Assembly (NCBI RefSeq): GCF_023821985.2
Contig: NZ_CP098805.1
Coordinates: forward strand, 1,302,001-1,366,000
DNA: 64,000 nt
Direction: 5' to 3'
From: Dyadobacter chenhuakuii
GTDB lineage: Bacteria; Bacteroidota; Bacteroidia; Cytophagales; Spirosomataceae
In this document: positions 1-64,000 of the stretch, one piece after another
Layout of the letters: each line of letters opens with the position of its first letter
Numbering within the stretch: position 1 is the stretch's first letter
Translations under genes and position numbers: made by a program
The notes under the pieces: model-generated
Seen by the model: the letters and a program-made list of their open reading frames with translations, nothing else
Databases searched by the model: none
Told to the model about the DNA's origin: nothing

Positions 1-96
1 AATCATAAAGAGAGGGCCAAGGTAGCTTTTTTTGTTGTCCATTTAGGTTTAAATTAATTGGTAAGGGTTATGCAGTTTAAAAATGAAAAATAGCTG

Positions 97-1461
97 TTAA
101 TACTCGTCATTCAGTCCGAAAATGCGCTTGTTGGTTTTCCATTTGCCCCGGGTGAAATCCGGAATTTCAATGGGCGCGCTTCCTTTTGCAATGGACATTT
201 CTGATAATGGGCTGATGGCGCTCCATGTGGCCGCATCGTACACGTCAATGGGCGGTGCGGTTTTTCTTTTAATAGATTCAATAAAGCCTCTTAATACGAA
301 ATAATCGATGCCGCCGTGGCCTGCGCTTTCTGCATCTTTCGCATATTTTGCCCATAACGGATGGTCGTTCTTGTCGAGATAGGCCTTGTCAGGTTCGGCG
401 GTGTGTTCCTTTGGCGAAACACCTTCTATATATATGCTGTGTCCGTCGTTCATCCAGATGCCGTTGGTCCCCTGCGCACGGAAAGCGAGCGAGTAGGGGC
501 GTGGCGAGTTGGTGTCATGAACGAGCACGATGTTTTCGCCGTTGTGGCATTGGATTACGGTCGTAACAATGTCGCCGAGCTTGAAATTGACTTTGGCATT
601 AGGATGATCTTTACCGCCATGATCAACGATATATTTGTGTAAACCTCTCGATTTGGTGGCCGTGGAAGTCAGGTAAGAGAATTTGTTGCCGCGGTTAATG
701 TCCATCCAGTGCGCCACCGGGCCCAGGCCGTGCGTTGGATAAATGTCGCCGTTGCGGTCAACGGAATGTTGGGTGCGCCATTTGGCTTCTGAAAATCCTT
801 TTTCACCAAATTCAACGCCTACACCGCCATTGCTTTTGCCATCATTCAGCTTAACAGACCGCAGATCGTGCTGGTAACCGCAATGCGCATAGGTCATTTC
901 GCCAAACATTCCCTTGCGGACCATGTTCAATATCGCCATGACATCCCGGCGGTAACACACGTTTTCGAGGATCATGCAGTGCGAGCCGGTTTTTTCAAAT
1001 GTGTCCACCAGGTTCCACGACTCCTGTAAAGTGACCGTAGCAGAAACTTCAACCGCTGCATATTTTCCAGCTTTCATGGCAGACAGCGTCATAGGAACGT
1101 GCCATTGCCACGGCGTTGCGATCAGGATCCCATCCAGGTCATCGCGCTTAACCATATTCAGAAAGTCCTCGTCACCTTTACCATAAACCGCCGGCGCTTT
1201 TCTTCCCGATTTCTTGATTTGTGCCAGGGAAGCGTTGATGGCAGCCGGATCAATGTCGCAGATTGCATTCACTTCCACATCCTGACGAAAAAGTGCCTGT
1301 TCAAGGTGACTGCGGCCGCGAAGACCTACACCGATAAACCCCAGCCGCACTTTGTCAGCCGCTTTCGCTTCGTTGGAATACAATGACGGCATTATCCCGA
1401 TGGCGGGTCCGGCCATTGAGGCTTGTTGAATAAAGTCGCGTCTATTCATGACGTTGTCCAT
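97..1461 (-). CDS. GH109-type alpha-N-acetylgalactosaminidase, Tat-exported
   Basis: A 454-residue Gfo/Idh/MocA-fold protein. A twin-arginine export signal sits at residues 5-30 (MNRRDF, then a hydrophobic stretch), followed by a Rossmann NAD-binding motif around 41-50 (GFIGVGLRGR). Long stretches match my memory of the Elizabethkingia GH109 enzyme, notably VCYRRDVMAILNMVRKGMFG near 168-187, SEAKWRT near 224 and YPTHGLGP near 241, where family active-site residues lie. GH109 enzymes hydrolyse alpha-GalNAc with a tightly bound NAD through an oxidation-elimination route, so it probably trims host or extracellular glycans in the periplasm. Both ATG codons (1461 and 1449) are usable. Another Gfo/Idh/MocA activity is possible but less likely given the sequence match. 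Confidence 0.85.
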   Translation of the reverse strand: MDNVMNRRDFIQQASMAGPAIGIMPSLYSNEAKAADKVRLGFIGVGLRGRSHLEQALFRQDVEVNAICDIDPAAINASLAQIKKSGRKAPAVYGKGDEDFLNMVKRDDLDGILIATPWQWHVPMTLSAMKAGKYAAVEVSATVTLQESWNLVDTFEKTGSHCMILENVCYRRDVMAILNMVRKGMFGEMTYAHCGYQHDLRSVKLNDGKSNGGVGVEFGEKGFSEAKWRTQHSVDRNGDIYPTHGLGPVAHWMDINRGNKFSYLTSTATKSRGLHKYIVDHGGKDHPNAKVNFKLGDIVTTVIQCHNGENIVLVHDTNSPRPYSLAFRAQGTNGIWMNDGHSIYIEGVSPKEHTAEPDKAYLDKNDHPLWAKYAKDAESAGHGGIDYFVLRGFIESIKRKTAPPIDVYDAATWSAISPLSEMSIAKGSAPIEIPDFTRGKWKTNKRIFGLNDEY

Positions 1462-1751
1462 TTAAAGGTTCAGGATGGGGTTGGCCTGCCATCGGCACAA
1501 TGGTTTCCAAGATCGCAATTTACATTCAATAACCGTATTTTTTAATTTTTTTTATTAATTCAGATGAAATGGAAATTCCTGCAAGTGGTGATGATTATTT
1601 TAAAAAATGAACAAATTGGAATTGCAAAGCGTTAACCCAACACAAGTGACCTCAGAAAGAGCATTACGTCCAGGCTCGAAGGCTTTAAGTGTGTTGGACA
1701 CATACTTTGTAACGACATTTAAAGCGAATTTTATTTTATGTAAATCATCAT

Positions 1752-2168
1752 ATGGCTCAAAAGGTGGCGGTGTTCCGGAAGGAACATTTCAATGCGGCTC
1801 ATCGTCTTCATAATCCGGAATGGTCGGCTGAAAAGAATGAGAGCGTGTTTGGTAAATGCAATAATCCCAATTTTCACGGGCACAATTATGAGCTGATCGT
1901 TCAGGTGACGGGGGAAGTTGATCCTGAAACCGGTTATGTGCTGGATATGAAAGTACTCAGTTCTGTTTTAAAGGAATTTGTGCTTGATCGTTTTGACCAT
2001 AAAAACCTTAATCTTGACGTCGAAGAATTCAAATCACTCAACCCTTCCGCGGAAAATATCGCGATCGTTATTTATACCATATTAAGATCAAAAATTGACT
2101 CAGGCCTTGACCTGAAAGTTAGATTATATGAAACAGAACGGAACTTTGTCGAATATCCCGTCGACTGA
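1752..2168 (+). CDS. 6-pyruvoyl-tetrahydropterin synthase family protein (PTPS-II type)
   Basis: A 138-residue protein of normal PTPS/QueD length. Zinc-binding histidines are visible in FNAAHRL (12-18) and in CNNPNFHGHNY (36-46), which also carries the catalytic Cys36; DHKNL (82-86) and YETERNF (126-132) are further family motifs. The CNNPNxHGHNY form is that of PTPS enzymes which make 6-pyruvoyl-tetrahydropterin for tetrahydrobiopterin; the bacterial QueD form has a different spacing around its cysteine. The gene overlaps or abuts folE, whose product makes its substrate, dihydroneopterin triphosphate. A role in biopterin-like cofactor synthesis is therefore favoured over queuosine synthesis, but no sepiapterin reductase is seen here to complete that pathway. 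Confidence 0.88.
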   Translation: MAQKVAVFRKEHFNAAHRLHNPEWSAEKNESVFGKCNNPNFHGHNYELIVQVTGEVDPETGYVLDMKVLSSVLKEFVLDRFDHKNLNLDVEEFKSLNPSAENIAIVIYTILRSKIDSGLDLKVRLYETERNFVEYPVD

Positions 2169-2817
2169 AATGGTTGAGGTTGAGGAAGTTGGAAACGATC
2201 ATGTATTTTCTTCGATCGACACACCTTTGCGTAAAGATGCCTTTGCAATGGAGGACGACATGAAGATGGAGCTGATTGAAAAGCATTTCCGTCACATTAT
2301 GGAAATCATGGGCCTGGACCTGACCGATGACAGCCTGAAAGGCACACCGAAACGGGTTGCTAAAATGTTTATCACAGAGGTTTTCAGCGGCCTTGATCCG
2401 AAGAATAAGCCGGCGGTCACTTTGTTCGAAAACAAATATAAGTATGACCAGATGCTGGTCGAAAAAGATATATCGGTGTTCTCCAACTGCGAACACCATT
2501 TCGTCCCCATTTACGGAAAAGCGCACGTTGCGTACATTTCAAGCGGTAAAGTGATCGGACTTTCCAAACTGAACCGCATTGTAGAATACTTTGCAAAACG
2601 TCCGCAAGTTCAGGAACGCCTCACCGTGCAGATTGCTACTGAGCTGAAATTAGCGTTGGAAACGGAAGATGTGGCAGTTGTAATCGATGCGCAGCACATG
2701 TGCGTTCAATCCCGGGGAATAAGAGATTCAGGAAGCTCCACTGTCACCGCGTTTTATGGCGGGAAGTTTCAGGAGGAGAGTACTAAGAAGGAGTTTTTGA
2801 GTTATTTGGGGATGTGA
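2128..2817 (+). CDS. folE: GTP cyclohydrolase I
   Basis: A 229-residue FolE. It converts GTP to 7,8-dihydroneopterin triphosphate, the first step of folate and biopterin synthesis. The zinc ligands are visible as NCEHHF (Cys121, His123/124) and MCVQSRGIRDSG (Cys192), with GTPKRVAKMF near 72-81. The N-terminal 45 residues are not part of the core. The annotated ATG at 2128 overlaps the PTPS gene by 41 bases; a second in-frame ATG at 2170 lies one base after the PTPS stop and would give a 215-residue protein with no overlap. Either way the two genes are translationally coupled and form an operon. Downstream is a convergent gene and a strong inverted repeat. Confidence 0.96.
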   Translation: MKQNGTLSNIPSTEMVEVEEVGNDHVFSSIDTPLRKDAFAMEDDMKMELIEKHFRHIMEIMGLDLTDDSLKGTPKRVAKMFITEVFSGLDPKNKPAVTLFENKYKYDQMLVEKDISVFSNCEHHFVPIYGKAHVAYISSGKVIGLSKLNRIVEYFAKRPQVQERLTVQIATELKLALETEDVAVVIDAQHMCVQSRGIRDSGSSTVTAFYGGKFQEESTKKEFLSYLGM

Positions 2818-2886
2818 TCTGCATAGGTTCTGGGAGGGGCTTGAAGTTCACCCGGTGACCTGATCAATATGGTCAACCTAAGCCAA

Positions 2887-2970
2887 CTGTCACCCTGAGC
2901 GGAGCCGAAGGGACATGCAGCATGCCAGCAAGCATCCTACACGTCCCTTCGGCTCCGCTCAGGGTGACAG
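2887..2970. repeat. 28-bp perfect inverted repeat between convergent genes
   Basis: The 28 bases at 2887-2914 are the exact reverse complement of 2943-2970, separated by a 28-base loop. The arms contain CACCCTGAGCGGAGCCGAAG. It lies between the 3' ends of folE and the convergent isomerase gene, so an RNA hairpin could end transcription from either side, although there is no clean U-run. Its sequence resembles a class of dispersed intergenic palindromes seen in many bacterial genomes. A degenerate single arm, ccggctccgctcgggctgac, recurs at 41758-41777. Confidence 0.85.
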
Positions 2971-3017
2971 GGTTGGTCCATTCACGATGACAAAGTCAGT
3001 CGACTCAAAACCTCCTA

Positions 3018-3941
3018 CTAAACCGTTGGTCCAACTCTCTCAAGCAACGCCTTAGTCGCTTTAATCCCATCATACTCAGAAAGCTTGCTTCCTTCATATT
3101 CGATCCCAGCGATTCCTTTGAAGCCTGCGTCTTTAACGATTTTCAGGATTTTTGTGTAATCCGTTTCAATGCAGTTTCCTTTTTCGTCGAAGTCATATGT
3201 TTTTGCGCTTACGCCTTTTGCGTAGGGCATCAACTCTTTCGTTCCCTGATATCTGTCGTATGATTCTGCGCAGCCGCCGTCTTTTCTGGTGATGCAGAAG
3301 TTACCGAAGTCCGGCAATGTTCCTACATTTTTTAGGTTAACCTGCTTCATTACGCCTGACAACCATTGTCCGTTGGATGATGACCCTCCGTGGTTTTCGA
3401 CGATTACGTTAATGCCTGTTTTCGCAGCGAACTCACCTAGCTTACCAAGCCCGTCTACGGCGGATTTTGCTATTTCTTCAAAGCTTCCTTTTCCGAATGC
3501 ATTAACGCGGATGGTTTTGCAACCTAGATATTTCGCGGCTTCCACCCAGCGATAATGGTTTTCAACGGCCTTGTTACGAACCGCAGCGTCCAATTCTCCC
3601 AGGCCGCCTTCGCCGTCGATCATGATGAGGTGAGCTGTTACGCCGTTGTCTTTTTGTCTTTGGATCAAATCATTCAGATATGTTTTGTCTTCCGCTTTGT
3701 CTTTGAAGAACTGGTTTACATATTCCACGATGGAAATGCCAAACTCTTTCTTCGCCAATGCCGGGAAATCGAGGTTAGTCAGTTCTTTTTTGAAAAGTGC
3801 TTTGTGCAAAGACCATTCTGCGAGTGAAATATCAAACCATAGTTTTTTGGCAGGATCTGCCATTAGTAAGTCGGAAAAAGCGGTTGCTGCGAAGGCCGTA
3901 GCACCGGCTTTTTTAAGGAAATCGCGACGAGAAACGTACAT
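3018..3941 (-). CDS. Tat-exported sugar phosphate isomerase/epimerase-like TIM-barrel protein
   Basis: A 307-residue protein with a twin-arginine signal at the N-terminus ([19 protein letters not shown]). The remainder looks like the xylose isomerase-like TIM barrel (AP endonuclease 2 superfamily): conserved acidic and His positions appear in [20 protein letters not shown] and [10 protein letters not shown], the usual metal-ligand strands. Members isomerise or epimerise sugars such as inosose or keto-sugars, but the substrate cannot be read from sequence. Secreted forms are typically found with Gfo/Idh/MocA oxidoreductases in sugar-utilisation loci, and one lies about 1.5 kb away. ATG start at 3941. 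Confidence 0.82.
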
Positions 3942-3968
3942 TTTGGTTAGAATTTAGATTTATATTTA

Positions 3969-4979
3969 TTATGGAATGTGAATTCTTGCTTCATTATACA
4001 GCTTCTCATTTTTCACCAGACTCGCTGCGTCCCAGTCAATGTCCTTGATAAATGCATGCGCGCGAACGGGACAGTTTTCGACGCGGCAAAAGTAACAGCA
4101 TTGATATAAGCACGGGTCTGCATGAACGAAAATCTCGGTTTCACCCGTATGGCTGTCTTTCAGTATGTTTTCAAAATTATGAATTGTTTCATGCACTTTC
4201 TGCAGTTCCCAATAATATGGTAATGTCAAATGGCAATCAATGTGCAGGTCAGAGCCGTATTGCTGCACGCGCAGGTTGTGCACGTCGATCCATTCTGTTT
4301 TTTTGTTATCCTTTAATGTCTGCACTACTTTTTCCAGCAACGCGTCATCCACAGCGTCCATAAGCCCGGCTACGGATTTACTAACAAGCAGGAAGCCGTT
4401 ATAAGCAAGAAATAAACCAAACAGGAGGGAAGCAGCGCTATCAATCCAGACGTAGCCCGTGAGCATAATGAGTCCGACGCTCACGATCAGGACCAGACTG
4501 CTGATGCTGTCCGTCATCAAATGGCGTCCATCGGCGGTAAGTGCCAGCGAATTCATTTTCCTGCCTTCGGTTAACAGCTTATAACCGATAGCAGTGTTGA
4601 CAATGATGGTAAAAAGTATAAACCCGGAACCCTGAAGCAGGTTTTGAATAGGAGCGGGATCCAGGATCCTGTTCACCGCTTCGATGATGATAAAAAGCGA
4701 AGCGATCATGATCAATGCACCTTCAAAACCGGCGGAGAAAAACTCTATTTTGCCGTGCCCGTATGGATGGTTCCTGTCTTTCGGCTGCGCCGAAAGATAA
4801 ATGCTGTAAAACGCAAATCCGCTTGCTATAACATTAATGATCGATTCCAGCGCGTCGCTCAGGATGGCGTTGGAGGAGGTAAGATAATAAGCGAAGAATT
4901 TCAAACCCGTCAGGATGATGCTGGCTATAAAAGACAGCAGTATGAGACGTTGTTTAAGCTTATTTTGGTTTATTTGCAT
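3969..4979 (-). CDS. Cation diffusion facilitator (CDF) metal transporter with Cys-rich C-terminus
   Basis: A 336-residue CDF transporter. Six hydrophobic helices span about residues 10-200; metal-site signatures are ILSDALES in helix 2 and HLMTD in helix 5, and HPYGHGKIEF is the classic cytoplasmic loop motif. CDF proteins exchange Zn, Fe, Mn or Co for protons at the inner membrane. The C-terminal domain ends with an unusual cluster, PCLYQCCYFCRVENCPVR, with five cysteines in 15 residues, which could bind metal or sense it. It is divergently transcribed from the NUDIX gene with only 38 bases between start codons, so the two may share a control region. Confidence 0.9.
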   Translation of the reverse strand: MQINQNKLKQRLILLSFIASIILTGLKFFAYYLTSSNAILSDALESIINVIASGFAFYSIYLSAQPKDRNHPYGHGKIEFFSAGFEGALIMIASLFIIIEAVNRILDPAPIQNLLQGSGFILFTIIVNTAIGYKLLTEGRKMNSLALTADGRHLMTDSISSLVLIVSVGLIMLTGYVWIDSAASLLFGLFLAYNGFLLVSKSVAGLMDAVDDALLEKVVQTLKDNKKTEWIDVHNLRVQQYGSDLHIDCHLTLPYYWELQKVHETIHNFENILKDSHTGETEIFVHADPCLYQCCYFCRVENCPVRAHAFIKDIDWDAASLVKNEKLYNEARIHIP

Positions 4980-5017
4980 TTGCGATTTGAAATTCAGAGG
5001 CCAAAAATACTAAGAAA

Positions 5018-5572
5018 ATGCGGGTTATAACCACAGAAAATAATTGGAAAACACTTTCAACCGAAACTGTCTACGAAAATGCGTGGCTCGAACTGAGCCA
5101 TCGCGATGTGATCAACCCGTCGGGAAATAAGGGCATTTATGGGCTGGTAAAATTTAAGAATCAAGCCATTGGCGTTATTCCACTGGATGCCGAGGGCAAC
5201 ATTTATCTGGTAGGCCAATATCGCTATGCAATCGATGAATATTCCTGGGAAATTCCGGAAGGCGGCGGCGCTTTAAATGCAGATCCGCTGGACGCGGCCA
5301 AGCGGGAGCTGAAAGAAGAAACCGGTTTGCTGGCTGAAAAATGGACCAAGCTTGCCCGCATTCATACTTCCAATTCCGCCACCAATGAAGAAGGTTTCCT
5401 GTTCATCGCCGAAGAACTGACGCAACAGGAAGCAGAACCTGAGGACACCGAAGATCTGCAAGTGCGGAAAGTGTCTTTGCAGGAAGCGATCGATATGTGC
5501 ATGCGTTCCGAAATTACTGATTCGCTGTCTGTATGCGCCATTTTAATGACCGCCAGACTGAGGGGAATCTGA
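5018..5572 (+). CDS. NUDIX hydrolase, ADP-sugar pyrophosphatase type
   Basis: A 184-residue NUDIX protein. The NUDIX box near residues 86-108 reads GGGALNADPLDAAKRELKEE followed by TGL: the metal-binding REUxEE core is intact, while the first consensus Glu is Ala (an Asp follows). Upstream features WEIPEGG and VGQYRYAI resemble ADP-ribose pyrophosphatases, so hydrolysis of ADP-ribose or another nucleoside diphosphate sugar is likely. The LysE-family gene starts one base after its stop, suggesting a two-gene operon. Confidence 0.88.
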   Translation: MRVITTENNWKTLSTETVYENAWLELSHRDVINPSGNKGIYGLVKFKNQAIGVIPLDAEGNIYLVGQYRYAIDEYSWEIPEGGGALNADPLDAAKRELKEETGLLAEKWTKLARIHTSNSATNEEGFLFIAEELTQQEAEPEDTEDLQVRKVSLQEAIDMCMRSEITDSLSVCAILMTARLRGI

Positions 5573-5573
5573 T

Positions 5574-6188
5574 ATGCTCGAATCGCTTTTCTATGGAACG
5601 CTTACTGGAATAGGATTATGCCTCACGTTTGGGACCGTGTTTTTCTCATTGGTCCAAAACAGTGTTGATAATGGTTATAAAACCGGCGTGAAGATCGCAC
5701 TGGGCGTTTTCGTTTGCGACATTATTTTTGTTTTCTTCGCTATTTACGGAACTGCGTTACTGCCCGATATTCCCGATTTCAAGAAGTGGATGGCTGGCGC
5801 GGGCGTATTTTTCCTGATCACGCTCGGGCTGACAAATTTGATTAAAGGTCAGCCAAAAATTGCCTATCCGACAACCCGGTTCGGCAATTTGCTTTACTAT
5901 TTTACGACTGGTTTTTTCTTGAACGGGCTGAATCCGGTGAATTTCATCAGCTGGGTCACCATTGCTTCCTATATCCGCACCAATCTGCATTATAATTATC
6001 ACCAGGTGCTTGTTTTTTTTGCGGCGAGTGTAGTTGCTGTATTCCTCGTGGAATGTGGCATTGCGATCTTTGCACACAAGTTGAAACGCGTTTTTACGCC
6101 AAAAGTGGTCACGATATTTAACAAAGTGACAGGCGTCGTTTTTATCCTGATCGCCTGCCAGATTGCTTATGTCAATTTCCTGAGTTAA
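5574..6188 (+). CDS. LysE/RhtB family amino-acid exporter
   Basis: A 204-residue integral membrane protein with about six hydrophobic segments. The first segment with FGTVFFSLVQNSVDNGYKTG and the GLNPVNFISWV segment match the LysE superfamily pattern (usually G-P-x-x-x and N-P-K/V). These carriers export amino acids or related metabolites by proton antiport; no specific substrate can be assigned. It follows the NUDIX gene by one base and overlaps the convergent GH3-type gene by four bases. Confidence 0.82.
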   Translation: MLESLFYGTLTGIGLCLTFGTVFFSLVQNSVDNGYKTGVKIALGVFVCDIIFVFFAIYGTALLPDIPDFKKWMAGAGVFFLITLGLTNLIKGQPKIAYPTTRFGNLLYYFTTGFFLNGLNPVNFISWVTIASYIRTNLHYNYHQVLVFFAASVVAVFLVECGIAIFAHKLKRVFTPKVVTIFNKVTGVVFILIACQIAYVNFLS

Positions 6189-7762
6189 TGCGAGGGAGGT
6201 TCCGTTATGTAGCCGTTCTTTTGCAAAAATCCCTTCCAATCGTCCATCAGGAAATTCTTGAAAACACGCGGAAACTTATGCTGGCCGCCCATTTTGCCTT
6301 TGGAATTCATCCAGTCGTAAAAAGCTTTGTTCGGCAGCACAGTAACAAACACTTCCTTCAATGCATGACGCCTTTCCACGGCATAGTCATCATTAAGATC
6401 TGCTAATTTGGCGTCCAGTCTGGTTTTGAGCTCTTCTGCATTCACATCCGTTTCTTCTACGCCGATATACCAATGGTGCGCAAACATAGAACCGTATTCA
6501 ATGCCGCAAACTGTGAATTCTTTAACCGTTAACCCCATCTCATCCGAAACCAGATCGACGGCCTTGTTCATATTGTCGACCGAAAGGTGTTCCCCGCAAA
6601 GACTTAGATAATGCTTCGTGCGTCCTGTAATAACAATTTCACCTTTCGCTTTGTCCACAAATTTCACTGTGTCACCGATCAGGTAACGCCATGATCCTGC
6701 GCATGTCGAGAGCAGCAATGCATATTCTTTGCCTTCTTCAACCTGATCGATCATTAATGTCTCAGGATCAGACATTAAGGTGCCTTCTGAGTCAAAGTTT
6801 TTTTCGTTGAAAGGAATAAACTCGAAGAAAATCCCATTGTCACAAACCAGCTCCATGCCTTGTGCGCCCGGGCGGGTTTGGTAGGCGATAAATCCTTCGG
6901 AGGCAAGATACGTGTTAATGTAGATCAATGGCCTTGCCAGCAGCTTTTCGAAACCCTTTCTGTAAGGCTCAAACGAGACACCACCATGCGCGAAAACCTG
7001 CAAATTGGGCCATATATCGTGAATGGTCTTGACATTATAATGCGCAATGATCTTTTCCATCAAAAGCTGGATCCACGCGGGAACGCCTACAATGAACCCA
7101 ATGTCCCATTCGTGCGCCTGCTTTGTAATTTCTTCCAATTTCAAACCCCAATCTTTTTGCGCCGCGATTTTTTCCCCGGGTTTATAGTAAGGTCTGAACC
7201 AATAGGGAATCTGCTTGGCCGTGATGCCGCTCAAATCGCCTTCAAAATGTTTGTCCTGATTATTCAGATTTGTACTGCCGCCGAGCATCAGGAAGCCTTT
7301 TTCATACAGATCATTGGGAAGATCCTTGTAATGTCCGAGCGAAAGGATCTGGCGGATGCTGGTCTTCTGGATCGCGCGCGACATGGCCTTTGTGACCGGA
7401 ATGTGCTTCGTAGCGGCCTCGGAAGTTCCTGAACTTAATGCATAATATTTGATCTGCCCAGGCCAGCAAATGTCTTTTTCTCCTTCAAGCGAACGGTGCC
7501 ACCATTCGTTGAAGATCTTGTTGTAATCGTAAACCGGAACTGTTTTCTTGTATAAGTCGTAATAAGCGCCTTTTTCACTGAACAATATAGATGAAAGCAG
7601 CTCGTCAAAATTGTATTTTTCTCCAAACTCTGTGTAGCGCGCCTTGGCCAGCAATTTCGCCAGCGTCTTTTTTTGCTGAATGTGAAGACTTGCTTTTCTG
7701 CGGTTAGCAACAATGTTGCTGATATGAATTCCTTTTTTTAATAAACTCCCTACTAATGCCAT
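6185..7762 (-). CDS. GH3 auxin-responsive-promoter family acyl-adenylating enzyme
   Basis: A 525-residue protein of the GH3 family in the ANL adenylating superfamily. The ATP-binding P-loop-like motif is ALSSGTSEAATKHIPVT (around 108-125), and the later VITGRTKHYLSLCGEHLS matches the hinge region. Plant GH3 proteins conjugate amino acids to acyl hormones; bacterial homologues are common in Bacteroidota and of unknown substrate. The length agrees with the family. Immediately upstream on the same strand is surE (15 bases away), so the two are probably cotranscribed. Confidence 0.88.
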   Translation of the reverse strand: MALVGSLLKKGIHISNIVANRRKASLHIQQKKTLAKLLAKARYTEFGEKYNFDELLSSILFSEKGAYYDLYKKTVPVYDYNKIFNEWWHRSLEGEKDICWPGQIKYYALSSGTSEAATKHIPVTKAMSRAIQKTSIRQILSLGHYKDLPNDLYEKGFLMLGGSTNLNNQDKHFEGDLSGITAKQIPYWFRPYYKPGEKIAAQKDWGLKLEEITKQAHEWDIGFIVGVPAWIQLLMEKIIAHYNVKTIHDIWPNLQVFAHGGVSFEPYRKGFEKLLARPLIYINTYLASEGFIAYQTRPGAQGMELVCDNGIFFEFIPFNEKNFDSEGTLMSDPETLMIDQVEEGKEYALLLSTCAGSWRYLIGDTVKFVDKAKGEIVITGRTKHYLSLCGEHLSVDNMNKAVDLVSDEMGLTVKEFTVCGIEYGSMFAHHWYIGVEETDVNAEELKTRLDAKLADLNDDYAVERRHALKEVFVTVLPNKAFYDWMNSKGKMGGQHKFPRVFKNFLMDDWKGFLQKNGYITEPPSH

Positions 7763-7777
7763 AGCTGAATTTTAAAA

Positions 7778-8545
7778 TTATAAATCCCAGGTCGAAAGCT
7801 GTTTTACTGCCTCATACGCTGTCAGATCATATTGGCACGGCACAACAGAAATGTAGTTGTTATCCAGCGCCCAGACATCGGTATCCTCCTTTTCGGTGTC
7901 AAAATTCACGAATTCTCCTGCCATCCACAGGTAACCTCTTCCGTTCGGGTCTACGCGATAATCAAATTTTTCCTGCCATTTTGCGTGCGCCTGTCTGCAA
8001 ACTTTTACACCTTTTAAAGGCAGGTCTGTTTTCTCAGGAATGTTAACGTTCAGTGCAATGCCGTTCGGTATGCCGTTTTTGAGCGCCTCCTCAGTAATGG
8101 ATTTGATAAATGGAATAGCATGATCAAAATCCGCATCCTCCCGGTAATCCGTTAATGAAAATCCAATCGCCGGAATGCCTTCTATTGCAGCTTCGATGGC
8201 TGCGGACATGGTCCCGGAATAAAGCACGCTGATCGAACTGTTGCTTCCGTGGTTGATCCCACTAACGACCAGGTCGGGTTTGCGATCCTGCAGAACGTAA
8301 TTTTTAGCCAGTTTTACGCAGTCGGCAGGTGTTCCGGAACATTCATATTCAACAACGCCTTCAAAAATATGGGTGGAATAAAGTCTTAGCGGTTCGCCAA
8401 TCGTGATAGCATGGCCCATCCCGGATTGCGGGCTGTTTGGCGCAACAACGATCACTTCTCCAATGGTTTGCATCACCTCCACCAATGTCCGGATTCCTTT
8501 GGACGTTATGCCGTCGTCATTTGTAACTAAAATAAGGGGTCTCAT
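7778..8545 (-). CDS. surE: 5'/3'-nucleotidase SurE
   Basis: A 255-residue SurE of typical length. The metal-binding motif TNDDG (residues 8-12), the serine in PNSPQSGMGHAIT and the asparagine in SGINHGSN are all present. SurE dephosphorylates nucleoside monophosphates and is linked to stationary-phase survival. ATG start at 8545. The GH3-type gene follows 15 bases after its stop on the same strand. Confidence 0.95.
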   Translation of the reverse strand: MRPLILVTNDDGITSKGIRTLVEVMQTIGEVIVVAPNSPQSGMGHAITIGEPLRLYSTHIFEGVVEYECSGTPADCVKLAKNYVLQDRKPDLVVSGINHGSNSSISVLYSGTMSAAIEAAIEGIPAIGFSLTDYREDADFDHAIPFIKSITEEALKNGIPNGIALNVNIPEKTDLPLKGVKVCRQAHAKWQEKFDYRVDPNGRGYLWMAGEFVNFDTEKEDTDVWALDNNYISVVPCQYDLTAYEAVKQLSTWDL

Positions 8546-8668
8546 ATAATTCTACTTATCGCCGGTCACATTAAGGGGTTGAAAAGTCCTGACTGGCGAA
8601 TGAAGTAATGCGGTTTTTAGGTTGAAAAAAGATTTATTTGTAACTGCTATGAGCCAAAATTAAGCATT

Positions 8669-9166
8669 ATGCCATCATTCTCAATAAAGCCTGCAACCAC
8701 AGCCGACATCCCGACCATTATCGCAATCCAGGAACAGACCTGGGAAGCAACTTATAGTGAAATACTTACGAGAGAACAGATTGACTTTATGTTCGAAAAA
8801 ATATATTCCCCCGAGTCTCTCGAGCGTCAGTTTACCGTTGAGCAGCATTCCTTCCTGATCTTGTTAAACGACGGCAAGCCGGAAGGTTTTGCATCCGCTT
8901 CCGAAGAAGGACGGGAAAAGTTTAAGTTACATAAAATATATGTACTTCCTTCCACGCAGGGAACGGGTGCCGGAAAATATCTCCTGGCTGCGGTTGAAAA
9001 TTATGTAAAGTCGGCTGGTGGGAAAAAATTAGGTTTAAATGTCAACCGGTACAATAAGGCAAAGGGATTTTATGAAAAAATGGGCTTTGCGGTGACAGGC
9101 CAGGAGGATATTCCCATTGGTCCTTACTGGATGAACGATTATGTTTTGGAAAAAGAACTGAACTGA
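8669..9166 (+). CDS. GNAT family N-acetyltransferase
   Basis: A 165-residue single-domain GNAT protein. The acetyl-CoA binding motif A is KIYVLPSTQGTGAGKYLL (about 92-109), followed by NRYNKAKGFYEKMGF, the usual motif B. The substrate is not predictable; similar proteins acetylate small amines or protein N-termini. It is followed two bases later by the convergent trhO gene. Confidence 0.88.
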   Translation: MPSFSIKPATTADIPTIIAIQEQTWEATYSEILTREQIDFMFEKIYSPESLERQFTVEQHSFLILLNDGKPEGFASASEEGREKFKLHKIYVLPSTQGTGAGKYLLAAVENYVKSAGGKKLGLNVNRYNKAKGFYEKMGFAVTGQEDIPIGPYWMNDYVLEKELN

Positions 9167-9167
9167 C

Positions 9168-10157
9168 TTATTGAGCCGGTTCAGTTCTGTGGGCCAGTTT
9201 CATTTTTTTTATGTTCTTCTTCTGACTTTTAAGGCCTTGCAGCGGGTGGTAATGGTTGCTGTTGCTCACATAATATCCCGTTCCGTCATACGTGCGTTTG
9301 TCTGGGTGCGCCTTACATTCAGGTGAGCATGCACCCTCCATTTCTTCACCGCATTTGTGACAAACCGGCACGTGCGTGTTACATTCTGCATTGGCGCAGT
9401 TGATCATGCGGTCGCAAGGTTCGTCGCAGATGTAGCAGCGGGAGATAACAGTTGGGTTGACTTTGTTAACCTCAACGGCAATGCGGTTGTCAAAAACATA
9501 GCATTTACCATCAAAATTTTCCCCGCCTTCTTCCAGCCCGTAACGGATAATGCCGCCATGTAACTGATATACGTCCTGAAAACCCTGTTCGAGCAGGTAA
9601 GCACTTGCTTTCTCGCATTTAATGCCGCCCGTGCAATAGGTTACGATCTTCTTATCTTTCAAATGTTCGATCTCGTGAATGTGATCGGGCAGCTCGCGGA
9701 GGTTATGCATATCAAAGGTGATCGCACCCTTGAATTTGCCCAATTCATGCTCATAATCCGAGCGCATATCCACAAGCACCACATTCGGATCATTAAGGAT
9801 TTCCTTAAATTCAGACGGCTCCAAATGCTTACCCGTGCGGACCAGCGGATCAACACCCAGATCGGAATTGACAATTTCGTCTTTCACGCGAACATGCAAT
9901 TTTTGAAAAGCCACTCTATCATGCTCTTCCACCTTAAACTGCACATCCTTAAACCGGCTGTCGGAACGCACGTAATTCATATATGCCTCACAGTCTTCCG
10001 GTGTGCCTGAAACGGTTCCGTTCAAACCTTCCGGCGCAATGATGATCCTGCCCAGAAGATTGTGCTGCACGCAGAACAAATGATGCTCATCGCGATAGGT
10101 TTCCGTGTCTTCGATGGGCGCATAGAAATAATATAAAATTACCTTGAAAGGCTTCAT
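9168..10157 (-). CDS. trhO: tRNA uridine(34) hydroxylase, rhodanese family
   Basis: A 329-residue TrhO (YceA) homologue. The N-terminal acylphosphatase-like domain contains APEGLNGTVSG; the rhodanese domain has the active-site cysteine in VTYCTGGIKCEKAS. A C-terminal cysteine cluster (CYICDEPCDRMINC and later CHKCGEEMEGAC) looks zinc-binding. TrhO makes 5-hydroxyuridine at the wobble position of certain tRNAs using oxygen. ATG start at 10157; the upstream 200 bases are shared with the divergent deoxynucleoside kinase. Confidence 0.93.
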   Translation of the reverse strand: MKPFKVILYYFYAPIEDTETYRDEHHLFCVQHNLLGRIIIAPEGLNGTVSGTPEDCEAYMNYVRSDSRFKDVQFKVEEHDRVAFQKLHVRVKDEIVNSDLGVDPLVRTGKHLEPSEFKEILNDPNVVLVDMRSDYEHELGKFKGAITFDMHNLRELPDHIHEIEHLKDKKIVTYCTGGIKCEKASAYLLEQGFQDVYQLHGGIIRYGLEEGGENFDGKCYVFDNRIAVEVNKVNPTVISRCYICDEPCDRMINCANAECNTHVPVCHKCGEEMEGACSPECKAHPDKRTYDGTGYYVSNSNHYHPLQGLKSQKKNIKKMKLAHRTEPAQ

Positions 10158-10356
10158 TGTTGCATTAGTTGATGTATTCCAAAGAGGAAAGGGTTATGTC
10201 CACGCAGCGCTTTCCCCCAAATCAGCTGCAAATATACGAAGAAACGCACTTTAACGAAAATGCGCGAATTGGACTTTTGCACGAAGCAAACTATTGAAAT
10301 GATTTCTATATTTTTACCGAAACCAACGCATTCCCAGGCATTATTCCGTTCACATT

Positions 10357-10971
10357 ATGCACATTGCAATCATCGGCAACATCGGCGCAGGCAAGACGAC
10401 ATTAACCCAGATGCTGGGCGAATATTTCAAATGGGACGTGATGTACGAAGCCGTAGAAGGCAATCCCTATCTCGCTGATTTTTACCAGGATATGGATCGC
10501 TGGGCATTTAACCTGCAAATTTTTTTCCTCAATAACCGCTTCGCACAGGTCCAGAAAATACGGGAAACCACTTACTCGACCATTATCCAGGACAGGACCA
10601 TTTACGAGGATGCATTTATTTTTGCAAGAAATCTGCATGAGTCCGGCGTGATGACCGAGCGGGATTACCAGACTTATCTTTTGCTTTTTGAATCCATTAT
10701 CCGGACTGTTTCGCAACCGGATCTGTTGATTTACCTCAAAGCAGACATTCCCAAGCTGGTTTCGCAGATCAAAAAGCGGGGCAGGGACTTCGAAGCCGAC
10801 ATTTCAACCGATTACCTGACAGCACTTAACCATTATTATGATGATTTTGTCAAAAATTACGATCATGGCAAAATCATCGAAATTGATGTGAACCAAATGG
10901 ACTTTGCTTCGAATCCGGACGATTTCAACTACATCGTTTCCAGGTTAAACAAAGAGTTGTTCTACATCTGA
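10357..10971 (+). CDS. Deoxynucleoside kinase
   Basis: A 204-residue deoxyadenosine/deoxyguanosine kinase-type protein. The P-loop GNIGAGKTT lies at residues 7-15, DRTIYEDAFIFA matches the catalytic DRS/DRT region, and KKRGRDFEA is the lid with arginines. It phosphorylates deoxynucleosides to monophosphates for salvage. Length and motifs fit the bacterial dNK family. It stands alone, divergent from trhO. Confidence 0.92.
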   Translation: MHIAIIGNIGAGKTTLTQMLGEYFKWDVMYEAVEGNPYLADFYQDMDRWAFNLQIFFLNNRFAQVQKIRETTYSTIIQDRTIYEDAFIFARNLHESGVMTERDYQTYLLLFESIIRTVSQPDLLIYLKADIPKLVSQIKKRGRDFEADISTDYLTALNHYYDDFVKNYDHGKIIEIDVNQMDFASNPDDFNYIVSRLNKELFYI

Positions 10972-10996
10972 AAATCATGTCATTAATTAATGCTGA

Positions 10997-11461
10997 TTAA
11001 AGCACGCACGCTAATGCCTTGTTGAGGATCTGATTGCTTTTGGGGCTGAATGTATAAATCTTGCGCTCCTCGGGAAGGATGATTTCAATCTTGGATGTGC
11101 CTTTCATTTTCTCCAGTTCTTGCGGCGTAACCGGCGAGGAAAGCATAAATGACTTGTTCCAGAAATTACGGTCGGAAGTGGTTGTAAAAAGTGAAAAAGT
11201 GCCACTCTTGGTTGTAAACCTTATTTCCGTGAACATTTGCACGTGAAAAATGAGCTCTACTTCTTCATTGTGATAGGTAAAAATCTTCTCTTCTCCAGTG
11301 CGCGACAAGCTCAGATATTCCTTTTTATCCACCAGCTGAACAACTTGATAATATTCCGTTTTGTTCGTGGATCGGCTCACTTTGGTCAGGCACTGAGCGT
11401 AGCAGACAGACTGGGAAGCAAAAACCAGCCCAATAACGCCAAGCAGCGCAATCACCTTCAT
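10997..11461 (-). CDS. Hypothetical exported protein
   Basis: About 154 residues with a clear Sec signal peptide (MKVIALLGVIGLVFASQSV, cleavage probably after CYA). The reading frame extends to a TTG at 11479, but the ATG at 11461 places the signal peptide at the very start and is preferred. The mature part is beta-rich with no motif I recognise; two cysteines, one near each end, could pair. It lies between the deoxynucleoside kinase (convergent) and tRNA-Leu. Confidence 0.65.
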   Translation of the reverse strand: MKVIALLGVIGLVFASQSVCYAQCLTKVSRSTNKTEYYQVVQLVDKKEYLSLSRTGEEKIFTYHNEEVELIFHVQMFTEIRFTTKSGTFSLFTTTSDRNFWNKSFMLSSPVTPQELEKMKGTSKIEIILPEERKIYTFSPKSNQILNKALACVL

Positions 11462-11550
11462 GTGGTAGTAGTCCTTCAAACTATTAAGAAAAATCAGGGG
11501 TCGTCCAATTGATAGTAAATATATGCTAATTTTTTAAAAAGGAATGGCAT

Positions 11551-11582
11551 AAAAAAACCTGCGCCGGAATGCAGCGCAGGTT
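11551..11582 (-). terminator. Intrinsic terminator of tRNA-Leu
   Basis: On the minus strand a 9-bp stem (AACCTGCGC pairing with GCGCAGGTT) with a 9-base loop is followed by a run of seven T. It begins within a few bases of the tRNA-Leu 3' end. Confidence 0.9.
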
Positions 11583-11583
11583 G

Positions 11584-11665
11584 TGACCAGGAGGAGAGTC
11601 GAACTCCCATACCCGAAGGCACTACCCCCTCAAAGTAGCGTGTCTACCAATTTCACCACCTGGCC
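11584..11665 (-). tRNA. tRNA-Leu (anticodon GAG)
   Basis: An 82-base cloverleaf on the minus strand. The acceptor stem pairs GGCCAGG with CCTGGTC; the anticodon stem CTACT/GGTAG encloses the loop TTGAGGG with anticodon GAG. A long variable arm typical of tRNA-Leu (stem around TGCCTTCGGGTA) and the T loop GTTCGAC are visible. CCA is not encoded. Confidence 0.95.
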
Positions 11666-11675
11666 GAGGATTTTG

Positions 11676-11705
11676 CAAAAGTACTATTTAAATAATATGC
11701 CGCAA
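11676..11705 (-). promoter_or_regulatory. Promoter of tRNA-Leu
   Basis: On the minus strand TTG (11705-11703), 19 bases, then TACTTTTG (11683-11676) matches the Bacteroidota -33/-7 consensus TTG...TAnnTTTG. The -7 box ends about 10 bases before the tRNA 5' end. Confidence 0.8.
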
Positions 11706-11772
11706 GGCTCCGGGAATGTTTTTTGAGTGTTTTTTATGGAGACATTCGTCGATCAATGTGGAGGTTGTTCTA

Positions 11773-11801
11773 TTGTAATGAGAATGAGGATGCTAACTTT
11801 G
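11773..11801 (+). promoter_or_regulatory. Promoter of the DUF1772 gene
   Basis: TTG at 11773, 18 bases, then TAACTTTG at 11794-11801, matching the Bacteroidota promoter consensus. The start codon follows 46 bases later. Confidence 0.7.
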
Positions 11802-11847
11802 CCCATCTTTAAAAAATGATGACCACATCTTGCTATTTCATTAACAC

Positions 11848-12342
11848 ATGAACTTCATTTACTTCCCTAGCCTGGTTATTTCTGCGTTATTGACGGGGTT
11901 ATCTGCTGGTTTATTCTATTCCTATTCCTGCTCGGTCAATTTAGGCTTGGATAAATTGCCTGATGCGGAATATTTGCGTGCAATGCAGCAGATTAACAAA
12001 GCGATCCTGAATCCTGCATTTTTCGCTTCGTTCATGGGTTCAGTTCTGGTGCTTATCCTGGCGAGCTGGCTTAGCTACTCCTTGCAACATGCTTTTCAAG
12101 TCAAAATGCTGTTAACCGCAACTGGCATTTACATCGTAGGCGTTTTAGGAATTACTATTTTCGGAAATGTGCCACTGAACGACGCACTGGCTAACTTTGA
12201 TATTAGTACAGCAACTAGTGGCGAGATTGCCAGACACCGCATATTGTTCGAACAGCCATGGAATAATCGTCATACCGTCCGCACTTTCTGCGCATTTGCA
12301 GCCTTTGTATTTACATTGATTTCTTTTTATAAGGCAAACTAG
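11848..12342 (+). CDS. DUF1772 (anthrone oxygenase-like) membrane protein
   Basis: A 164-residue protein with four hydrophobic segments (about 5-27, 58-78, 83-105, 140-160). The pattern of FYSYSCSVNLGL near the start, NKAILNP in the middle, FGNVPLNDAL, and the late EQPWNNRHTVRTFC fits DUF1772, a family that includes fungal anthrone oxygenases. Bacterial members have no proven role. It is monocistronic with its own promoter and ends inside an inverted repeat. Confidence 0.8.
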   Translation: MNFIYFPSLVISALLTGLSAGLFYSYSCSVNLGLDKLPDAEYLRAMQQINKAILNPAFFASFMGSVLVLILASWLSYSLQHAFQVKMLLTATGIYIVGVLGITIFGNVPLNDALANFDISTATSGEIARHRILFEQPWNNRHTVRTFCAFAAFVFTLISFYKAN

Positions 12343-12364
12343 AAAGGAATGTTCCTTTCTAGTT
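12337..12364. terminator. Inverted repeat at the end of the DUF1772 gene
   Basis: A 13-bp perfect stem (aactagaaaggaa pairing with ttcctttctagtt) with a 2-base centre overlaps the stop codon. No long T-run follows. It sits between convergent genes and could work from both sides. Confidence 0.6.
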
Positions 12365-12383
12365 TATAGACAAATGCAGCGCA

Positions 12384-12770
12384 TCAAAAGGCATGCGTGC
12401 CGTGTTGCTGGGCTTGAAGTTTGTGATAAGTGTAATATGACACCATGAGAACGGCTAGTACGATCAGCGGGAATATGGAGTTGAAGCCGAATCCGTCTAC
12501 GACGGTGATGCTAATGCTTGCACAGAGGAAGTCGAAGACGAAGCCGGCGTAAGCCCATTCTTTTAGGCGCGGCGGAACTTGCGGCAGCATTAATGCTATT
12601 GTGCCGGCAATTTTGAAGGCTGTGATCATCGGGCCAAAATAATCCGGGTAACCCAGATGCCGGATTCCTTCGCGGGCCATTTCAGTATGGGAAGTGAGCG
12701 CGGGCATGACGCCTTCAAACAAAAAGATCAATGTTGTTGAAATCCAAAAAATAATGCGGGTCGTTTTCAT
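12384..12770 (-). CDS. DoxX-like membrane protein
   Basis: A 128-residue, four-helix DoxX-family protein (GIRHLGYPDYFGPMITAFKI is a characteristic loop; KEWAYAGFVFDF starts the third helix). The family is linked to redox or thiol homeostasis, but these short Bacteroidota members have no tested function. It is downstream of the ECF sigma gene on the same strand, separated by a 190-base region that contains a short tandem repeat. A paralogue lies at 32534-32914. Confidence 0.82.
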   Translation of the reverse strand: MKTTRIIFWISTTLIFLFEGVMPALTSHTEMAREGIRHLGYPDYFGPMITAFKIAGTIALMLPQVPPRLKEWAYAGFVFDFLCASISITVVDGFGFNSIFPLIVLAVLMVSYYTYHKLQAQQHGTHAF

Positions 12771-12870
12771 GACAGTAAATGTTTGATGATTGAGTTTGTT
12801 TTTGTTGATACAAATCTACCGCACATCCAGCCGACGGACGCAGTGTAAATACGACGAATTAGAGGGTACA

Positions 12871-12946
12871 ATGCGACAATTCGATTGCGCAATTCGATTG
12901 CTGCAATTCCATTGAGGCAATTCGATTGCGCAATTCCACTGGGCAA
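12871..12946. repeat. Short imperfect tandem repeat, CAATTCGATT-like units
   Basis: About five head-to-tail units of 13-15 bases containing CAATTCgATTG or CAATTCcAtTG. The array lies in the gap between the sigma-factor stop and the DoxX start. It is not a CRISPR: units are contiguous with no spacers. Confidence 0.75.
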
Positions 12947-12961
12947 TCAAGGACTCTTCGC

Positions 12962-14188
12962 TTAATCAACCAGCTTTTTGCGGATTGCTTCTTTGTCGCT
13001 TTCTGTTTTTGCAAGGGACAATGCGGTTTGCCAGTGCATCATTGCTTTGTGATCATCCAGACCCGTATAAAGCGTTCCCAGCAGGGCAAAATAGAAGTGG
13101 TTTTCAGGCATCTGCAATTTTTCTGCTTCTGCGATTGCGGCCGCTTTTCCCCTGACTTTTGCAACAGCGTAGGTGCGGTTGAGCGCCGTGACAGGGGAGT
13201 ACTCGCGCTGTAATAACTGATTGTATAGATGCAAAATCCCGTCCCACTTTTCACGGCTGTCTGCCTGTTGCGTATGCCATGCAGCGATGCCGGCTTCCAG
13301 GTGATATTTGGACAAATCATTTCCTTTTCCGGCCATTTTAAGGAAATAAGCACCCTTACTGATCAGGTCTGTGTTCCAAAGGTTTGAATCCTGATCGTCA
13401 TAAAGAATCAGGGAACCGTTGTCATTCATTCTCGCATCGAAGCGCGAAGCATGAAAACACATCAGCGCCAGCAGTGCATTTACTTTCGGTTTGTTGGTTT
13501 CGGGATGCTCGATCAGCATGGTGCACAGGCGGATTGCTTCAAGACACAAGTCCTTTCTTAATGTATTGTTTTGATTAACTGAATAGTAACCTTCATTAAA
13601 TAACAGGTAAACGGTTTTCAAAACCGGTTCCAGCCTGGCTTCAATTTCCGGTAAAGGCGGCATTTCGATAGCCACTTTAGCTTCGCGCAACTTTTCCTTT
13701 GCCCTGAAAATGCGTTTGCTGATGACTTCTTTATTTGTCATGAAAGCGCTCGCTATTTCGTCGATTCCAAACCCGCAAAGAATGCGGAGCGAGAGGCAGA
13801 TCTGCGATTCGTGGGAGATGGAAGGATGACAAACCGCAAACATCATTTGCAGCTGGCTGTCTGTAATGTTTTGAAATGAAAGGTCTATGTCGGCGCTGTC
13901 CGATTGTTGCGCGGTCTTTTGCAGTTCCGGCGCGATCTTGTCCCGGAAAATGGACTCCCGATGGAGGTGGTTTTTGGCTTTGTTCTTAGCGGTGTTATAA
14001 AGCCATCCCGCCGGATTAGGCGGGAGGCCTTCTATGCCCCAGGCTTGCATGGCTGCCTGGAACGTTTCACTCGCAATGTCTTCGGCCACCTCAATCTCCC
14101 GAAACCCGAAATGCCGGCAAAGCACGGATACGATTTTCCGGTATTCGGTCCTGAACAAATGTGGGATGACGGGTCCGTGGTCGGGCAT
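12962..14188 (-). CDS. ECF RNA polymerase sigma factor with C-terminal TPR region (ECF42-like)
   Basis: About 408 residues from the preferred ATG at 14188 (MPDHGPVIPHLFRTEYRKI); the open frame extends 45 residues further upstream but that part overlaps the preceding gene and looks non-coding. Region 2 (AEDIASETFQAAMQAWG, GWLYNTAKNKAKNHL) and region 4 (LRILCGFGIDEIASAF, SKRIFRAKEKLRE) are followed by a 200-residue helical part with repeat-like helices. This architecture with a DGPF/YCII partner is that of the ECF42 sigma group, in which the TPR part, not a separate anti-sigma factor, is thought to control activity. The partner gene ends four bases upstream. Confidence 0.88.
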   Translation of the reverse strand: MPDHGPVIPHLFRTEYRKIVSVLCRHFGFREIEVAEDIASETFQAAMQAWGIEGLPPNPAGWLYNTAKNKAKNHLHRESIFRDKIAPELQKTAQQSDSADIDLSFQNITDSQLQMMFAVCHPSISHESQICLSLRILCGFGIDEIASAFMTNKEVISKRIFRAKEKLREAKVAIEMPPLPEIEARLEPVLKTVYLLFNEGYYSVNQNNTLRKDLCLEAIRLCTMLIEHPETNKPKVNALLALMCFHASRFDARMNDNGSLILYDDQDSNLWNTDLISKGAYFLKMAGKGNDLSKYHLEAGIAAWHTQQADSREKWDGILHLYNQLLQREYSPVTALNRTYAVAKVRGKAAAIAEAEKLQMPENHFYFALLGTLYTGLDDHKAMMHWQTALSLAKTESDKEAIRKKLVD

Positions 14189-14192
14189 TGTT

Positions 14193-14546
14193 TTAGCTTT
14201 CGTGCACAGAAATGATTTTCCGGACTTCAACACTATTGCCTTCACCATGCAGGATCGGGCAGGCTTGTGCCATTTCAACGGCCTCGTCGAGGCTGGCTGC
14301 TTTAATGATGATGAAGCCCGCAACCGATTCTTTTATTTCGACAAACGGCCCGTCCGTCATTACATTGTTTGGTTTAAGCACCTTCCCTTCGACAGCTAAG
14401 CCCTTTCCGCCGCTGAATTTGTTCTGGGCTGCAATGCCGCCAACCCAGTCATGATATTGCTTCATGTAGCCTTCCATTTGTTCGGGCGAGGGCTGCGCTT
14501 CCTTGGTCAACAAATCCAACCGCATAATTACAATGTACTCTTCCAT
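14193..14546 (-). CDS. DGPF/YCII-domain protein, partner of the ECF sigma factor
   Basis: A 117-residue YCII-related protein with the diagnostic DGPF motif in NVMTDGPFVEIKE (about 61-73). The fold is a small ferredoxin-like alpha/beta domain; no enzyme activity is established. Genes of this type are the usual neighbours and presumed targets of ECF42 sigma factors, and here the sigma gene follows after four bases, so this is the first gene of the operon. ATG at 14546. Confidence 0.9.
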   Translation of the reverse strand: MEEYIVIMRLDLLTKEAQPSPEQMEGYMKQYHDWVGGIAAQNKFSGGKGLAVEGKVLKPNNVMTDGPFVEIKESVAGFIIIKAASLDEAVEMAQACPILHGEGNSVEVRKIISVHES

Positions 14547-14653
14547 GTTGTTCTCAATTTATGGTTAATGATAAATAATTTACATCCCCATTACAAATGA
14601 GTATGGACGAACAGGACATTGCTGCAAGTATTTTTTTAATTATTTACCAAACA

Positions 14654-14688
14654 AAAAAGGGATGTGGCAGCGAGCCACATCCCTTTTT
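14654..14688. terminator. Bidirectional intrinsic terminator
   Basis: A 15-bp stem (AAAAAGGGATGTGGC and its complement) with a 5-base loop, flanked by A-run and T-run. It follows the stop of the giant secreted protein on the minus strand, where six T follow the stem. Confidence 0.9.
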
Positions 14689-14705
14689 CTCAAAATATTA
14701 AATTA

Positions 14706-17700
14706 CTAGCGAACCTTGAAGAACCGCATGTTCATTTCCTGATTGCCATAGTAGACTTTCAGGAAGTAATGACCTTCATTCAAGCCTGTTACATTCAGCG
14801 GCAAAGTATTTTTTCCTTCAACCACATCCTGCTCAGCCGAATTCAGTTTGATACCGCTGATGTTGTAAGTTTCAACTCTTCCTTTTCCGGCAGATTTTGA
14901 AATAAACTCAACATTAACAACGTCTCTAACCGGGTTAGGCGATACAAATGCTCCCGTAATAGCTTCATAACGAACTGTAACAATGCGACTGGATAGGAAT
15001 TTACCATCCCGGTCGACCATTTTCAGCTGGTAATAGTTATTGCCGTAAACCGGTGATTTATCAACGAATTTGTATTCTCCAACACGCTTGTCAGACAAAG
15101 GCAACTCGCCGATCACATTCGGAACCTTCACTTGGTTGTCGTAACGGATCACTTCAAAACCTTTACCATTTTGCTCGTCAGTCACATTCCATGAAAGCTC
15201 AACGCCTTCTTCCGCTGGTGCAGCAGCAAACCTGGCAATGTAGATCGGAAGCACTGCATCGATTTTGAATGCCATCGTCTGAACAGTTGATTTGCAGGAA
15301 CCGCCTTCAATTTGAAGCGTGTAGTCACCTCTTTCAAGCGCAGCGAAGCTGATCTGCGGACGGTCACTGGTCAGATTAACCCGTGCAGAACGCATTACCG
15401 TATTTCCTTGCATGATCTTCCAGTCGATGCTGGAAACATTGTTACCATGGAAGTTAAATATAAGGCCAGTCTCAGTTTGGTTGTAGACAGATTTCAAAAT
15501 CGGTCCGTACTCGCATGGTAGGCGGTTATCAACCGTGGTTACATTGAATGTGCTTGAACTAACCGTTGATACGCAATTGCCACCTTGAATTTCAAGTGAG
15601 TAAGAGCCTGCATTAAGCGCTGCAAAGGTGATCGCAGCAGAGTTGCTGGAAAGATTTCCAGTTGTTCCGTTTGCTACTATCGCTCCGCCTTGCTTGATCC
15701 GCCATGTAACAGATGAAACGCCTACACCATTAAAGTTAACCGTCAAACCGGTAGCTGAGACATTAGCAATGCCTGAGATCGTCGGGCCGCTTGCGCAATT
15801 TGTCGAGCCGATAGAGAATGTTTTCGAGCTAACAGTCGAAATACAGTCACCACCTTCAATTTCCAAAGTATAAGTTCCGCCGCCCAGTGCTGCAAAAGAG
15901 ATGTCAACCAGCGAGGAAGTCAAACCAGGAGTCTTACCATTGCGAACTACATCTGCACCGGATTTGATTCTCCAGGTAATGTTAGGAACGCCGTTACCGT
16001 CAAATTGGAAACGCAGGCCGGATGCCGAAATGTTGCTGATCGTGCCCAATGTAGGACCGCCTGGGCAAGTTCCTGCATTGATAGTAAAGTTTGAAGTGCT
16101 CACCGTAGATACGCAGTCACCACCTTGGATTTCGAGCGAATAAGTGCCTGCGCCTAGTGTAGCAAATGTTAACGCCGCAGAGTTTGAGGTTAAATTACCT
16201 GTTTTACCATTTCTGATCACATTACCGCTTTGCTTCACGCGCCATGTGATATTTGGAACACCTACACCATTGAAATCAACAGTCAAGCCAGATGCCGAAA
16301 CATTTCTAAGACCCGAAATTGAAGGCCCGCTAGCGCAGTTAGGTGTTGCAACCGTGAAGTTTGAAGTGCTAACCGTAGAAGTACAGTTGCCGCCTTCAAT
16401 TTCCAGAGAATAGTTACCCGCTGCAAGGCTGGCAAACGTGATAGCTGCTGAATTGGAGCTCAAAGTGCCCGTTTTTCCGCTTGCTACTACATTGCCGCTA
16501 AGCTTCACGCGCCATGTTACTGTAGAAACGCCCACGCCGTTGAAATTGAATGTCAAACTAGTAGCAGAAACGTTCGTGATGCCGGAGATCGATGGTCCGC
16601 TTGCGCAGTTGGTCGAGCCGATGGAGAATGTTTTAGAGCTGACAGTCGATACGCAGTCACCACCTTCAATTTCCAAAGTATAAGTTCCGCCGCCTAGTGT
16701 CGCGAATGAGATGTCAACGAGTGAGGAAGTCAGGCCAGGAGTCTTACCATTACGAACTACATCTGCACCGGATTTGATTCTCCATGTAATGTTAGGAACG
16801 CCGTTGCCGTCAAATTGGAAACGCAGACCAGATGCCGAAATGTTGCTGATCGTGCCCAATGTAGGACCGCCAGGGCAAGTTCCTGCATTGATAGTAAAGT
16901 TCGAAGAGCTTACCGAAGATATGCAGTTACCACCTTCAATTTCAAGAGAGTAAGTGCCTGCACCCAATGTGGCAAATGATAATGCAGCAGAATTTGAGGT
17001 TAAATTACCTGTTTTACCATTTCTGATAATGTTTCCGCTTTGCTTCACGCGCCATGTGATATTTGAAACGCCCACGGCATTAAAATCAACAGTCAGGCCA
17101 GATGCCGAAACATTCCTGAGACCTGAAATTGCCGGGCCGCTCGCGCAGTTTGGTATAGCAATCGTAAAGTTTGAAGCACTTACCGCAGAAGTACAGTTAC
17201 CACCTTCGATTTCCAGAGAGTAGTTACCCGCTGCAAGGCTTGCGAATGTGATAGCTGCTGAATTGGAGCTCAAAGTTCCCGTTTTTCCGTTAGCCACTGT
17301 GTTGCCGTTTAGCTTCACGCGCCATGTTACCGTAGAAACGCCCACACCGTTGAAATTGAATGTCAAACCAGTAGCAGAAACACCAGTGATGCCAGAGATC
17401 GATGGTCCGCTTGCGCAGTTTGTCGAGCCTACTGAGAACGTTCTAGAACTTACTGTTGAGATACAGTCACCGCCTTCAATTTCCAGAGTATAATTTCCGC
17501 CTGCAAGCGTTGCAAATGAAATGTCAACCAGTGAAGAAGTCAAGCCAGGCGTTTTGCCATTGCGAACCACATCCGCACCGGATTTGATTCTCCAGGTAAT
17601 GTTAGGAACGCCGTTACCATCAAATTGGAAGCGCAGACCAGATGCCGAAATGTTGCTGATCGTGCCCAATGTAGGACCGCCAGGGCAAGTGCCTGGGTTA

Positions 17701-19760
17701 ATCGTAAAGTTTGAAGAGCTTACCGAAGATACGCAGTCACCACCTTCAATTTCAAGAGAATAAGTGCCTGCACCTAATGTAGCAAACGACAAAGCAGCAG
17801 AGTTTGATCCCAAATTACCCGTCTTTCCGTTTCTGATCACATTACCGCTTTGCTTAACACGCCATGTGATATTTGAAACGCCCACGGCATTAAAATCAAC
17901 AGTCAGGCCAGATGCCGAAACGTTCCTGAGACCTGAAATTGCCGGGCCGCTTGCGCAGTTTGGTGTTGACACCGTGAAGTTAGATGAACTAACAGCAGAA
18001 GTACAGTTGCCGCCTTCAATCTCCAGTGTGTAACCACCAGCTCCAAGGCTTCCGAATGTGATAGCTGCTGAATTGGAGCTCAAAGTGCCCGTTTTTCCGC
18101 TTGCCACCGTGTTGCCATTTTGTTTCACGCGCCATGTTACGGTTGAAACGCCTACGCCGTTGAAGTTGAATGTTAAGCCGGTAGCTGAGACATTTGTAAT
18201 GCCAGAGATCGATGGGCCGCTTGCGCAATTTGTCGAGCCGATAGAGAATGTTTTCGAGCTAACAGTCGAGATACAGTCACCACCTTCAATTTCCAAAGTA
18301 TAAGTTCCGCCGCCAAGTGTTGCGAAAGAAATGTCAACCAAGGAAGAAGTCAAACCAGGAGTCTTACCATTACGAACTACATCCGCACCGGATTTGATTC
18401 TCCAGGTAATGTTAGGAACGCCGTTACCGTCAAATTGGAAACGAAGACCAGATGCCGAAATGTTGCTGATCGTGCCCAATGAAGGACCGCCAGGGCAGCT
18501 TCCGGGAACGACAGTGAAATTAGAAGTACTAACAGAAGAAAGGCAATCACCACCCTCGATTTCAATCGAGTAAGTGCCTGCACCCAGACTGTTAAAAGAG
18601 ATCGATGCTGAATTTGAGCTTAGATTACCTGTTTTTCCGTTTCTAACAACATTACCGCTTTGTTTCACGCGCCATGTCAGGTTAGGAACGCCTGAACCAT
18701 TGAAATCAACTGTAATGCCGGTAGGAGAGACGTTTCTGACATTTGAGATCGATGGTCCGCTTGGGCAATTAGCCTGGTTTATCGTAAATGCCTGCGAGCT
18801 AACTGATGATGCGCAATCACCACCTTCAATTTCCAAAGTATAATTTCCGGCTGCCATTGAGCCGAATGAAATATCAACATTTGTAGAAGACAGATTTCCT
18901 GTTTTACCAGATCTCAGAACATTATTACCAGATTTTATTCTCCAGTCGATATTTGGAATGCCGTTGCCTGAGTACGAAAAGCGTAAAGCAGTTTGCGAAA
19001 TGTTGGTGATCGTTCCCAAAGTAGGACCGCCGGGACAGTTAGGCTCAGGGTTTACTACCGAGTCAGGGTTTTTAGGAAGTTCGTTCCAGAAGCAGCTGAG
19101 GACCTCGTTATAGTTCAATGAAAATCCCATATTAGGGTTCATAAAACTTCCGTTCTCACCTTCGAGCGTCTGACGGATCAAGCCCATTGAAATTGCATCC
19201 CTGCTGTATCCGTTTGTTTCACGGTGAAAGTTCACACGCAGCAAACCATCCTTGATGATCGCATATTGAAATGTTCTTACACCATCACCACCCTTATACG
19301 TTCCCAGCATTAAGCCATCTGTGATAGGCTTATTGTTACAAGGAATCATATTTCCCTGCTGCGTGCCCAGATAGTTGTTACCCATCGTACTAGGGTCAAT
19401 GGAGTTGATACAAGCGTTAACAACCCGGTTTCCCTCCGTGTTATTAGGGAACTTGTTGTTGTCCATGTGCAGCAGAATGGCCGTATTTTCAAAAGCCTCA
19501 TTCTTACGGCTTTGGTCCGGGTTACCGTCCCATCTGATGTAAATCCTGTTTTGATGGATAATCGTGTAAACCGGCTTTCCACCCACATTACCCAGGAATT
19601 CGTCGTGCGTCCACTTTAAAGGCTCATTTGTCCCGGGTTTGATACCGCAATAAACCTGTGATGCTACAGCCAATTGATTTTTCCGTAACGCATCATCCGA
19701 GGTCGCCGCCATGAGGCCGAGCAACCCACTCGCGAAAATTAACTTCTGTAAAAGTTTCAT
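14706..19760 (-). CDS. Giant secreted repeat protein with type IX secretion sorting domain
   Basis: About 1684 residues from the ATG at 19760 (the frame opens with a TTG at 19763). A Sec signal peptide (MKLLQKLIFASGLLGLMAA) precedes a 220-residue N-terminal domain I cannot place. Residues about 240-1500 hold 14 repeats of about 90 residues, each with a cysteine near the start (CPGGP or CASGP), TWRVK or TWRIK, GKTGNL and YSLEIEGG(D/N)C, a beta-sandwich-like pattern. A Fn3-like stretch (about 1500-1600) and a C-terminal sorting domain (FVSPNPVRDVVNVEF ... GHYFLKVYYGNQEMNMRFFKVR region) show export by the Por/type IX system and surface attachment or release. It is probably an adhesin or matrix protein. 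It stands alone with its own terminator. Confidence 0.88.
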   Translation of the reverse strand: MKLLQKLIFASGLLGLMAATSDDALRKNQLAVASQVYCGIKPGTNEPLKWTHDEFLGNVGGKPVYTIIHQNRIYIRWDGNPDQSRKNEAFENTAILLHMDNNKFPNNTEGNRVVNACINSIDPSTMGNNYLGTQQGNMIPCNNKPITDGLMLGTYKGGDGVRTFQYAIIKDGLLRVNFHRETNGYSRDAISMGLIRQTLEGENGSFMNPNMGFSLNYNEVLSCFWNELPKNPDSVVNPEPNCPGGPTLGTITNISQTALRFSYSGNGIPNIDWRIKSGNNVLRSGKTGNLSSTNVDISFGSMAAGNYTLEIEGGDCASSVSSQAFTINQANCPSGPSISNVRNVSPTGITVDFNGSGVPNLTWRVKQSGNVVRNGKTGNLSSNSASISFNSLGAGTYSIEIEGGDCLSSVSTSNFTVVPGSCPGGPSLGTISNISASGLRFQFDGNGVPNITWRIKSGADVVRNGKTPGLTSSLVDISFATLGGGTYTLEIEGGDCISTVSSKTFSIGSTNCASGPSISGITNVSATGLTFNFNGVGVSTVTWRVKQNGNTVASGKTGTLSSNSAAITFGSLGAGGYTLEIEGGNCTSAVSSSNFTVSTPNCASGPAISGLRNVSASGLTVDFNAVGVSNITWRVKQSGNVIRNGKTGNLGSNSAALSFATLGAGTYSLEIEGGDCVSSVSSSNFTINPGTCPGGPTLGTISNISASGLRFQFDGNGVPNITWRIKSGADVVRNGKTPGLTSSLVDISFATLAGGNYTLEIEGGDCISTVSSRTFSVGSTNCASGPSISGITGVSATGLTFNFNGVGVSTVTWRVKLNGNTVANGKTGTLSSNSAAITFASLAAGNYSLEIEGGNCTSAVSASNFTIAIPNCASGPAISGLRNVSASGLTVDFNAVGVSNITWRVKQSGNIIRNGKTGNLTSNSAALSFATLGAGTYSLEIEGGNCISSVSSSNFTINAGTCPGGPTLGTISNISASGLRFQFDGNGVPNITWRIKSGADVVRNGKTPGLTSSLVDISFATLGGGTYTLEIEGGDCVSTVSSKTFSIGSTNCASGPSISGITNVSATSLTFNFNGVGVSTVTWRVKLSGNVVASGKTGTLSSNSAAITFASLAAGNYSLEIEGGNCTSTVSTSNFTVATPNCASGPSISGLRNVSASGLTVDFNGVGVPNITWRVKQSGNVIRNGKTGNLTSNSAALTFATLGAGTYSLEIQGGDCVSTVSTSNFTINAGTCPGGPTLGTISNISASGLRFQFDGNGVPNITWRIKSGADVVRNGKTPGLTSSLVDISFAALGGGTYTLEIEGGDCISTVSSKTFSIGSTNCASGPTISGIANVSATGLTVNFNGVGVSSVTWRIKQGGAIVANGTTGNLSSNSAAITFAALNAGSYSLEIQGGNCVSTVSSSTFNVTTVDNRLPCEYGPILKSVYNQTETGLIFNFHGNNVSSIDWKIMQGNTVMRSARVNLTSDRPQISFAALERGDYTLQIEGGSCKSTVQTMAFKIDAVLPIYIARFAAAPAEEGVELSWNVTDEQNGKGFEVIRYDNQVKVPNVIGELPLSDKRVGEYKFVDKSPVYGNNYYQLKMVDRDGKFLSSRIVTVRYEAITGAFVSPNPVRDVVNVEFISKSAGKGRVETYNISGIKLNSAEQDVVEGKNTLPLNVTGLNEGHYFLKVYYGNQEMNMRFFKVR
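15262..19043 (-). repeat. 14 in-frame repeats of about 270 bp with 810-bp higher-order period
   Basis: Fourteen units of about 90 codons inside the giant protein. Unit types alternate in threes: one beginning CPGGPTLGTISNIS, one CASGPSISGITNVS and one CASGPAISGLRNVS, so near-identical DNA recurs every 810 bp (for example near 15901, 16711, 17521 and 18331). Units 3-13 are closest; units 1, 2 and 14 are more diverged. This indicates repeated duplication of a three-unit block. Confidence 0.9.
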
Positions 19761-19763
19761 CAA

Positions 19764-20247
19764 TGTTTAAAAAGTAAATGTTTGAAGAATTAAATGAATG
19801 GGTTAGTTAAAAAAAGCACAAGAGAGGACTCCGGGAAATGGAGTTTTGGCGTTTTCAGTTGAAGGGGCGAACCCAATATTGAAAATCTTGTGGTTGGAGG
19901 GTGCAACTAGTTGAAAAAGAGTAGTTAATGACTTTTGGAAATAATTAATATGACGAATAGAATACGTTTGTAGAAGTATAATCTGTCGAAATGTAGTAAT
20001 TATTTTGTTAGTAGCAAGAGGGAAAACTAAAATATTAAGAAGTTATAACAACCTTTAAATAAAAAGTTCCAGCTCAGCTACGTATTATTTTTGCCAGTAA
20101 TCTGCACTGGCAGCCCGGGAGCCTATTTTTCCTGTTATTACAAATTTAGAACGGCTCAGAAAAAAATTTTTAAGCTGTCATTTGTCTTGTAAACAGACCG
20201 TTAGTTCCTCTTAAAATTTGTGTGGAACAAAAACTTTTGTCTGTGAT
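19764..20247. other. Intergenic region without recognisable gene
   Basis: About 480 AT-rich bases between the start of the giant secreted protein and the tRNA-Lys promoter. I see no convincing ORF or structured RNA. The promoter of the giant gene should lie here but no clear TAnnTTTG box was found by eye. Confidence 0.5.
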
Positions 20248-20277
20248 TTGGAAGGATATTTTTAAAGTGTACCTTTG
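20248..20277 (+). promoter_or_regulatory. Promoter of tRNA-Lys
   Basis: TTG at 20248-20250, 19 bases, then TACCTTTG at 20270-20277, matching the Bacteroidota consensus. Transcription would start near 20284, about 60 bases before the mature tRNA. Confidence 0.8.
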
Positions 20278-20342
20278 CACCACGATTGAGGAACAGGACA
20301 CGAGGAAAGAAGCTGAGGTTTAGCAGCAAAACATAACCAACC

Positions 20343-20415
20343 GATTCCGTAGCTCAGCTGGTAGAGCAATACACTTTTAATGTATGGGTCCTGGGTTCGA
20401 ATCCCAGCGGGATCA
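20343..20415 (+). tRNA. tRNA-Lys (anticodon TTT)
   Basis: A 73-base cloverleaf: acceptor GATTCCG/CGGGATC, anticodon stem ATACA/TGTAT around loop CTTTTAA with anticodon TTT, T arm CTGGGTTCGAATCCCAG. CCA is not encoded. Its 3' end is the target of an integrative element: the 16 bases atcccagcgggatcac recur at 22735-22750. Confidence 0.96.
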
Positions 20416-20416
20416 C
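20401..20416 (+). repeat. attL-like core at tRNA-Lys 3' end
   Basis: The sequence atcccagcgggatcac, part of the tRNA T arm and acceptor stem, is identical to 22735-22750. It is the presumed crossover core of the element. Confidence 0.7.
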
Positions 20417-20441
20417 TTGAAGAAATAACAAAAAGCATCAA

Positions 20442-20478
20442 AAAGCCTGCAAATCAAACGATTAGCAGGCTTTTTTCT
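20442..20478 (+). terminator. Terminator downstream of tRNA-Lys
   Basis: Stem AAGCCTGC...GCAGGCTT with partly paired inner bases, followed by TTTTTT. A very similar hairpin lies at 23058-23094. Confidence 0.88.
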
Positions 20479-20670
20479 TTTCCGATTATGCCAAAACATT
20501 CAATTTTCTACAAATTTTTGGTGATTAATTCGGTGAGTTCAAGAATCTGCAAATTTTACTCACCAGAATCGCTACAACTCATTGTATAACAACCTGTTTA
20601 TCACGTAAACATCTTGTACTGAATAGGCTTGCAAGACTACTTTTGTTCAACTTTTTAACCTGAAAAAGGT

Positions 20671-21903
20671 ATGAAAACAAAGATCAGTCTGCTTTTCTAT
20701 TTGAAGAAGCCGAAAAACTATCGAAAAGGCCCGGTGCCGATTTACTTGCGCATTACGGTTGAAAGTAAGAGGGTGGAATTTACCACCGGACGAGAATGTG
20801 AGCCTAGCCGGTGGAATGCGGTGGCTGGTAGAGCTACTGGTGCGAGGGAGGCAGTCAAGTCTATTAATTCTTATCTCGGCAACTTGGAGCAGCAATTGTT
20901 AGATGCTCACGCCGCCCTGGTTCGTGACGATGCTTTGATAACGGCGGAGACAATCAAAAACAAATTTCTTGGTGTGGGTCCTAAGCAGCGGTTACTGATG
21001 ACAGTGATCGCTGACCATAACGAGCGAATGAAGGCGTTGGTCGGCCAAGAATATGCGATAGGCACATTCAACCGCTATAAAGTGCTCGAACGCCATACAT
21101 TGGCATTCCTGAAAGTGACCTTCAACACAACTGACTTTGACATTAGCCGGATCGATTTCGCTTTCATCGCCGACTATGAGTTCTATCTGCGCTCTGTTCG
21201 TAAGATGGGCAATAATGCGGTGGTGAAGCACATGAAAATGTTTCGTAAGATCGTAAACATTTGCCTGGGTAATGGCTGGATGAATCTTGATCCATATTTG
21301 AATTTTAAAGGCAAGTTTAAAAAGGTTGAAAAAGCGATTCTTACCAAAGCTGAGCTGGACTTGATGGCGAGCAAAGAATTTGCCAGTGATCGTCTCGCAC
21401 AGGTGCGCGACACCTTTCTTTTTTGTTGTTTCACTGGCCTAGCTTACTCCGACGTCCAGAAGCTTGAAAAAAGCCAGATAGCAAGGGGAATTGACGGTGA
21501 GCAATGGATATTCAGCCAGCGAACAAAGACGAATGTTAAATCTCATATTCCGCTGCTACCAGAAGCGCTTCAAATTATTGACAGATATAAAGATCATCCG
21601 CTTTGCGAATCGCGCGGCCTCGTGTTGCCTGTGCCGAGCAATCAGAAGATGAATGACTATCTGAAAGAGATCGCCGTGATCTGCGGGATTAACAAGGTTC
21701 TTACTTCACACGTTGCCAGGCATACTTTTGCGACGACCATTACTCTGCAAAATGGTGTGCCGATTGAGAGCGTATCTAAAATGCTAGGGCATACAAATAT
21801 TCGCACTACTCAGATTTATGCGAAGATTCTTGATACGAAGGTTAGTGAAGATATGCAGGCTTTGAAAGGCAGGCTCTCACGAAGATCTGGTACGGAAGGT
21901 TAG
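20671..21903 (+). CDS. Tyrosine recombinase/integrase, Bacteroidota type
   Basis: A 410-residue integrase. An N-terminal arm-binding domain (KISLLFYLKKPKNYRKG, PVPIYLRIT) is followed by a SAM-like core-binding domain (about 105-205) and a catalytic domain. Catalytic residues visible are the lysine region RTKTNVKSHIPL, HVARHTFAT (His-x-x-Arg), LGHTNIRTTQIYAKI (His and nucleophilic Tyr). At the first catalytic Arg position the sequence reads FTGLAYSDV, lacking the usual Arg, as is known for integrases of the IntDOT kind. It is adjacent to tRNA-Lys and drives the element; a ribosome-binding-like AAAGGT precedes the ATG. Confidence 0.94.
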   Translation: MKTKISLLFYLKKPKNYRKGPVPIYLRITVESKRVEFTTGRECEPSRWNAVAGRATGAREAVKSINSYLGNLEQQLLDAHAALVRDDALITAETIKNKFLGVGPKQRLLMTVIADHNERMKALVGQEYAIGTFNRYKVLERHTLAFLKVTFNTTDFDISRIDFAFIADYEFYLRSVRKMGNNAVVKHMKMFRKIVNICLGNGWMNLDPYLNFKGKFKKVEKAILTKAELDLMASKEFASDRLAQVRDTFLFCCFTGLAYSDVQKLEKSQIARGIDGEQWIFSQRTKTNVKSHIPLLPEALQIIDRYKDHPLCESRGLVLPVPSNQKMNDYLKEIAVICGINKVLTSHVARHTFATTITLQNGVPIESVSKMLGHTNIRTTQIYAKILDTKVSEDMQALKGRLSRRSGTEG

Positions 21904-21908
21904 CGCTG

Positions 21909-21965
21909 CACCTTCTCTCTCACGACCCCTCCTATTTGTGAAAGGGGATCGCGAGAGAGAAGGTG
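21909..21965. terminator. Long hairpin between integrase and GIY-YIG gene
   Basis: Arms caccttctctctc and gagagagaaggtg, extended inwards by CCCCT/AGGGG, form a stem of nearly 20 bp between convergent genes; A and T runs flank it. Confidence 0.75.
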
Positions 21966-21984
21966 AAAAATAATTTTAAATCGC

Positions 21985-22733
<749 letters not shown>

Positions 22734-22734
22734 G

Positions 22735-22750
22735 ATCCCAGCGGGATCAC
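22735..22750 (+). repeat. attR-like copy of the tRNA-Lys 3' end
   Basis: The 16 bases atcccagcgggatcac, identical to the tRNA-Lys 3' end at 20401-20416, followed by sequence different from that after the intact tRNA. Confidence 0.7.
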
Positions 22751-22788
22751 AAAGGCGCCTCGAAAGGGCGCTATTTTTGTTTAATTGC

Positions 22789-22891
22789 AATTCCATAGCT
22801 CAGTTGGAAGAGCAATACACCGGAACGCCGGCCGCTTTTAATGTATGAGTCCTGGCGGTGCCGCGATCGGCTTCGAATCCCAGCGGGATCA
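22789..22891 (+). pseudogene. tRNA-Lys-like copy 1 with two GC-rich insertions
   Basis: 103 bases that follow tRNA-Lys closely but carry a 15-base insertion at 22820-22834 (ccggaacgccggccg), between the 5' anticodon stem and the loop CTTTTAA, and a 16-base block at 22856-22871 (cggtgccgcgatcggc) in place of one G in the T arm. Acceptor positions 1 and 7 are also mismatched (A instead of G). It cannot fold as a normal tRNA without removal of the inserts. Confidence 0.8.
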
Positions 22892-22930
22892 CAAAAGCGC
22901 CTCGAAAGGGCGCTATTTTTGTTTAATTGC

Positions 22931-23033
22931 AATTCTGTAGCTCAGTTGGAAGAGCAATACACCGGAACGCCGGCCGCTTTTAATGTATGGGTCCTGGCGG
23001 TGCCGCGATCGGCTTCGAATCCCAGCGGGATCA
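22931..23033 (+). pseudogene. tRNA-Lys-like copy 2 with the same two insertions
   Basis: 103 bases with the same insertions as copy 1 at the same places. The acceptor stem is better preserved (six of seven positions can pair). It is followed by gaagaaataacaaaaagcat and a terminator, the same downstream sequence as the intact tRNA-Lys, so this copy may represent the original right-hand chromosomal junction. No TTG/TAnnTTTG promoter is visible directly upstream. Confidence 0.8.
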
Positions 23034-23057
23034 CTTGAAGAAATAACAAAAAGCATC

Positions 23058-23094
23058 AAAAGCCTGCTAATCAACAGATTAGCAGGCTTTTTTC
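23058..23094 (+). terminator. Terminator after tRNA-Lys-like copy 2
   Basis: Perfect 12-bp stem AGCCTGCTAATC/GATTAGCAGGCT with loop AACA, followed by TTTTTT. It is a diverged duplicate of the hairpin at 20442-20478. Confidence 0.9.
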
Positions 23095-23195
23095 TTTTGC
23101 GGGCTGGGCCAAATGTTCATTTTGCCACAAATTTTTGGTGAGTTATTCGGTGGCTTCATCAATCTGCAACCTGGCTTTCCTTTCAGCGAAGATCA

Positions 23196-23546
23196 CTATT
23201 TTGACAAGCTGGTAATTTTAATTAAACCGCAGAATTCACAATCCGTACAATAGTGTTTCGCATCTCCACTGAACACAATGCTATCCCCATCAATCAAATT
23301 ATTCTGTTCCAAAAGTCTTTCAAATATTGAGTCCTTACATACGACTAATGCTGTTCCATATCCATAAAGCGTGTAGGAAACGGGCTGTTCCGAGGTATTA
23401 AACTCAATCTTACCTTTGACGTTGTTTATATCAGCTTCTTTTTCACTCTCACAACCACATTCATTTTTTTTAGGCTCTTCATCCTCTTTGCAACCGATTG
23501 CTGTCAGGAGAAAGATGTACACAATGATGGTTATTGAAATTCTCAT
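23196..23546 (-). CDS. Hypothetical lipoprotein
   Basis: A 116-residue protein with a type II signal peptide: hydrophobic IVYIFLLTAIG followed by Cys20 and KEDEE. The mature part is acidic and has six further cysteines, including CGC near the start and CTDCEFC near the end, which might bind metal or form disulphides. No family recognised. ATG at 23546. It lies just outside the tRNA-Lys element and could be cargo of an older insertion. Confidence 0.65.
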   Translation of the reverse strand: MRISITIIVYIFLLTAIGCKEDEEPKKNECGCESEKEADINNVKGKIEFNTSEQPVSYTLYGYGTALVVCKDSIFERLLEQNNLIDGDSIVFSGDAKHYCTDCEFCGLIKITSLSK

Positions 23547-23990
23547 AGGCCAGCTCCGAATTGATTTGAATGATTGCCGTTCTTAAAAACGCTCCGTTGC
23601 CGACCATGCATCAAATCCCAAATTGAAAAGATATTTTGCCTACCAAAAAGATAAGTCTCAGCCGAATAAGCACGATCTATACGTAATTTCACCTCTATTC
23701 AAGAAACATCAATTTTGATCCTACCATTGAATGCATCGATCAAGAAATTTCTTATCTGAACAAATATTGATTCTGGTCTCATTGTTGACGCCGTGGTTTT
23801 GATTTATGAATTTTTCCTAAGATACATGCTTTCCTCAAAATCTCATAAAATGCGCCGTTCGTGAGATTTGTTAGTATAAACTAGCGTTAGCTTAGCTTCC
23901 GTATAAGTTTTGGGAACTTAGGAATGCGTAAGAAATGGGCTGTATTTATAAATGGACTTCCTGCAGCTTCATGTTGACATACAGTTGTGA
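23547..23990. other. Intergenic region without recognisable gene
   Basis: About 440 bases with no credible ORF or RNA structure by eye. The right end is the point where a truncated VOC gene begins, so a recombination junction is likely inside or at the edge of this stretch. Confidence 0.45.
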
Positions 23991-24392
23991 CTTGCATCAG
24001 CGCGGATTATTACTGCAGACATTCAACCATTAGTAGCGTTTTACCAGACAGTTGCAGAGATGGCCTTAAAACAGTACAGGGACGATTTTGCTGAACTGAG
24101 AACAGAAACGGTTGCATTGGCGATCAGAAGTGTTCGGACGTTGCAGCTTTTCGGTGGTGACCATGCTGCCACACCCGGTTCGAACCGCTCTGTGATCATC
24201 GAGTTTCAGGTCGAAGATGTCGATTCCCATTATCAGCGGCTAGCCAGTTACCTTGGAGACAGACTTGTTCAATCCCCGACGACCATGCCCTGGGGGAATC
24301 GATCCCTGCTATTCCGCGACGCTGACAGTAATTTGGTGAACTTCTTTACGCCTTTAACGGCGGAAGCAATTGAGCGCGCACGGGTTTCTTGA
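23991..24392 (+). pseudogene. 5'-truncated VOC (glyoxalase/bleomycin-resistance) family gene
   Basis: From the ATG at 24060 the frame gives 110 residues of a VOC domain (RSVIIEFQVEDVDSHYQ, PTTMPWGNRSLLFRDADSNLVNFFTP). The same frame continues upstream as RIITADIQPLVAFYQTVAE, which is the expected first strand and helix of the fold, but it runs into a TGA at 23988-23990 with no ATG, GTG or TTG between. The gene has therefore most likely lost its start, or uses a rare ATT start. Family members bind metal and small molecules. The break coincides with the end of the insertion hotspot. Confidence 0.65.
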
Positions 24393-24407
24393 ATTAAATG
24401 CCCGCTT

Positions 24408-24466
24408 TTTGGCTAAATCAAAAGCAGATTTGGCTAAATGTGGGCGACTGGCGGCAGCGATCTTTG
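24408..24466 (+). promoter_or_regulatory. Direct-repeat operator and -7 box before the SDR gene
   Basis: TTTGGCTAAAT occurs at 24408-24418 and 24429-24439, exactly 21 bases apart, which puts both on one DNA face. A -7-like box GATCTTTG follows at 24459-24466, starting 30 bases after the start of the proximal repeat. No -33 TTG is present, as expected for an activator-dependent promoter. The AraC protein encoded two genes' distance downstream is the likely ligand (inference). Confidence 0.65.
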
Positions 24467-24488
24467 CATAAACAAAAAAAGATCAGTT

Positions 24489-25385
24489 ATGCGTGTATTT
24501 GTTACGGGAGCCACGGGCTTCATTGGCACAGCCATTGTGCGGGAATTAATAGGAGCGGGGCATCAGGTTTTGGGACTGGCCCGTTCGGAGGCTTCGTCTC
24601 AAAAGCTTATTAATGCAGGTGCAGAAGTTCACCGGGGCGATTTGGAAGATCTAGATAGCCTTCGCAGCGGTGCGGCGCTGGCCGACGGCGTAATACATGC
24701 GGGTTTTATCCACGACTTTACGCGGCTTGCGGAAGTTTGTCGGGCGGATAGTGTGGCGATTGAAACGATTGGTAATGTATTGGCGGGTTCCGACAGGCCT
24801 TTTATCATAACGTCCGGTTCTGCACTGGTAAGTCCGGGAAGGGTAGCCACCGAAGATATCATCGCGCCGGTCGATCCGGCCTGGCCGCGGGCGTCCGAAC
24901 AAGCGGCAGATGCCGTAGCGGCATCGGGCGTTAATGCTGCGGTTATCCGCTTATCGCCTTCGGTACATGGCGAAGATGATAATCATGGTTTTGTATCCTT
25001 TTTGGTAAATATAGCGCGTGAAAAAGGAGTCTCTGCTTATGTTGGCGACGGGCTGAACCGATGGAATGCGGTCCACAGGTTTGATGCGGCTACGCTGTAC
25101 AGACTTGCTTTGGAGCATGGCACATCTGCTGCTGCTCGGTTTCATGGCGTTGCGGAAGAGGCGATTCCGGTTAAAAGCATAGCGGAAGCAATTGGCAAAC
25201 AGCTGAATATACCCGTCGTGTCGGTTGCCCATGAGACAGCGGCCGAACATTTTGGCTGGTTCGCTCATATGGCGGCTATCGATTGCCCGACATCAAGCAA
25301 GCGCACGCAGGAACAATTGAACTGGCATCCGACGCATTCGACCTTGCTTGCTGATATTGAAAGCGGAATTTATACGAAAAACTAA
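24489..25385 (+). CDS. Atypical SDR, NAD(P)-dependent epimerase/reductase
   Basis: About 298 residues from the ATG at 24489 (MRVFVTGATGFIG, the nucleotide-binding TGxxGxxG motif); the frame extends 17 codons further upstream without support. The extended or atypical SDR pattern continues with HRGDLEDLDSL and RLSPSVHG. The substrate is unknown; similar proteins reduce or epimerise small carbonyl compounds. The gene precedes an AraC regulator on the same strand, giving a reductase-regulator module that parallels the one at 38460-40382. Confidence 0.85.
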   Translation: MRVFVTGATGFIGTAIVRELIGAGHQVLGLARSEASSQKLINAGAEVHRGDLEDLDSLRSGAALADGVIHAGFIHDFTRLAEVCRADSVAIETIGNVLAGSDRPFIITSGSALVSPGRVATEDIIAPVDPAWPRASEQAADAVAASGVNAAVIRLSPSVHGEDDNHGFVSFLVNIAREKGVSAYVGDGLNRWNAVHRFDAATLYRLALEHGTSAAARFHGVAEEAIPVKSIAEAIGKQLNIPVVSVAHETAAEHFGWFAHMAAIDCPTSSKRTQEQLNWHPTHSTLLADIESGIYTKN

Positions 25386-25432
25386 GTTACAGGCGGTTTG
25401 CAACTCAAATAATCGCGAACTTTATCAGTACT

Positions 25433-26356
25433 ATGAATAGTAAACAGCTTTTTCATTTTCATACGATTACTGAATACCACCGTGCCGCGGGCCTGCCCAA
25501 GCCGACTCACCCGCTGATCAGCCTGGTGCACATGGAGGATTTGAGCAAGCCGATGGCCGAAGATGCATTTAGTATGATCTATGACTTTTATTCCATAGCC
25601 ATGAAAAGGGTGACAAATACTAAGTTCAAATACGGCCAGCAGGTTCAGGATTTTGATGAGGGTGTGCTTTTCTTTATGTCGCCAGGCCAGGTTTTTGGGG
25701 TGGAAATTGAGAAAGGAAACGGGAGCCATAAGCGCGAAGGATGGATGATCCTGATCCACCCGGACTTTTTATGGAACACCCCCCTGGCCAAAACCATCAA
25801 GCAATACGAGTTTTTTAACTACTCGGTTTACGAAGCATTGTTTTTATCAGACAAGGAAGAAACAATGCTTAACACCATCGCGCAGAGCATTGAACAGGAG
25901 TATCAGGGCAATATTGACCGGTTCAGTCAAAGTGTGATCATTGCGCAGCTGGAATTATTGCTGACCTATTCGGAAAGGTTCTACCAGCGCCAGTTCATCA
26001 CGCGAAAGGTTACCAGCCACGAGATCTTGTCCAAGCTCGAAGACTTGCTTACCCATTATTTCACCAGTGGTGCGCTAGTTGAGAAAGGCCTGCCGAGCGT
26101 TACTTATATTGCTGAAAACCTCAACATTTCGCCAGGTTACCTGAGCAGTTTGCTTAAATCGCTGACCGGCCAGAATACGCAACAGCATCTTCACAACAAA
26201 CTGATCGAACTGGCAAAGCAGAAGCTTTCCACTACTAACCTGTCTGTCAGTGAGATCGCTTACGAGTTGGGGTTTGAACATCTTCAATCTTTCAGTAAAC
26301 TCTTCAAAACAAAAACCAATTTTTCTCCAATGGAATTCCGGCAGTCTTTTAACTGA
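25433..26356 (+). CDS. AraC family transcriptional regulator
   Basis: A 307-residue regulator. The N-terminal 190 residues form a cupin-like sensor (FDEGVLFFMSPGQVFGVE); the C-terminal 100 residues carry two helix-turn-helix units (SVTYIAENLNISPGYLSSLL and NLSVSEIAYELGFEHLQSFS) and the end KLFKTKTNFSPMEFRQS. It is a close paralogue of the regulator at 39471-40382, sharing GQ..DFDEGVL..SPGQ and ERFYQRQFITRK-like stretches. It is probably an activator of the upstream SDR gene and possibly of the GyrI-like gene after it. Confidence 0.93.
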   Translation: MNSKQLFHFHTITEYHRAAGLPKPTHPLISLVHMEDLSKPMAEDAFSMIYDFYSIAMKRVTNTKFKYGQQVQDFDEGVLFFMSPGQVFGVEIEKGNGSHKREGWMILIHPDFLWNTPLAKTIKQYEFFNYSVYEALFLSDKEETMLNTIAQSIEQEYQGNIDRFSQSVIIAQLELLLTYSERFYQRQFITRKVTSHEILSKLEDLLTHYFTSGALVEKGLPSVTYIAENLNISPGYLSSLLKSLTGQNTQQHLHNKLIELAKQKLSTTNLSVSEIAYELGFEHLQSFSKLFKTKTNFSPMEFRQSFN

Positions 26357-26435
26357 GACGTTATCAGGAGTTGAATGTCGGCGACGAGTGTCCTAAATCT
26401 AGAATGCGTAAAGTAAGCCGCTGGCGAACAGGGTT

Positions 26436-26504
26436 TTTGTCGCGATTTGCCCTTTTATTTGTCGTGATTAGCCCTTCGTGGTCATACATGGATAGGTAAA
26501 TTTG
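26436..26504 (+). promoter_or_regulatory. Direct repeats and promoter before the GyrI-like gene
   Basis: TTTGTCGCGATTTGCCC (26436-26452) and TTTGTCGTGATTAGCCC (26458-26474) are direct repeats 22 bases apart, followed by the -7 box TAAATTTG at 26497-26504. The layout recalls the operators at 24408 and 38378, but the repeat sequence differs beyond TTTG. Confidence 0.6.
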
Positions 26505-26531
26505 TAAGATAAACAAACGATAAAAACCATT

Positions 26532-27029
26532 ATGCTTTCAGAACCTACCATTCAGCGCCGCGGTGAACTGCATTACCTGGCCATTGCAGAAACCATTCAA
26601 ATGCAGCAGATCCCGGATGTGCTGCCGCCGTTGATTCCTGTGGTCAAGCAATACATGGAGGATCGCGGCATTAAAGCAGGCGGGCCGGATTTTTTTCTTT
26701 ATAAATCAATGGCCCGATCCGGCGAGATGGATTGTGAGGCTGGTTTTCCTGTAAACGAGGCTGTTGAGGGCGATGGTTACATTCGCGCTGGTGCTTTTCC
26801 GGAGGGAAATTATGCAAGCATCATTTATACGGGAGACTTTAAGGATATGATGCAGGCGCATATCGCGCTGGAAAATTACATTAAGGAGCAGGGACTTGTT
26901 GAGAAGTCGGCAACAGAGGGCGGCAGAACGGAGTGGGGTGGACGTACGGAATTCTATTTGGTCGATCCGGAGTTGGAACCGAATCCTGAAAAATGGCAGA
27001 CAGAAATTGTTTTCCTGCTTGAAGACTAA
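26532..27029 (+). CDS. GyrI-like/AraC effector-binding domain protein
   Basis: A 165-residue single-domain protein of the GyrI-like small-molecule binding fold: EMDCEAGFPVNEAVEGDGYI and GNYASIIYTGDFKDMMQAH match the two halves, and EWGGRTEFYLVDPELEPNP the end. Such stand-alone domains bind drugs or toxic small molecules, or act as hydrolases or inhibitors. It follows the AraC gene on the same strand with its own promoter-like region. Confidence 0.85.
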   Translation: MLSEPTIQRRGELHYLAIAETIQMQQIPDVLPPLIPVVKQYMEDRGIKAGGPDFFLYKSMARSGEMDCEAGFPVNEAVEGDGYIRAGAFPEGNYASIIYTGDFKDMMQAHIALENYIKEQGLVEKSATEGGRTEWGGRTEFYLVDPELEPNPEKWQTEIVFLLED

Positions 27030-27096
27030 ATCGAAGAATAGATTTTTCCTATTAATTTATAGAATTAATCGATTGTGATTATCCTTTCCAAAAGCA

Positions 27097-27117
27097 TAAC
27101 TTGCCAATCACAAGTTA
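27097..27117. promoter_or_regulatory. Dyad upstream of katG
   Basis: TAACTTG, seven bases, CAAGTTA: a perfect 21-bp dyad ending 36 bases before the katG start. The size fits an operator for a dimeric regulator; which one is unknown. Confidence 0.55.
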
Positions 27118-27144
27118 AGATGCGTGAGATTTTTTCAACTATAA

Positions 27145-29430
<2,286 letters not shown>

Positions 29431-29470
29431 GCCAGTCTGGTTATTATCCAGCTAGCTTTTTATAAAGGTA

Positions 29471-29503
29471 GGGTCGTGCCGGTTAGCCGGGACGACCCTT
29501 TTT
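29471..29503 (+). terminator. Terminator of katG
   Basis: Stem GGGTCGT-CCGG / CCGG-ACGACCC with loop TTAG, followed by TTTTT. Confidence 0.9.
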
Positions 29504-29524
29504 ATTTATTTTATGTTTTGTAAA

Positions 29525-31597
29525 TCAAATTGGCAATTCCACAAAAAACGTAGTTCCCCGCTCTTTCCCGGATTCAAACCAGATCCGGCCATCGTGCGCT
29601 TCCACAATTTGCTTGCATATGGAAAGTCCGATTCCATACGATTGCTCACCAGCCGTCCCGGATCTGTTAGCACTGCCCAAAGGCAAAAATACTTCGTCTT
29701 TCAGGCTTTCCGGTATGCCTATCCCATTGTCTTCGATGGTTAACAGGACCTTTTCATCCTGTTTTTTAAGATTAATACGGATCGTCCCACCTTTTTGTGA
29801 AAATTTGATGGCATTACTAAGAAGATTGCAGAATACGCGCCAGATCTTTTCCCTGTCAACCGGCACCATAACTTGCTCATAATGATAGTCCAGCCTTTGC
29901 TGTTTTTCAATGGCTTTGTGGCTGAGCATATCAATACATGACTGGACGATCTCCTGTAATGCGACCTCACTTTTGGCAACACGTTTGCGATCAGAGCTGG
30001 ATTGGAGAATCTGACTGATCAGCGTATTGGCCTTCCCGGCCGATTGTTGAATGCTAGTGATGAGTTCTGTTTGTTCTTCTGTTGGCTTTTCATCCCAAAA
30101 CACAAGTTGAGAAGCGGAAGTAATGGCCGCGATCGGGTTGCGCAAATCGTGTGCGACGATCTTCAAAACGTGTTCATTCTCAATCTCAGCTTGTTCCAGC
30201 GCATTTACGGTGTCTTGCAATACAATGTTGCTTTGCGTGATTACTTTGTTCAAATCAGTAACAGCGCGCAAATTATTTAAACTTTTCCGGGCAATGCGCC
30301 ATATCAGGTAGGCGATCACCGCCAGGGTGACAGATAGCAAAATGCTGAATACGAGCAGCAAAGCCTTACGCGTATCCTGTTCCTCGACGAGCTCTTCTTC
30401 GTGTTGATTCTGGATTTGTTGCAGCAGCTGCCCTACATCGCTTCTGTTTTCCACATTCTTTTTCAATTTCATCACCCGGTCGGCTTCCATACCGGCGATG
30501 AGCATCTTTCCTGCATCTTCAAATTTTCCTTGTCCGAACAAGATAGAGGCTTCCATTTTTTGATAAAGAATCACATTAGCAGGATGATTCAATGCGCCCG
30601 GCAACTTTTTCAGTATTGTAAGCTCCTCTGCGGCTTTGTCAAATTTTTTTGTCTTAATAAAAATTCTGGTAAGCAACTGCCGCGATTCCTGTTCTACTTC
30701 TAATGACCAGTCAATTTCCGGGTCATGCATCAGGCATTTTTTGATGAGCTTTTCAGCAGTTTCCATATCGCCCTTCAAGAAATAGGCCTCCGCCTCGTTC
30801 CTTACCATCACAATCCGCGCGAACCGGATGTAGTTCTGTTCTTTTGGAAACTCTGACGAGTGTTTATTAATAAAATCACTGGCTTGCTGAAAATATTGCA
30901 AGGCAATATCCGGCTCATTAAGGTAAAGATGTGCTATCCCAATGTTCCTCAGGCTGCCTTGCATCTCAATAAATTCGAGCTGGAAATTGCCAGACTGCTT
31001 ACATTCAGCCAACTCTTTCAGTTCATGTTTCCAATATTCTATGGCCTGGTAATAGTTTTCTTCTTTAAAGGAAATGCTGGCGATCCGGCTGCTATATCGG
31101 GCACATTCACACGTTTCGCCGAGACTGGTCAAAAAGGATTTGCCGTGATAATAGTTGCGGTAGGCCTGGTAAAATCTTTTCTGTTTTAACAAATCATCCC
31201 CTTTCAAAAGCAATGCTTTGGAGTATTCAGCGGGAAATTGCTGGCGGATCTGCGCAGTAGGAAACAGTTGTAGTAAGCTATCCGTGTAACTCAGCGCATT
31301 TTCCGTCAATGTTGAATCCCTGTGGCTGAGGACCTTCATGAATTTGTAGTAGCGCATGCGGTCACTTAACGTCTGATCGTCAATTGTGGCCATTAGCGAG
31401 TCAAATGTCACGATGCATTTTTTAATCCCAATCTTGCGAGAATCGCGGTCCAGGCTATCAATCCATGCGTCCATAACTTGTTCATGATCCCCTTTTGTTG
31501 ATGTTTTGCACCCTGAAAAACCAAGAATTAGCAGAAGCCCGGCAAGAATAATGTTGTATTTGTTCAAAAAAGTAAGCTGATAGAAGTAATCCATCAT
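29525..31597 (-). CDS. TPR-containing sensor histidine kinase with lipobox
   Basis: About 690 residues from the ATG at 31597. The N-terminus has a lipoprotein signal (ILAGLLLILGFSGC), so the sensor part would be lipid-anchored outside the inner membrane. About 380 residues of TPR-like helices follow (repeated patterns such as YYQAIEYWKHELKEL and EPDIALQYFQQASDF), then a transmembrane helix (LLLVFSILLSVTLAVIAYL), a coiled coil, HisKA (KIVAHDLRNPIAAITSAS with phospho-His) and HATPase (NLLSNAIKFS, DNGIGIP, GIGLSICKQIVEAH). No response regulator gene is adjacent, so it is an orphan kinase. Confidence 0.92.
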   Translation of the reverse strand: MMDYFYQLTFLNKYNIILAGLLLILGFSGCKTSTKGDHEQVMDAWIDSLDRDSRKIGIKKCIVTFDSLMATIDDQTLSDRMRYYKFMKVLSHRDSTLTENALSYTDSLLQLFPTAQIRQQFPAEYSKALLLKGDDLLKQKRFYQAYRNYYHGKSFLTSLGETCECARYSSRIASISFKEENYYQAIEYWKHELKELAECKQSGNFQLEFIEMQGSLRNIGIAHLYLNEPDIALQYFQQASDFINKHSSEFPKEQNYIRFARIVMVRNEAEAYFLKGDMETAEKLIKKCLMHDPEIDWSLEVEQESRQLLTRIFIKTKKFDKAAEELTILKKLPGALNHPANVILYQKMEASILFGQGKFEDAGKMLIAGMEADRVMKLKKNVENRSDVGQLLQQIQNQHEEELVEEQDTRKALLLVFSILLSVTLAVIAYLIWRIARKSLNNLRAVTDLNKVITQSNIVLQDTVNALEQAEIENEHVLKIVAHDLRNPIAAITSASQLVFWDEKPTEEQTELITSIQQSAGKANTLISQILQSSSDRKRVAKSEVALQEIVQSCIDMLSHKAIEKQQRLDYHYEQVMVPVDREKIWRVFCNLLSNAIKFSQKGGTIRINLKKQDEKVLLTIEDNGIGIPESLKDEVFLPLGSANRSGTAGEQSYGIGLSICKQIVEAHDGRIWFESGKERGTTFFVELPI

Positions 31598-31672
31598 TAA
31601 TAGAGTGATAGTTTGAGCGACGGAAGCTAACAACAAAGCAGGCTAGCTAAAAAAAATTTAATGAAAAATTTG

Positions 31673-31716
31673 CGTAGTTAAATGACTACGCTTAAATTCG
31701 TAGCCAAATAGCTACA
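31673..31716. promoter_or_regulatory. Two ArsR-type operator dyads before the ArsR gene
   Basis: CGTAGT-TAAATG-ACTACG at 31673-31690 and CGTAGC-CAAATA-GCTACA at 31699-31716 are two 18-bp dyads, 26 bases apart, ending two bases before the ArsR start codon. A -7-like AAAATTTG precedes them at 31665. The placement over the start region suggests autorepression. Confidence 0.8.
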
Positions 31717-31718
31717 CA

Positions 31719-32042
31719 ATGAATTTAAGACGAGATGTTTTCCAGGCCATAGCAGATCCGACGAGAAGGGCCATCCTTCTTTTGGTTGCGACGCAGACCA
31801 TGACAGCTGGCGCCATTGCTGCCAATTTCGATACGGCCAGACCTACGGTTTCCAAACATTTGGCAATTCTTACCGAATGTGAGTTGCTCGAACAGCACCA
31901 GAACGGGCGGGAGATTTACTATCACATTAATGCAAAGAAGATGAAAGAAGTGGCCGATTTCATCGAACCGTTCCGCAATATGTGGGACGACCGGTTTAAC
32001 AAGCTGGAAGCGATTATGAAAAATTATCAATCAAATAAATGA
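31719..32042 (+). CDS. ArsR/SmtB family repressor
   Basis: A 107-residue winged-helix protein. [11 protein letters not shown], then the recognition helix region [19 protein letters not shown] and the wing [10 protein letters not shown] are typical. The metal-binding cysteines of ArsR or SmtB are absent, as in the AHSA1-associated subgroup whose signal is unknown. It is the first gene of a three-gene operon with SRPBCC and DoxX proteins and very likely binds the two dyads in front of it. Confidence 0.93.
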
Positions 32043-32043
32043 T

Positions 32044-32526
32044 ATGGAACGCAAAACCAAGGTTCACGCCGAAGATGGCAAGCAAGAAATTTTCATCACC
32101 AGGGAGTTTGATCTGCCGCTGGATTTACTTTTCAAAGCTTACACGGAGCCGGAGATCGTAGCGCAATGGATGGGAACAAAAGTGGTGAAAATGGAGAACA
32201 GGAAACATGGCGCCTACGAGTTCGAGACATCCGATGCGCAGGGCAATGTTGTATTCAGGGCCAATGGTGTGTTTCCGGAATATATTCCCAACCAAAGAAT
32301 TACCCGGACATTTGAAATGGAAAATACGCCGGGCTCTCCGTTCCAGTTTGCCGTTCAGCTCGAATTCCTGGAATTCGAAAAGATGACAGATGAAACCAGC
32401 AAGCTGACCATGCATCTGGTCTATAAAACAGTAGCGCTGCGCGACCAAACCTTGAAAATGCCATTCGCACAAGGCATTAACATGGCGCACAACAGATTGC
32501 AGGAAGTTGTATATCAGTTAAAATAA
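32044..32526 (+). CDS. SRPBCC (AHSA1-like) domain protein
   Basis: A 160-residue START/Bet v1-fold protein: ITREFDLPLDLLFKAYTEPE, QWMGTK and GAYEFETSDAQGNVVF are typical of the AHSA1 group. The fold makes a hydrophobic ligand-binding pocket. It starts one base after the ArsR stop; the ArsR-SRPBCC pairing is very common and may form a ligand-responsive unit. Confidence 0.9.
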   Translation: MERKTKVHAEDGKQEIFITREFDLPLDLLFKAYTEPEIVAQWMGTKVVKMENRKHGAYEFETSDAQGNVVFRANGVFPEYIPNQRITRTFEMENTPGSPFQFAVQLEFLEFEKMTDETSKLTMHLVYKTVALRDQTLKMPFAQGINMAHNRLQEVVYQLK

Positions 32527-32533
32527 GCCTATC

Positions 32534-32914
32534 ATGACAAAGAGAAACAAGATCATTTACTGGATTGCAACTGTATGGCTCTCATTAGGCATGGTATCCA
32601 GCGGTGCTGTGCAAATCATCAAACTCAAAGAGGAAGTGGACATGATGACGCATCTGGGTTATCCGCTTTATTTTCTGACGATCATTGGTGTCTGGAAAAT
32701 GCTTGGTGTGGTTGTAGTGCTGCTTCCCAGGCTGCCATTGGTCAAAGAATGGGCATATGCAGGCTTCTTCTTCACCATGTCCGGTGCTGTCTTTTCTCAC
32801 ATGGCGGCTGGCGACGGTGCCAAGGAATTTTTCGGACCCATATTATTAATTGTCCTGACAGTTGTTTCCTGGTATTTCAGGCCAGCGTCGCGGAAGCTGC
32901 CGGCAATAAATTAA
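32534..32914 (+). CDS. DoxX-like membrane protein
   Basis: A 126-residue four-helix protein, paralogue of the one at 12384-12770 (shared THLGYPLYFLTIIGVWK-type loop and VKEWAYAGFFF). It is third gene of the ArsR operon, seven bases after the SRPBCC stop. Confidence 0.85.
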   Translation: MTKRNKIIYWIATVWLSLGMVSSGAVQIIKLKEEVDMMTHLGYPLYFLTIIGVWKMLGVVVVLLPRLPLVKEWAYAGFFFTMSGAVFSHMAAGDGAKEFFGPILLIVLTVVSWYFRPASRKLPAIN

Positions 32915-33027
32915 GACGTATCATCAGCTAAGTTATTTCTCCCAACCGAAATTAGAATACAAATTATTATCACTTTAATATTCAAAAATTCGTGTGCATC
33001 CGTGCATCCGTGGCATTTAAAACTACT

Positions 33028-33591
33028 ATGAAAGATAAAAAACAGTTATCCGAGCAACAGACCAGCGAATTACTGGAAACATTGAAAGCCCGTTTTGAAA
33101 AGAATAAAAGCCGCCACGAAGGTCTGGACTGGAATAAAATCAAGGCAAAACTGGAAGCCGATCCTGAGAAGCTCTGGGTGCTGGACGAAATGGAAGTGAC
33201 TGGCGGTGAGCCGGATGTAGTAGGTTACGATAAAAAGTCAGACGAATTCATTTTCTTTGATTGTTCGCCTGAAACCCCCAAAGACCGGAGAAGCCTGTGT
33301 TACGACCGGGCAGCCTGGGAGTCAAGAAAAGCCAACAAACCCGAAAACACCGCGATGGACATGGCTTCCGAAATGGGTGTGGAACTGCTGACCGAAGAAG
33401 AATATCAGCAATTGCAGGCATTAGGCAAGTTCGATCTGAAAACATCCAGCTGGTTGAAAACGCCTGCTAACGTCAGAAAATTGGGAGGCGCAATCTTCGG
33501 TGACCGACGTTTCGACCGCGTTTTTATTTACCATAATGGCGCCGATTCTTATTATGCAGCAAGGGGTTTCCGCGGTTCGCTCAGGGTTTAG
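33028..33591 (+). CDS. DUF4256 domain protein
   Basis: About 187 residues from the ATG at 33028; the frame opens 12 codons earlier with GTG codons inside a short repeat gtgcatccgtgcatccgtgg, which looks non-coding. WVLDEMEVTGGEPDVVGYD and GVELLTEEEYQQLQALGKFD, plus RVFIYHNGADSYYAARGFRG at the end, are the conserved parts of DUF4256. No function is known. Probably cytoplasmic. Confidence 0.82.
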   Translation: MKDKKQLSEQQTSELLETLKARFEKNKSRHEGLDWNKIKAKLEADPEKLWVLDEMEVTGGEPDVVGYDKKSDEFIFFDCSPETPKDRRSLCYDRAAWESRKANKPENTAMDMASEMGVELLTEEEYQQLQALGKFDLKTSSWLKTPANVRKLGGAIFGDRRFDRVFIYHNGADSYYAARGFRGSLRV

Positions 33592-33605
33592 AATATTATC
33601 CCCGG

Positions 33606-34649
33606 CTATTCAAGTAATTTCTCCTTAATCATAAATGCGGCAAGTTCCTGCGCGAAGCGCGTCGCACCGGCTTCGCTCAAATGACAGACATCGCAAAATA
33701 ACGAAGAGTCGGCGGGCGGGCGCTTTTCCATGTCCATGAGTGTTACAGAGTAAGTTTGGGCTAATTTCCTGAGTATCTGATTGTGCCTGTCCACTCCCTT
33801 TCTAACATTTTCAGGACTTCCCCACATGGTAACAGGGGTTGCGAAGTTGCATTTGGCAAAGTGCTTCACATCGCTTGTATCGCCTTTAAGCGGATATTTG
33901 GCAGGAAAATGAGAGGCATAACTCAGCAGAACCAGTTTCTCTCCCTTGCTGCGCGCTTTCCCGATAATCCTGTTGAGGTTATGCTCATACACCCGCCCGC
34001 TCCGGACCCGGGCTCCAAACTTTGCAAACGCCGGATCCACACCATATTGACTCAGATATATCTTATGGCTGACCTTATCATTTATATAATGTATCACCTT
34101 ATCACACAAGTAGGGAATAACGGTTACATTGATCTCGGGGTGTGCTAAAAGCAGGTAAATGTCGTCATACCATTTAATGTGCGCGTAATCGTCTTTGAAA
34201 TTTACAGGCGGAATGTTGTTCGCGTGGGTGTCGTTAATGGCTTCGTAATAAATGACGAGATCAAACTTTTGCTTGTCCAGCAGATCGTACTTGATCCGAT
34301 TATCCAGCGCGGTGTGGGCAGGAGCTGCTATGTTGTAAAATGCGAATTTTGCATGGCTTCCATATTTTTGTTTCAAAAGTGAGTCAAGCCTGGGTTCCAG
34401 ATTAAGATATCCCGTGCTGATCACGGAGCCCCCGAGAATCAGCACATCTTTGATTGCATCATCATTTCTGATCTTCATGGAATTCAAAACGTCCATATTC
34501 GTATAGAACTTTTTGTAGAGAAAATCAGAGGGCCTTAAAAAAGGATAGCCCAAAAACGCCAGAGCGGATCTCAATATAAGCTCTGTGAAAATGAACAGGA
34601 TCAGAAAGTAAACAATGTAAAAGGAAGCGCGCCTCATTGACCTTAGCAT
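33606..34649 (-). CDS. Membrane-anchored SGNH-hydrolase-like protein
   Basis: About 347 residues from the ATG at 34649 (the frame opens at GTG 34661). An N-terminal membrane anchor (FYIVYFLILFIFTELILRSA) is followed by an SGNH-like domain: block I GGSVIS near 74, YYEAINDTHANN near 138, and the C-terminal DVCHLSEAGATRFA with Asp and His in the D-x-x-H arrangement. Such proteins deacylate or acylate surface polysaccharides or lipids. It is convergent with the DUF4256 gene. Confidence 0.75.
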   Translation of the reverse strand: MLRSMRRASFYIVYFLILFIFTELILRSALAFLGYPFLRPSDFLYKKFYTNMDVLNSMKIRNDDAIKDVLILGGSVISTGYLNLEPRLDSLLKQKYGSHAKFAFYNIAAPAHTALDNRIKYDLLDKQKFDLVIYYEAINDTHANNIPPVNFKDDYAHIKWYDDIYLLLAHPEINVTVIPYLCDKVIHYINDKVSHKIYLSQYGVDPAFAKFGARVRSGRVYEHNLNRIIGKARSKGEKLVLLSYASHFPAKYPLKGDTSDVKHFAKCNFATPVTMWGSPENVRKGVDRHNQILRKLAQTYSVTLMDMEKRPPADSSLFCDVCHLSEAGATRFAQELAAFMIKEKLLE

Positions 34650-34870
34650 TAATAATGCCACAACAAGGAATTTAGGCTATCAAAAAGCAAAACGAATGTG
34701 TCACCGGCTGGTTTCAATTATTTACCGTGTTACCATAAAACGAACATCTTCCGTCCGAAAGCGTACAGTTTAGCATAGCAAAATATAGCATTAGAAGCTG
34801 AAAAAGGCACCTTCTGGCAATGGAACAAATGTTTTGCAAACAAATAACATCCTTGACCTAAACCGATCAT

Positions 34871-37228
34871 ATGTTACAGAACTACTTCAAAATTGCGGTA
34901 AGAAACATCTGGAAACACCGGCTTTTTTCCTTCATCAATATATTCGGCCTGGCTTCGGGACTGATGGTCTGTTTTCTTGCCATTGCCCATATCAAAGGAG
35001 CGCTGGACTACGATCATTTTCATCCGAAAGGGGAACGCATTTACCGGATTATCACAGATGTGATCAGCAATGAAAACGACAAGACGGCCTTCGCAACAAC
35101 ACCATTGCCGCTGGCAGAAACGCTAAAAAAGGATTACGGTTCCGTAGAGAACGCCGCACGCGTTGTCAGGACTTATGCCGAAGTGCAAGGCAACGATAAG
35201 CGGCTGGATTTTCTCACTTTCGCTGTTGATGTATCGTTTTTTCAAATGTTTGGCTATCCCGTTTTGAAAGGACAATTCCCAGCTGCGCCGGGTACGGCTG
35301 TGATTAGTCAGGCGACGGCGGAAAAGATTTTTGGCACACAGGATCCGGTTGGGCAGGTTTTGGAGCAGGAGGGGATCGCACCATCCGTGATTACGGCCGT
35401 AGTTCCCGACACCGCTTTTCGCAGCCATCTCAAATTTGATATCCTCTTTGCGCTGCCGGCAGACAAAATGGGCCTTTTCGATGAGGGAAAAGGCTGGAAT
35501 GATTTCGGCAAAAGTTACACCTATATCTTGTTAAAAGAGGGCATTGCAGAAGGCCAGCTGGAAGAAACGCTGCCGTCCGTCGGCAAGCGGGAAAGTGCTA
35601 ACCTGGCCCCCGGTAGTGTAAAGTCTCTTGATTTTCGTGCACAACCACTCACCGATATTTCTCCGGCTATGGAGGAGTTAATGAACAGCACTTATGAGCC
35701 TCAGATCAGCGGACTGATGCTCGAAATGGCCGTCGGCCTGGTAACATTGCTGATGGCTGCATTCAATTACATTAACCTTACATTAGCCCGGTCCATGAGT
35801 CGCGCGCGTGAGGTTGGGATCCGGAAAACTTCGGGCGCGCTTCGCTGGCAGCTTTTGGGCCAGTTCATGGCGGAGTCGGTGATCCTTTCCTTGCTCGCGC
35901 TCATGCTTGCTTATATGATGCTCGAACTCGTGAAGCCGATGGCATTTGTACAGCAATGGCTGATCGGAGGCGTGGTCTGGGACTGGAAACTTTGGGCTGC
36001 CTTTATCACTTTCAGCATTGCAGCCGGGTTATTGGCAGGCATGATCCCCGCCAAAGTCCTTTCCAATTTCCAGCCTGCCGAAGTGCTCCGCAGCCGCAAC
36101 GGCCTGAAAGTGATTCGTGGAATTTCACTCCGTAAGACTTTGATTGTCTTGCAGTTCAGTATTTCGTTACTCGCAATGATCGCGCTCGTGACCATGATGC
36201 GACAGCAATATTACATGGCAACCGGCGACTACGGATTCCGGACAAAAAACGTGCTGAACATTCCGTTGAACAGCATTTCATATGAAAGATTATCCAACGA
36301 AGTAAGCAAGCTGGCCGGCGTGGAACACGTTTCGGGCATATCAGAACCATTCGGCCATCACGGCGCCACGGAGCGAATTAAAATGAAACGTGGAGATGAG
36401 CAGACGATCCCGTCGTTTATCTGCGACGTGGCACCCGATTTTACCAAAACACTGCAATTAACATTGGTATCAGGACAGGATTTATCGAAAAAATCAGCAT
36501 CCGGCAGGCACATACTGATCAATGAAGAAGCGGTCAAAAAGTTTAATCTTTTAGATAACAGATCGGCCATTGGCAAATCGATCTGGCTCAATGACAGCAC
36601 AGAAGTTCAGATTGCCGGTGTGGTTAAAGATTTCCGGTTTACCAGCTTCAATTGGCAGATCCGGCCGCTGATCATTCGCCCGCAAATGTCCAGCTTGCGT
36701 TACATGCACGTGGCTGTGACGCCCGGTTCGAAGGATAGGGTTTTGGAAGAAACAAAGCGCATCTTTAAGCAACTGAAACCCTACGAAACTTTCGAGGGAA
36801 AATGGTTTGACGACTTCCTGTACGAGCGCCACGCGCACATGGACGACATCAGCTTCATGGCTTTACTGCTTGGCATTTCTTTCTCGATCGCCTGCCTCGG
36901 ACTTCTCGGAATGGTTACCTATAACACCCAAACCCGCATTAAGGAGGTGGGCGTCCGAAAAGTGATGGGCGCAGAAGTCGCACAGATCATCTGGCTTTTG
37001 TCCCGCGATTTCGTAAAATTGCTCACCATTGCAGGCGCCATTGCATTGCCACTCGGATATCTGGCTGGGTATGCATTTTTATTCAACTTTGCCTACCATG
37101 TCAGCATTGGCTTCGAAACATTAGGCCTTTGCTTTGGCGTCCTTTTGTTGCTAGGCGGGCTGATTATCAGCACCAGAACTTACAAGGCGGCAACTGGCAA
37201 TCCGGTGGAGGCGCTCGGTAATGAGTAA
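34871..37228 (+). CDS. FtsX/MacB-type ABC transporter permease
   Basis: A 785-residue permease of the large Bacteroidota type with two MacB periplasmic core plus FtsX units. N-terminal NYFKIAVRNIWKHRLFSFINIFGLA is typical; FtsX helices lie at about 280-400 and 670-780, with the signatures REVGIRKTSGALRWQL and KEVGVRKVMGAEVAQI. These proteins span the inner membrane and transmit ATP-driven conformational change to periplasmic partners. No ATPase gene is adjacent, so it must work with one encoded elsewhere. A second member is at the right window edge. Confidence 0.9.
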   Translation: MLQNYFKIAVRNIWKHRLFSFINIFGLASGLMVCFLAIAHIKGALDYDHFHPKGERIYRIITDVISNENDKTAFATTPLPLAETLKKDYGSVENAARVVRTYAEVQGNDKRLDFLTFAVDVSFFQMFGYPVLKGQFPAAPGTAVISQATAEKIFGTQDPVGQVLEQEGIAPSVITAVVPDTAFRSHLKFDILFALPADKMGLFDEGKGWNDFGKSYTYILLKEGIAEGQLEETLPSVGKRESANLAPGSVKSLDFRAQPLTDISPAMEELMNSTYEPQISGLMLEMAVGLVTLLMAAFNYINLTLARSMSRAREVGIRKTSGALRWQLLGQFMAESVILSLLALMLAYMMLELVKPMAFVQQWLIGGVVWDWKLWAAFITFSIAAGLLAGMIPAKVLSNFQPAEVLRSRNGLKVIRGISLRKTLIVLQFSISLLAMIALVTMMRQQYYMATGDYGFRTKNVLNIPLNSISYERLSNEVSKLAGVEHVSGISEPFGHHGATERIKMKRGDEQTIPSFICDVAPDFTKTLQLTLVSGQDLSKKSASGRHILINEEAVKKFNLLDNRSAIGKSIWLNDSTEVQIAGVVKDFRFTSFNWQIRPLIIRPQMSSLRYMHVAVTPGSKDRVLEETKRIFKQLKPYETFEGKWFDDFLYERHAHMDDISFMALLLGISFSIACLGLLGMVTYNTQTRIKEVGVRKVMGAEVAQIIWLLSRDFVKLLTIAGAIALPLGYLAGYAFLFNFAYHVSIGFETLGLCFGVLLLLGGLIISTRTYKAATGNPVEALGNE

Positions 37229-37305
37229 ATGTTCACAAACTCAAATTGCGGTTCAGCGGCGGGTCACTCAGTAGCAAGCCGCTTGCCTCATTGCCGTCTG
37301 TATCC

Positions 37306-38301
37306 CTATCCGATTGTAACAAATCGATCATCCGGGCGATGTTTTGCAAATGCCGGGCTGAACGCCGGATAGTAAAGCAGCCTGCGTTTGGTTTGGCTGT
37401 AAGTGACGAAAGATTTGTGAAATGCCAGCAGGTCCTGATTAAACTGGTTCATCAGCAGCACATAATAGCGATTTCCATGCTCGGCCGATTGCTTTGCCGC
37501 AAACGTGTAGTCATCAACTGCCCTGCCTTTTAATGATTGCATTGAAAGGATGGCCGCTTTGAATGCGATTAACATATCATCAGCCGGATACTCGAGCATG
37601 TGCAAGGTGCTATAAATGGTTTCGAGATATTTTTCGTCGGCAAGCATGCTTTGCCGGATCGTTTCTACCGGCCAGTCGGCAGGTGTTTCTTCTTTTAAAT
37701 GGTAGGGTAATGAATCGAGTAGTGCACGTTGACTGAGGATCACTTGCTCCATTGCTTTTTCGGTAACCAAATACGGGTCCGTCGCGGAGGAGGATTGGTG
37801 ATTTTGATAAATGTGCTGCACTTGCTGGTAAAGGGCATCTTTCTCCTGGGCGAAGCGTTCAAACAAAGGTTGGATTTTAGCTACATATTCAGCGGATTGT
37901 TTGAGATTATCTTTTTGATAGGCTTTCAGGCGCACATGCGTTTCCAGCTCCTTGAAAGCAACGTCTACCTCATTAAGCAAATCCCAGATCTCCTTTGCTT
38001 TTTTGTTCAAATGATCCATTTCCGCGGCCGGCAAGCCATTTACGGTCATTGCTTTTTTGAAATAATAATCTTCCAATGGTCCCGAAGAGGATAATCTCAG
38101 CTCCGAAACGGGCCTTTTGCTATACCGGTTTACCGCGTCCTGGTAACCGGCCAGCATTTTGAAACGTGCGATGAGCGATTCGGACGATTTGTCCAGGAAG
38201 GTCACATAATGGTTCAGCGATTGGATGGGCGCTTCCGTTTGGGCGTGTGCGGCAGTGGATTTCATAACGAGAATGATCAGGAAAACATAGCAGTATCTCA
38301 T
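37306..38301 (-). CDS. Hypothetical exported helical protein
   Basis: About 331 residues from the ATG at 38301, which places a signal peptide first (YCYVFLIILVMKSTAAHAQ). The mature protein is predicted helical throughout with heptad-like stretches (ERFAQEKDALYQQVQHIYQ) and resembles helical-bundle exported proteins, but no family is recognised. It is divergent from the aldo/keto reductase gene, with the AraC-type operators between them. Confidence 0.6.
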   Translation of the reverse strand: MRYCYVFLIILVMKSTAAHAQTEAPIQSLNHYVTFLDKSSESLIARFKMLAGYQDAVNRYSKRPVSELRLSSSGPLEDYYFKKAMTVNGLPAAEMDHLNKKAKEIWDLLNEVDVAFKELETHVRLKAYQKDNLKQSAEYVAKIQPLFERFAQEKDALYQQVQHIYQNHQSSSATDPYLVTEKAMEQVILSQRALLDSLPYHLKEETPADWPVETIRQSMLADEKYLETIYSTLHMLEYPADDMLIAFKAAILSMQSLKGRAVDDYTFAAKQSAEHGNRYYVLLMNQFNQDLLAFHKSFVTYSQTKRRLLYYPAFSPAFAKHRPDDRFVTIG

Positions 38302-38377
38302 GCTGTATAATGTATGCAGTGTATCGGTTGACAAGGGACGAATGTCGGAAAATTCATTTAAAAATGGCGTCCCGGCT

Positions 38378-38436
38378 TTTGGATACAACCTTCCCTGATT
38401 TGGATACAGCCCGATTTTTAGTTTACGGTAGTTTTG
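38378..38436 (+). promoter_or_regulatory. Direct-repeat operator and promoter before the aldo/keto reductase
   Basis: TTTGGATACA at 38378-38387 and 38399-38408, exactly 21 bases apart, followed by the -7 box TAGTTTTG at 38429-38436, 30 bases after the start of the proximal repeat. Spacing is the same as at the SDR promoter (24408). No -33 TTG, so activation by the downstream AraC protein is likely. Confidence 0.7.
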
Positions 38437-38459
38437 TATTGTACTAAAAGCAAAAAAAG

Positions 38460-39467
38460 ATGAACATTAAAACAGTAAATTTAGGAAGCCAGGGCCTGGT
38501 AGTGCCCAATATAGGACTGGGTTGCATGGGCATGACGCAGATTGCGGGCGCTGATATTTACGGAAAAGCAGACGAAGGTGAGGCGATCAGAAGCATTCAC
38601 CGCTCGCTGGAACTGGGCGGGAATTTCCTGGACACAGCCGATCTTTATGGCCCGCTATTGAACGAAAGGCTCATTGCAAAAGCGATTCATGGCAGCCGGG
38701 ACAGTTACATTATCGCCACGAAATTTGGTTTTGAAATTGATGATAATGAGCAGCTTACCTGGAAATTCAATGGAAAGCCGGATTATGTAAGGAAAGCCGT
38801 TGAGCGTTCGTTGAAAAATCTGGGAACGGATTACATTGACCTGTATTACCTGCACCGCCTGGATCCCGAAGTGCCTATCGAAGACACAGTTGGCGCTATG
38901 GCAGAGCTGGTTAAGGAAGGAAAAGTGGGTTATCTGGGCCTTTCTGAGGTCTCTTCTCAAACGCTTCGGAAAGCAAATGCTACGCATCCGATCACAGCAC
39001 TGCAAACAGAATATTCTTTGTTTGAAAGAACGGTGGAAGAAGCCGGAATTTTGGATACTTTGCAGGAGTTAGGCATTGGTTTCGTCGCTTATTCGCCGCT
39101 GGGACGTGGATTTATTTCTGGTGAAAGGATCAAAAGCCCGGACGATTTCCCTGCCAATGATTTCAGACGTTCGATCCCGCGTTTTCAGGGAGAGCAATTT
39201 TACAAAAACCTCGAACTCGCCGATGCGATCGAAAAAATGGCTTTGGAAAAAGGCGTTACGGCGTCGCAGCTTGCCATTGCATGGGTCATTGCAAAAGGGC
39301 ATCTTCCGATTCCTGGAACGAAGCGCGTGAAATACATTGAAGAGAACATTGCGGCCTCAAACATTGTATTAACAGAAGCGGAAGTGACAAACCTGGAAAG
39401 CATTGTGCCGCTGGGTGTTACCGGCGCACGTTACGACGAAGCCGGAATGGGCTGGATTGACGAATAA
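38460..39467 (+). CDS. Aldo/keto reductase
   Basis: A 335-residue AKR. The catalytic tetrad is visible: Asp and Tyr in [10 protein letters not shown], Lys in IIATKFGF, His in [14 protein letters not shown]-binding [17 protein letters not shown] is near the C-terminus. It reduces aldehydes or ketones with NADPH; the exact substrate is unknown. The AraC gene begins four bases after its stop, a tight operon. Confidence 0.94.
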
Positions 39468-39470
39468 CAT

Positions 39471-40382
39471 ATGAAAAAGCAAAGGAATACTCCGCTGGTA
39501 ATCAGCTCGATTGGTGAACTCCATCGCATGTATGGCATCAAGGAAATAGAGCATCCGATGGTGAGCGTTGTGCGGTTTGACGAGATCTACAATTCTCCCA
39601 TCGATCTTAGCGACGGCTGTGTGCTCGATTTTTACATGATCGCGGTGAAGAGAGATTTTCAGGGCAAGGTCCGTTACGGGCAGAGTTATTATGATTTTGA
39701 TGAGGGCGTTTTGTCCTTTATTTCGCCCGGCCAGCTTTGCTGGGAGGAACGGAACGACAGGCCTTGCTCGGGGTTTATGCTGATGTTCCATGCGGATTTC
39801 CTCCTGGGTTACCCGCTTGCTAAGGAGATCAAAAATTACAAATACTTCTCCTATGCCGTCAATGAGGCGCTTTATTTATCCAAAAAAGAGGAGAATGTGA
39901 TTTATAACATTCTGGAAAATATTGAACAGGAATATAAAGCCAACATTGATAATTTTAGCCAGCGCGTTATCATTTCGCAAATAGAAGTGCTGCTTAACTA
40001 TGCGGATCGTTTCTATCACAGGCAGTTCATCACGCGTAAAGCCGCGCATAACGACATGCTTGTTAAGCTCGAAGAATTGCTGGACGAACATTTCAGCAAC
40101 AACGCAAACCTGGCATTGCCGACCGTGAAAGATGTAGCCTTAAAACTGAATGTCTCGCCCGATTACCTGAGCGATATGCTGCGCACTTACACAGGACTTA
40201 ATACGCAGCAACACATTCATAACAAGCTTATTGAGAAGGCAAAAGGCATTTTGAGCACCACCAATCTTTCTATTGCCGAGATCGCCTATCAGCTGGGTTT
40301 CGAGCATCCGCAGTCTTTTAACAAAATCTTCAAACGCAAAACGGCGCTTTCTCCGCTGGAATTCAGGCAGTCATTCAACTGA
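39471..40382 (+). CDS. AraC family transcriptional regulator
   Basis: A 303-residue paralogue of the AraC protein at 25433-26356, with sensor motif DFDEGVLSFISPGQLCWEE and C-terminal helix-turn-helix units (TVKDVALKLNVSPDYLSDML and NLSIAEIAYQLGFEHPQSFN). It is cotranscribed with the aldo/keto reductase and is the likely activator at the direct repeats upstream of that gene. Confidence 0.94.
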   Translation: MKKQRNTPLVISSIGELHRMYGIKEIEHPMVSVVRFDEIYNSPIDLSDGCVLDFYMIAVKRDFQGKVRYGQSYYDFDEGVLSFISPGQLCWEERNDRPCSGFMLMFHADFLLGYPLAKEIKNYKYFSYAVNEALYLSKKEENVIYNILENIEQEYKANIDNFSQRVIISQIEVLLNYADRFYHRQFITRKAAHNDMLVKLEELLDEHFSNNANLALPTVKDVALKLNVSPDYLSDMLRTYTGLNTQQHIHNKLIEKAKGILSTTNLSIAEIAYQLGFEHPQSFNKIFKRKTALSPLEFRQSFN

Positions 40383-40524
40383 TCCTCAATGCAATGCCCG
40401 CATAGCCAGACTTTCGACGGTCGTTGTAAAGCTGTGCGGGCATATATTTATGCCCCTCAACGGTTAACTTATCTCCGCATTCTACTTTATAGATTATAAA
40501 ATAATAATCCTAAACCCAGAATGC

Positions 40525-41754
40525 ATGAGAAAGACCCGGATAGCCGCTGTATTTGGCTATATTTTATTCCTGTTCAGTACATTACCAATCCCTTCCCTTT
40601 ACGCCCAGACAAAACCTGCAACAGCCTTTACATTGAAAGACGGCGACAGGGTCGTATTCCTGGGCAGTTCCATTTTTGAAAACGATTTTCAGTATGGTTA
40701 TCTGGAACTCGCCCTGACCACCCGTTTTGCAGATAAGGGCGTGACTTTCAGGAACCTGGGCTGGACGGGGGACAATGTTTGGGGAGAGGGAAGAAGCACT
40801 TATACCAACCCGCCCACGCCTTACGAACATTTGATGGAGGACATTACCAAGGCCCAGCCAACGGTTGTTTTCCTGGGTTACGGCGGCGTGGAAGCGCAGG
40901 ACGGACAGGCAGGCTTGCCGCATTTCAAGGAAGGTTTGAACAAGCTTCTGGACAAGATCGAAGCGCTTGGTGCAGAGGCTATTTTGCTATCCACGATCCC
41001 GGTCGTTTCCAGCGACACGGCGCAACGCATCGGCCAGCGCAATGCAGATCTGGAATTGTATTCCAAAGCCATTTCGGAAGTAGCAGCGCAGCGCAAAAAG
41101 CAGTTTATCGACATTTACAACCCGATCCTGAACGTTAGTAAAAAGGATTCTATCATTGAAAATACAGTGCATCTGAATGAGCTGGGTTACTACCATCTGG
41201 CCACAACGCTTGAAAAAGCGCTGGGCCTGCATGCTGCAAAAGCCTCAACAGCCGTCAGTATCGCTAACAATAAAGCGGACGTTTCGAATGGTCGATCATT
41301 AACACCGGATAAGGAGGGCGTCTTAGCCAGATTTGCGGTTGACAACAAATACCTGCCATTGCCTTCACCCAGATCCGCTGACTGGATCACAGATAACGCC
41401 CGGACAGTCAGGATATCAGGTTTGAAAAAGGGCTATTACGCATTGTTTTCAGAAAACGATCAGGTAGCATCGGCGTCAGCGAAGGATTGGGAAAAAGGTG
41501 TTGAAATAAAGCAAGGCCCTCAATTTGCCAAGGTTGCTGAAATCCGTAATATGATATTGAAAAAGAACGAATTACACTTCTTTCAATATCGTCCTTTGAA
41601 CCAGACTTACATCATTGGTTTCCGCCGTTATGAGCAGGGCCGTCATGTGAAAGGTCTCGAAGAGCAGAACATCCTGATCAAATGGCTCGAAGGCCAGATC
41701 ATACTCAACAGCGAGCCGAAGGAAGTGGTGTATGAGTTGAGAAAAATGGATTAG
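40525..41754 (+). CDS. Exported SGNH/GDSL hydrolase
   Basis: A 409-residue protein with a Sec signal peptide (AVFGYILFLFSTLPIPSLYA). SGNH blocks: FLGSSI (block I, Ser), NLGWTGDN (block II/Gly), VVFLGYGGVEA (block III with Gly in place of Asn), and NTVHLNELGYYHLA with the block V His. It is the type found beside propeller-cytochrome c proteins in Bacteroidota and Planctomycetota; a role in deacylating sugars in the periplasm is inferred. The giant cytochrome gene follows 80 bases later on the same strand. Confidence 0.85.
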   Translation: MRKTRIAAVFGYILFLFSTLPIPSLYAQTKPATAFTLKDGDRVVFLGSSIFENDFQYGYLELALTTRFADKGVTFRNLGWTGDNVWGEGRSTYTNPPTPYEHLMEDITKAQPTVVFLGYGGVEAQDGQAGLPHFKEGLNKLLDKIEALGAEAILLSTIPVVSSDTAQRIGQRNADLELYSKAISEVAAQRKKQFIDIYNPILNVSKKDSIIENTVHLNELGYYHLATTLEKALGLHAAKASTAVSIANNKADVSNGRSLTPDKEGVLARFAVDNKYLPLPSPRSADWITDNARTVRISGLKKGYYALFSENDQVASASAKDWEKGVEIKQGPQFAKVAEIRNMILKKNELHFFQYRPLNQTYIIGFRRYEQGRHVKGLEEQNILIKWLEGQIILNSEPKEVVYELRKMD

Positions 41755-41832
41755 CCCCCGGCTCCGCTCGGGCTGACAAACTATTAGATATACTTACAAA
41801 GATATAGGGTGGTGCTAGCTGCCTACAAAAAT

Positions 41833-44800
41833 ATGAAAGCAACCAAGTTACTATATGGAGCGACGCTTATGGCGACGATCCTGCTGACGACCTCTTCCAA
41901 CAAGGTTCAGAACATTAAAGAAGATCCCGATCCGGATGTTCAGAAAGAACTCGCTTCCTTCAAGGTTGCGGATGGCTTTGAGGTCACATTATTTGCCTCC
42001 GACCCGATGGTGGCCAAGCCTATTCAGATGAACTGGGACGCGGAAGGGCGCCTATGGGTGGTGAGCAGCACGGTTTACCCGCATTTGAAAACGGGCGAGT
42101 CTGCTAATGACAAGATTTTTGTTCTGGAAGATACGGACGGCGATGGCAAGGCTGACAAGTCAACCGTTTTTGCCGAAGGACTTATCCAGCCCACCGGAAT
42201 TTTGCCGGGTGACGGCGGTGCATATGTGGCCAATTCAACCGAGATCCTGCATTTCTCGGATACGGACGGCGATGGCAAAGCAGACAAGAAGCGCCGCGTG
42301 CTGAACGGTTTCGGAACGGGTGATACGCACCATTTGATCCATACATTCCGCTGGGGACCGGAAGGAAGAATGTATTTCAACCAGTCGATCTACATTTATA
42401 GCCACGTAGAAACGCCCTTTGGTATAAAACGTCTTGAAGGCGGCGGTGTATGGGCACTTAATACACGTAACCTGGACATGGAAGTGTATGCGAGAGGGCT
42501 GGTTAACCCCTGGGGACTGCAATTTGACCGTTGGGGACAATCGTTTCTTACGGATGGAGCAGGCGGCGAGGGCATTAACTACGGATTTCCGGGAGCAACA
42601 TTTGTGACAGCACCGGGCGCAGCACGCATCATGCGGGGCCTTAATCCCGGTCAGCCCAAACACAGTGGTCTGGATGTGGTTTCAGGAAAACATTTGCCCG
42701 ACGCATGGCAAGGCAGAATGATCACCAACGACTTCCGCGCCAACCGGATCAATAGCTTCAAACTCGAAGAACAAGGAGCAGGTTACGCTTCAAAACAGGC
42801 AGACGACCTCATGTGGACCGACAATGTGGCGTTCCGTCCGGTGGATATCAATGTGGGTCCCGATGGCGCGATATACGTGGCCGACTGGTATAACCCGATC
42901 ATTCAGCATGGAGAAGTAGATTTCCACGACCCGCGCCGCGATCAGCAGCATGGCCGCATCTGGCGGATCGTCGCAAAAAACCGTCCGCTGGTTACCAAGC
43001 CGCAATTAACAAAAGCAAGCACCACGGAGCTGCTGGAATCATTAAAATTACCCGAAGAATGGACACGCTTGCAGGCTAAGCAGGTTTTGAAGGCAAAAGG
43101 CGCCAAAGAAGTGGTGCCCGCTTTGGAAAAATGGGTGCAAGGTTTGGATAAAAATGATGCGAATTACGAGCACAATCTGCTTGAAGCGCTTTGGGTTTAT
43201 CAGACGCTCGAAACCTTTAACCAGCCGATTTTACTTGAATTGCTGAATGCAAAAAGTCATAACGCGCGTGCAGCAGCATTGCGTGCGTTGGAATTATGGT
43301 TTCCAAAAGTGCAGAATGTGCCTGCATTGCTTGCTAAGGCAGTAAAAGATGAACATGCACAGGTGAGAATGGAAGCGGTGATTGCGTTGCGTAAGACCAA
43401 AACGGCTGATGCCGCAAAAAATGCTTTATCTGTTCTGGACGGGCAAATGGATGAATTCCTGGATTTTGCATTATGGCAAACGGTGAGAGAATTGGAGCCG
43501 ATGTGGCTTGCTAAAATGAAGACGGAACCGAATTTGTTGGGCGATGCCAGGAAAACGGCTTATGCACTGAAGTCGGCAACAAGTCCTGAGGCAGCGTCGC
43601 TGCTTGTGCAGCTTTATCAAAAAGGCCAGGTTCCGGAGGAATATCAGAAAGATGTGCTCACCAGCATTGCAAGGCTGGGGCAGCCATCTGACCTTAATAT
43701 GCTGCTGGATCTGGCACTGACCAGCAAGGATAAAAACGCTGCTGCCCAGCTGGCCGCATTGGAAGATGCTGCTGGCCAGCGGAATGTGAAACCTGACAAA
43801 TCACCCGAGCGAATCGCGGATTTTATTGGTAATGACGACGAAGCCGTAAGCCTGAGCGCGATCCGGTTGATCGGTCTTTGGAAATTGACGCAACTGAACG
43901 AGCGCCTGACGGGCTTGATACAGTCAGGCACGCCAAGTACGAAAAAAGCAGCATTGGCCTCATTAACAGCCATTGATAAGGAAAAGGCGACCAAACTAAC
44001 GGTGGATATGACTGGTGCAAAGAATGCGCCGGAAGTGCGTATGATCGCCGCGGCGCAATTGGCCAAACTGGATCCCAAAGAGGCAGCACGCATCGGATCA
44101 GAACTGATGCGGACATTGCCAGCCGACACCGATATGAGCGATCTTTTCATGGCATTTATCTCAACCAACCCCGGCGCTGCCGCATTAGCTGACGCCATCG
44201 CTGCCAAAAAAATCCCGGAAGCCACGGCCAAAGCCGGTCGCCGCCTTGTACAAACGCGCGCCGGATGGACGCGTCAGAACATTGATGAGATGCTTGCACT
44301 CAAAAAAGCACTGGAAGCCTCAGGCGGCTCAATGCCGACACAGAAAATGCCGCAGGACCTGAATGATGACCAAATCGCCGGCCTCGCCAAACTTGTAAGG
44401 GAAAAGGCAGATCCTGCAAAAGGGGAACAAATTTTCCGCAGGGCTGAGGCAAGCTGCACAACTTGCCACGCCATTGGCGGCGCAGGTGGTCTGATCGGGC
44501 CGGATTTGAGCAGCTTGGGAACCAGCTCACCTCCTGAAACCATTATCCGCTCCATTCTTTATCCAAATTTATCGATTAAAGAAGGTTATGACCTGAAACG
44601 TGTTGTGAAGAAAGATGGCTCCGAAATGTTGGGTTACCTGGCCAGTGACGGCGCATCGGAGGTGATTATACGTGACGTGACGGGCAAGGAGGTTTCCATT
44701 GCAAAGAGCCAGCTGCAAGTGATGGAAAAAGTCCCGGGGTCCCTCATGCCTCCCGGCCTCACTGCCAGCCTCGACCAGACTGAGTTTATCAATTTAGTCG

Positions 44801-45291
44801 GCTTCTTAACAAAAATGGGAGAATCCGGAGACTTCCGCGTGCCCAACACCAGGTTTGTAAGACGCTGGGAAACTGTTACCGCTGATAAACAAACGGCAAA
44901 CAGAATGAGCGAAGGCGCATTTACCGTAACAAAGAGCTCAAAAGTCATTTACGCTCCCGTTTACAGCAAAGTCTCAGGTGAGCTGCCCCTCGACGAAGTG
45001 CCCGTTGTGGAAACCACGGCCGGCAAATCATTCAGCGTTGTCCGTTTTGAAATTGAGGTCTTAACAAAAGGCAGCGTAACATTAACCTCAAACATTTCAA
45101 ACGGAATCACCGCCTATATCGCCGGCAAACCCGTAAAAATGTCGGGCGACAACATTACCACCAACCTAACCCCGGGCATCCAGCAAGTTACGCTGGTCAT
45201 CGACCGGAGCGCGGTAAAAGATGTAGGTTTGAAAATAGCATTAAAGGACGCAGATGCCGGAGCACAGACGCGGTTGCGGATGGGGAAATGA
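41833..45291 (+). CDS. Propeller, HEAT-repeat and cytochrome c fusion (PVC-type haem-binding protein)
   Basis: About 1152 residues from the ATG at 41833 (the frame opens at a GTG, 41809). An N-terminal signal (KLLYGATLMATILLTT) is followed by a beta-propeller (FEVTLFASDPMVAKPIQMNW, two DTDGDGKAD calcium-type motifs, GPDGAIYVADWYNPIIQHGE), HEAT-like helices over about 400-830 and a single cytochrome c domain with haem motif CTTCH at about 874-878 and GPDLSSLG after it. A C-terminal beta domain ends the protein. Members are thought to be periplasmic dehydrogenases passing electrons to the cytochrome; substrate unknown. The SGNH gene upstream is probably in the same operon. Confidence 0.9.
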   Translation: MKATKLLYGATLMATILLTTSSNKVQNIKEDPDPDVQKELASFKVADGFEVTLFASDPMVAKPIQMNWDAEGRLWVVSSTVYPHLKTGESANDKIFVLEDTDGDGKADKSTVFAEGLIQPTGILPGDGGAYVANSTEILHFSDTDGDGKADKKRRVLNGFGTGDTHHLIHTFRWGPEGRMYFNQSIYIYSHVETPFGIKRLEGGGVWALNTRNLDMEVYARGLVNPWGLQFDRWGQSFLTDGAGGEGINYGFPGATFVTAPGAARIMRGLNPGQPKHSGLDVVSGKHLPDAWQGRMITNDFRANRINSFKLEEQGAGYASKQADDLMWTDNVAFRPVDINVGPDGAIYVADWYNPIIQHGEVDFHDPRRDQQHGRIWRIVAKNRPLVTKPQLTKASTTELLESLKLPEEWTRLQAKQVLKAKGAKEVVPALEKWVQGLDKNDANYEHNLLEALWVYQTLETFNQPILLELLNAKSHNARAAALRALELWFPKVQNVPALLAKAVKDEHAQVRMEAVIALRKTKTADAAKNALSVLDGQMDEFLDFALWQTVRELEPMWLAKMKTEPNLLGDARKTAYALKSATSPEAASLLVQLYQKGQVPEEYQKDVLTSIARLGQPSDLNMLLDLALTSKDKNAAAQLAALEDAAGQRNVKPDKSPERIADFIGNDDEAVSLSAIRLIGLWKLTQLNERLTGLIQSGTPSTKKAALASLTAIDKEKATKLTVDMTGAKNAPEVRMIAAAQLAKLDPKEAARIGSELMRTLPADTDMSDLFMAFISTNPGAAALADAIAAKKIPEATAKAGRRLVQTRAGWTRQNIDEMLALKKALEASGGSMPTQKMPQDLNDDQIAGLAKLVREKADPAKGEQIFRRAEASCTTCHAIGGAGGLIGPDLSSLGTSSPPETIIRSILYPNLSIKEGYDLKRVVKKDGSEMLGYLASDGASEVIIRDVTGKEVSIAKSQLQVMEKVPGSLMPPGLTASLDQTEFINLVGFLTKMGESGDFRVPNTRFVRRWETVTADKQTANRMSEGAFTVTKSSKVIYAPVYSKVSGELPLDEVPVVETTAGKSFSVVRFEIEVLTKGSVTLTSNISNGITAYIAGKPVKMSGDNITTNLTPGIQQVTLVIDRSAVKDVGLKIALKDADAGAQTRLRMGK

Positions 45292-45320
45292 TAGGAAAGT
45301 GATATTTAGTGTAAAAGTCA

Positions 45321-45353
45321 AAAGCGACCCTGGATATTCAGGGTCGCTTTTTA
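45321..45353 (+). terminator. Terminator after the cytochrome fusion gene
   Basis: 12-bp stem AAAGCGACCCTG/CAGGGTCGCTTT with loop GATATT and a T-run. Confidence 0.9.
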
Positions 45354-45394
45354 TGTTACTGCTTCCAGAATTTCAGGCGCTTTTTTAACATTTA

Positions 45395-46285
45395 CTAAGC
45401 TCCTGCATACGCCCCGGCAAACTCCTTAGCAAAGTCTTCCAGTTTGTAGCTGCCCAGCTGCTCGGGGCGGTTTTTCCAGTATTCTTCCTGCATTTGCCCG
45501 CTTCTTAGAGCCTGGCCCATCTCCTTATATAGTTTTGCGAAGCTTTCGTTTAGGCCCGCACCGAGCATTCCGTTGTAGGCGTCTTCGTCTGAGAATGTGA
45601 TCCAGGGTGTGTTTTCTTTACCGACTGCGTTGCCCAGGATTGCAGCAATTTCGCTTGGATGGCGCTCGTCATTGGCAATGTTGGTGACGGTTTTCCCTTC
45701 GGTAGGGTTTAGTAATGCTGCCGTTGCAACCTCAGCAATGTGGTCGGTATGGGTCAGAACCAGCTTTTCATCCGTGTCTCCGAAATTATTTCCTGCAATG
45801 CCCGCGTGCTTGATCATGCCTGCGAGGCTGAACAGGTTGGAGAAGAAGTAGGAGGGGCGGAGGAAATTTACATGCAGGCCGGGCAGTGCCAGCAATTTCT
45901 CTTCAAGATAACCCAATGCATCGATCGGACCTGCACCTTTCCGCAATTGTGCACCCAGGCTGCTGAGGAGCACGATGCGCTTAATGTTGCTGCCTTTTAG
46001 TACTTCTACATATTTGTCAGCTACTTCTAGCTGGAATTTGGCATAATCAGTAAGGGCGAAATCGCTTGGGATCATCAGGTAAGCCACTTCTGCATTTTGA
46101 AATGTGTCTTTCAAAAATGCTGAGTCGGTTAAAGAACCAATGGCGGCTGTTGCGCCGAGGGATTCGATTTCTGATTTTTTGTCTGCGCTGCTGCTGATAA
46201 CCGTTACGTCGTGTCCGGCTGCAACCAGGTTTTTTGTAACGGGTCTGCTGATATTTCCGAGTGATCCTGTGATGATATATTTCAT
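45395..46285 (-). CDS. NmrA-like NAD(P)-binding protein
   Basis: A 296-residue NmrA/SDR-a protein: nucleotide-binding IITGSLGNISRPV, VAYLMIPSDF, RIVLLSSLGAQ and FLRPSYFFSNL are typical. Members act as quinone reductases or redox sensors. It is divergent from an HxlR regulator, a common pairing in which the regulator responds to electrophiles or quinones. ATG at 46285. Confidence 0.9.
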   Translation of the reverse strand: MKYIITGSLGNISRPVTKNLVAAGHDVTVISSSADKKSEIESLGATAAIGSLTDSAFLKDTFQNAEVAYLMIPSDFALTDYAKFQLEVADKYVEVLKGSNIKRIVLLSSLGAQLRKGAGPIDALGYLEEKLLALPGLHVNFLRPSYFFSNLFSLAGMIKHAGIAGNNFGDTDEKLVLTHTDHIAEVATAALLNPTEGKTVTNIANDERHPSEIAAILGNAVGKENTPWITFSDEDAYNGMLGAGLNESFAKLYKEMGQALRSGQMQEEYWKNRPEQLGSYKLEDFAKEFAGAYAGA

Positions 46286-46309
46286 GTTGTTTTTTGTTTA
46301 ATGATGTTG

Positions 46310-46348
46310 CAAAGCTATATTTGTACTTACTTTTCTACAAGTACTTAC
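46310..46348. promoter_or_regulatory. NmrA promoter overlapped by GTACTTAC repeats
   Basis: On the minus strand TAGCTTTG (46317-46310) is the -7 box of the NmrA gene, with TTG 20 bases further upstream. Between and around these lie two copies of GTACTTAC (46323-46330 and 46341-46348) and the palindrome AAGTACTT (46339-46346). A regulator bound there, probably the HxlR protein, would block the polymerase. Confidence 0.65.
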
Positions 46349-46364
46349 CCCAAAGTATGTATCC

Positions 46365-46730
46365 ATGACAAAGGTTAAAGAAAGCTCGACGTACAATGCC
46401 AACCGGGAAATCGTGATGCAGGAATGCCCGGTCACTTATGTGATGAACAAGATTGGTGGACATTGGAAACCCATTATATTGTATCACTTACTGGCGGGCA
46501 GCAAGCGCTATTCGGAGATCAAGAAGGAGATGCCGCACATTACAGAGAAAATGCTCATCCAGCATCTCAAACAGCTCGAAAATGACAAATTACTTATCCG
46601 CGAAGCACGGCCGGTTGTGCCTCCTTTTGTAACTTACACGCTCACGGATTCTGGCCGGGACCTCCAACCCGTGATCCAGGCCATGGCAGAATGGGCTTTT
46701 AAGGATATGAAGAGACAAGCGTTTGTTTAA
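46365..46730 (+). CDS. HxlR family winged-helix regulator
   Basis: A 121-residue HxlR protein. The conserved cysteine lies in MQECPVTYVMNKIGGHWK; ITEKMLIQHLKQLENDKL is the recognition helix region, and PPFVTYTLTDSGRDLQPVI the wing. HxlR-type regulators of this kind sense electrophiles or oxidants through that cysteine. It is divergent from the NmrA gene and the likely ligand of the GTACTTAC repeats. Confidence 0.93.
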   Translation: MTKVKESSTYNANREIVMQECPVTYVMNKIGGHWKPIILYHLLAGSKRYSEIKKEMPHITEKMLIQHLKQLENDKLLIREARPVVPPFVTYTLTDSGRDLQPVIQAMAEWAFKDMKRQAFV

Positions 46731-46751
46731 GTTGTTTATTAAAAATAAAAG

Positions 46752-48068
46752 ATGAAAATCCGCCTCCTATTACTGGCATTTGTGTGCTTGTCGGTCAAGC
46801 TCAATGCGCAGAACGTGTCCATATTGACCGAAGACGGTGCCTGGTGCTGGTTCAGCGATCCGCGGGCCATTTATACAAATGATAAAAACGGCCAGATTGT
46901 CACAGGCTGGGTCACGAAGTCGGGAGATATTGTTGCGGCGTCACTGGATCTGAAATCCGGAAAAACCGCTCAAAAAACGCTTTACACCAAACTGGAAGTA
47001 GACGATCACGACAATCCAGCATTCCTGCAACTCCCCGACAACCGCATTTTGACCCAGTACACCTGGCACGGCGGAAGCAAAGACGGCATGGGTGTGATTC
47101 AGAACACGACATTGGAGCCGCTGGATATCAGAACATTCTCTGATTCAGTTATTTTCAAACCGCAAACGCCCGAATTACTCGCCAAATTCAAGCGCGAGAC
47201 TTACACATATGCCAATCCGTTCCTCTTAAGTGCAGAAAACAATAAGATTTATAGTTTTGGCCGTTGGATAGGCTTTAAGCCCAATTTTATCACATCAACT
47301 GACAATGGTAAAACCTGGTCTGACCCCAAGGTTGTGATCACTTCCAAGGCTTTGGACACCAACAACCGGCCTTACGTCAAATATTATTCCGATGGCAAAT
47401 CAAAAATCCATCTGCTTTTCACAGACGGTCATCCTAATGCTGAGCCGCTGAATTCGGTTTACTATTGTTATTACGAAAAAGACGCATTCTGGCGCGCAGA
47501 CGGCACGAAGATTGCGAACATTGATCAGCTGCCCTTTCATCCGTCTGATGCCACAGTTGTTTACAAAGCCACACCCGAAACGGGTAAAGCCTGGATATTC
47601 GACATCGTGATTGATCCAAAAGGAAGGCCCGTAGTCGCTTACACGCGCTATCCTACCAATGAAAATCATCAATATTACTACACCGTTTTTGATGGTAAAA
47701 AATGGAACGACCATCATCTGATCGCCTCCGGAAAGTGGTTTCCACAAACGCCCGAAGGCAAAAAGGAGCGCGAAGAAAACTACTCCGGCGGCCTGACAAT
47801 TGATCCGCTGGATCCTTCAATTGTTTATTTTTCGCACGAGGTCGGTAATGTGTTTGAGATCTCAAAAGGCGAAACACGCGATCTTGGTAAAACCTGGAAA
47901 ATAACGCCCGTTACCCGAAATTCGGAGCTGGACAATGTTCGTCCTGTTATCCCGCGCTATAAAAAGAAAGGCGACAAAAATGTGCTTTTATGGATGCAAA
48001 ACCGGAAATATGTGCACTATACGGATTACGACACGCGCATTGTCTGGAAAGATTTGACCGCTCGCTGA
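46752..48068 (+). CDS. Exported BNR-repeat (BNR-4) protein
   Basis: A 438-residue protein with a signal peptide (MKIRLLLLAFVCLSVKLNA). The body is a seven-bladed-propeller-like BNR-4 family protein: WCWFSDPRAIY near 30-40, TSTDNGKTWSDPKVV (an Asp-box), DIVIDPKGRPVVAYTRYP and DLGKTWKITPV (second Asp-box). The BNR-4 family includes polysaccharide lyases of the ulvan-lyase kind as well as untested proteins; substrate cannot be given. It lies 21 bases after the HxlR gene and 75 before the ThuA gene. Confidence 0.8.
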   Translation: MKIRLLLLAFVCLSVKLNAQNVSILTEDGAWCWFSDPRAIYTNDKNGQIVTGWVTKSGDIVAASLDLKSGKTAQKTLYTKLEVDDHDNPAFLQLPDNRILTQYTWHGGSKDGMGVIQNTTLEPLDIRTFSDSVIFKPQTPELLAKFKRETYTYANPFLLSAENNKIYSFGRWIGFKPNFITSTDNGKTWSDPKVVITSKALDTNNRPYVKYYSDGKSKIHLLFTDGHPNAEPLNSVYYCYYEKDAFWRADGTKIANIDQLPFHPSDATVVYKATPETGKAWIFDIVIDPKGRPVVAYTRYPTNENHQYYYTVFDGKKWNDHHLIASGKWFPQTPEGKKEREENYSGGLTIDPLDPSIVYFSHEVGNVFEISKGETRDLGKTWKITPVTRNSELDNVRPVIPRYKKKGDKNVLLWMQNRKYVHYTDYDTRIVWKDLTAR

Positions 48069-48142
48069 AAGTATATTCTGTGCGCTTTTTGTTTTAATAG
48101 TAATTACAAATTCCCCGTTTAAACAACGAATCTCAAAACATT

Positions 48143-48889
48143 ATGTTCAAAAAATTACTGCCACTGCTTCTTGTCATCGTGAGCGCGGCATACGCCCAGG
48201 CGCAGCAGTTTAAAGTTTTATTATTTACCAAAACCGCTGGTTTTCACCACGTTTCCATCCACGAAGGCGTATCCGGAATCCGCAATCTGGCTTCCCGCCA
48301 CAATTTTTCTGTCGACTGGCAGGAAAACGCAGATGTTTTCAACGACAAAAGCCTGGCCAACTACGCAGCCGTTATCTTCCTGAACACCACCGGCGACGTG
48401 CTTAATGACGCGCAGCAAGCGGCATTTGAAAAATACATTAAAAGCGGAAAAGGCTATGTAGGGATCCACTCCGCAGCTGATACAGAGTATGATTGGGCCT
48501 GGTACGGCAAGTTGGTAGGGATGTATTTCAAAACCCACCCTGCACAGCAAACGGCATTTCTGGACGTAAAAGACAGCAATTTCCCAGGCCTGGAACGCTT
48601 CCCAAAACGCCTGCTTTGGACCGACGAATGGTATGAATACAAAAAACCATACAACGCCGACGACCTTAAAATCCTGATCACCCTGGACGAAAAATCTTAC
48701 GATCCAAAAACCAACCAAGGCACCGGCATGGGCGCCGAACACCCTATGTCCTGGTATCACAACTACGACGGCGGCCGCGCATTCTACACCGGCCTGGGCC
48801 ACATTGGTTTGGTTTACTCAGATCAATCGTTTCTGGACCACCTATACGGCGGTATTTACTGGGCCGCGACCGGGAAGGGGTTGAAATAG
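48143..48889 (+). CDS. Exported ThuA-domain protein
   Basis: A 248-residue protein with a signal peptide ending AYAQAQQ and a class-I glutamine-amidotransferase-like ThuA domain: LLFTKTAGFHH, SIHEGVSGI, GYVGIHSAADTEYDW and EHPMSWYHNYDGGRAFYTGLGH. ThuA takes part in trehalose and sucrose use; most exported Bacteroidota copies sit in sugar-degradation loci as here. A terminator hairpin follows. Confidence 0.92.
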   Translation: MFKKLLPLLLVIVSAAYAQAQQFKVLLFTKTAGFHHVSIHEGVSGIRNLASRHNFSVDWQENADVFNDKSLANYAAVIFLNTTGDVLNDAQQAAFEKYIKSGKGYVGIHSAADTEYDWAWYGKLVGMYFKTHPAQQTAFLDVKDSNFPGLERFPKRLLWTDEWYEYKKPYNADDLKILITLDEKSYDPKTNQGTGMGAEHPMSWYHNYDGGRAFYTGLGHIGLVYSDQSFLDHLYGGIYWAATGKGLK

Positions 48890-48907
48890 CAATCAAACAT
48901 TGAAATA

Positions 48908-48956
48908 AGAAAAGAGCTGGCCAATTCCTACATTAGAATGGTCAGCTCTTTTTTTG
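48908..48956 (+). terminator. Terminator after the ThuA gene
   Basis: Stem AAAAGAGCTGgCCAATTC / GAATGGTCAGCTCTTTT with loop CTACATTA, followed by T-run. Confidence 0.9.
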
Positions 48957-48999
48957 TTAATATTGAGAATAAAAAGTCATAAATCTAACCCAATCCTTC

Positions 49000-49362
49000 A
49001 TGGAAATCCTAGGCAAAATCCTCGTCGGCCTCGTGGCGCTCGAACATCTGTACATTCTCTATATTGAAATGTTTGCCTGGGAAACCAAAGGGAAGGAAAC
49101 ATTCAAAGGATCGCTCGCTCCCGAAATGTTCAAACCCACCAAAACGCTAGCCGCCAACCAGGGACTTTACAACGGTTTCCTGGCAGCAGGCCTGATCTGG
49201 ACATTCTTCATAGAAGACCGCCAATGGGCCTTTTACATTGCCGTTTTCTTTTTGACTTGTGTAATCGCGGCGGGAATTTATGGAGCTGTAACTGCTAGCA
49301 AGAAAATCTTTTTCGTGCAGGCTTTACCAGCGATTGTGGCTTTGGTGGTGTTGCACTTTTAA
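49000..49362 (+). CDS. DUF1304 membrane protein
   Basis: A 120-residue protein of four hydrophobic helices. LVALEHLYILYIEMFAWET at the start, NQGLYNGFLAAGLIW in the middle and FFVQALPAIVALVVL at the end are the DUF1304 signature. Function unknown. It stands alone between the ThuA terminator and the toxin-antitoxin pair. Confidence 0.88.
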   Translation: MEILGKILVGLVALEHLYILYIEMFAWETKGKETFKGSLAPEMFKPTKTLAANQGLYNGFLAAGLIWTFFIEDRQWAFYIAVFFLTCVIAAGIYGAVTASKKIFFVQALPAIVALVVLHF

Positions 49363-49440
49363 TTTTATACGAATTACATTAGGCAGACACTTTTTGCTTC
49401 GAATGTTCCCTCTTGATAGTCAAATTTCATAACTTGCGTT

Positions 49441-49683
49441 ATGATGAGCTATACAGACAGACATATTGTGAAAACCTATTCAGGCTTGTTCGAAGGACTT
49501 AGTTCTTCTGGCAAAAGGGAACTGATTGAGTCACTTACAAAGTCGCTCGGTACGGAAAGTAATGAAAAGGATGAAAAGTTTTTCAAATCCTTTGGAGCCT
49601 TTTCGGCAGAAAAATCTCCGGAAGAAATTGCAGCTGAAATCAAAGCCAGCCGAAAATTTAGAAAGAAGGATCTGGGTTTCTGA
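49441..49683 (+). CDS. Antitoxin of a VapBC-type module
   Basis: An 80-residue acidic and helical protein; two ATG codons (49441, 49444). SSGKRELIESLTKSL, FGAFSAEKSPEEIAAEIKAS and RKFRKKDLGF match the pattern of small antitoxins found next to Bacteroidota PIN toxins. Its stop overlaps the toxin start in TGATG. It would bind and inhibit the toxin and repress the operon. Confidence 0.8.
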   Translation: MMSYTDRHIVKTYSGLFEGLSSSGKRELIESLTKSLGTESNEKDEKFFKSFGAFSAEKSPEEIAAEIKASRKFRKKDLGF

Positions 49684-50090
49684 TGCAATATCTGCTGGAC
49701 ACAAATATCTGCATTTTCTTCCTCCGAGGTAAGCTTAACCTTGACGAAATTATACGGTCGAAAGGCAGAGAAAACTGTTTTATCTCAGAAATCACAATCC
49801 TTGAACTCCGTTTTGGCGCGGAAAATAGTGCGAATCCTACAAAATCCCACAAGGCCGTAGATGCCTTTGTCGCTGGCCTTTCCATTATTCCAATCTTTGG
49901 TTCAATTCGCCTTTACGCAAAAGAGAAAGTCCGGCTCAGAAAAATAGGTAAGCCTATCAATGACGAGTTTGATCTATTAATTGGCGTCACCGCTATTCAA
50001 TACAAATTGGTTTTGATCACCGATAACGGAAAAGATTTTGTGCGCTTGGATGGTTTAAAAATAGAAAATTGGTTTCCGCGGAATGCCTAG
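49683..50090 (+). CDS. vapC: PIN-domain toxin, VapC type
   Basis: A 135-residue PIN-domain ribonuclease. The acidic catalytic residues are in YLLDTNICIFFL (Asp6), ITILELRFGAE (Glu), NDEFDLLIGVTAI and ITDNGKDF (Asp). VapC toxins cut tRNA or rRNA when the antitoxin is lost. It overlaps the antitoxin stop by one base. The module starts the defence-rich region. Confidence 0.93.
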   Translation: MQYLLDTNICIFFLRGKLNLDEIIRSKGRENCFISEITILELRFGAENSANPTKSHKAVDAFVAGLSIIPIFGSIRLYAKEKVRLRKIGKPINDEFDLLIGVTAIQYKLVLITDNGKDFVRLDGLKIENWFPRNA

Positions 50091-50176
50091 CAGACAGCTA
50101 AAATAACTAATCCTTGTGTGCTATAATGGTTTTAACGTGGGCGTAAACAATTACGCCGCACGTTATGATATTTCGT

Positions 50177-50587
50177 TCAAGCAAAAAAGCTAGGTTTTTG
50201 CAGGTAACCAGGCTCCCAGCTAGAATCTCTTCTGCGGAGTGAACGCGAAACCGTCAGGACTTCTTGCAAGCGTTTTTCCGGATCGCTCATCAAATCCTGG
50301 CTATGCAAATACTGGCCAATGATCTCCCACTCAAAAGAATCCTCGTGAGCATCATAAATCCCAACCGGAATTCGGTTGCCATCCGTCATCAACATCCCCA
50401 GCACCTGCTGCGCCTCTTCCTCCGACGAACATCCAACATGCTGATACTGGCCTTTTAGTGTGTAAAGCACCGAGTAACGGTTTCTTGTCAATACGTTTCC
50501 TTGCGCTTGCTTCTTATTGTCTCTGTGGGAGTTTTTTAATCTTATCATGATTTCTGTGTTTGTATCTCCGTTCCGTATGCTGTTCAT
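50177..50587 (-). CDS. Hypothetical protein
   Basis: A 136-residue soluble protein with no family recognised; a later ATG (residue 14, MIRLKNSH) is an equally good start. It has a beta-strand-rich centre (RYSVLYTLKGQYQHVGCSS) and a helical, basic C-terminus (VSRSLRRRDSSWEPGY). It is transcribed towards the PIN toxin and away from the reverse transcriptase. Confidence 0.55.
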   Translation of the reverse strand: MNSIRNGDTNTEIMIRLKNSHRDNKKQAQGNVLTRNRYSVLYTLKGQYQHVGCSSEEEAQQVLGMLMTDGNRIPVGIYDAHEDSFEWEIIGQYLHSQDLMSDPEKRLQEVLTVSRSLRRRDSSWEPGYLQKPSFFA

Positions 50588-50953
50588 TTGTTTGTTGTAA
50601 AAGTTATAAATGAACGGAGATGTTTAAAGTTTCGAGACGGCTGTATTGGTCGCTCAAAGTTATAAACGCAGGTTGTGTGTCAATAGTTTAGAAGAATTGG
50701 TGTGGAGGTGGAAGTTCTTCTGATGTTGAAGGTGTTTGGTGGAATAATGCAATTCTTTGTTGCAAGGGTTGTATGGCTTGAAGATGGAAACCAGAAATAG
50801 AAAGAGGCAGTAACAATATTAGAAAACACAATACGATGTTCGGGTAATAAGCATAGCCGAAATCTGTAATGAAAGTAAAAGAAAAGACAAACCTGCTTCT
50901 TAGAAAAGACAAACTTATGCCACCCTTCCACTATCTAATTTGAATAAATATTG
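50588..50953. other. Leader region upstream of the reverse transcriptase
   Basis: About 365 bases with no convincing ORF. A 12-base direct repeat GAAAAGACAAAC occurs at 50881-50892 and 50903-50914, 22 bases apart. Small hairpins are possible (GAAGAA/TTCTTC around 50693-50718; TGCAA/TTGCA near 50748). Several reverse-transcriptase defence systems encode a structured RNA here, so this is the place to look for one, but nothing decisive is visible. Confidence 0.45.
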
Positions 50954-52498
50954 ATGATGAAAATTGAAGATTTGCTTGCAAAAGGGTATTTTCCCAAAGA
51001 ATTGCCACCTCCGTTCAATACTGTTGATTTTGCATCAAAATATGGTCAATTGAAGCCTAGTCTAGCAGGATGTATCACAAAAGAACCGACAAGATGTATC
51101 GACTTTTCAGTGGCGAAAGTTGGTCTTGTAAGGAAGACAATTAAAATACCAAACCCAGTTCACCAAACTAGATTATGTGAGATTATTGTAGAGAATTGGG
51201 AGCAAATTGAATCAATATATAAGCTGTCAAAATTTTCTTTTAGCCGACCAAAACTGAAAGGTGATCGCGCATCAAACATAGGAAAATTCAAAAATTTTAT
51301 GAGAAGGGTGTTTTTAGAATCTTATCCCTACTCATATGAATTGAAAACTGATATTTCGAAATATTACCCATCTATCTACACTCATAGCATTCCTTGGGCT
51401 ATCCATGGAAAAAACCTCTCAAAGACAACGAAGGGCAAGTCAGATCTTCTTGGTGACAAGCTTGATACGAGCGTGAGAAATACAATGTATGGCCAAACTG
51501 TTGGAATTCCGATGGGGCCAGATACATCGCACATTATCTCCGAAATTATCGGGTGTAAAATTGATGAAGAAATAGCTAACAAATTTCCTAGTTTGAGAGG
51601 GTGCCGGTATGTCGACGATATGTACTTCTTTTTTCATAGTGAAGCAGAGGCAGAGGACGCTCTACTTAAATTGCAGCAAACGCTCAAAGTATATGAACTG
51701 CAAATAAATGCAGATAAAACTATCATAAGACAAATTCCAAGAGGCATTGAAGCTGACTGGGTTATACAATTACGTTCTTTTGAGTTTCGGGATACAGAAT
51801 TCAAGCAAAACAATGATATCATTAGTTTTTTTAGTCTTGCATTTGATCTGGCAATTAAGCTTCCGAAAGACTTTGTGCTTACGTATGCAGTTGAAAGGGT
51901 CAAAAGGCTGGTTTTGTTGTCAGATGCAAACTTTGCTCTCTTAGAGACAATGCTATTAAAAACTATCATCGCGGAGCCATCAACAATCAAAGAAGTTTTT
52001 AGGATTTTCTATTCCCACAAATCGAAAGTTCGTGTGTCTAAATTAGAGACGGTACTTTCGAGCTTTATAGAGTATCATTGCCAGAGAAGAAATGAGTATG
52101 AGCTATCTTGGGCTCTTTGGATTGCTAGAAGTTTTGAAATCGTAATTCCAGCTGAAATCGTAGCAGTGTTATCGAAAATCGATGATCCTATAAATGGTTT
52201 ACTGATACTACATCTTTTAAATCTTAAACTTATAAATCATGCGGATTTAGATTTGACTCGATTTCTTGAAAAGCTAAATGTAGAGTATTTGACGGATGAA
52301 AACTGGATCTTCACTTATGAGATTTCTTTGAAAAAATGGATCGGAAATGAATTTTCATATATAGATAAGAATCCGTATTTTAAACAATTGCGTAAAGCTA
52401 AGGTTTCGTTTTATAATGAAGACAGTCAAATAGAAGTTATTGATTTTCTCAAAAAGCAGATAGTCGAACCTGATCAGGGGGTTGAATATGGTAGCTAA
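50954..52498 (+). CDS. Reverse transcriptase, Abi/UG-type (defence-associated)
   Basis: About 514 residues (frame opens at TTG 50951, ATG at 50954 and 50957). The polymerase domain spans about 60-280: TDISKYYPSIYTHSIPW (motif A with Asp134 region), GIPMGPDTS (185-193) and RYVDDMYFF (catalytic YVDD, 220-223). There is no maturase or endonuclease domain, so it is not a group II intron enzyme; the C-terminal 230 residues are helical and repetitive, as in Abi-type reverse transcriptases. By eye I cannot name the UG/DRT subgroup. Base composition is markedly AT-rich compared with katG. It is followed by an overlapping small ORF and a membrane protein in the same frame; role in phage defence is inferred. 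Confidence 0.85.
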   Translation: MMKIEDLLAKGYFPKELPPPFNTVDFASKYGQLKPSLAGCITKEPTRCIDFSVAKVGLVRKTIKIPNPVHQTRLCEIIVENWEQIESIYKLSKFSFSRPKLKGDRASNIGKFKNFMRRVFLESYPYSYELKTDISKYYPSIYTHSIPWAIHGKNLSKTTKGKSDLLGDKLDTSVRNTMYGQTVGIPMGPDTSHIISEIIGCKIDEEIANKFPSLRGCRYVDDMYFFFHSEAEAEDALLKLQQTLKVYELQINADKTIIRQIPRGIEADWVIQLRSFEFRDTEFKQNNDIISFFSLAFDLAIKLPKDFVLTYAVERVKRLVLLSDANFALLETMLLKTIIAEPSTIKEVFRIFYSHKSKVRVSKLETVLSSFIEYHCQRRNEYELSWALWIARSFEIVIPAEIVAVLSKIDDPINGLLILHLLNLKLINHADLDLTRFLEKLNVEYLTDENWIFTYEISLKKWIGNEFSYIDKNPYFKQLRKAKVSFYNEDSQIEVIDFLKKQIVEPDQGVEYGS

Positions 52499-52651
52499 AA
52501 GAATGCAGATGATGCGCATGCACAAGCTCTCAAACTCCCTAATTCGAGTCACTCAGTGTCAGAATGGGATTACTCGACTTTACAGGACTTGTTTGGTGGT
52601 TTAGAAGATATGACAGAGGGTGATGAATTAGATATTGACTTAGACTATTAG
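52488..52651 (+). CDS. Small acidic ORF requiring a -1 frameshift
   Basis: An ATG at 52488 overlaps the reverse transcriptase stop and is preceded by AGGGGG (52477-52481 area), a good ribosome-binding site. Read directly it ends after 37 codons with an unremarkable product. A -1 slip at CTAAAAG (52495-52501) instead gives a 54-residue peptide, starting MVAKKNADDAHAQ and ending DMTEGDELDIDLDY, acidic and protein-like, stopping at TAG 52649-52651. The same codons from 52499 are in frame with the reverse transcriptase after its TAA. It could be a frameshifted gene, a readthrough tail, a sequencing slip in the A-run or a decayed gene. Confidence 0.45.
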
Positions 52652-53662
52652 TTGCTGTATGCAAATGCTGAAATGAACTCGGTTCTAGTTTTAAAACACT
52701 TAAAATTACTTGGCTACTTGGATTTTCTTCAACTTCACTACTATTTGGAAAATGAGTCTCACTCAATGGATGCCGCTGTCAAGAACAGAGCTGAGGCTGA
52801 AATAATAAGGATATTCAAGGAGACCGCGAAAATACTTGAATTAGACATAGATTTAGAGGTTGCTGCACTGGAGCCGGGCGGTATAAAGGAGATATTTAGA
52901 TTTGTAAGGAAAAAGAAAAATGCAAAGATTAGCAGCGCGATTCAAGGCTTTTTAGCAGCTATAATAAGTGGCATAATTGTGGACTTAGCTGTAAGTGGAT
53001 TGCGGAGCAATTCGCACATAGAAGAGCTTACGGTGAAAAAAACTGAGCTTGAAATCAGAAAGTTGCAAAAGGAGATCGAACTGATGGAGGATTCGCCAGA
53101 AGAAATTAATAGTAGAATTGATGATATAGTAGTTTTGATATCCCAAACCGATAAGATAAGGAGATACAAGTCTAATTTTTACTCGTCACTTCTTATTGAG
53201 AATAAGGTGACAAAGATTGGAGCTGTCGTACTCGATAGCAATTATCGGGAAATTTTTCCTGAGCTTCTAGTGACGAGAAGTGATTTTAACAAATACCTGG
53301 TGGATCAGATAGTATTGGCGCCGCTGATTTACAAAGATGTTTATGTCGAGATTGTGTCACCGGTATTGAAAACCGGCAAAATCAAATGGAAGGGTATCTA
53401 TGACTCAGAAACTATTAATTTTAATCTTCACGATGCTGAATTCAGGCAATCGGTCATTAACCGCGAAGTGAGCTTTGCAAATGGCTCCGTTATTAGGTGC
53501 GATATTGAATTTGAGCGCCAAATGGATCAGCATGGTGAAGTTAAAGTCACAAGTGTGAATGTATCAAATATAATTGAGCTTATTCAAGGCGGGCTAATTA
53601 TCGAAACAAAAAAGGGAAAGCACCGAAAAGCTGCAAAATCCCAACTTGGACTTTTTGAGTAA
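52652..53662 (+). CDS. Membrane/coiled-coil protein linked to the reverse transcriptase
   Basis: A 336-residue protein from TTG at 52652, directly after the TAG of the small ORF; an ATG at 52673 would give 329 residues. The first 100 residues are helical, then one strongly hydrophobic segment (IQGFLAAIISGIIVDLAVSGL, about 110-130), a charged coiled coil (KKTELEIRKLQKEIELMEDS, about 138-160) and a C-terminal alpha/beta part (about 185-320) ending in a basic stretch KKGKHRKAAKSQ. No family recognised. It lies in the reverse transcriptase's own reading frame and transcription unit. A membrane effector for abortive infection is a reasonable guess, not shown. Confidence 0.7.
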   Translation: MLYANAEMNSVLVLKHLKLLGYLDFLQLHYYLENESHSMDAAVKNRAEAEIIRIFKETAKILELDIDLEVAALEPGGIKEIFRFVRKKKNAKISSAIQGFLAAIISGIIVDLAVSGLRSNSHIEELTVKKTELEIRKLQKEIELMEDSPEEINSRIDDIVVLISQTDKIRRYKSNFYSSLLIENKVTKIGAVVLDSNYREIFPELLVTRSDFNKYLVDQIVLAPLIYKDVYVEIVSPVLKTGKIKWKGIYDSETINFNLHDAEFRQSVINREVSFANGSVIRCDIEFERQMDQHGEVKVTSVNVSNIIELIQGGLIIETKKGKHRKAAKSQLGLFE

Positions 53663-53665
53663 TTT

Positions 53666-54499
53666 TCAAATGTTGCTGGTTTTCATATAGCTTACCAAAT
53701 TCTTTGCAAAATTCTCAGCATCTCGTTCTGAGATCAGCTTTACTTTAATATCATCTGAGTCAATGGATAACTTATCCTGAATAAATTCATTCAACTCTCT
53801 ATGTTTTCTTGGAATCGAGGTAAGCAAAGTAACATCAATCTTCTCCTCAGCAGTAGCCAATTCCGCTAGCTTCCCAGACCATTTATAAACTTTACTCCTT
53901 ATATTCTCAACATTCTGCAAATCAAATGAAACTGGCAGATAACAATGCCAGATCTCATTCTTCCAGGCTTTGTCAAACTGAAAACTGTCGTACTTAGTTT
54001 CGACTTCGTATTCAGTTAGCTTAGCCGTGATGCCATATTCGTCGAAATACTTTTTGTATTTCTTTTTCCAAACATCTGCGTCGCTGGTTGCTGACTCGTC
54101 AGTTTCACTTTGCCATTTGGTCACTAACAATCTGTAAAGGTCTGCCAGTGATTTGTTGAAGTCCAGGTCGATGCCTTTTTTAACCTCAGTTAATGTGAGC
54201 GAACTGTCGTCGTTTGGGAGGATTGCTCTTGTAATTTCTGCTAAGTCTTCTGGCGTGGGAAAGAGTCCTGAGAATTGCAGTTTTGCTCGGGCTATTTCCT
54301 TTTCGAAGTGGCGGAGGGATTTTAGAATTGCTTTCCCATTCGCGCCGGGGAAGAATGATGTGATTCTACCATATTTGGTGATCACCTTGCAATTTAGATA
54401 TTGATCTTCAGCCGCATAGACGATCACACCGACGTTGATGAACTCGCCTGTGACACGGTCGTGAAGATATCTGATGATTTGATATTGATACTTTTTCAT
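53666..54499 (-). CDS. DUF3037 protein
   Basis: A 277-residue protein whose start (YQYQIIRYLHDRVTGEFINVGVIVYA) is the hallmark of DUF3037. The rest is mixed alpha/beta and charged. Function unknown, but DUF3037 genes regularly sit next to HipA-like kinase genes; here the ATG overlaps the kinase stop by four bases (54496-54499), so the two are coupled. It converges on the reverse-transcriptase operon with only three bases between stops. Confidence 0.85.
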   Translation of the reverse strand: MKKYQYQIIRYLHDRVTGEFINVGVIVYAAEDQYLNCKVITKYGRITSFFPGANGKAILKSLRHFEKEIARAKLQFSGLFPTPEDLAEITRAILPNDDSSLTLTEVKKGIDLDFNKSLADLYRLLVTKWQSETDESATSDADVWKKKYKKYFDEYGITAKLTEYEVETKYDSFQFDKAWKNEIWHCYLPVSFDLQNVENIRSKVYKWSGKLAELATAEEKIDVTLLTSIPRKHRELNEFIQDKLSIDSDDIKVKLISERDAENFAKNLVSYMKTSNI

Positions 54500-55317
54500 G
54501 CTAAAATTGCCTGTGCCAGTTGTTGCGCAAAGATAGTTCTATTCTCAACTATCAATGCAAGATGGTTTTTGATTGTTGTCAGGTCGTCCGAACGCCAGTT
54601 TGCAGGCAGCAGCTCATCGGCTTTTGTCCAAAAATGATCGTCCAGCTGCGTGAAGCGTTCTACGAAATCTGTGATATCAATTTGTGTTCCTTTCAGTTTC
54701 GCATAAAGAAAGTGGTTTCGCAGCATTTTCAGTTCCCAATCTCCCAACTCCCAAGGTCTAGGATTTCGGGTAAAGGATAACATCATCAGAAAGTCAAATG
54801 CAAGCTCATGATCGAAGACAAATAGATTGTTATCGGCCAATACGAGGTTTGGCTTTTCCAATCTTCGGTCGCCATTTGAAATAAACAAATCGAAAGATGT
54901 AACGTTTTCTGCTTGTGATGATTGAATGTTTGTAAGGCAGTTTTTACCAATGATTTGGGTTGTACCAGGAACATATCGTGTGCCGAAGTTGACGCCGACG
55001 CTCTCAATAAATCGTTGATGGTATTTATTTCCGCGAAGCGTTTCCACAAAATCCGTACTCACTTCAACGTACACCGGTTCGAATGCATTCAGTTGGAGTT
55101 CTAGGACAATCCACGCGCCAAGGCACTCTTTCATGACAGCCTGCGGGTAAATTCTGGGATGACCGAATGGTTTGATTACGTAGCTGTTGCGGTTTCCGCT
55201 TTCGGCGTCCATTGCCCAAATCAGCATTGGTTCCGTCGTCCCACTTGCAAAAACGTTGTGCCACTCAGTGGCGTGGACAGTTTTAACCTGATAGTTTTCG
55301 TCTGTGATTTTTGGCAT
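54496..55317 (-). CDS. HipA-like kinase, partner of DUF3037
   Basis: A 273-residue HipA-family kinase-like protein. SYVIKPFGHPR carries the ATP-binding Lys; FDLFISNGDRRLEKPNLVL is the catalytic loop (Asp, Asn, Asp-Arg, Asn) and FVFDHELAFDF holds the metal-binding Asp. The N-terminal subdomain of full HipA and a HipB-type antitoxin are missing; DUF3037 takes the neighbour position instead. HipA phosphorylates glutamyl-tRNA synthetase and induces dormancy; the target here is unknown. A toxin-antitoxin or phage-defence role is inferred from the pair and the island. Confidence 0.82.
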   Translation of the reverse strand: MPKITDENYQVKTVHATEWHNVFASGTTEPMLIWAMDAESGNRNSYVIKPFGHPRIYPQAVMKECLGAWIVLELQLNAFEPVYVEVSTDFVETLRGNKYHQRFIESVGVNFGTRYVPGTTQIIGKNCLTNIQSSQAENVTSFDLFISNGDRRLEKPNLVLADNNLFVFDHELAFDFLMMLSFTRNPRPWELGDWELKMLRNHFLYAKLKGTQIDITDFVERFTQLDDHFWTKADELLPANWRSDDLTTIKNHLALIVENRTIFAQQLAQAILA

Positions 55318-55658
55318 TCAGTAGCTGGTTGAAGGTTTTGCTACTGAAAGTTGAATTAGACTTAGAGTTACTAGTTTGATTTAAGCCGATTATCTAACGG
55401 TAATGCTAAACTGTGAGTTTGCGCAATATGTTATTCAAATATGGAATAGCGATATGCCGTTTTTGCAAAGTTTTAAAATTTTTTTACCTCCTTAAAATAT
55501 ACACAAAACTATAATTGTTTAGCATCTCATGTAAAACAATTAGCATATTACATCACACTTCTCATTTTCAAACACCTGAAAAACAGCTGCTTACAAATAA
55601 CAAAATTGTAATTGCTAATCTTTTCTGTCTTAATATTGCCTAGTAAAAATCACAAACT
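55318..55658. other. AT-rich gap before symE-like gene
   Basis: About 340 bases between the divergent HipA-like and SymE-like genes. No ORF is evident. An antisense RNA to the toxin would be expected to overlap the start of the SymE-like gene, but I could not identify a promoter for one. Confidence 0.4.
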
Positions 55659-55928
55659 ATGACACACGAAAAAAAATCCCCATCACCCACCGAGCGGCAC
55701 CTAAAAGTTTACATCAAACACGTTCCGAGAGCTTGGCATCAGTACGTGATAATGCCTGAAATCAGGCTCCGCGGCAGGTGGTTGCTGGATGCGGGGTTTG
55801 AATGTAGGGATGAGGTGACGGTGCGGTGTTTTGGAAATAAATTGGAGATTACGCTTAGTCCGGTGCCGGAGCCGGAACCTGAGCTGAATAAGAAACGGCG
55901 GGCTTCGCGCCGGGTGGTGCTTTCATAG
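55659..55928 (+). CDS. symE: SymE-family type I toxin
   Basis: An 89-residue protein with the SymE core: RHLKVYIKHVPR, PEIRLRGRWLLDAGFE and VTVRCFGNKLEITL. The fold is AbrB-like, and in E. coli SymE is an SOS-induced RNA-cutting or nucleoid-condensing toxin held down by the antisense RNA SymR. The tail is Pro/Glu then Arg-rich (KKRRASRRVVLS), which would bind nucleic acid. It closes the defence-rich island. Confidence 0.85.
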   Translation: MTHEKKSPSPTERHLKVYIKHVPRAWHQYVIMPEIRLRGRWLLDAGFECRDEVTVRCFGNKLEITLSPVPEPEPELNKKRRASRRVVLS

Positions 55929-56093
55929 GGCTTTTTATTTTTGCTTCTTTCTGAGCCAGGCTCTGGCAGGTTATTCCCCGCACCCGCTGTCGCATTCGCC
56001 CCTCCGAATCGCCGCATTCACACCGCGTTTGTTCCCATACGTTTGCTGAACTTGCACCCATCAAACAAATCTTCAACATTAACTGCAAACATC

Positions 56094-56702
56094 ATGAGAA
56101 GGATCATCATCAATGAACATTTGAGTTTGGACGGGGTTATTCAGGGGCCTGGTGGGCCGCATGAAGATACGTCGGGTGGTTTTGAGCTGGGTGGCTGGTC
56201 TGCGAATTATGCGGATGAGGTTACCAGGGAGTCGCTTTTTGCTGTGCTGAATGCGGACTACGATCTGCTTTTGGGGCGGGTTACATTCGATATCTGGGAA
56301 CCGTATTGGCCGAAGCAGGAAGGGCCGATTGCGGAGAAATTTAATGGGATTAAAAAATATGTTGCTACCAAAACGCTTTCGGAAACGAGTTGGGAGGGCA
56401 CTGTTTTGCTTGATGGTGACACGGTTGAGCAGATCAAGGAGCTGAAAGCCAGTGACGGGCCTGATTTGCACATGTGGGGTAGCGCTGATTTTATTCAGAC
56501 ACTGTTTCAAAATGGCCTTGTCGACCAGATGAATGTCTGGATTTATCCGGTGGTGCTGGGTAAAGGGAAGAGGCTTTTTGCCGGAGGAACATTACCGAGC
56601 GGCCTCAAAATGACCAAGCACGCGGTGTCTTCCACGGGTGTGGTCTGCGCCTCGTTTGACTTCAATGGTGAAGTGCCGGTCGGTAATGCTGCGGACGATT
56701 GA
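56094..56702 (+). CDS. RibD C-terminal/dihydrofolate reductase-fold protein
   Basis: About 202 residues from the ATG at 56094; the frame is open 51 codons further upstream but that part does not look like protein. MRRIIINEHLSLDGVIQGPG, DLLLGRVTFDIWEPYWP, LHMWGSADFIQTLFQNGLVD and WIYPVVLGKGKRLF are the usual motifs of the YwjB/YyaP-like reductase family. NADPH-dependent reduction of a pterin- or flavin-like molecule is presumed. Confidence 0.9.
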   Translation: MRRIIINEHLSLDGVIQGPGGPHEDTSGGFELGGWSANYADEVTRESLFAVLNADYDLLLGRVTFDIWEPYWPKQEGPIAEKFNGIKKYVATKTLSETSWEGTVLLDGDTVEQIKELKASDGPDLHMWGSADFIQTLFQNGLVDQMNVWIYPVVLGKGKRLFAGGTLPSGLKMTKHAVSSTGVVCASFDFNGEVPVGNAADD

Positions 56703-56711
56703 ACGATCGAA

Positions 56712-57788
56712 CTAGAATGCGTAACGGATCTGGCAATACGGTAACTGTTCTTTCACTGCATTCACCAGCTCACTTACGATCTCGCGCTTAATGTTGTTTT
56801 TGTAACGAACATTCTTCTGGCCGGTCTGGCTGTATTTGACTTGCTGAATGTCTGGCTTCCAAAGCACTTCTTCGGCTTTGGGATGCCAGCCCATGTTCAC
56901 TTCGTGGAGCCGGTCGTTGTGGGTCAGGAAAATGATCTCGGTCGAGAGCTGCGCTTTGGTGGCTTCGTCCAGGACGTCGTTCATTTCGTCAAAGAGCGCA
57001 TACCAGTCGTCGAACCAGCCTTCGTAGTAAATGACGGGTGCAAAACTCACATTTACCTCATAACCAGCCTCGCGAAACTCATTCATGACTGCAATACGCT
57101 CGCTGATGGGCGTCGTGCGGACGTCGACTAGCTTGGACATCTGGTGCGGCATCAGGCTGAAACGGATGCGGGTTTTGCGCTGCGGATCATAACTGAGCAT
57201 TTCCCGGTTTACAAGTTTCGTAGCGAATGTAAGCTTGGCATTAGGAAGATCTTTGTACAGATCTATCAGGTTTTTGACATTGTCACAAATGGCCGCATCG
57301 GCAGAGCAATCGCCGTTTTCCCCGATTTCATACACCCAATATTCCGGGTCAATGGCGTCCGGCTCGGTTTTGATTCCTTGTCGCCCTGCGTGACCGCGGA
57401 GATATTTCATGATCTGCTCAATGTTAACAAAAATTGAAATCGGATTGGCATAACCCTTGCGCCGCGGCACGTAGCAATAGGAGCACGACATGGTGCAGCC
57501 GTTGGACTGCGAAGGCGCCACCCAATGCGAGCTGCGCGTATTGGCCCGACAGGTCAGGCCTTTCTTCGTCCCCAGGATCAGAACATTCTTTTTGTTCCAA
57601 AGCCAATCATCGACTGAGCCTTCGAAGCCAAAAAGCTCCGGGATTTTCCAATGCGAATCCACTTCAATGCGCCTTGCATCAGGATATTTGGCTAAAATCT
57701 CCTGTCCGCGTTCATAGGCAGGCACGTCCGGTTCCATATAAATTTCATGGATTGTAAGCAGGTCGTCAATGGTTTTCTGATGAAGCAT
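56712..57788 (-). CDS. Spore photoproduct lyase-like radical SAM protein
   Basis: A 358-residue radical SAM protein. The iron-sulphur cluster motif is NGCTMSCSYCYVPRR (about 97-111, CxxxCxxC), with TFATKLVNREML, RFSLMPHQ and FLTHNDRLHEVN later, as in the spore photoproduct lyase family. In spore formers this repairs a thymine dimer; Bacteroidota do not sporulate, so it more likely repairs DNA damage outside spores or acts on another substrate. Length agrees with the family. It follows the XRE regulator gene on the same strand. Confidence 0.88.
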   Translation of the reverse strand: MLHQKTIDDLLTIHEIYMEPDVPAYERGQEILAKYPDARRIEVDSHWKIPELFGFEGSVDDWLWNKKNVLILGTKKGLTCRANTRSSHWVAPSQSNGCTMSCSYCYVPRRKGYANPISIFVNIEQIMKYLRGHAGRQGIKTEPDAIDPEYWVYEIGENGDCSADAAICDNVKNLIDLYKDLPNAKLTFATKLVNREMLSYDPQRKTRIRFSLMPHQMSKLVDVRTTPISERIAVMNEFREAGYEVNVSFAPVIYYEGWFDDWYALFDEMNDVLDEATKAQLSTEIIFLTHNDRLHEVNMGWHPKAEEVLWKPDIQQVKYSQTGQKNVRYKNNIKREIVSELVNAVKEQLPYCQIRYAF

Positions 57789-57874
57789 AGCAAAGAAGTT
57801 TCCGGCCTTTCGACAAAAAGCCTGCCAGCAGCGAGCCTATGCAAAAACAACCCACCACGCAAGATTCGGCACTT

Positions 57875-58450
57875 CTAAACCCGCGCAAACTCCTGCCGCC
57901 CGACTCCTGTAATTTTCTTGGTGGTAACAATGATGTAAATGGTGTTGGCCACATAAAACAGCAGCATTACCGGCATCATGAAAAAGGGATCGATAAAAAT
58001 ATCGCCGAAAAATAGCGAGAGGATAATTAGTGCTGCACTACCAAAAGTGAAGACGGACCAGATGATCTGCGTGTTTATAATGCGTTTGCCAAGTTCAGCG
58101 ACACCATTGATTTTATTTCTCTTTAAAATCCAAAACACAAGTGGCACCAGGATATTCCCAAAAGGAATAAACCACATTGTCAGTGCCGAAAGGTTCATCA
58201 ATTTCAAAAAGCCGGGATCTTCGTCCATGACAAACGGCGACTCGTCAACGAAAACTGAAAGTTCCTGTACAGACACATCCAGTGCCCGTGCCAGCAACCG
58301 CAATGTTTCGCCACGCGGAATAGCGTTTCCTGTTTCAATGCGTTGCAGAGTTCGCAGGTTAATGCCTGCATTTTCCGCCAAAGCCTCCTGTGAAAGCCCC
58401 TTGCTCTTCCGCAAAACACGGATTTGTTCAGATATGGTTAGTTTGCTCAT
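57875..58450 (-). CDS. XRE family regulator with membrane domain
   Basis: About 191 residues from the ATG at 58450. An N-terminal helix-turn-helix (SEQIRVLRKSKGLSQEALAE, GINLRTLQRIETG) is fused to a C-terminal part with about four hydrophobic helices (TMWFIPFGNILVPLVFWIL, IIWSVFTFGSAALIILSLFF), as in DUF4870-type fusions. It would be a membrane-tethered DNA-binding protein. Located about 90 bases upstream of the spore-photoproduct-lyase-like gene. Confidence 0.85.
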   Translation of the reverse strand: MSKLTISEQIRVLRKSKGLSQEALAENAGINLRTLQRIETGNAIPRGETLRLLARALDVSVQELSVFVDESPFVMDEDPGFLKLMNLSALTMWFIPFGNILVPLVFWILKRNKINGVAELGKRIINTQIIWSVFTFGSAALIILSLFFGDIFIDPFFMMPVMLLFYVANTIYIIVTTKKITGVGRQEFARV

Positions 58451-58629
58451 AGTGAAGTTGTTTTGAAGCAAATTTAGAGCTTGAATTTAGCGTTTTGTTG
58501 CGGTTTTGTTGCGGCGTTTATGCGGCAAAAGAACAGATTCAGGTTTCTGCACCATTGAATCATCCGCGTAAGCCACCACAACGTGTAGGTTTTAGGCACA
58601 GGCGGCTGTGAACTAGCTTATCAGATTCA

Positions 58630-58677
58630 GAGCCGTAGGCTCGACCGATATCCGAACGCCGGGTTTTAACCCGGCGT
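58630..58677. repeat. Intergenic palindromic repeat element
   Basis: Two perfect dyads: GAGCC-GTA-GGCTC at 58630-58642 and ACGCCGGGTT-TT-AACCCGGCGT at 58656-58677. The style (gccgtaggctc followed by a cgccggg palindrome) resembles dispersed intergenic elements common in Bacteroidota. Confidence 0.7.
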
Positions 58678-58910
58678 GACGTCACTGATGATTTTAATTC
58701 TCATAAGCGTAAATAAAATAAGAAAAGTAGTGCTTGACCTCGCCATCACCTCAAAACACCTCAGAAATTGTAGACAACCTCACCACTTTGTACAATCGAA
58801 GGATGGCGTTTCCCCGTATCGGGCTCTGGAAGCCGGATGCGGGGAATGGGTTTAATTACTTTGGCACGGTTTTAGGACTAATCCGTGATGTTAACCAACC
58901 TAACATCAAA

Positions 58911-59372
58911 ATGAACAAGTTACCCATTTCGATCATCAGTGCGGCAATTTTCATGGCATCGTGCAACAGCGGCACTAATAAAGAGGCTGCTTTACTGAAA
59001 GAAAAACAGTTCGCGATCGATTCTATGAAGCATGTGATGGAGAAAAAAGCGATTGTGGATTCAATGAATACAGTGATGGCCAATCGCGAAGCAGAGAAAA
59101 AGGCTGAGGAAGCACGTGTTGCGGAAGCAAAAAATACCGAGGCTGTTGCGACAAGCACAGCAGCGCCAGCAGAACGACGTAAAAAAGGATGGAACCACAC
59201 GGCAAAAGGAGCCGTAGTAGGGGCGGGAACGGGCGCAATTACAGGAGCACTTGTTAACAAAAAACGTGGTGAAGGTGCATTGGTAGGGACATTGATCGGT
59301 GCTGGTGTAGGAGCCGGAACCGGTGCATTGGTAGATAATTCACAAAAGAAGAAAAGAAGAAATAATAACTAA
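58911..59372 (+). CDS. Glycine-zipper lipoprotein
   Basis: About 153 residues from the ATG at 58911, which begins a lipoprotein signal (PISIISAAIFMASC); the frame opens 59 codons upstream but that part lacks support. A charged helical stretch with alternating Glu/Lys (about 25-80) is followed by a glycine zipper (GAVVGAGTGAITGALV and GTLIGAGVGAGTGALVDN), which packs helices in membranes, and a basic tail KKKRRNNN. Envelope structural role likely. Confidence 0.82.
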   Translation: MNKLPISIISAAIFMASCNSGTNKEAALLKEKQFAIDSMKHVMEKKAIVDSMNTVMANREAEKKAEEARVAEAKNTEAVATSTAAPAERRKKGWNHTAKGAVVGAGTGAITGALVNKKRGEGALVGTLIGAGVGAGTGALVDNSQKKKRRNNN

Positions 59373-59407
59373 TCACACACATTTAAGGCAAACACACACA
59401 AATAGGC

Positions 59408-59438
59408 AGCGATCTCACTTTATGTGAGATCGCTTTTC
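59408..59438 (+). terminator. Terminator of the glycine-zipper gene
   Basis: Stem AGCGATCTCAC/GTGAGATCGCT with loop TTTAT, followed by TTT. Confidence 0.88.
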
Positions 59439-59460
59439 TGTTGAATGCCATTTGCACAAA

Positions 59461-61023
59461 TTATTTGGCGCCGGAAGCTGGCACGAACTGCGCTTTCAAA
59501 TCAGGATCTTTCATATCCTTGTCCAGTGGAAACATAGGTCTTTTAATGCGTTTGTAGCCCAGCGTTTCCAAATTTTGATCCACTCCGCCGGGCGTTAATG
59601 CCAATATCCAGTCGGCGCGCATGTTGTAAAGCTCGGGTTCGAGGTAACCGATTTTAACCACCACAATGTCCGCTTTCCTTGGGTTCAGACCTAATCTTGT
59701 AAAATCCGCTTCCTTATGGTAGGGTTTGCGTTTAGCGGTTACAATGATTCGCACGCTTCCTACCTTTACAACGACCTCGGTTTCTGCATTGTGGTCACCG
59801 TGCTCTATGGCCTCCACAGTGCCTACAAGATGGAGCGGCGGTGCCAGGCGGGAATCCACTTTTGCACCCGCATAGCCATCGACTTTATTGCCCACACCGG
59901 CTGCTATGGCTGCTTTGACGAGATCCGGACCAGGAATGGAGGCGTAAATGAGTGCCGGGCCATTGTCCTTTTTAAACTCAGGACGGGCCAAAATTTCCTG
60001 CAATGTCCAGGTTACATCTCCTGCGCCGCCAGCCGTCGGGTTATCTCCCGAATCGCTGATAAAGAATGGGTGTTTCTGGCTTTTTACAGCTTTGTCCAGG
60101 GCTTCTTTTAATGTGCCCGTCGGTGCAACGAATTCGAATTCTGACCTTACTTTCCAGAAGCTGGCGGCCAGTTCCTCCGCCGTTTTGGATACAACAGCTT
60201 TATCATCGCCGGTTACCATCACAACAGCGTGGTTACGAGGCTCGTCTGCCCAGGCATAACCAATCCATATCGCCGCATCGATCACGCCAGGCTGGGCCGC
60301 AGCGGGAGCCACTTTGGAATATAATGTTTTACCAGGCTCAATCCGGGTACTCGTTTTTTCACCCGGCAAAAGGATCGGAACCGGGATCCAGGCCTTAAAT
60401 GCAGGTTTTCCTTTGCCGCTTTCAAGCCGTGAGAGCAGATTGTCAACCGCGCGTTTTTTGGATTGCATGGCATCTTCGTGCGGGGCCATCCGGTAGCAAG
60501 TGATAAGGTCTGTATTTTGCGCCAGCCGCCAGGATACATTGCCATGCAAGTCCATGGAAGTTGAGATAACGGTTTTCATGCCGATCACTTCGCGGATCCG
60601 CACAATGAAATCACCTTCCGGATCATCCAGTCCCACCACGCTCATAGCGCCGTGAATGTCGAAGAAAAGTCCGTCATAGGGAGCGCCTTTTTTTAGCAAT
60701 GCCAAGGTTTGCTTTACAAGCGATTCATAGGCCTCACGCGTCACCGCACCGCCAGGAAGCGATTTTCCCATCAAAGCAGGAACCCAGTCGGCACGGCCGC
60801 GGTTGGCCGAGTCTTTGGCGAGAAATGGGTATGAAGTAAAAATATCGGCGCCATATTTTGCTTTAAAAGCTTCCTCGGTGGTCAGGGCAGGGGAGAACGT
60901 GCTCGACTCTATGCCCAGTCCCGCAATGGCCACGCGGGGAAGCTTTTTGTCGGCATTGCTCTGCGCATTGATTTGGGTGAGGATAAGACAAAAACAAAAA
61001 ATCAGAAAAGGAGAATGTTTCAT
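59461..61023 (-). CDS. Exported M81 family metallopeptidase (MlrC type)
   Basis: A 520-residue protein with a Sec signal (FLIFCFCLILTQINA). MlrC features: GLGIESSTFSPA, DGLFFDIHGAMSV, SMDLHGNVSW (zinc ligands), YRMAPHEDA, and the C-terminal SDSGDNPTAGGAGD and ALTPGGVDQNLETLGY. MlrC removes the last peptide fragments of microcystin in Sphingomonads; most homologues have unknown peptide or amide substrates. Divergent from the Gfo/Idh/MocA gene. Confidence 0.92.
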   Translation of the reverse strand: MKHSPFLIFCFCLILTQINAQSNADKKLPRVAIAGLGIESSTFSPALTTEEAFKAKYGADIFTSYPFLAKDSANRGRADWVPALMGKSLPGGAVTREAYESLVKQTLALLKKGAPYDGLFFDIHGAMSVVGLDDPEGDFIVRIREVIGMKTVISTSMDLHGNVSWRLAQNTDLITCYRMAPHEDAMQSKKRAVDNLLSRLESGKGKPAFKAWIPVPILLPGEKTSTRIEPGKTLYSKVAPAAAQPGVIDAAIWIGYAWADEPRNHAVVMVTGDDKAVVSKTAEELAASFWKVRSEFEFVAPTGTLKEALDKAVKSQKHPFFISDSGDNPTAGGAGDVTWTLQEILARPEFKKDNGPALIYASIPGPDLVKAAIAAGVGNKVDGYAGAKVDSRLAPPLHLVGTVEAIEHGDHNAETEVVVKVGSVRIIVTAKRKPYHKEADFTRLGLNPRKADIVVVKIGYLEPELYNMRADWILALTPGGVDQNLETLGYKRIKRPMFPLDKDMKDPDLKAQFVPASGAK

Positions 61024-61185
61024 ATGCGATACGTTACCAAAGTGGGGTTAGGATTGCTTTGGTTTGAAAAATAGGTAAAAAACCGGAGAATTTAAGCTTA
61101 ACCCCATGTGCTTCTTAGAGTAATTTTTACCTTTCAATGGCCTTTAAATCAAATACAAATCACCGAAAACCTTAATCCCAAAACC

Positions 61186-62469
61186 ATGAGTGTGCATACC
61201 AACAGGAGAGATTTTGTTAAAATGGCCGGGCTCGGCGCGCTTGGCTTCACGATTTTGCCATCTCTTTATGGCAAAGCTGCCGCCAGCGACCGGCTGCGTA
61301 TTGCACACATTGGCGTGGGTGGAATGGGAAATAATCACATGAAATGGTTTGCCGATCTGCCGGAAGTCGAAATTGTGGCGCTTTGCGATGTGGATGAGCT
61401 GCATCTGGGTGAAACAAAAACAAAGCTGGAAGCCATGAAGCCTGGCATTAAAGTGGATACTTATGGCGATTTCCGGAGGATACTTGATCGCAAAGACATT
61501 GACGCCATCACCGTCGCCACACCGGATCACTGGCATGCGCAGATTGCTACGCTGGCATTTCAGGCCGGGAAGGATGTGTATGGCGAGAAACCGCTCTCTT
61601 ACTGTCAGCGCGAAGGCAAAATGATGCTGAAACACATGGAAAAGAACAATCGCATTTTCCAGATGGGCAACCAGATCCATGCAGGCGATAACTTTCACAG
61701 GGTGGTTGAAATCATCAAATCGGGAGCCATCGGGAATGTGCACACGGTGCGCTTATGGAAGCAGTCGACCACCAAAGAGCTGGGCTCGCCCACTGTTCAG
61801 CCCGTGCCAAAAACGCTGAATTGGGATATGTGGCTCGGGCCGGCGCCATTTACGGAATACATACCGGAAAAATGTCATTTTACATATCGCTATTTTCTGG
61901 ATTACTCGGGAGGGGAATTTGCCGATTTCTGGTGCCACATTGCGGATGTCGTGTATTCCGCCATTCAGCCAAAAGGTTTGAAAAAAATTAATGCAAGAGG
62001 GCAAGCCTACACCGGCATTGCCGATGCGCCAAAGACATTAGATGTCGATTATGAATTTGACGGATTGAAAATTTTCTGGACCACATTGCCTCCCAACATT
62101 CCCGGTGCGGCAGAGCAGGGGATAGGGGCATTTTTTGATGGGGATAAAGGAACGCTCATGTGCGATTACAACACCCGGAAGATCAACATTAACGGCGAAA
62201 CAATGACCGATATAGCCACCGTTCCCATCACAAACCCAAGGTCACCGGGTCACCAGCAAAACTTCGTCGACGCAGTTAAAGCCAGAACACAACCCGAATC
62301 CAACCTCGCTTACGCCCGCGATCTCACCATCCCCATGCACCTGGGCCTCATTTCCTACCGCCTTAAAAGAGAACTAACCTGGAATGCCGACAAAGAAAAG
62401 TTCGTAGGAGACAAAGAAGCAAACAAGCTACTCTCCCGCAAGCCGAGGAAGGAGTGGGATTTGGTGTAG
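61186..62469 (+). CDS. Tat-exported Gfo/Idh/MocA family oxidoreductase
   Basis: About 427 residues from the ATG at 61186. A twin-arginine signal (NRRDFVKMAGLGALGFTIL) precedes a Rossmann motif (AHIGVGGMGNNHMKWF), the EKPLSY segment (Lys-Pro of the nucleotide site, about 141-146), and a C-terminal alpha/beta domain (GGEFADFWCHIADVV). It probably oxidises or reduces a sugar or inositol derivative in the periplasm. The ORF start 26 codons earlier is not supported. Same family as the GH109 enzyme at 97-1461 but clearly a different subfamily. Confidence 0.9.
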   Translation: MSVHTNRRDFVKMAGLGALGFTILPSLYGKAAASDRLRIAHIGVGGMGNNHMKWFADLPEVEIVALCDVDELHLGETKTKLEAMKPGIKVDTYGDFRRILDRKDIDAITVATPDHWHAQIATLAFQAGKDVYGEKPLSYCQREGKMMLKHMEKNNRIFQMGNQIHAGDNFHRVVEIIKSGAIGNVHTVRLWKQSTTKELGSPTVQPVPKTLNWDMWLGPAPFTEYIPEKCHFTYRYFLDYSGGEFADFWCHIADVVYSAIQPKGLKKINARGQAYTGIADAPKTLDVDYEFDGLKIFWTTLPPNIPGAAEQGIGAFFDGDKGTLMCDYNTRKININGETMTDIATVPITNPRSPGHQQNFVDAVKARTQPESNLAYARDLTIPMHLGLISYRLKRELTWNADKEKFVGDKEANKLLSRKPRKEWDLV

Positions 62470-62508
62470 AATAACAGCTAAGCTCATACTGTATTTTAGG
62501 TGCTAACA

Positions 62509-64000
62509 TTACTGCACTTTCAACGCATCCGTCGGATTCATCCGTGCGGCTTTTAGGGATTGGAAGCCGATGGTGGTTAGGGTGATTATAAGCATTAAAA
62601 GGGTTGTGATAATGAAGATGCCTGCGTTGATATGGATGTGATATGCGAAGTTTTGCAGCCATTGGTTAGTCAGCCACCAGCCCAGCGGGAATGCAATGGT
62701 TATGGCTATGATCATCAGGATCATAAAGTCCTTAGTTAACATCGTCACAACATTGCCAGCGGTTGCGCCGAGCACTTTCCGGACGCCGATTTCCCGTCGT
62801 CGGCGATTGGCCGTGAATGCTGCGAGGCCGTATAAGCCGAGGCAAGAAATGATGATTGCCAAGGCAGCGAAATATTTGGCCAGTTGTGCTACAAGTTGCT
62901 CCGACGCGTACTGGTGCTGAAAATCGTAGTCCAGGAACTGGTAGTTAAAGGCGTAGCCGGGATTGAAACTTTTATGAAATGCCTGGATATTTTGTAATGT
63001 TTGTTTTTGATTCCCAGCGGTGATCCTGGCCATTACCAGCATTGTTTCCGCCGGGGAAATGTAGAGGATAAATGGCCGGACCGCTTCGTGTAAGGAGTTG
63101 AAATGGAAGTTCTTGGCTACTCCCACAACCTGCATTTTCTGCCCGCTTATCATCACCATTTTACCGATCGGGTCGCGAAGTTCCATGGCCTTTACAGCTG
63201 CCTCATTCAGAATGATGTTGGATGCTTCATTACCATAGCGTTTTGAGAAACTGCGTCCTTCCGCTATTTGAATGTTCATTGTTTCGATCAGGTCGTAGTT
63301 GACAGGCATGCGGAAGAACCGGATCTTGTCGTCAGCATTTTTCCCTTCCCAACGAACGCCTGCGCCATTGCCCGGCAGCATGGCAGGCAGTATCATCTTT
63401 TGCTGGATGCTGGAAGCATTAATCACCCCAGGAACTGATTTCAATTGCGCAAGGAACGATTCCGCTTGTTCCGCAACACGACCATTCATTTCAAAATAAA
63501 CAACATTATCCTTATCGTAACCGGGACTTTTCTCCTGAACATAATTGATTTGCCGGTAAACGACCATTACAGAAACGATGAAAACAATGGATATGCTGAA
63601 CTGAAAAACAACCAATCCTTTCCGCACCAAAACCTCTCCCCATGAGCTTGCTAACCCACCTTTCAACGTAAGAGAAGGATTAAAACGGGACAAATGAAAC
63701 GCTGGATAACTGCCTGCCAATAATCCGGTTCCGACTGCTGCGCCGCACATGATCAGGATGGTCCCTGCATCAAAATGCAGGGAAAGTGCCTTGCCGGTCA
63801 TGTGACTGAATTGCGGCAGAAGCGCCCAGGTGATGAAAATCGCAATAGATAATGCAAGGAAGCTCATAACCATTGACTCGCTGAGGAACTGCAAGACCAA
63901 TGTGCCACGCCTTGCGCCCAGCGCTTTCTTAACACCCACTTCCTTCATGCGCATAGAAGCTTTGGCCGTCGAAAGATTCATAAAATTAATGCACGCAACG
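62509..64000 (-). CDS. FtsX/MacB-type ABC permease, N-terminus outside window
   Basis: At least 497 residues; the frame stays open past the internal ATG at 63981 to the window edge (ACINFMNLSTAKASMRMKEVG, a typical permease run), so the start lies beyond base 64000. Two FtsX signature segments, MKEVGVKKALGARRGTLVL and RREIGVRKVLGATAGNVVT, sit in front of hydrophobic helices, with a periplasmic domain between. It is of the same large type as the permease at 34871-37228. Confidence 0.9.
   Translation of the reverse strand, partial: VACINFMNLSTAKASMRMKEVGVKKALGARRGTLVLQFLSESMVMSFLALSIAIFITWALLPQFSHMTGKALSLHFDAGTILIMCGAAVGTGLLAGSYPAFHLSRFNPSLTLKGGLASSWGEVLVRKGLVVFQFSISIVFIVSVMVVYRQINYVQEKSPGYDKDNVVYFEMNGRVAEQAESFLAQLKSVPGVINASSIQQKMILPAMLPGNGAGVRWEGKNADDKIRFFRMPVNYDLIETMNIQIAEGRSFSKRYGNEASNIILNEAAVKAMELRDPIGKMVMISGQKMQVVGVAKNFHFNSLHEAVRPFILYISPAETMLVMARITAGNQKQTLQNIQAFHKSFNPGYAFNYQFLDYDFQHQYASEQLVAQLAKYFAALAIIISCLGLYGLAAFTANRRRREIGVRKVLGATAGNVVTMLTKDFMILMIIAITIAFPLGWWLTNQWLQNFAYHIHINAGIFIITTLLMLIITLTTIGFQSLKAARMNPTDALKVQ

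What the first reader, a model, noticed from the sequence alone, without database searches (positions are those of the whole stretch)
50954..53662. Reverse transcriptase, small acidic peptide and membrane/coiled-coil protein in one continuous reading frame
Seen: the Abi-type reverse transcriptase ends at TAA 52496-52498; 49 protein-like codons follow in the same frame to TAG 52649-52651; the next gene continues in the same frame from 52652. The third product has one hydrophobic segment, a coiled coil and an alpha/beta end and fits no family I know. Known: stand-alone Abi/UG reverse transcriptases (DRT systems) defend against phage, often with a partner gene. Inference: this is a three-part defence unit with an unusual translational design, or an ancestral fusion split by stops.
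Basis: partly seen in the sequence, partly recalled or inferred. Interest (0 to 1): 0.8.

Follow-up and report, generated by a model that had tools for sequence, protein, structure and literature searches.

The report
Defence reverse transcriptase with severed tail
A bacterial reverse transcriptase gene of the anti-phage DRT6 type carries a stop codon that cuts off its own acidic end, which bears a tyrosine conserved in most relatives and is the likely starting point for its DNA synthesis; the supposed small extra peptide is that severed end, and the next gene is a separate candidate defence gene found beside it in two genomes of one genus.

Summary
The frame layout is real, but it is not a three-part design. 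Part 1 is a DRT6/UG12-type reverse transcriptase: cryo-EM DRT6 (9wy8) is the best solved match by sequence and fold. Part 2, the 'acidic peptide', is the RT's own C-terminal tail: in a same-genus genome the RT frame runs without a stop into the homologous tail, and intact close relatives end in such tails. A tyrosine in the last three residues marks 102 of 113 relatives counted; by analogy with DRT3b it is the likely protein primer. TAA 52496 separates polymerase from it. Part 3 is PADLOC candidate PDC-S42, a separate gene: 10 of 11 other loci examined have no RT nearby. Its joining the RT frame is accidental. RT and S42 nevertheless form a 2.7-kb block shared with that second genome, flanks unshared. 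RT codons show past purifying selection (dN/dS about 0.05), so the stop is likely a recent lesion; the other copy has two frameshifts of its own. A truncated but working RT, or a primer split to act in trans, is not excluded.

The parts
50954..52498 (+). DRT6/UG12-type reverse transcriptase, 514 aa as encoded (ATG 50954, TAA 52496-52498); catalytic RYVDD motif present; ends ...GVEYGS
   Evidence: PADLOC Drt6 E 1.1e-168; PDB 9wy8 E 1.3e-79; relative's model matches 9wy8 at TM 0.93 by target length
52496..52498 (+). in-frame TAA that separates the RT from its tail
   Evidence: no stop at this joint in the same-genus copy L039
52499..52651 (+). severed acidic C-terminal tail of the RT, 50 codons ending ...GDELDIDLDY, then TAG
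   Evidence: homology to the L039 RT tail; tails of intact relatives
52718..53662 (+). PDC-S42 family gene, 314 aa from TTG 52718 by homology (ATG 52673 is the first ATG of the open frame): one hydrophobic segment, coiled coil, predicted OB-like C-terminal part
   Evidence: PADLOC PDC-S42 E 1.4e-91; start by alignment; model
50872..53589 (+). two-gene block shared with L039 at 73.5% DNA identity; flanks not shared
   Evidence: blastn

Best explanation
This is a two-gene block: a DRT6-type reverse transcriptase gene cut by one in-frame stop, so that its acidic end with the family's conserved C-terminal tyrosine, the likely protein primer, is severed, followed by a separate candidate defence gene of the PDC-S42 family. 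Shown here: RT identity, homology of the 50 codons to the tail of intact RTs, the stop, past purifying selection on both genes, and S42 as a gene usually found without an RT but sharing one 2.7-kb block with this RT in two genomes. Inferred: the intact kind works like DRT4 and DRT3b, as an oligomeric RT that builds DNA without an RNA template starting from a tyrosine of its own flexible tail, the product harming phage or infected cell; S42 would be a membrane-anchored partner whose predicted OB-like part may bind single-stranded nucleic acid. In this genome the recent stop likely weakens or abolishes protein-primed synthesis, although the folded enzyme is complete.
For: RT class. Tail homology and continuous frame in relatives. 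Tyr in the last three residues in 102 of 113 relatives, against 3.0% Tyr in the rest of the tails. Priming from C-terminal tail tyrosines in DRT3b (Y666, PMC13174585, passages) and implicated in DRT9 (PMC12483538, passages). dN/dS 0.05, 0.05, 0.07 over three RT pieces. The second copy is itself broken by two frameshifts. S42 without RT in 10 of 11 other loci; shared block.
Against: 11 of 113 relatives lack Tyr in the last three residues, among them L001's RT and P0024; in 12 full-length viral-contig RTs only 6 have it, 10 of 12 within the last seven. AlphaFold leaves the tail disordered, so nearness of the Tyr to the active site was not shown. AbiK primes from an N-terminal-side Tyr44 instead (PMC9508834, passages). 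That the stop is harmful is not shown: the truncated end has a Tyr at -3. dS is near saturation, so the ratios are rough.
Confidence: 0.72

Rival explanations
1. Tolerated truncation: the stop only shortens the tail, and the RT works with its new end ...GVEYGS, whose Tyr at -3 serves as primer.
For: The fold is complete: in the model of the relative P0002 confidence is high to about residue 501, and the window RT has 514. The 27 residues left after the FY anchor are short, but 8 of 113 relatives have tails as short or shorter; Tyr at -3. RT codons under strong past selection.
Against: The 27 close relatives counted have 37-113 residues there; the severed part keeps a conserved end motif, so it was used until recently.
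Confidence: 0.17
2. Sequencing or assembly error: the stop is not in the living strain.
For: It is one base triplet in an otherwise selected gene, with the tail kept in frame behind it.
Against: A substitution-type error is uncommon in a 2-contig, 99.76% complete assembly; the second copy is also damaged, which fits real loss. Reads were not available.
Confidence: 0.08
3. Three-part defence operon with the acidic peptide as its own component.
For: Three consecutive open stretches in one frame.
Against: The peptide is the RT tail in relatives; S42's frame is accidental; S42 is usually without an RT.
Confidence: 0.03

Closest known systems
DRT6 (UG12), PDB 9wy8
   Same: Best sequence match among solved structures (E 1.3e-79); the relative's model has TM 0.93 by target length; an acidic tail is aligned to 9wy8 up to residue 946 of 962 with the intact relative P0002
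   Different: Here a stop severs the tail and a PDC-S42 gene follows; a commentary lists DRT6 as single-gene (PMC13213688, part 1 of 2 read)
DRT4 (UG15)
   Same: Same class of RT with helical C-terminal domain; solved DRT4/UG15 structures rank after 9wy8
   Different: Weaker by sequence (6.6e-29); below the NCBIfam Drt4 cut-off (256.6 against 450); the Drt4-model rows L044, L045, L046, L048 form their own starred group and lack a C-terminal Tyr
Drt3b of DRT3
   Same: Near-terminal tyrosine on a C-terminal tail; there it is the primer Y666 (PMC13174585, passages)
   Different: Distant RT (PDB 9z6y E 1.7e-13); belongs to a two-RT system with ncRNA
PDC-S42 (PADLOC candidate)
   Same: Third gene matches at E 1.4e-91 over 17-324
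   Different: In 10 of 11 other loci no RT nearby, e.g. beside AbiGi in L076 or an OLD-like nuclease and a type I specificity gene in L071

Membership tests
DRT6 (UG12) | Sequence and fold closest to the solved DRT6 | tested here: met
   9wy8 first by sequence (window RT) and by fold (model of relative P0002); PADLOC Drt6 first by a small margin over Drt4 model PDLC02177 (560.3 to 553.9 bits)
DRT6 (UG12) | Catalytic Y-x-D-D motif | tested here: met
   RYVDD in the translation; D220 and D221 invariant among 81 rows
DRT6 (UG12) | C-terminal tail with near-terminal Tyr (feature described here, not a published criterion) | tested here: inconclusive
   102 of 113 relatives; in the window the tail is encoded but severed, and the product left has Tyr at -3
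DRT6 (UG12) | Hexamer, DNA synthesis, phage defence | not testable with these tools
   needs experiment
DRT4 (UG15) | NCBIfam Drt4 equivalog cut-off | tested here: not met
   256.6 bits against 450
PDC-S42 | Match to the family model over its length | tested here: met
   PDLC05016, 305.3 bits, profile 9-313 of 320
PDC-S42 | Anti-phage activity | not testable with these tools
   candidate family; no held paper names it
OB-fold ssDNA-binding proteins (S42 C-terminal part) | Clear structural match | tested here: inconclusive
LAPAL (NCBIfam NF053583) | Curated cut-off of 60 bits | tested here: not met
   49.5 bits

The most novel reading that the evidence does not exclude
A protein primer split from its polymerase: the RT ends at TAA 52496 and the acidic tail is made as its own peptide that supplies the priming tyrosine in trans, as a phage terminal protein does, with the membrane-anchored OB-fold partner S42 catching the single-stranded product.
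Probability: 0.04. Interest if true: 0.88.

Novelty: new variant of a known kind. Interest (0 to 1): 0.42.

Why it matters
It turns an apparent three-part system into a testable statement about DRT6: most relatives carry a near-terminal tyrosine on a flexible acidic tail, as DRT3b does, so the primer of DRT6 can be tested by one substitution or one deletion. The window is a natural truncation at that joint. It also ties a DRT6 RT to a PDC-S42 gene within one shared block, which gives an uncharacterised candidate defence family a partner to be tested with.

Tried and rejected
Three-part operon: rejected because the peptide is the RT tail in relatives. Ancestral fusion of RT and S42: none seen among the 120 listed of 1614 RT hits (longest 600 aa) or the 88 S42 proteins (longest 339 aa); those searches admit only 0.55-1.75 times the query length, so this is no proof. 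Associated ncRNA: no Rfam match with E up to 1 in 49000-56000; nothing beyond Rfam was searched. The overlapping ORF in another frame, 52482-52604, was not pursued. S42 fold: no PDB match at E up to 0.001 and only 7upq at E 0.33 by profile; three viral models match at E up to 7.7e-6, best a DUF6575-domain protein, function unknown. AlphaFold did not place the tail tyrosine. Whole block against plasmids: no match. RT relatives on plasmids: 209 records, 7 over 80% of the query, all below 60% identity, not followed. Literature: 0 held papers name PDC-S42, 2 name DRT6 with reverse transcriptase. The DRT4 and DRT6 structure papers (Wang 2026, Wang 2025) were not read: the first is not held, the second was seen only as a reference entry; so I cannot say whether the DRT6 primer residue is already in print. 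That UG12 is DRT6 and UG15 is DRT4 is recalled, supported in part by entry names. In some searches the L038 RT was cut about 6 residues short; its true end...SSSYF, is.

Full report
Observation. The window lies in a 6.08-Mb genome of two contigs. A genome listed as the same genus, G490, is taken to be Dyadobacter subterraneus because its contig of 1,606,113 bases has the length given for the NCBI-named proteins P0029 and P0122; so the window is inferred to be a Dyadobacter.

The reverse transcriptase. PADLOC's Drt6 model scores 560.3 bits, with the Drt4 model PDLC02177 close behind at 553.9. The NCBIfam Drt4 equivalog is under its cut-off (256.6 against 450). Among solved structures the best sequence match is 9wy8 (E 1.3e-79; UG15 6.6e-29; AbiK 9.1e-18). 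The AlphaFold model of the 71%-identical intact relative P0002 (mean pLDDT 88.8) matches 9wy8, the hexameric DRT6, first (TM 0.93 by target, 0.82 by query length). In a tree of 30 rows the window RT pairs with P0002 (100/99) inside starred groups of 4 and 10 rows; four Drt4-model rows (L044, L045, L046, L048) form their own starred group; the deep forks and the long row L047 (RT_UG14 model) are unsure.

The peptide is the RT's tail. L001 (57% identity) has one continuous RT of 546 aa with an acidic tail. In G490 the RT frame runs without a stop from the helical part into ...RGFDNMIEGDELDLDYLDY, homologous to the window's ...GGLEDMTEGDELDIDLDY. Close relatives P0004, P0005, P0006 and P0008 end ...DIDYLNYQ. 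Of the 120 RTs listed of 1614 hits, I dropped the window itself and six without the FY anchor (P0003, P0029, P0031, P0039, P0064, P0096); of the other 113, 102 have a Tyr in the last three residues and 107 in the last six, against 3.0% Tyr in the rest of the tails. These rows are related and not independent. Results against: 11 of 113 lack it in the last three, among them L001's RT (P0026) and P0024; of 12 full-length RTs in viral contigs 6 have it in the last three and 10 in the last seven, and two of those twelve have the same tail; L075's RT lacks it too. The five more distant rows L044-L048 have none at the end. The tail is predicted to be disordered (pLDDT under 50 from residue 502 of P0002).

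What the tail likely does. In DRT3b the DNA is linked to Y666 on a C-terminal tail (residues 622-667), and Y666F abolishes product and defence (PMC13174585, passages). Tail tyrosines are implicated in DRT9 (PMC12483538, passages). DRT4 primes from a conserved tyrosine, says a review (PMC13314766, passages). AbiK primes from Tyr44 (PMC9508834, passages). A commentary lists DRT6 as single-gene and DRT4-related, its product chemistry less resolved (PMC13213688, part 1 of 2). That the C-terminal Tyr of DRT6 is the primer is my inference.

The stop. It removes only the flexible tail: the confident fold of P0002 ends near residue 501, and the truncated protein has 514 residues. The 27 residues left after the FY anchor are short, but 8 of 113 relatives have as few or fewer, and the end EYGS has a Tyr at -3; the 27 close relatives counted have 37-113. 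Against G490, three RT pieces give dN/dS of 0.05, 0.05 and 0.07 with near-saturated dS, the severed tail pN 0.32 against pS 0.78, and S42 pN 0.17 against pS 0.84. So both genes were under constraint for most of their divergence, and the lesions are recent, tolerated or errors. The G490 copy is itself broken by two frameshifts. P0003 (84% identity) is open to residue 422, where its record ends for a reason I could not check. Two damaged copies would fit repeated loss of a costly RT, S42 being open in both.

Is RT + S42 a unit? For: the genes form one block, window 50872-53589 against L039 4679-7402, 73.5% identity; no other blastn match joins the window and this 12-kb locus, and four flanking proteins of L039 have no match in the window; G+C is 35.7% (RT), 40.5% (tail) and 38.2% (S42) against 45.9% for the window. 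Against: S42 has no RT nearby in 10 of 11 other loci (L040-L043, L071-L073, L076-L078; L042 and L076 have S42 at a contig end, L043 and L073 hold partial or broken S42; two further plasmid hits, H2 and H3, were not fetched). DRT6-type RTs have no S42 nearby in 4 of 5 other bacterial loci, nor in 34 viral-contig RT loci, 22 of which match only the RT core. S42 is rare: 6 of 222 family genomes and 4 of 395 phylum genomes, own genome counted in each. So the pairing is real in two genomes but not a general DRT6 feature.

Verdict. A DRT6-type RT gene with a severed tail beside a PDC-S42 gene. The most novel reading not excluded, a primer split off to act in trans, I put at about 4%.

Noticed in passing
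53666-55317 (-): A convergent pair matching PADLOC candidates PDC-M66B (DUF3037, E 2.5e-115) and PDC-M66A (HipA_2 kinase-like, E 3.2e-105), right behind S42: a second candidate defence system.
   Followed up: no
49441-50090 (+): An 80-aa ORF followed by a PIN-domain, VapC-like protein (NF047863 E 7.8e-33, below its cut-off): a likely toxin-antitoxin pair upstream of the RT.
   Followed up: no
L001:3697-4284 (+): Another DRT6-type RT is followed 33 bases on by a different 195-aa protein with hydrophobic segments, weakly like PDC-M35B (E 6.6e-10): DRT6 may pick up various membrane-protein neighbours.
   Followed up: partly
L076:1-1762 (+): In a viral contig an S42 gene is followed by an AbiGi protein (E 7.8e-56).
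   Followed up: no
L071:5312-9835 (-): An S42 gene next to an OLD-like ATPase/nuclease and a type I restriction specificity gene: a defence setting without an RT.
   Followed up: no
L039:5626-7375 (-): The same-genus RT copy lies in three frames (two frameshifts) while the S42 behind it is open.
   Followed up: partly
PADLOC models PDLC02177, PDLC02179 against PDLC02178, PDLC03752: PADLOC models all named Drt4 fall into two kinds: two score DRT6-type RTs about as high as the Drt6 model, two score the UG15-like rows best.
   Followed up: no
52718-53662 (+): NCBIfam's LAPAL family, named a putative phage structural protein, matches S42 along residues 28-303 below cut-off (49.5 of 60 bits), and a viral DUF6575-domain model shares its fold (E 3.2e-8); the structural name may not fit this group.
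   Followed up: no
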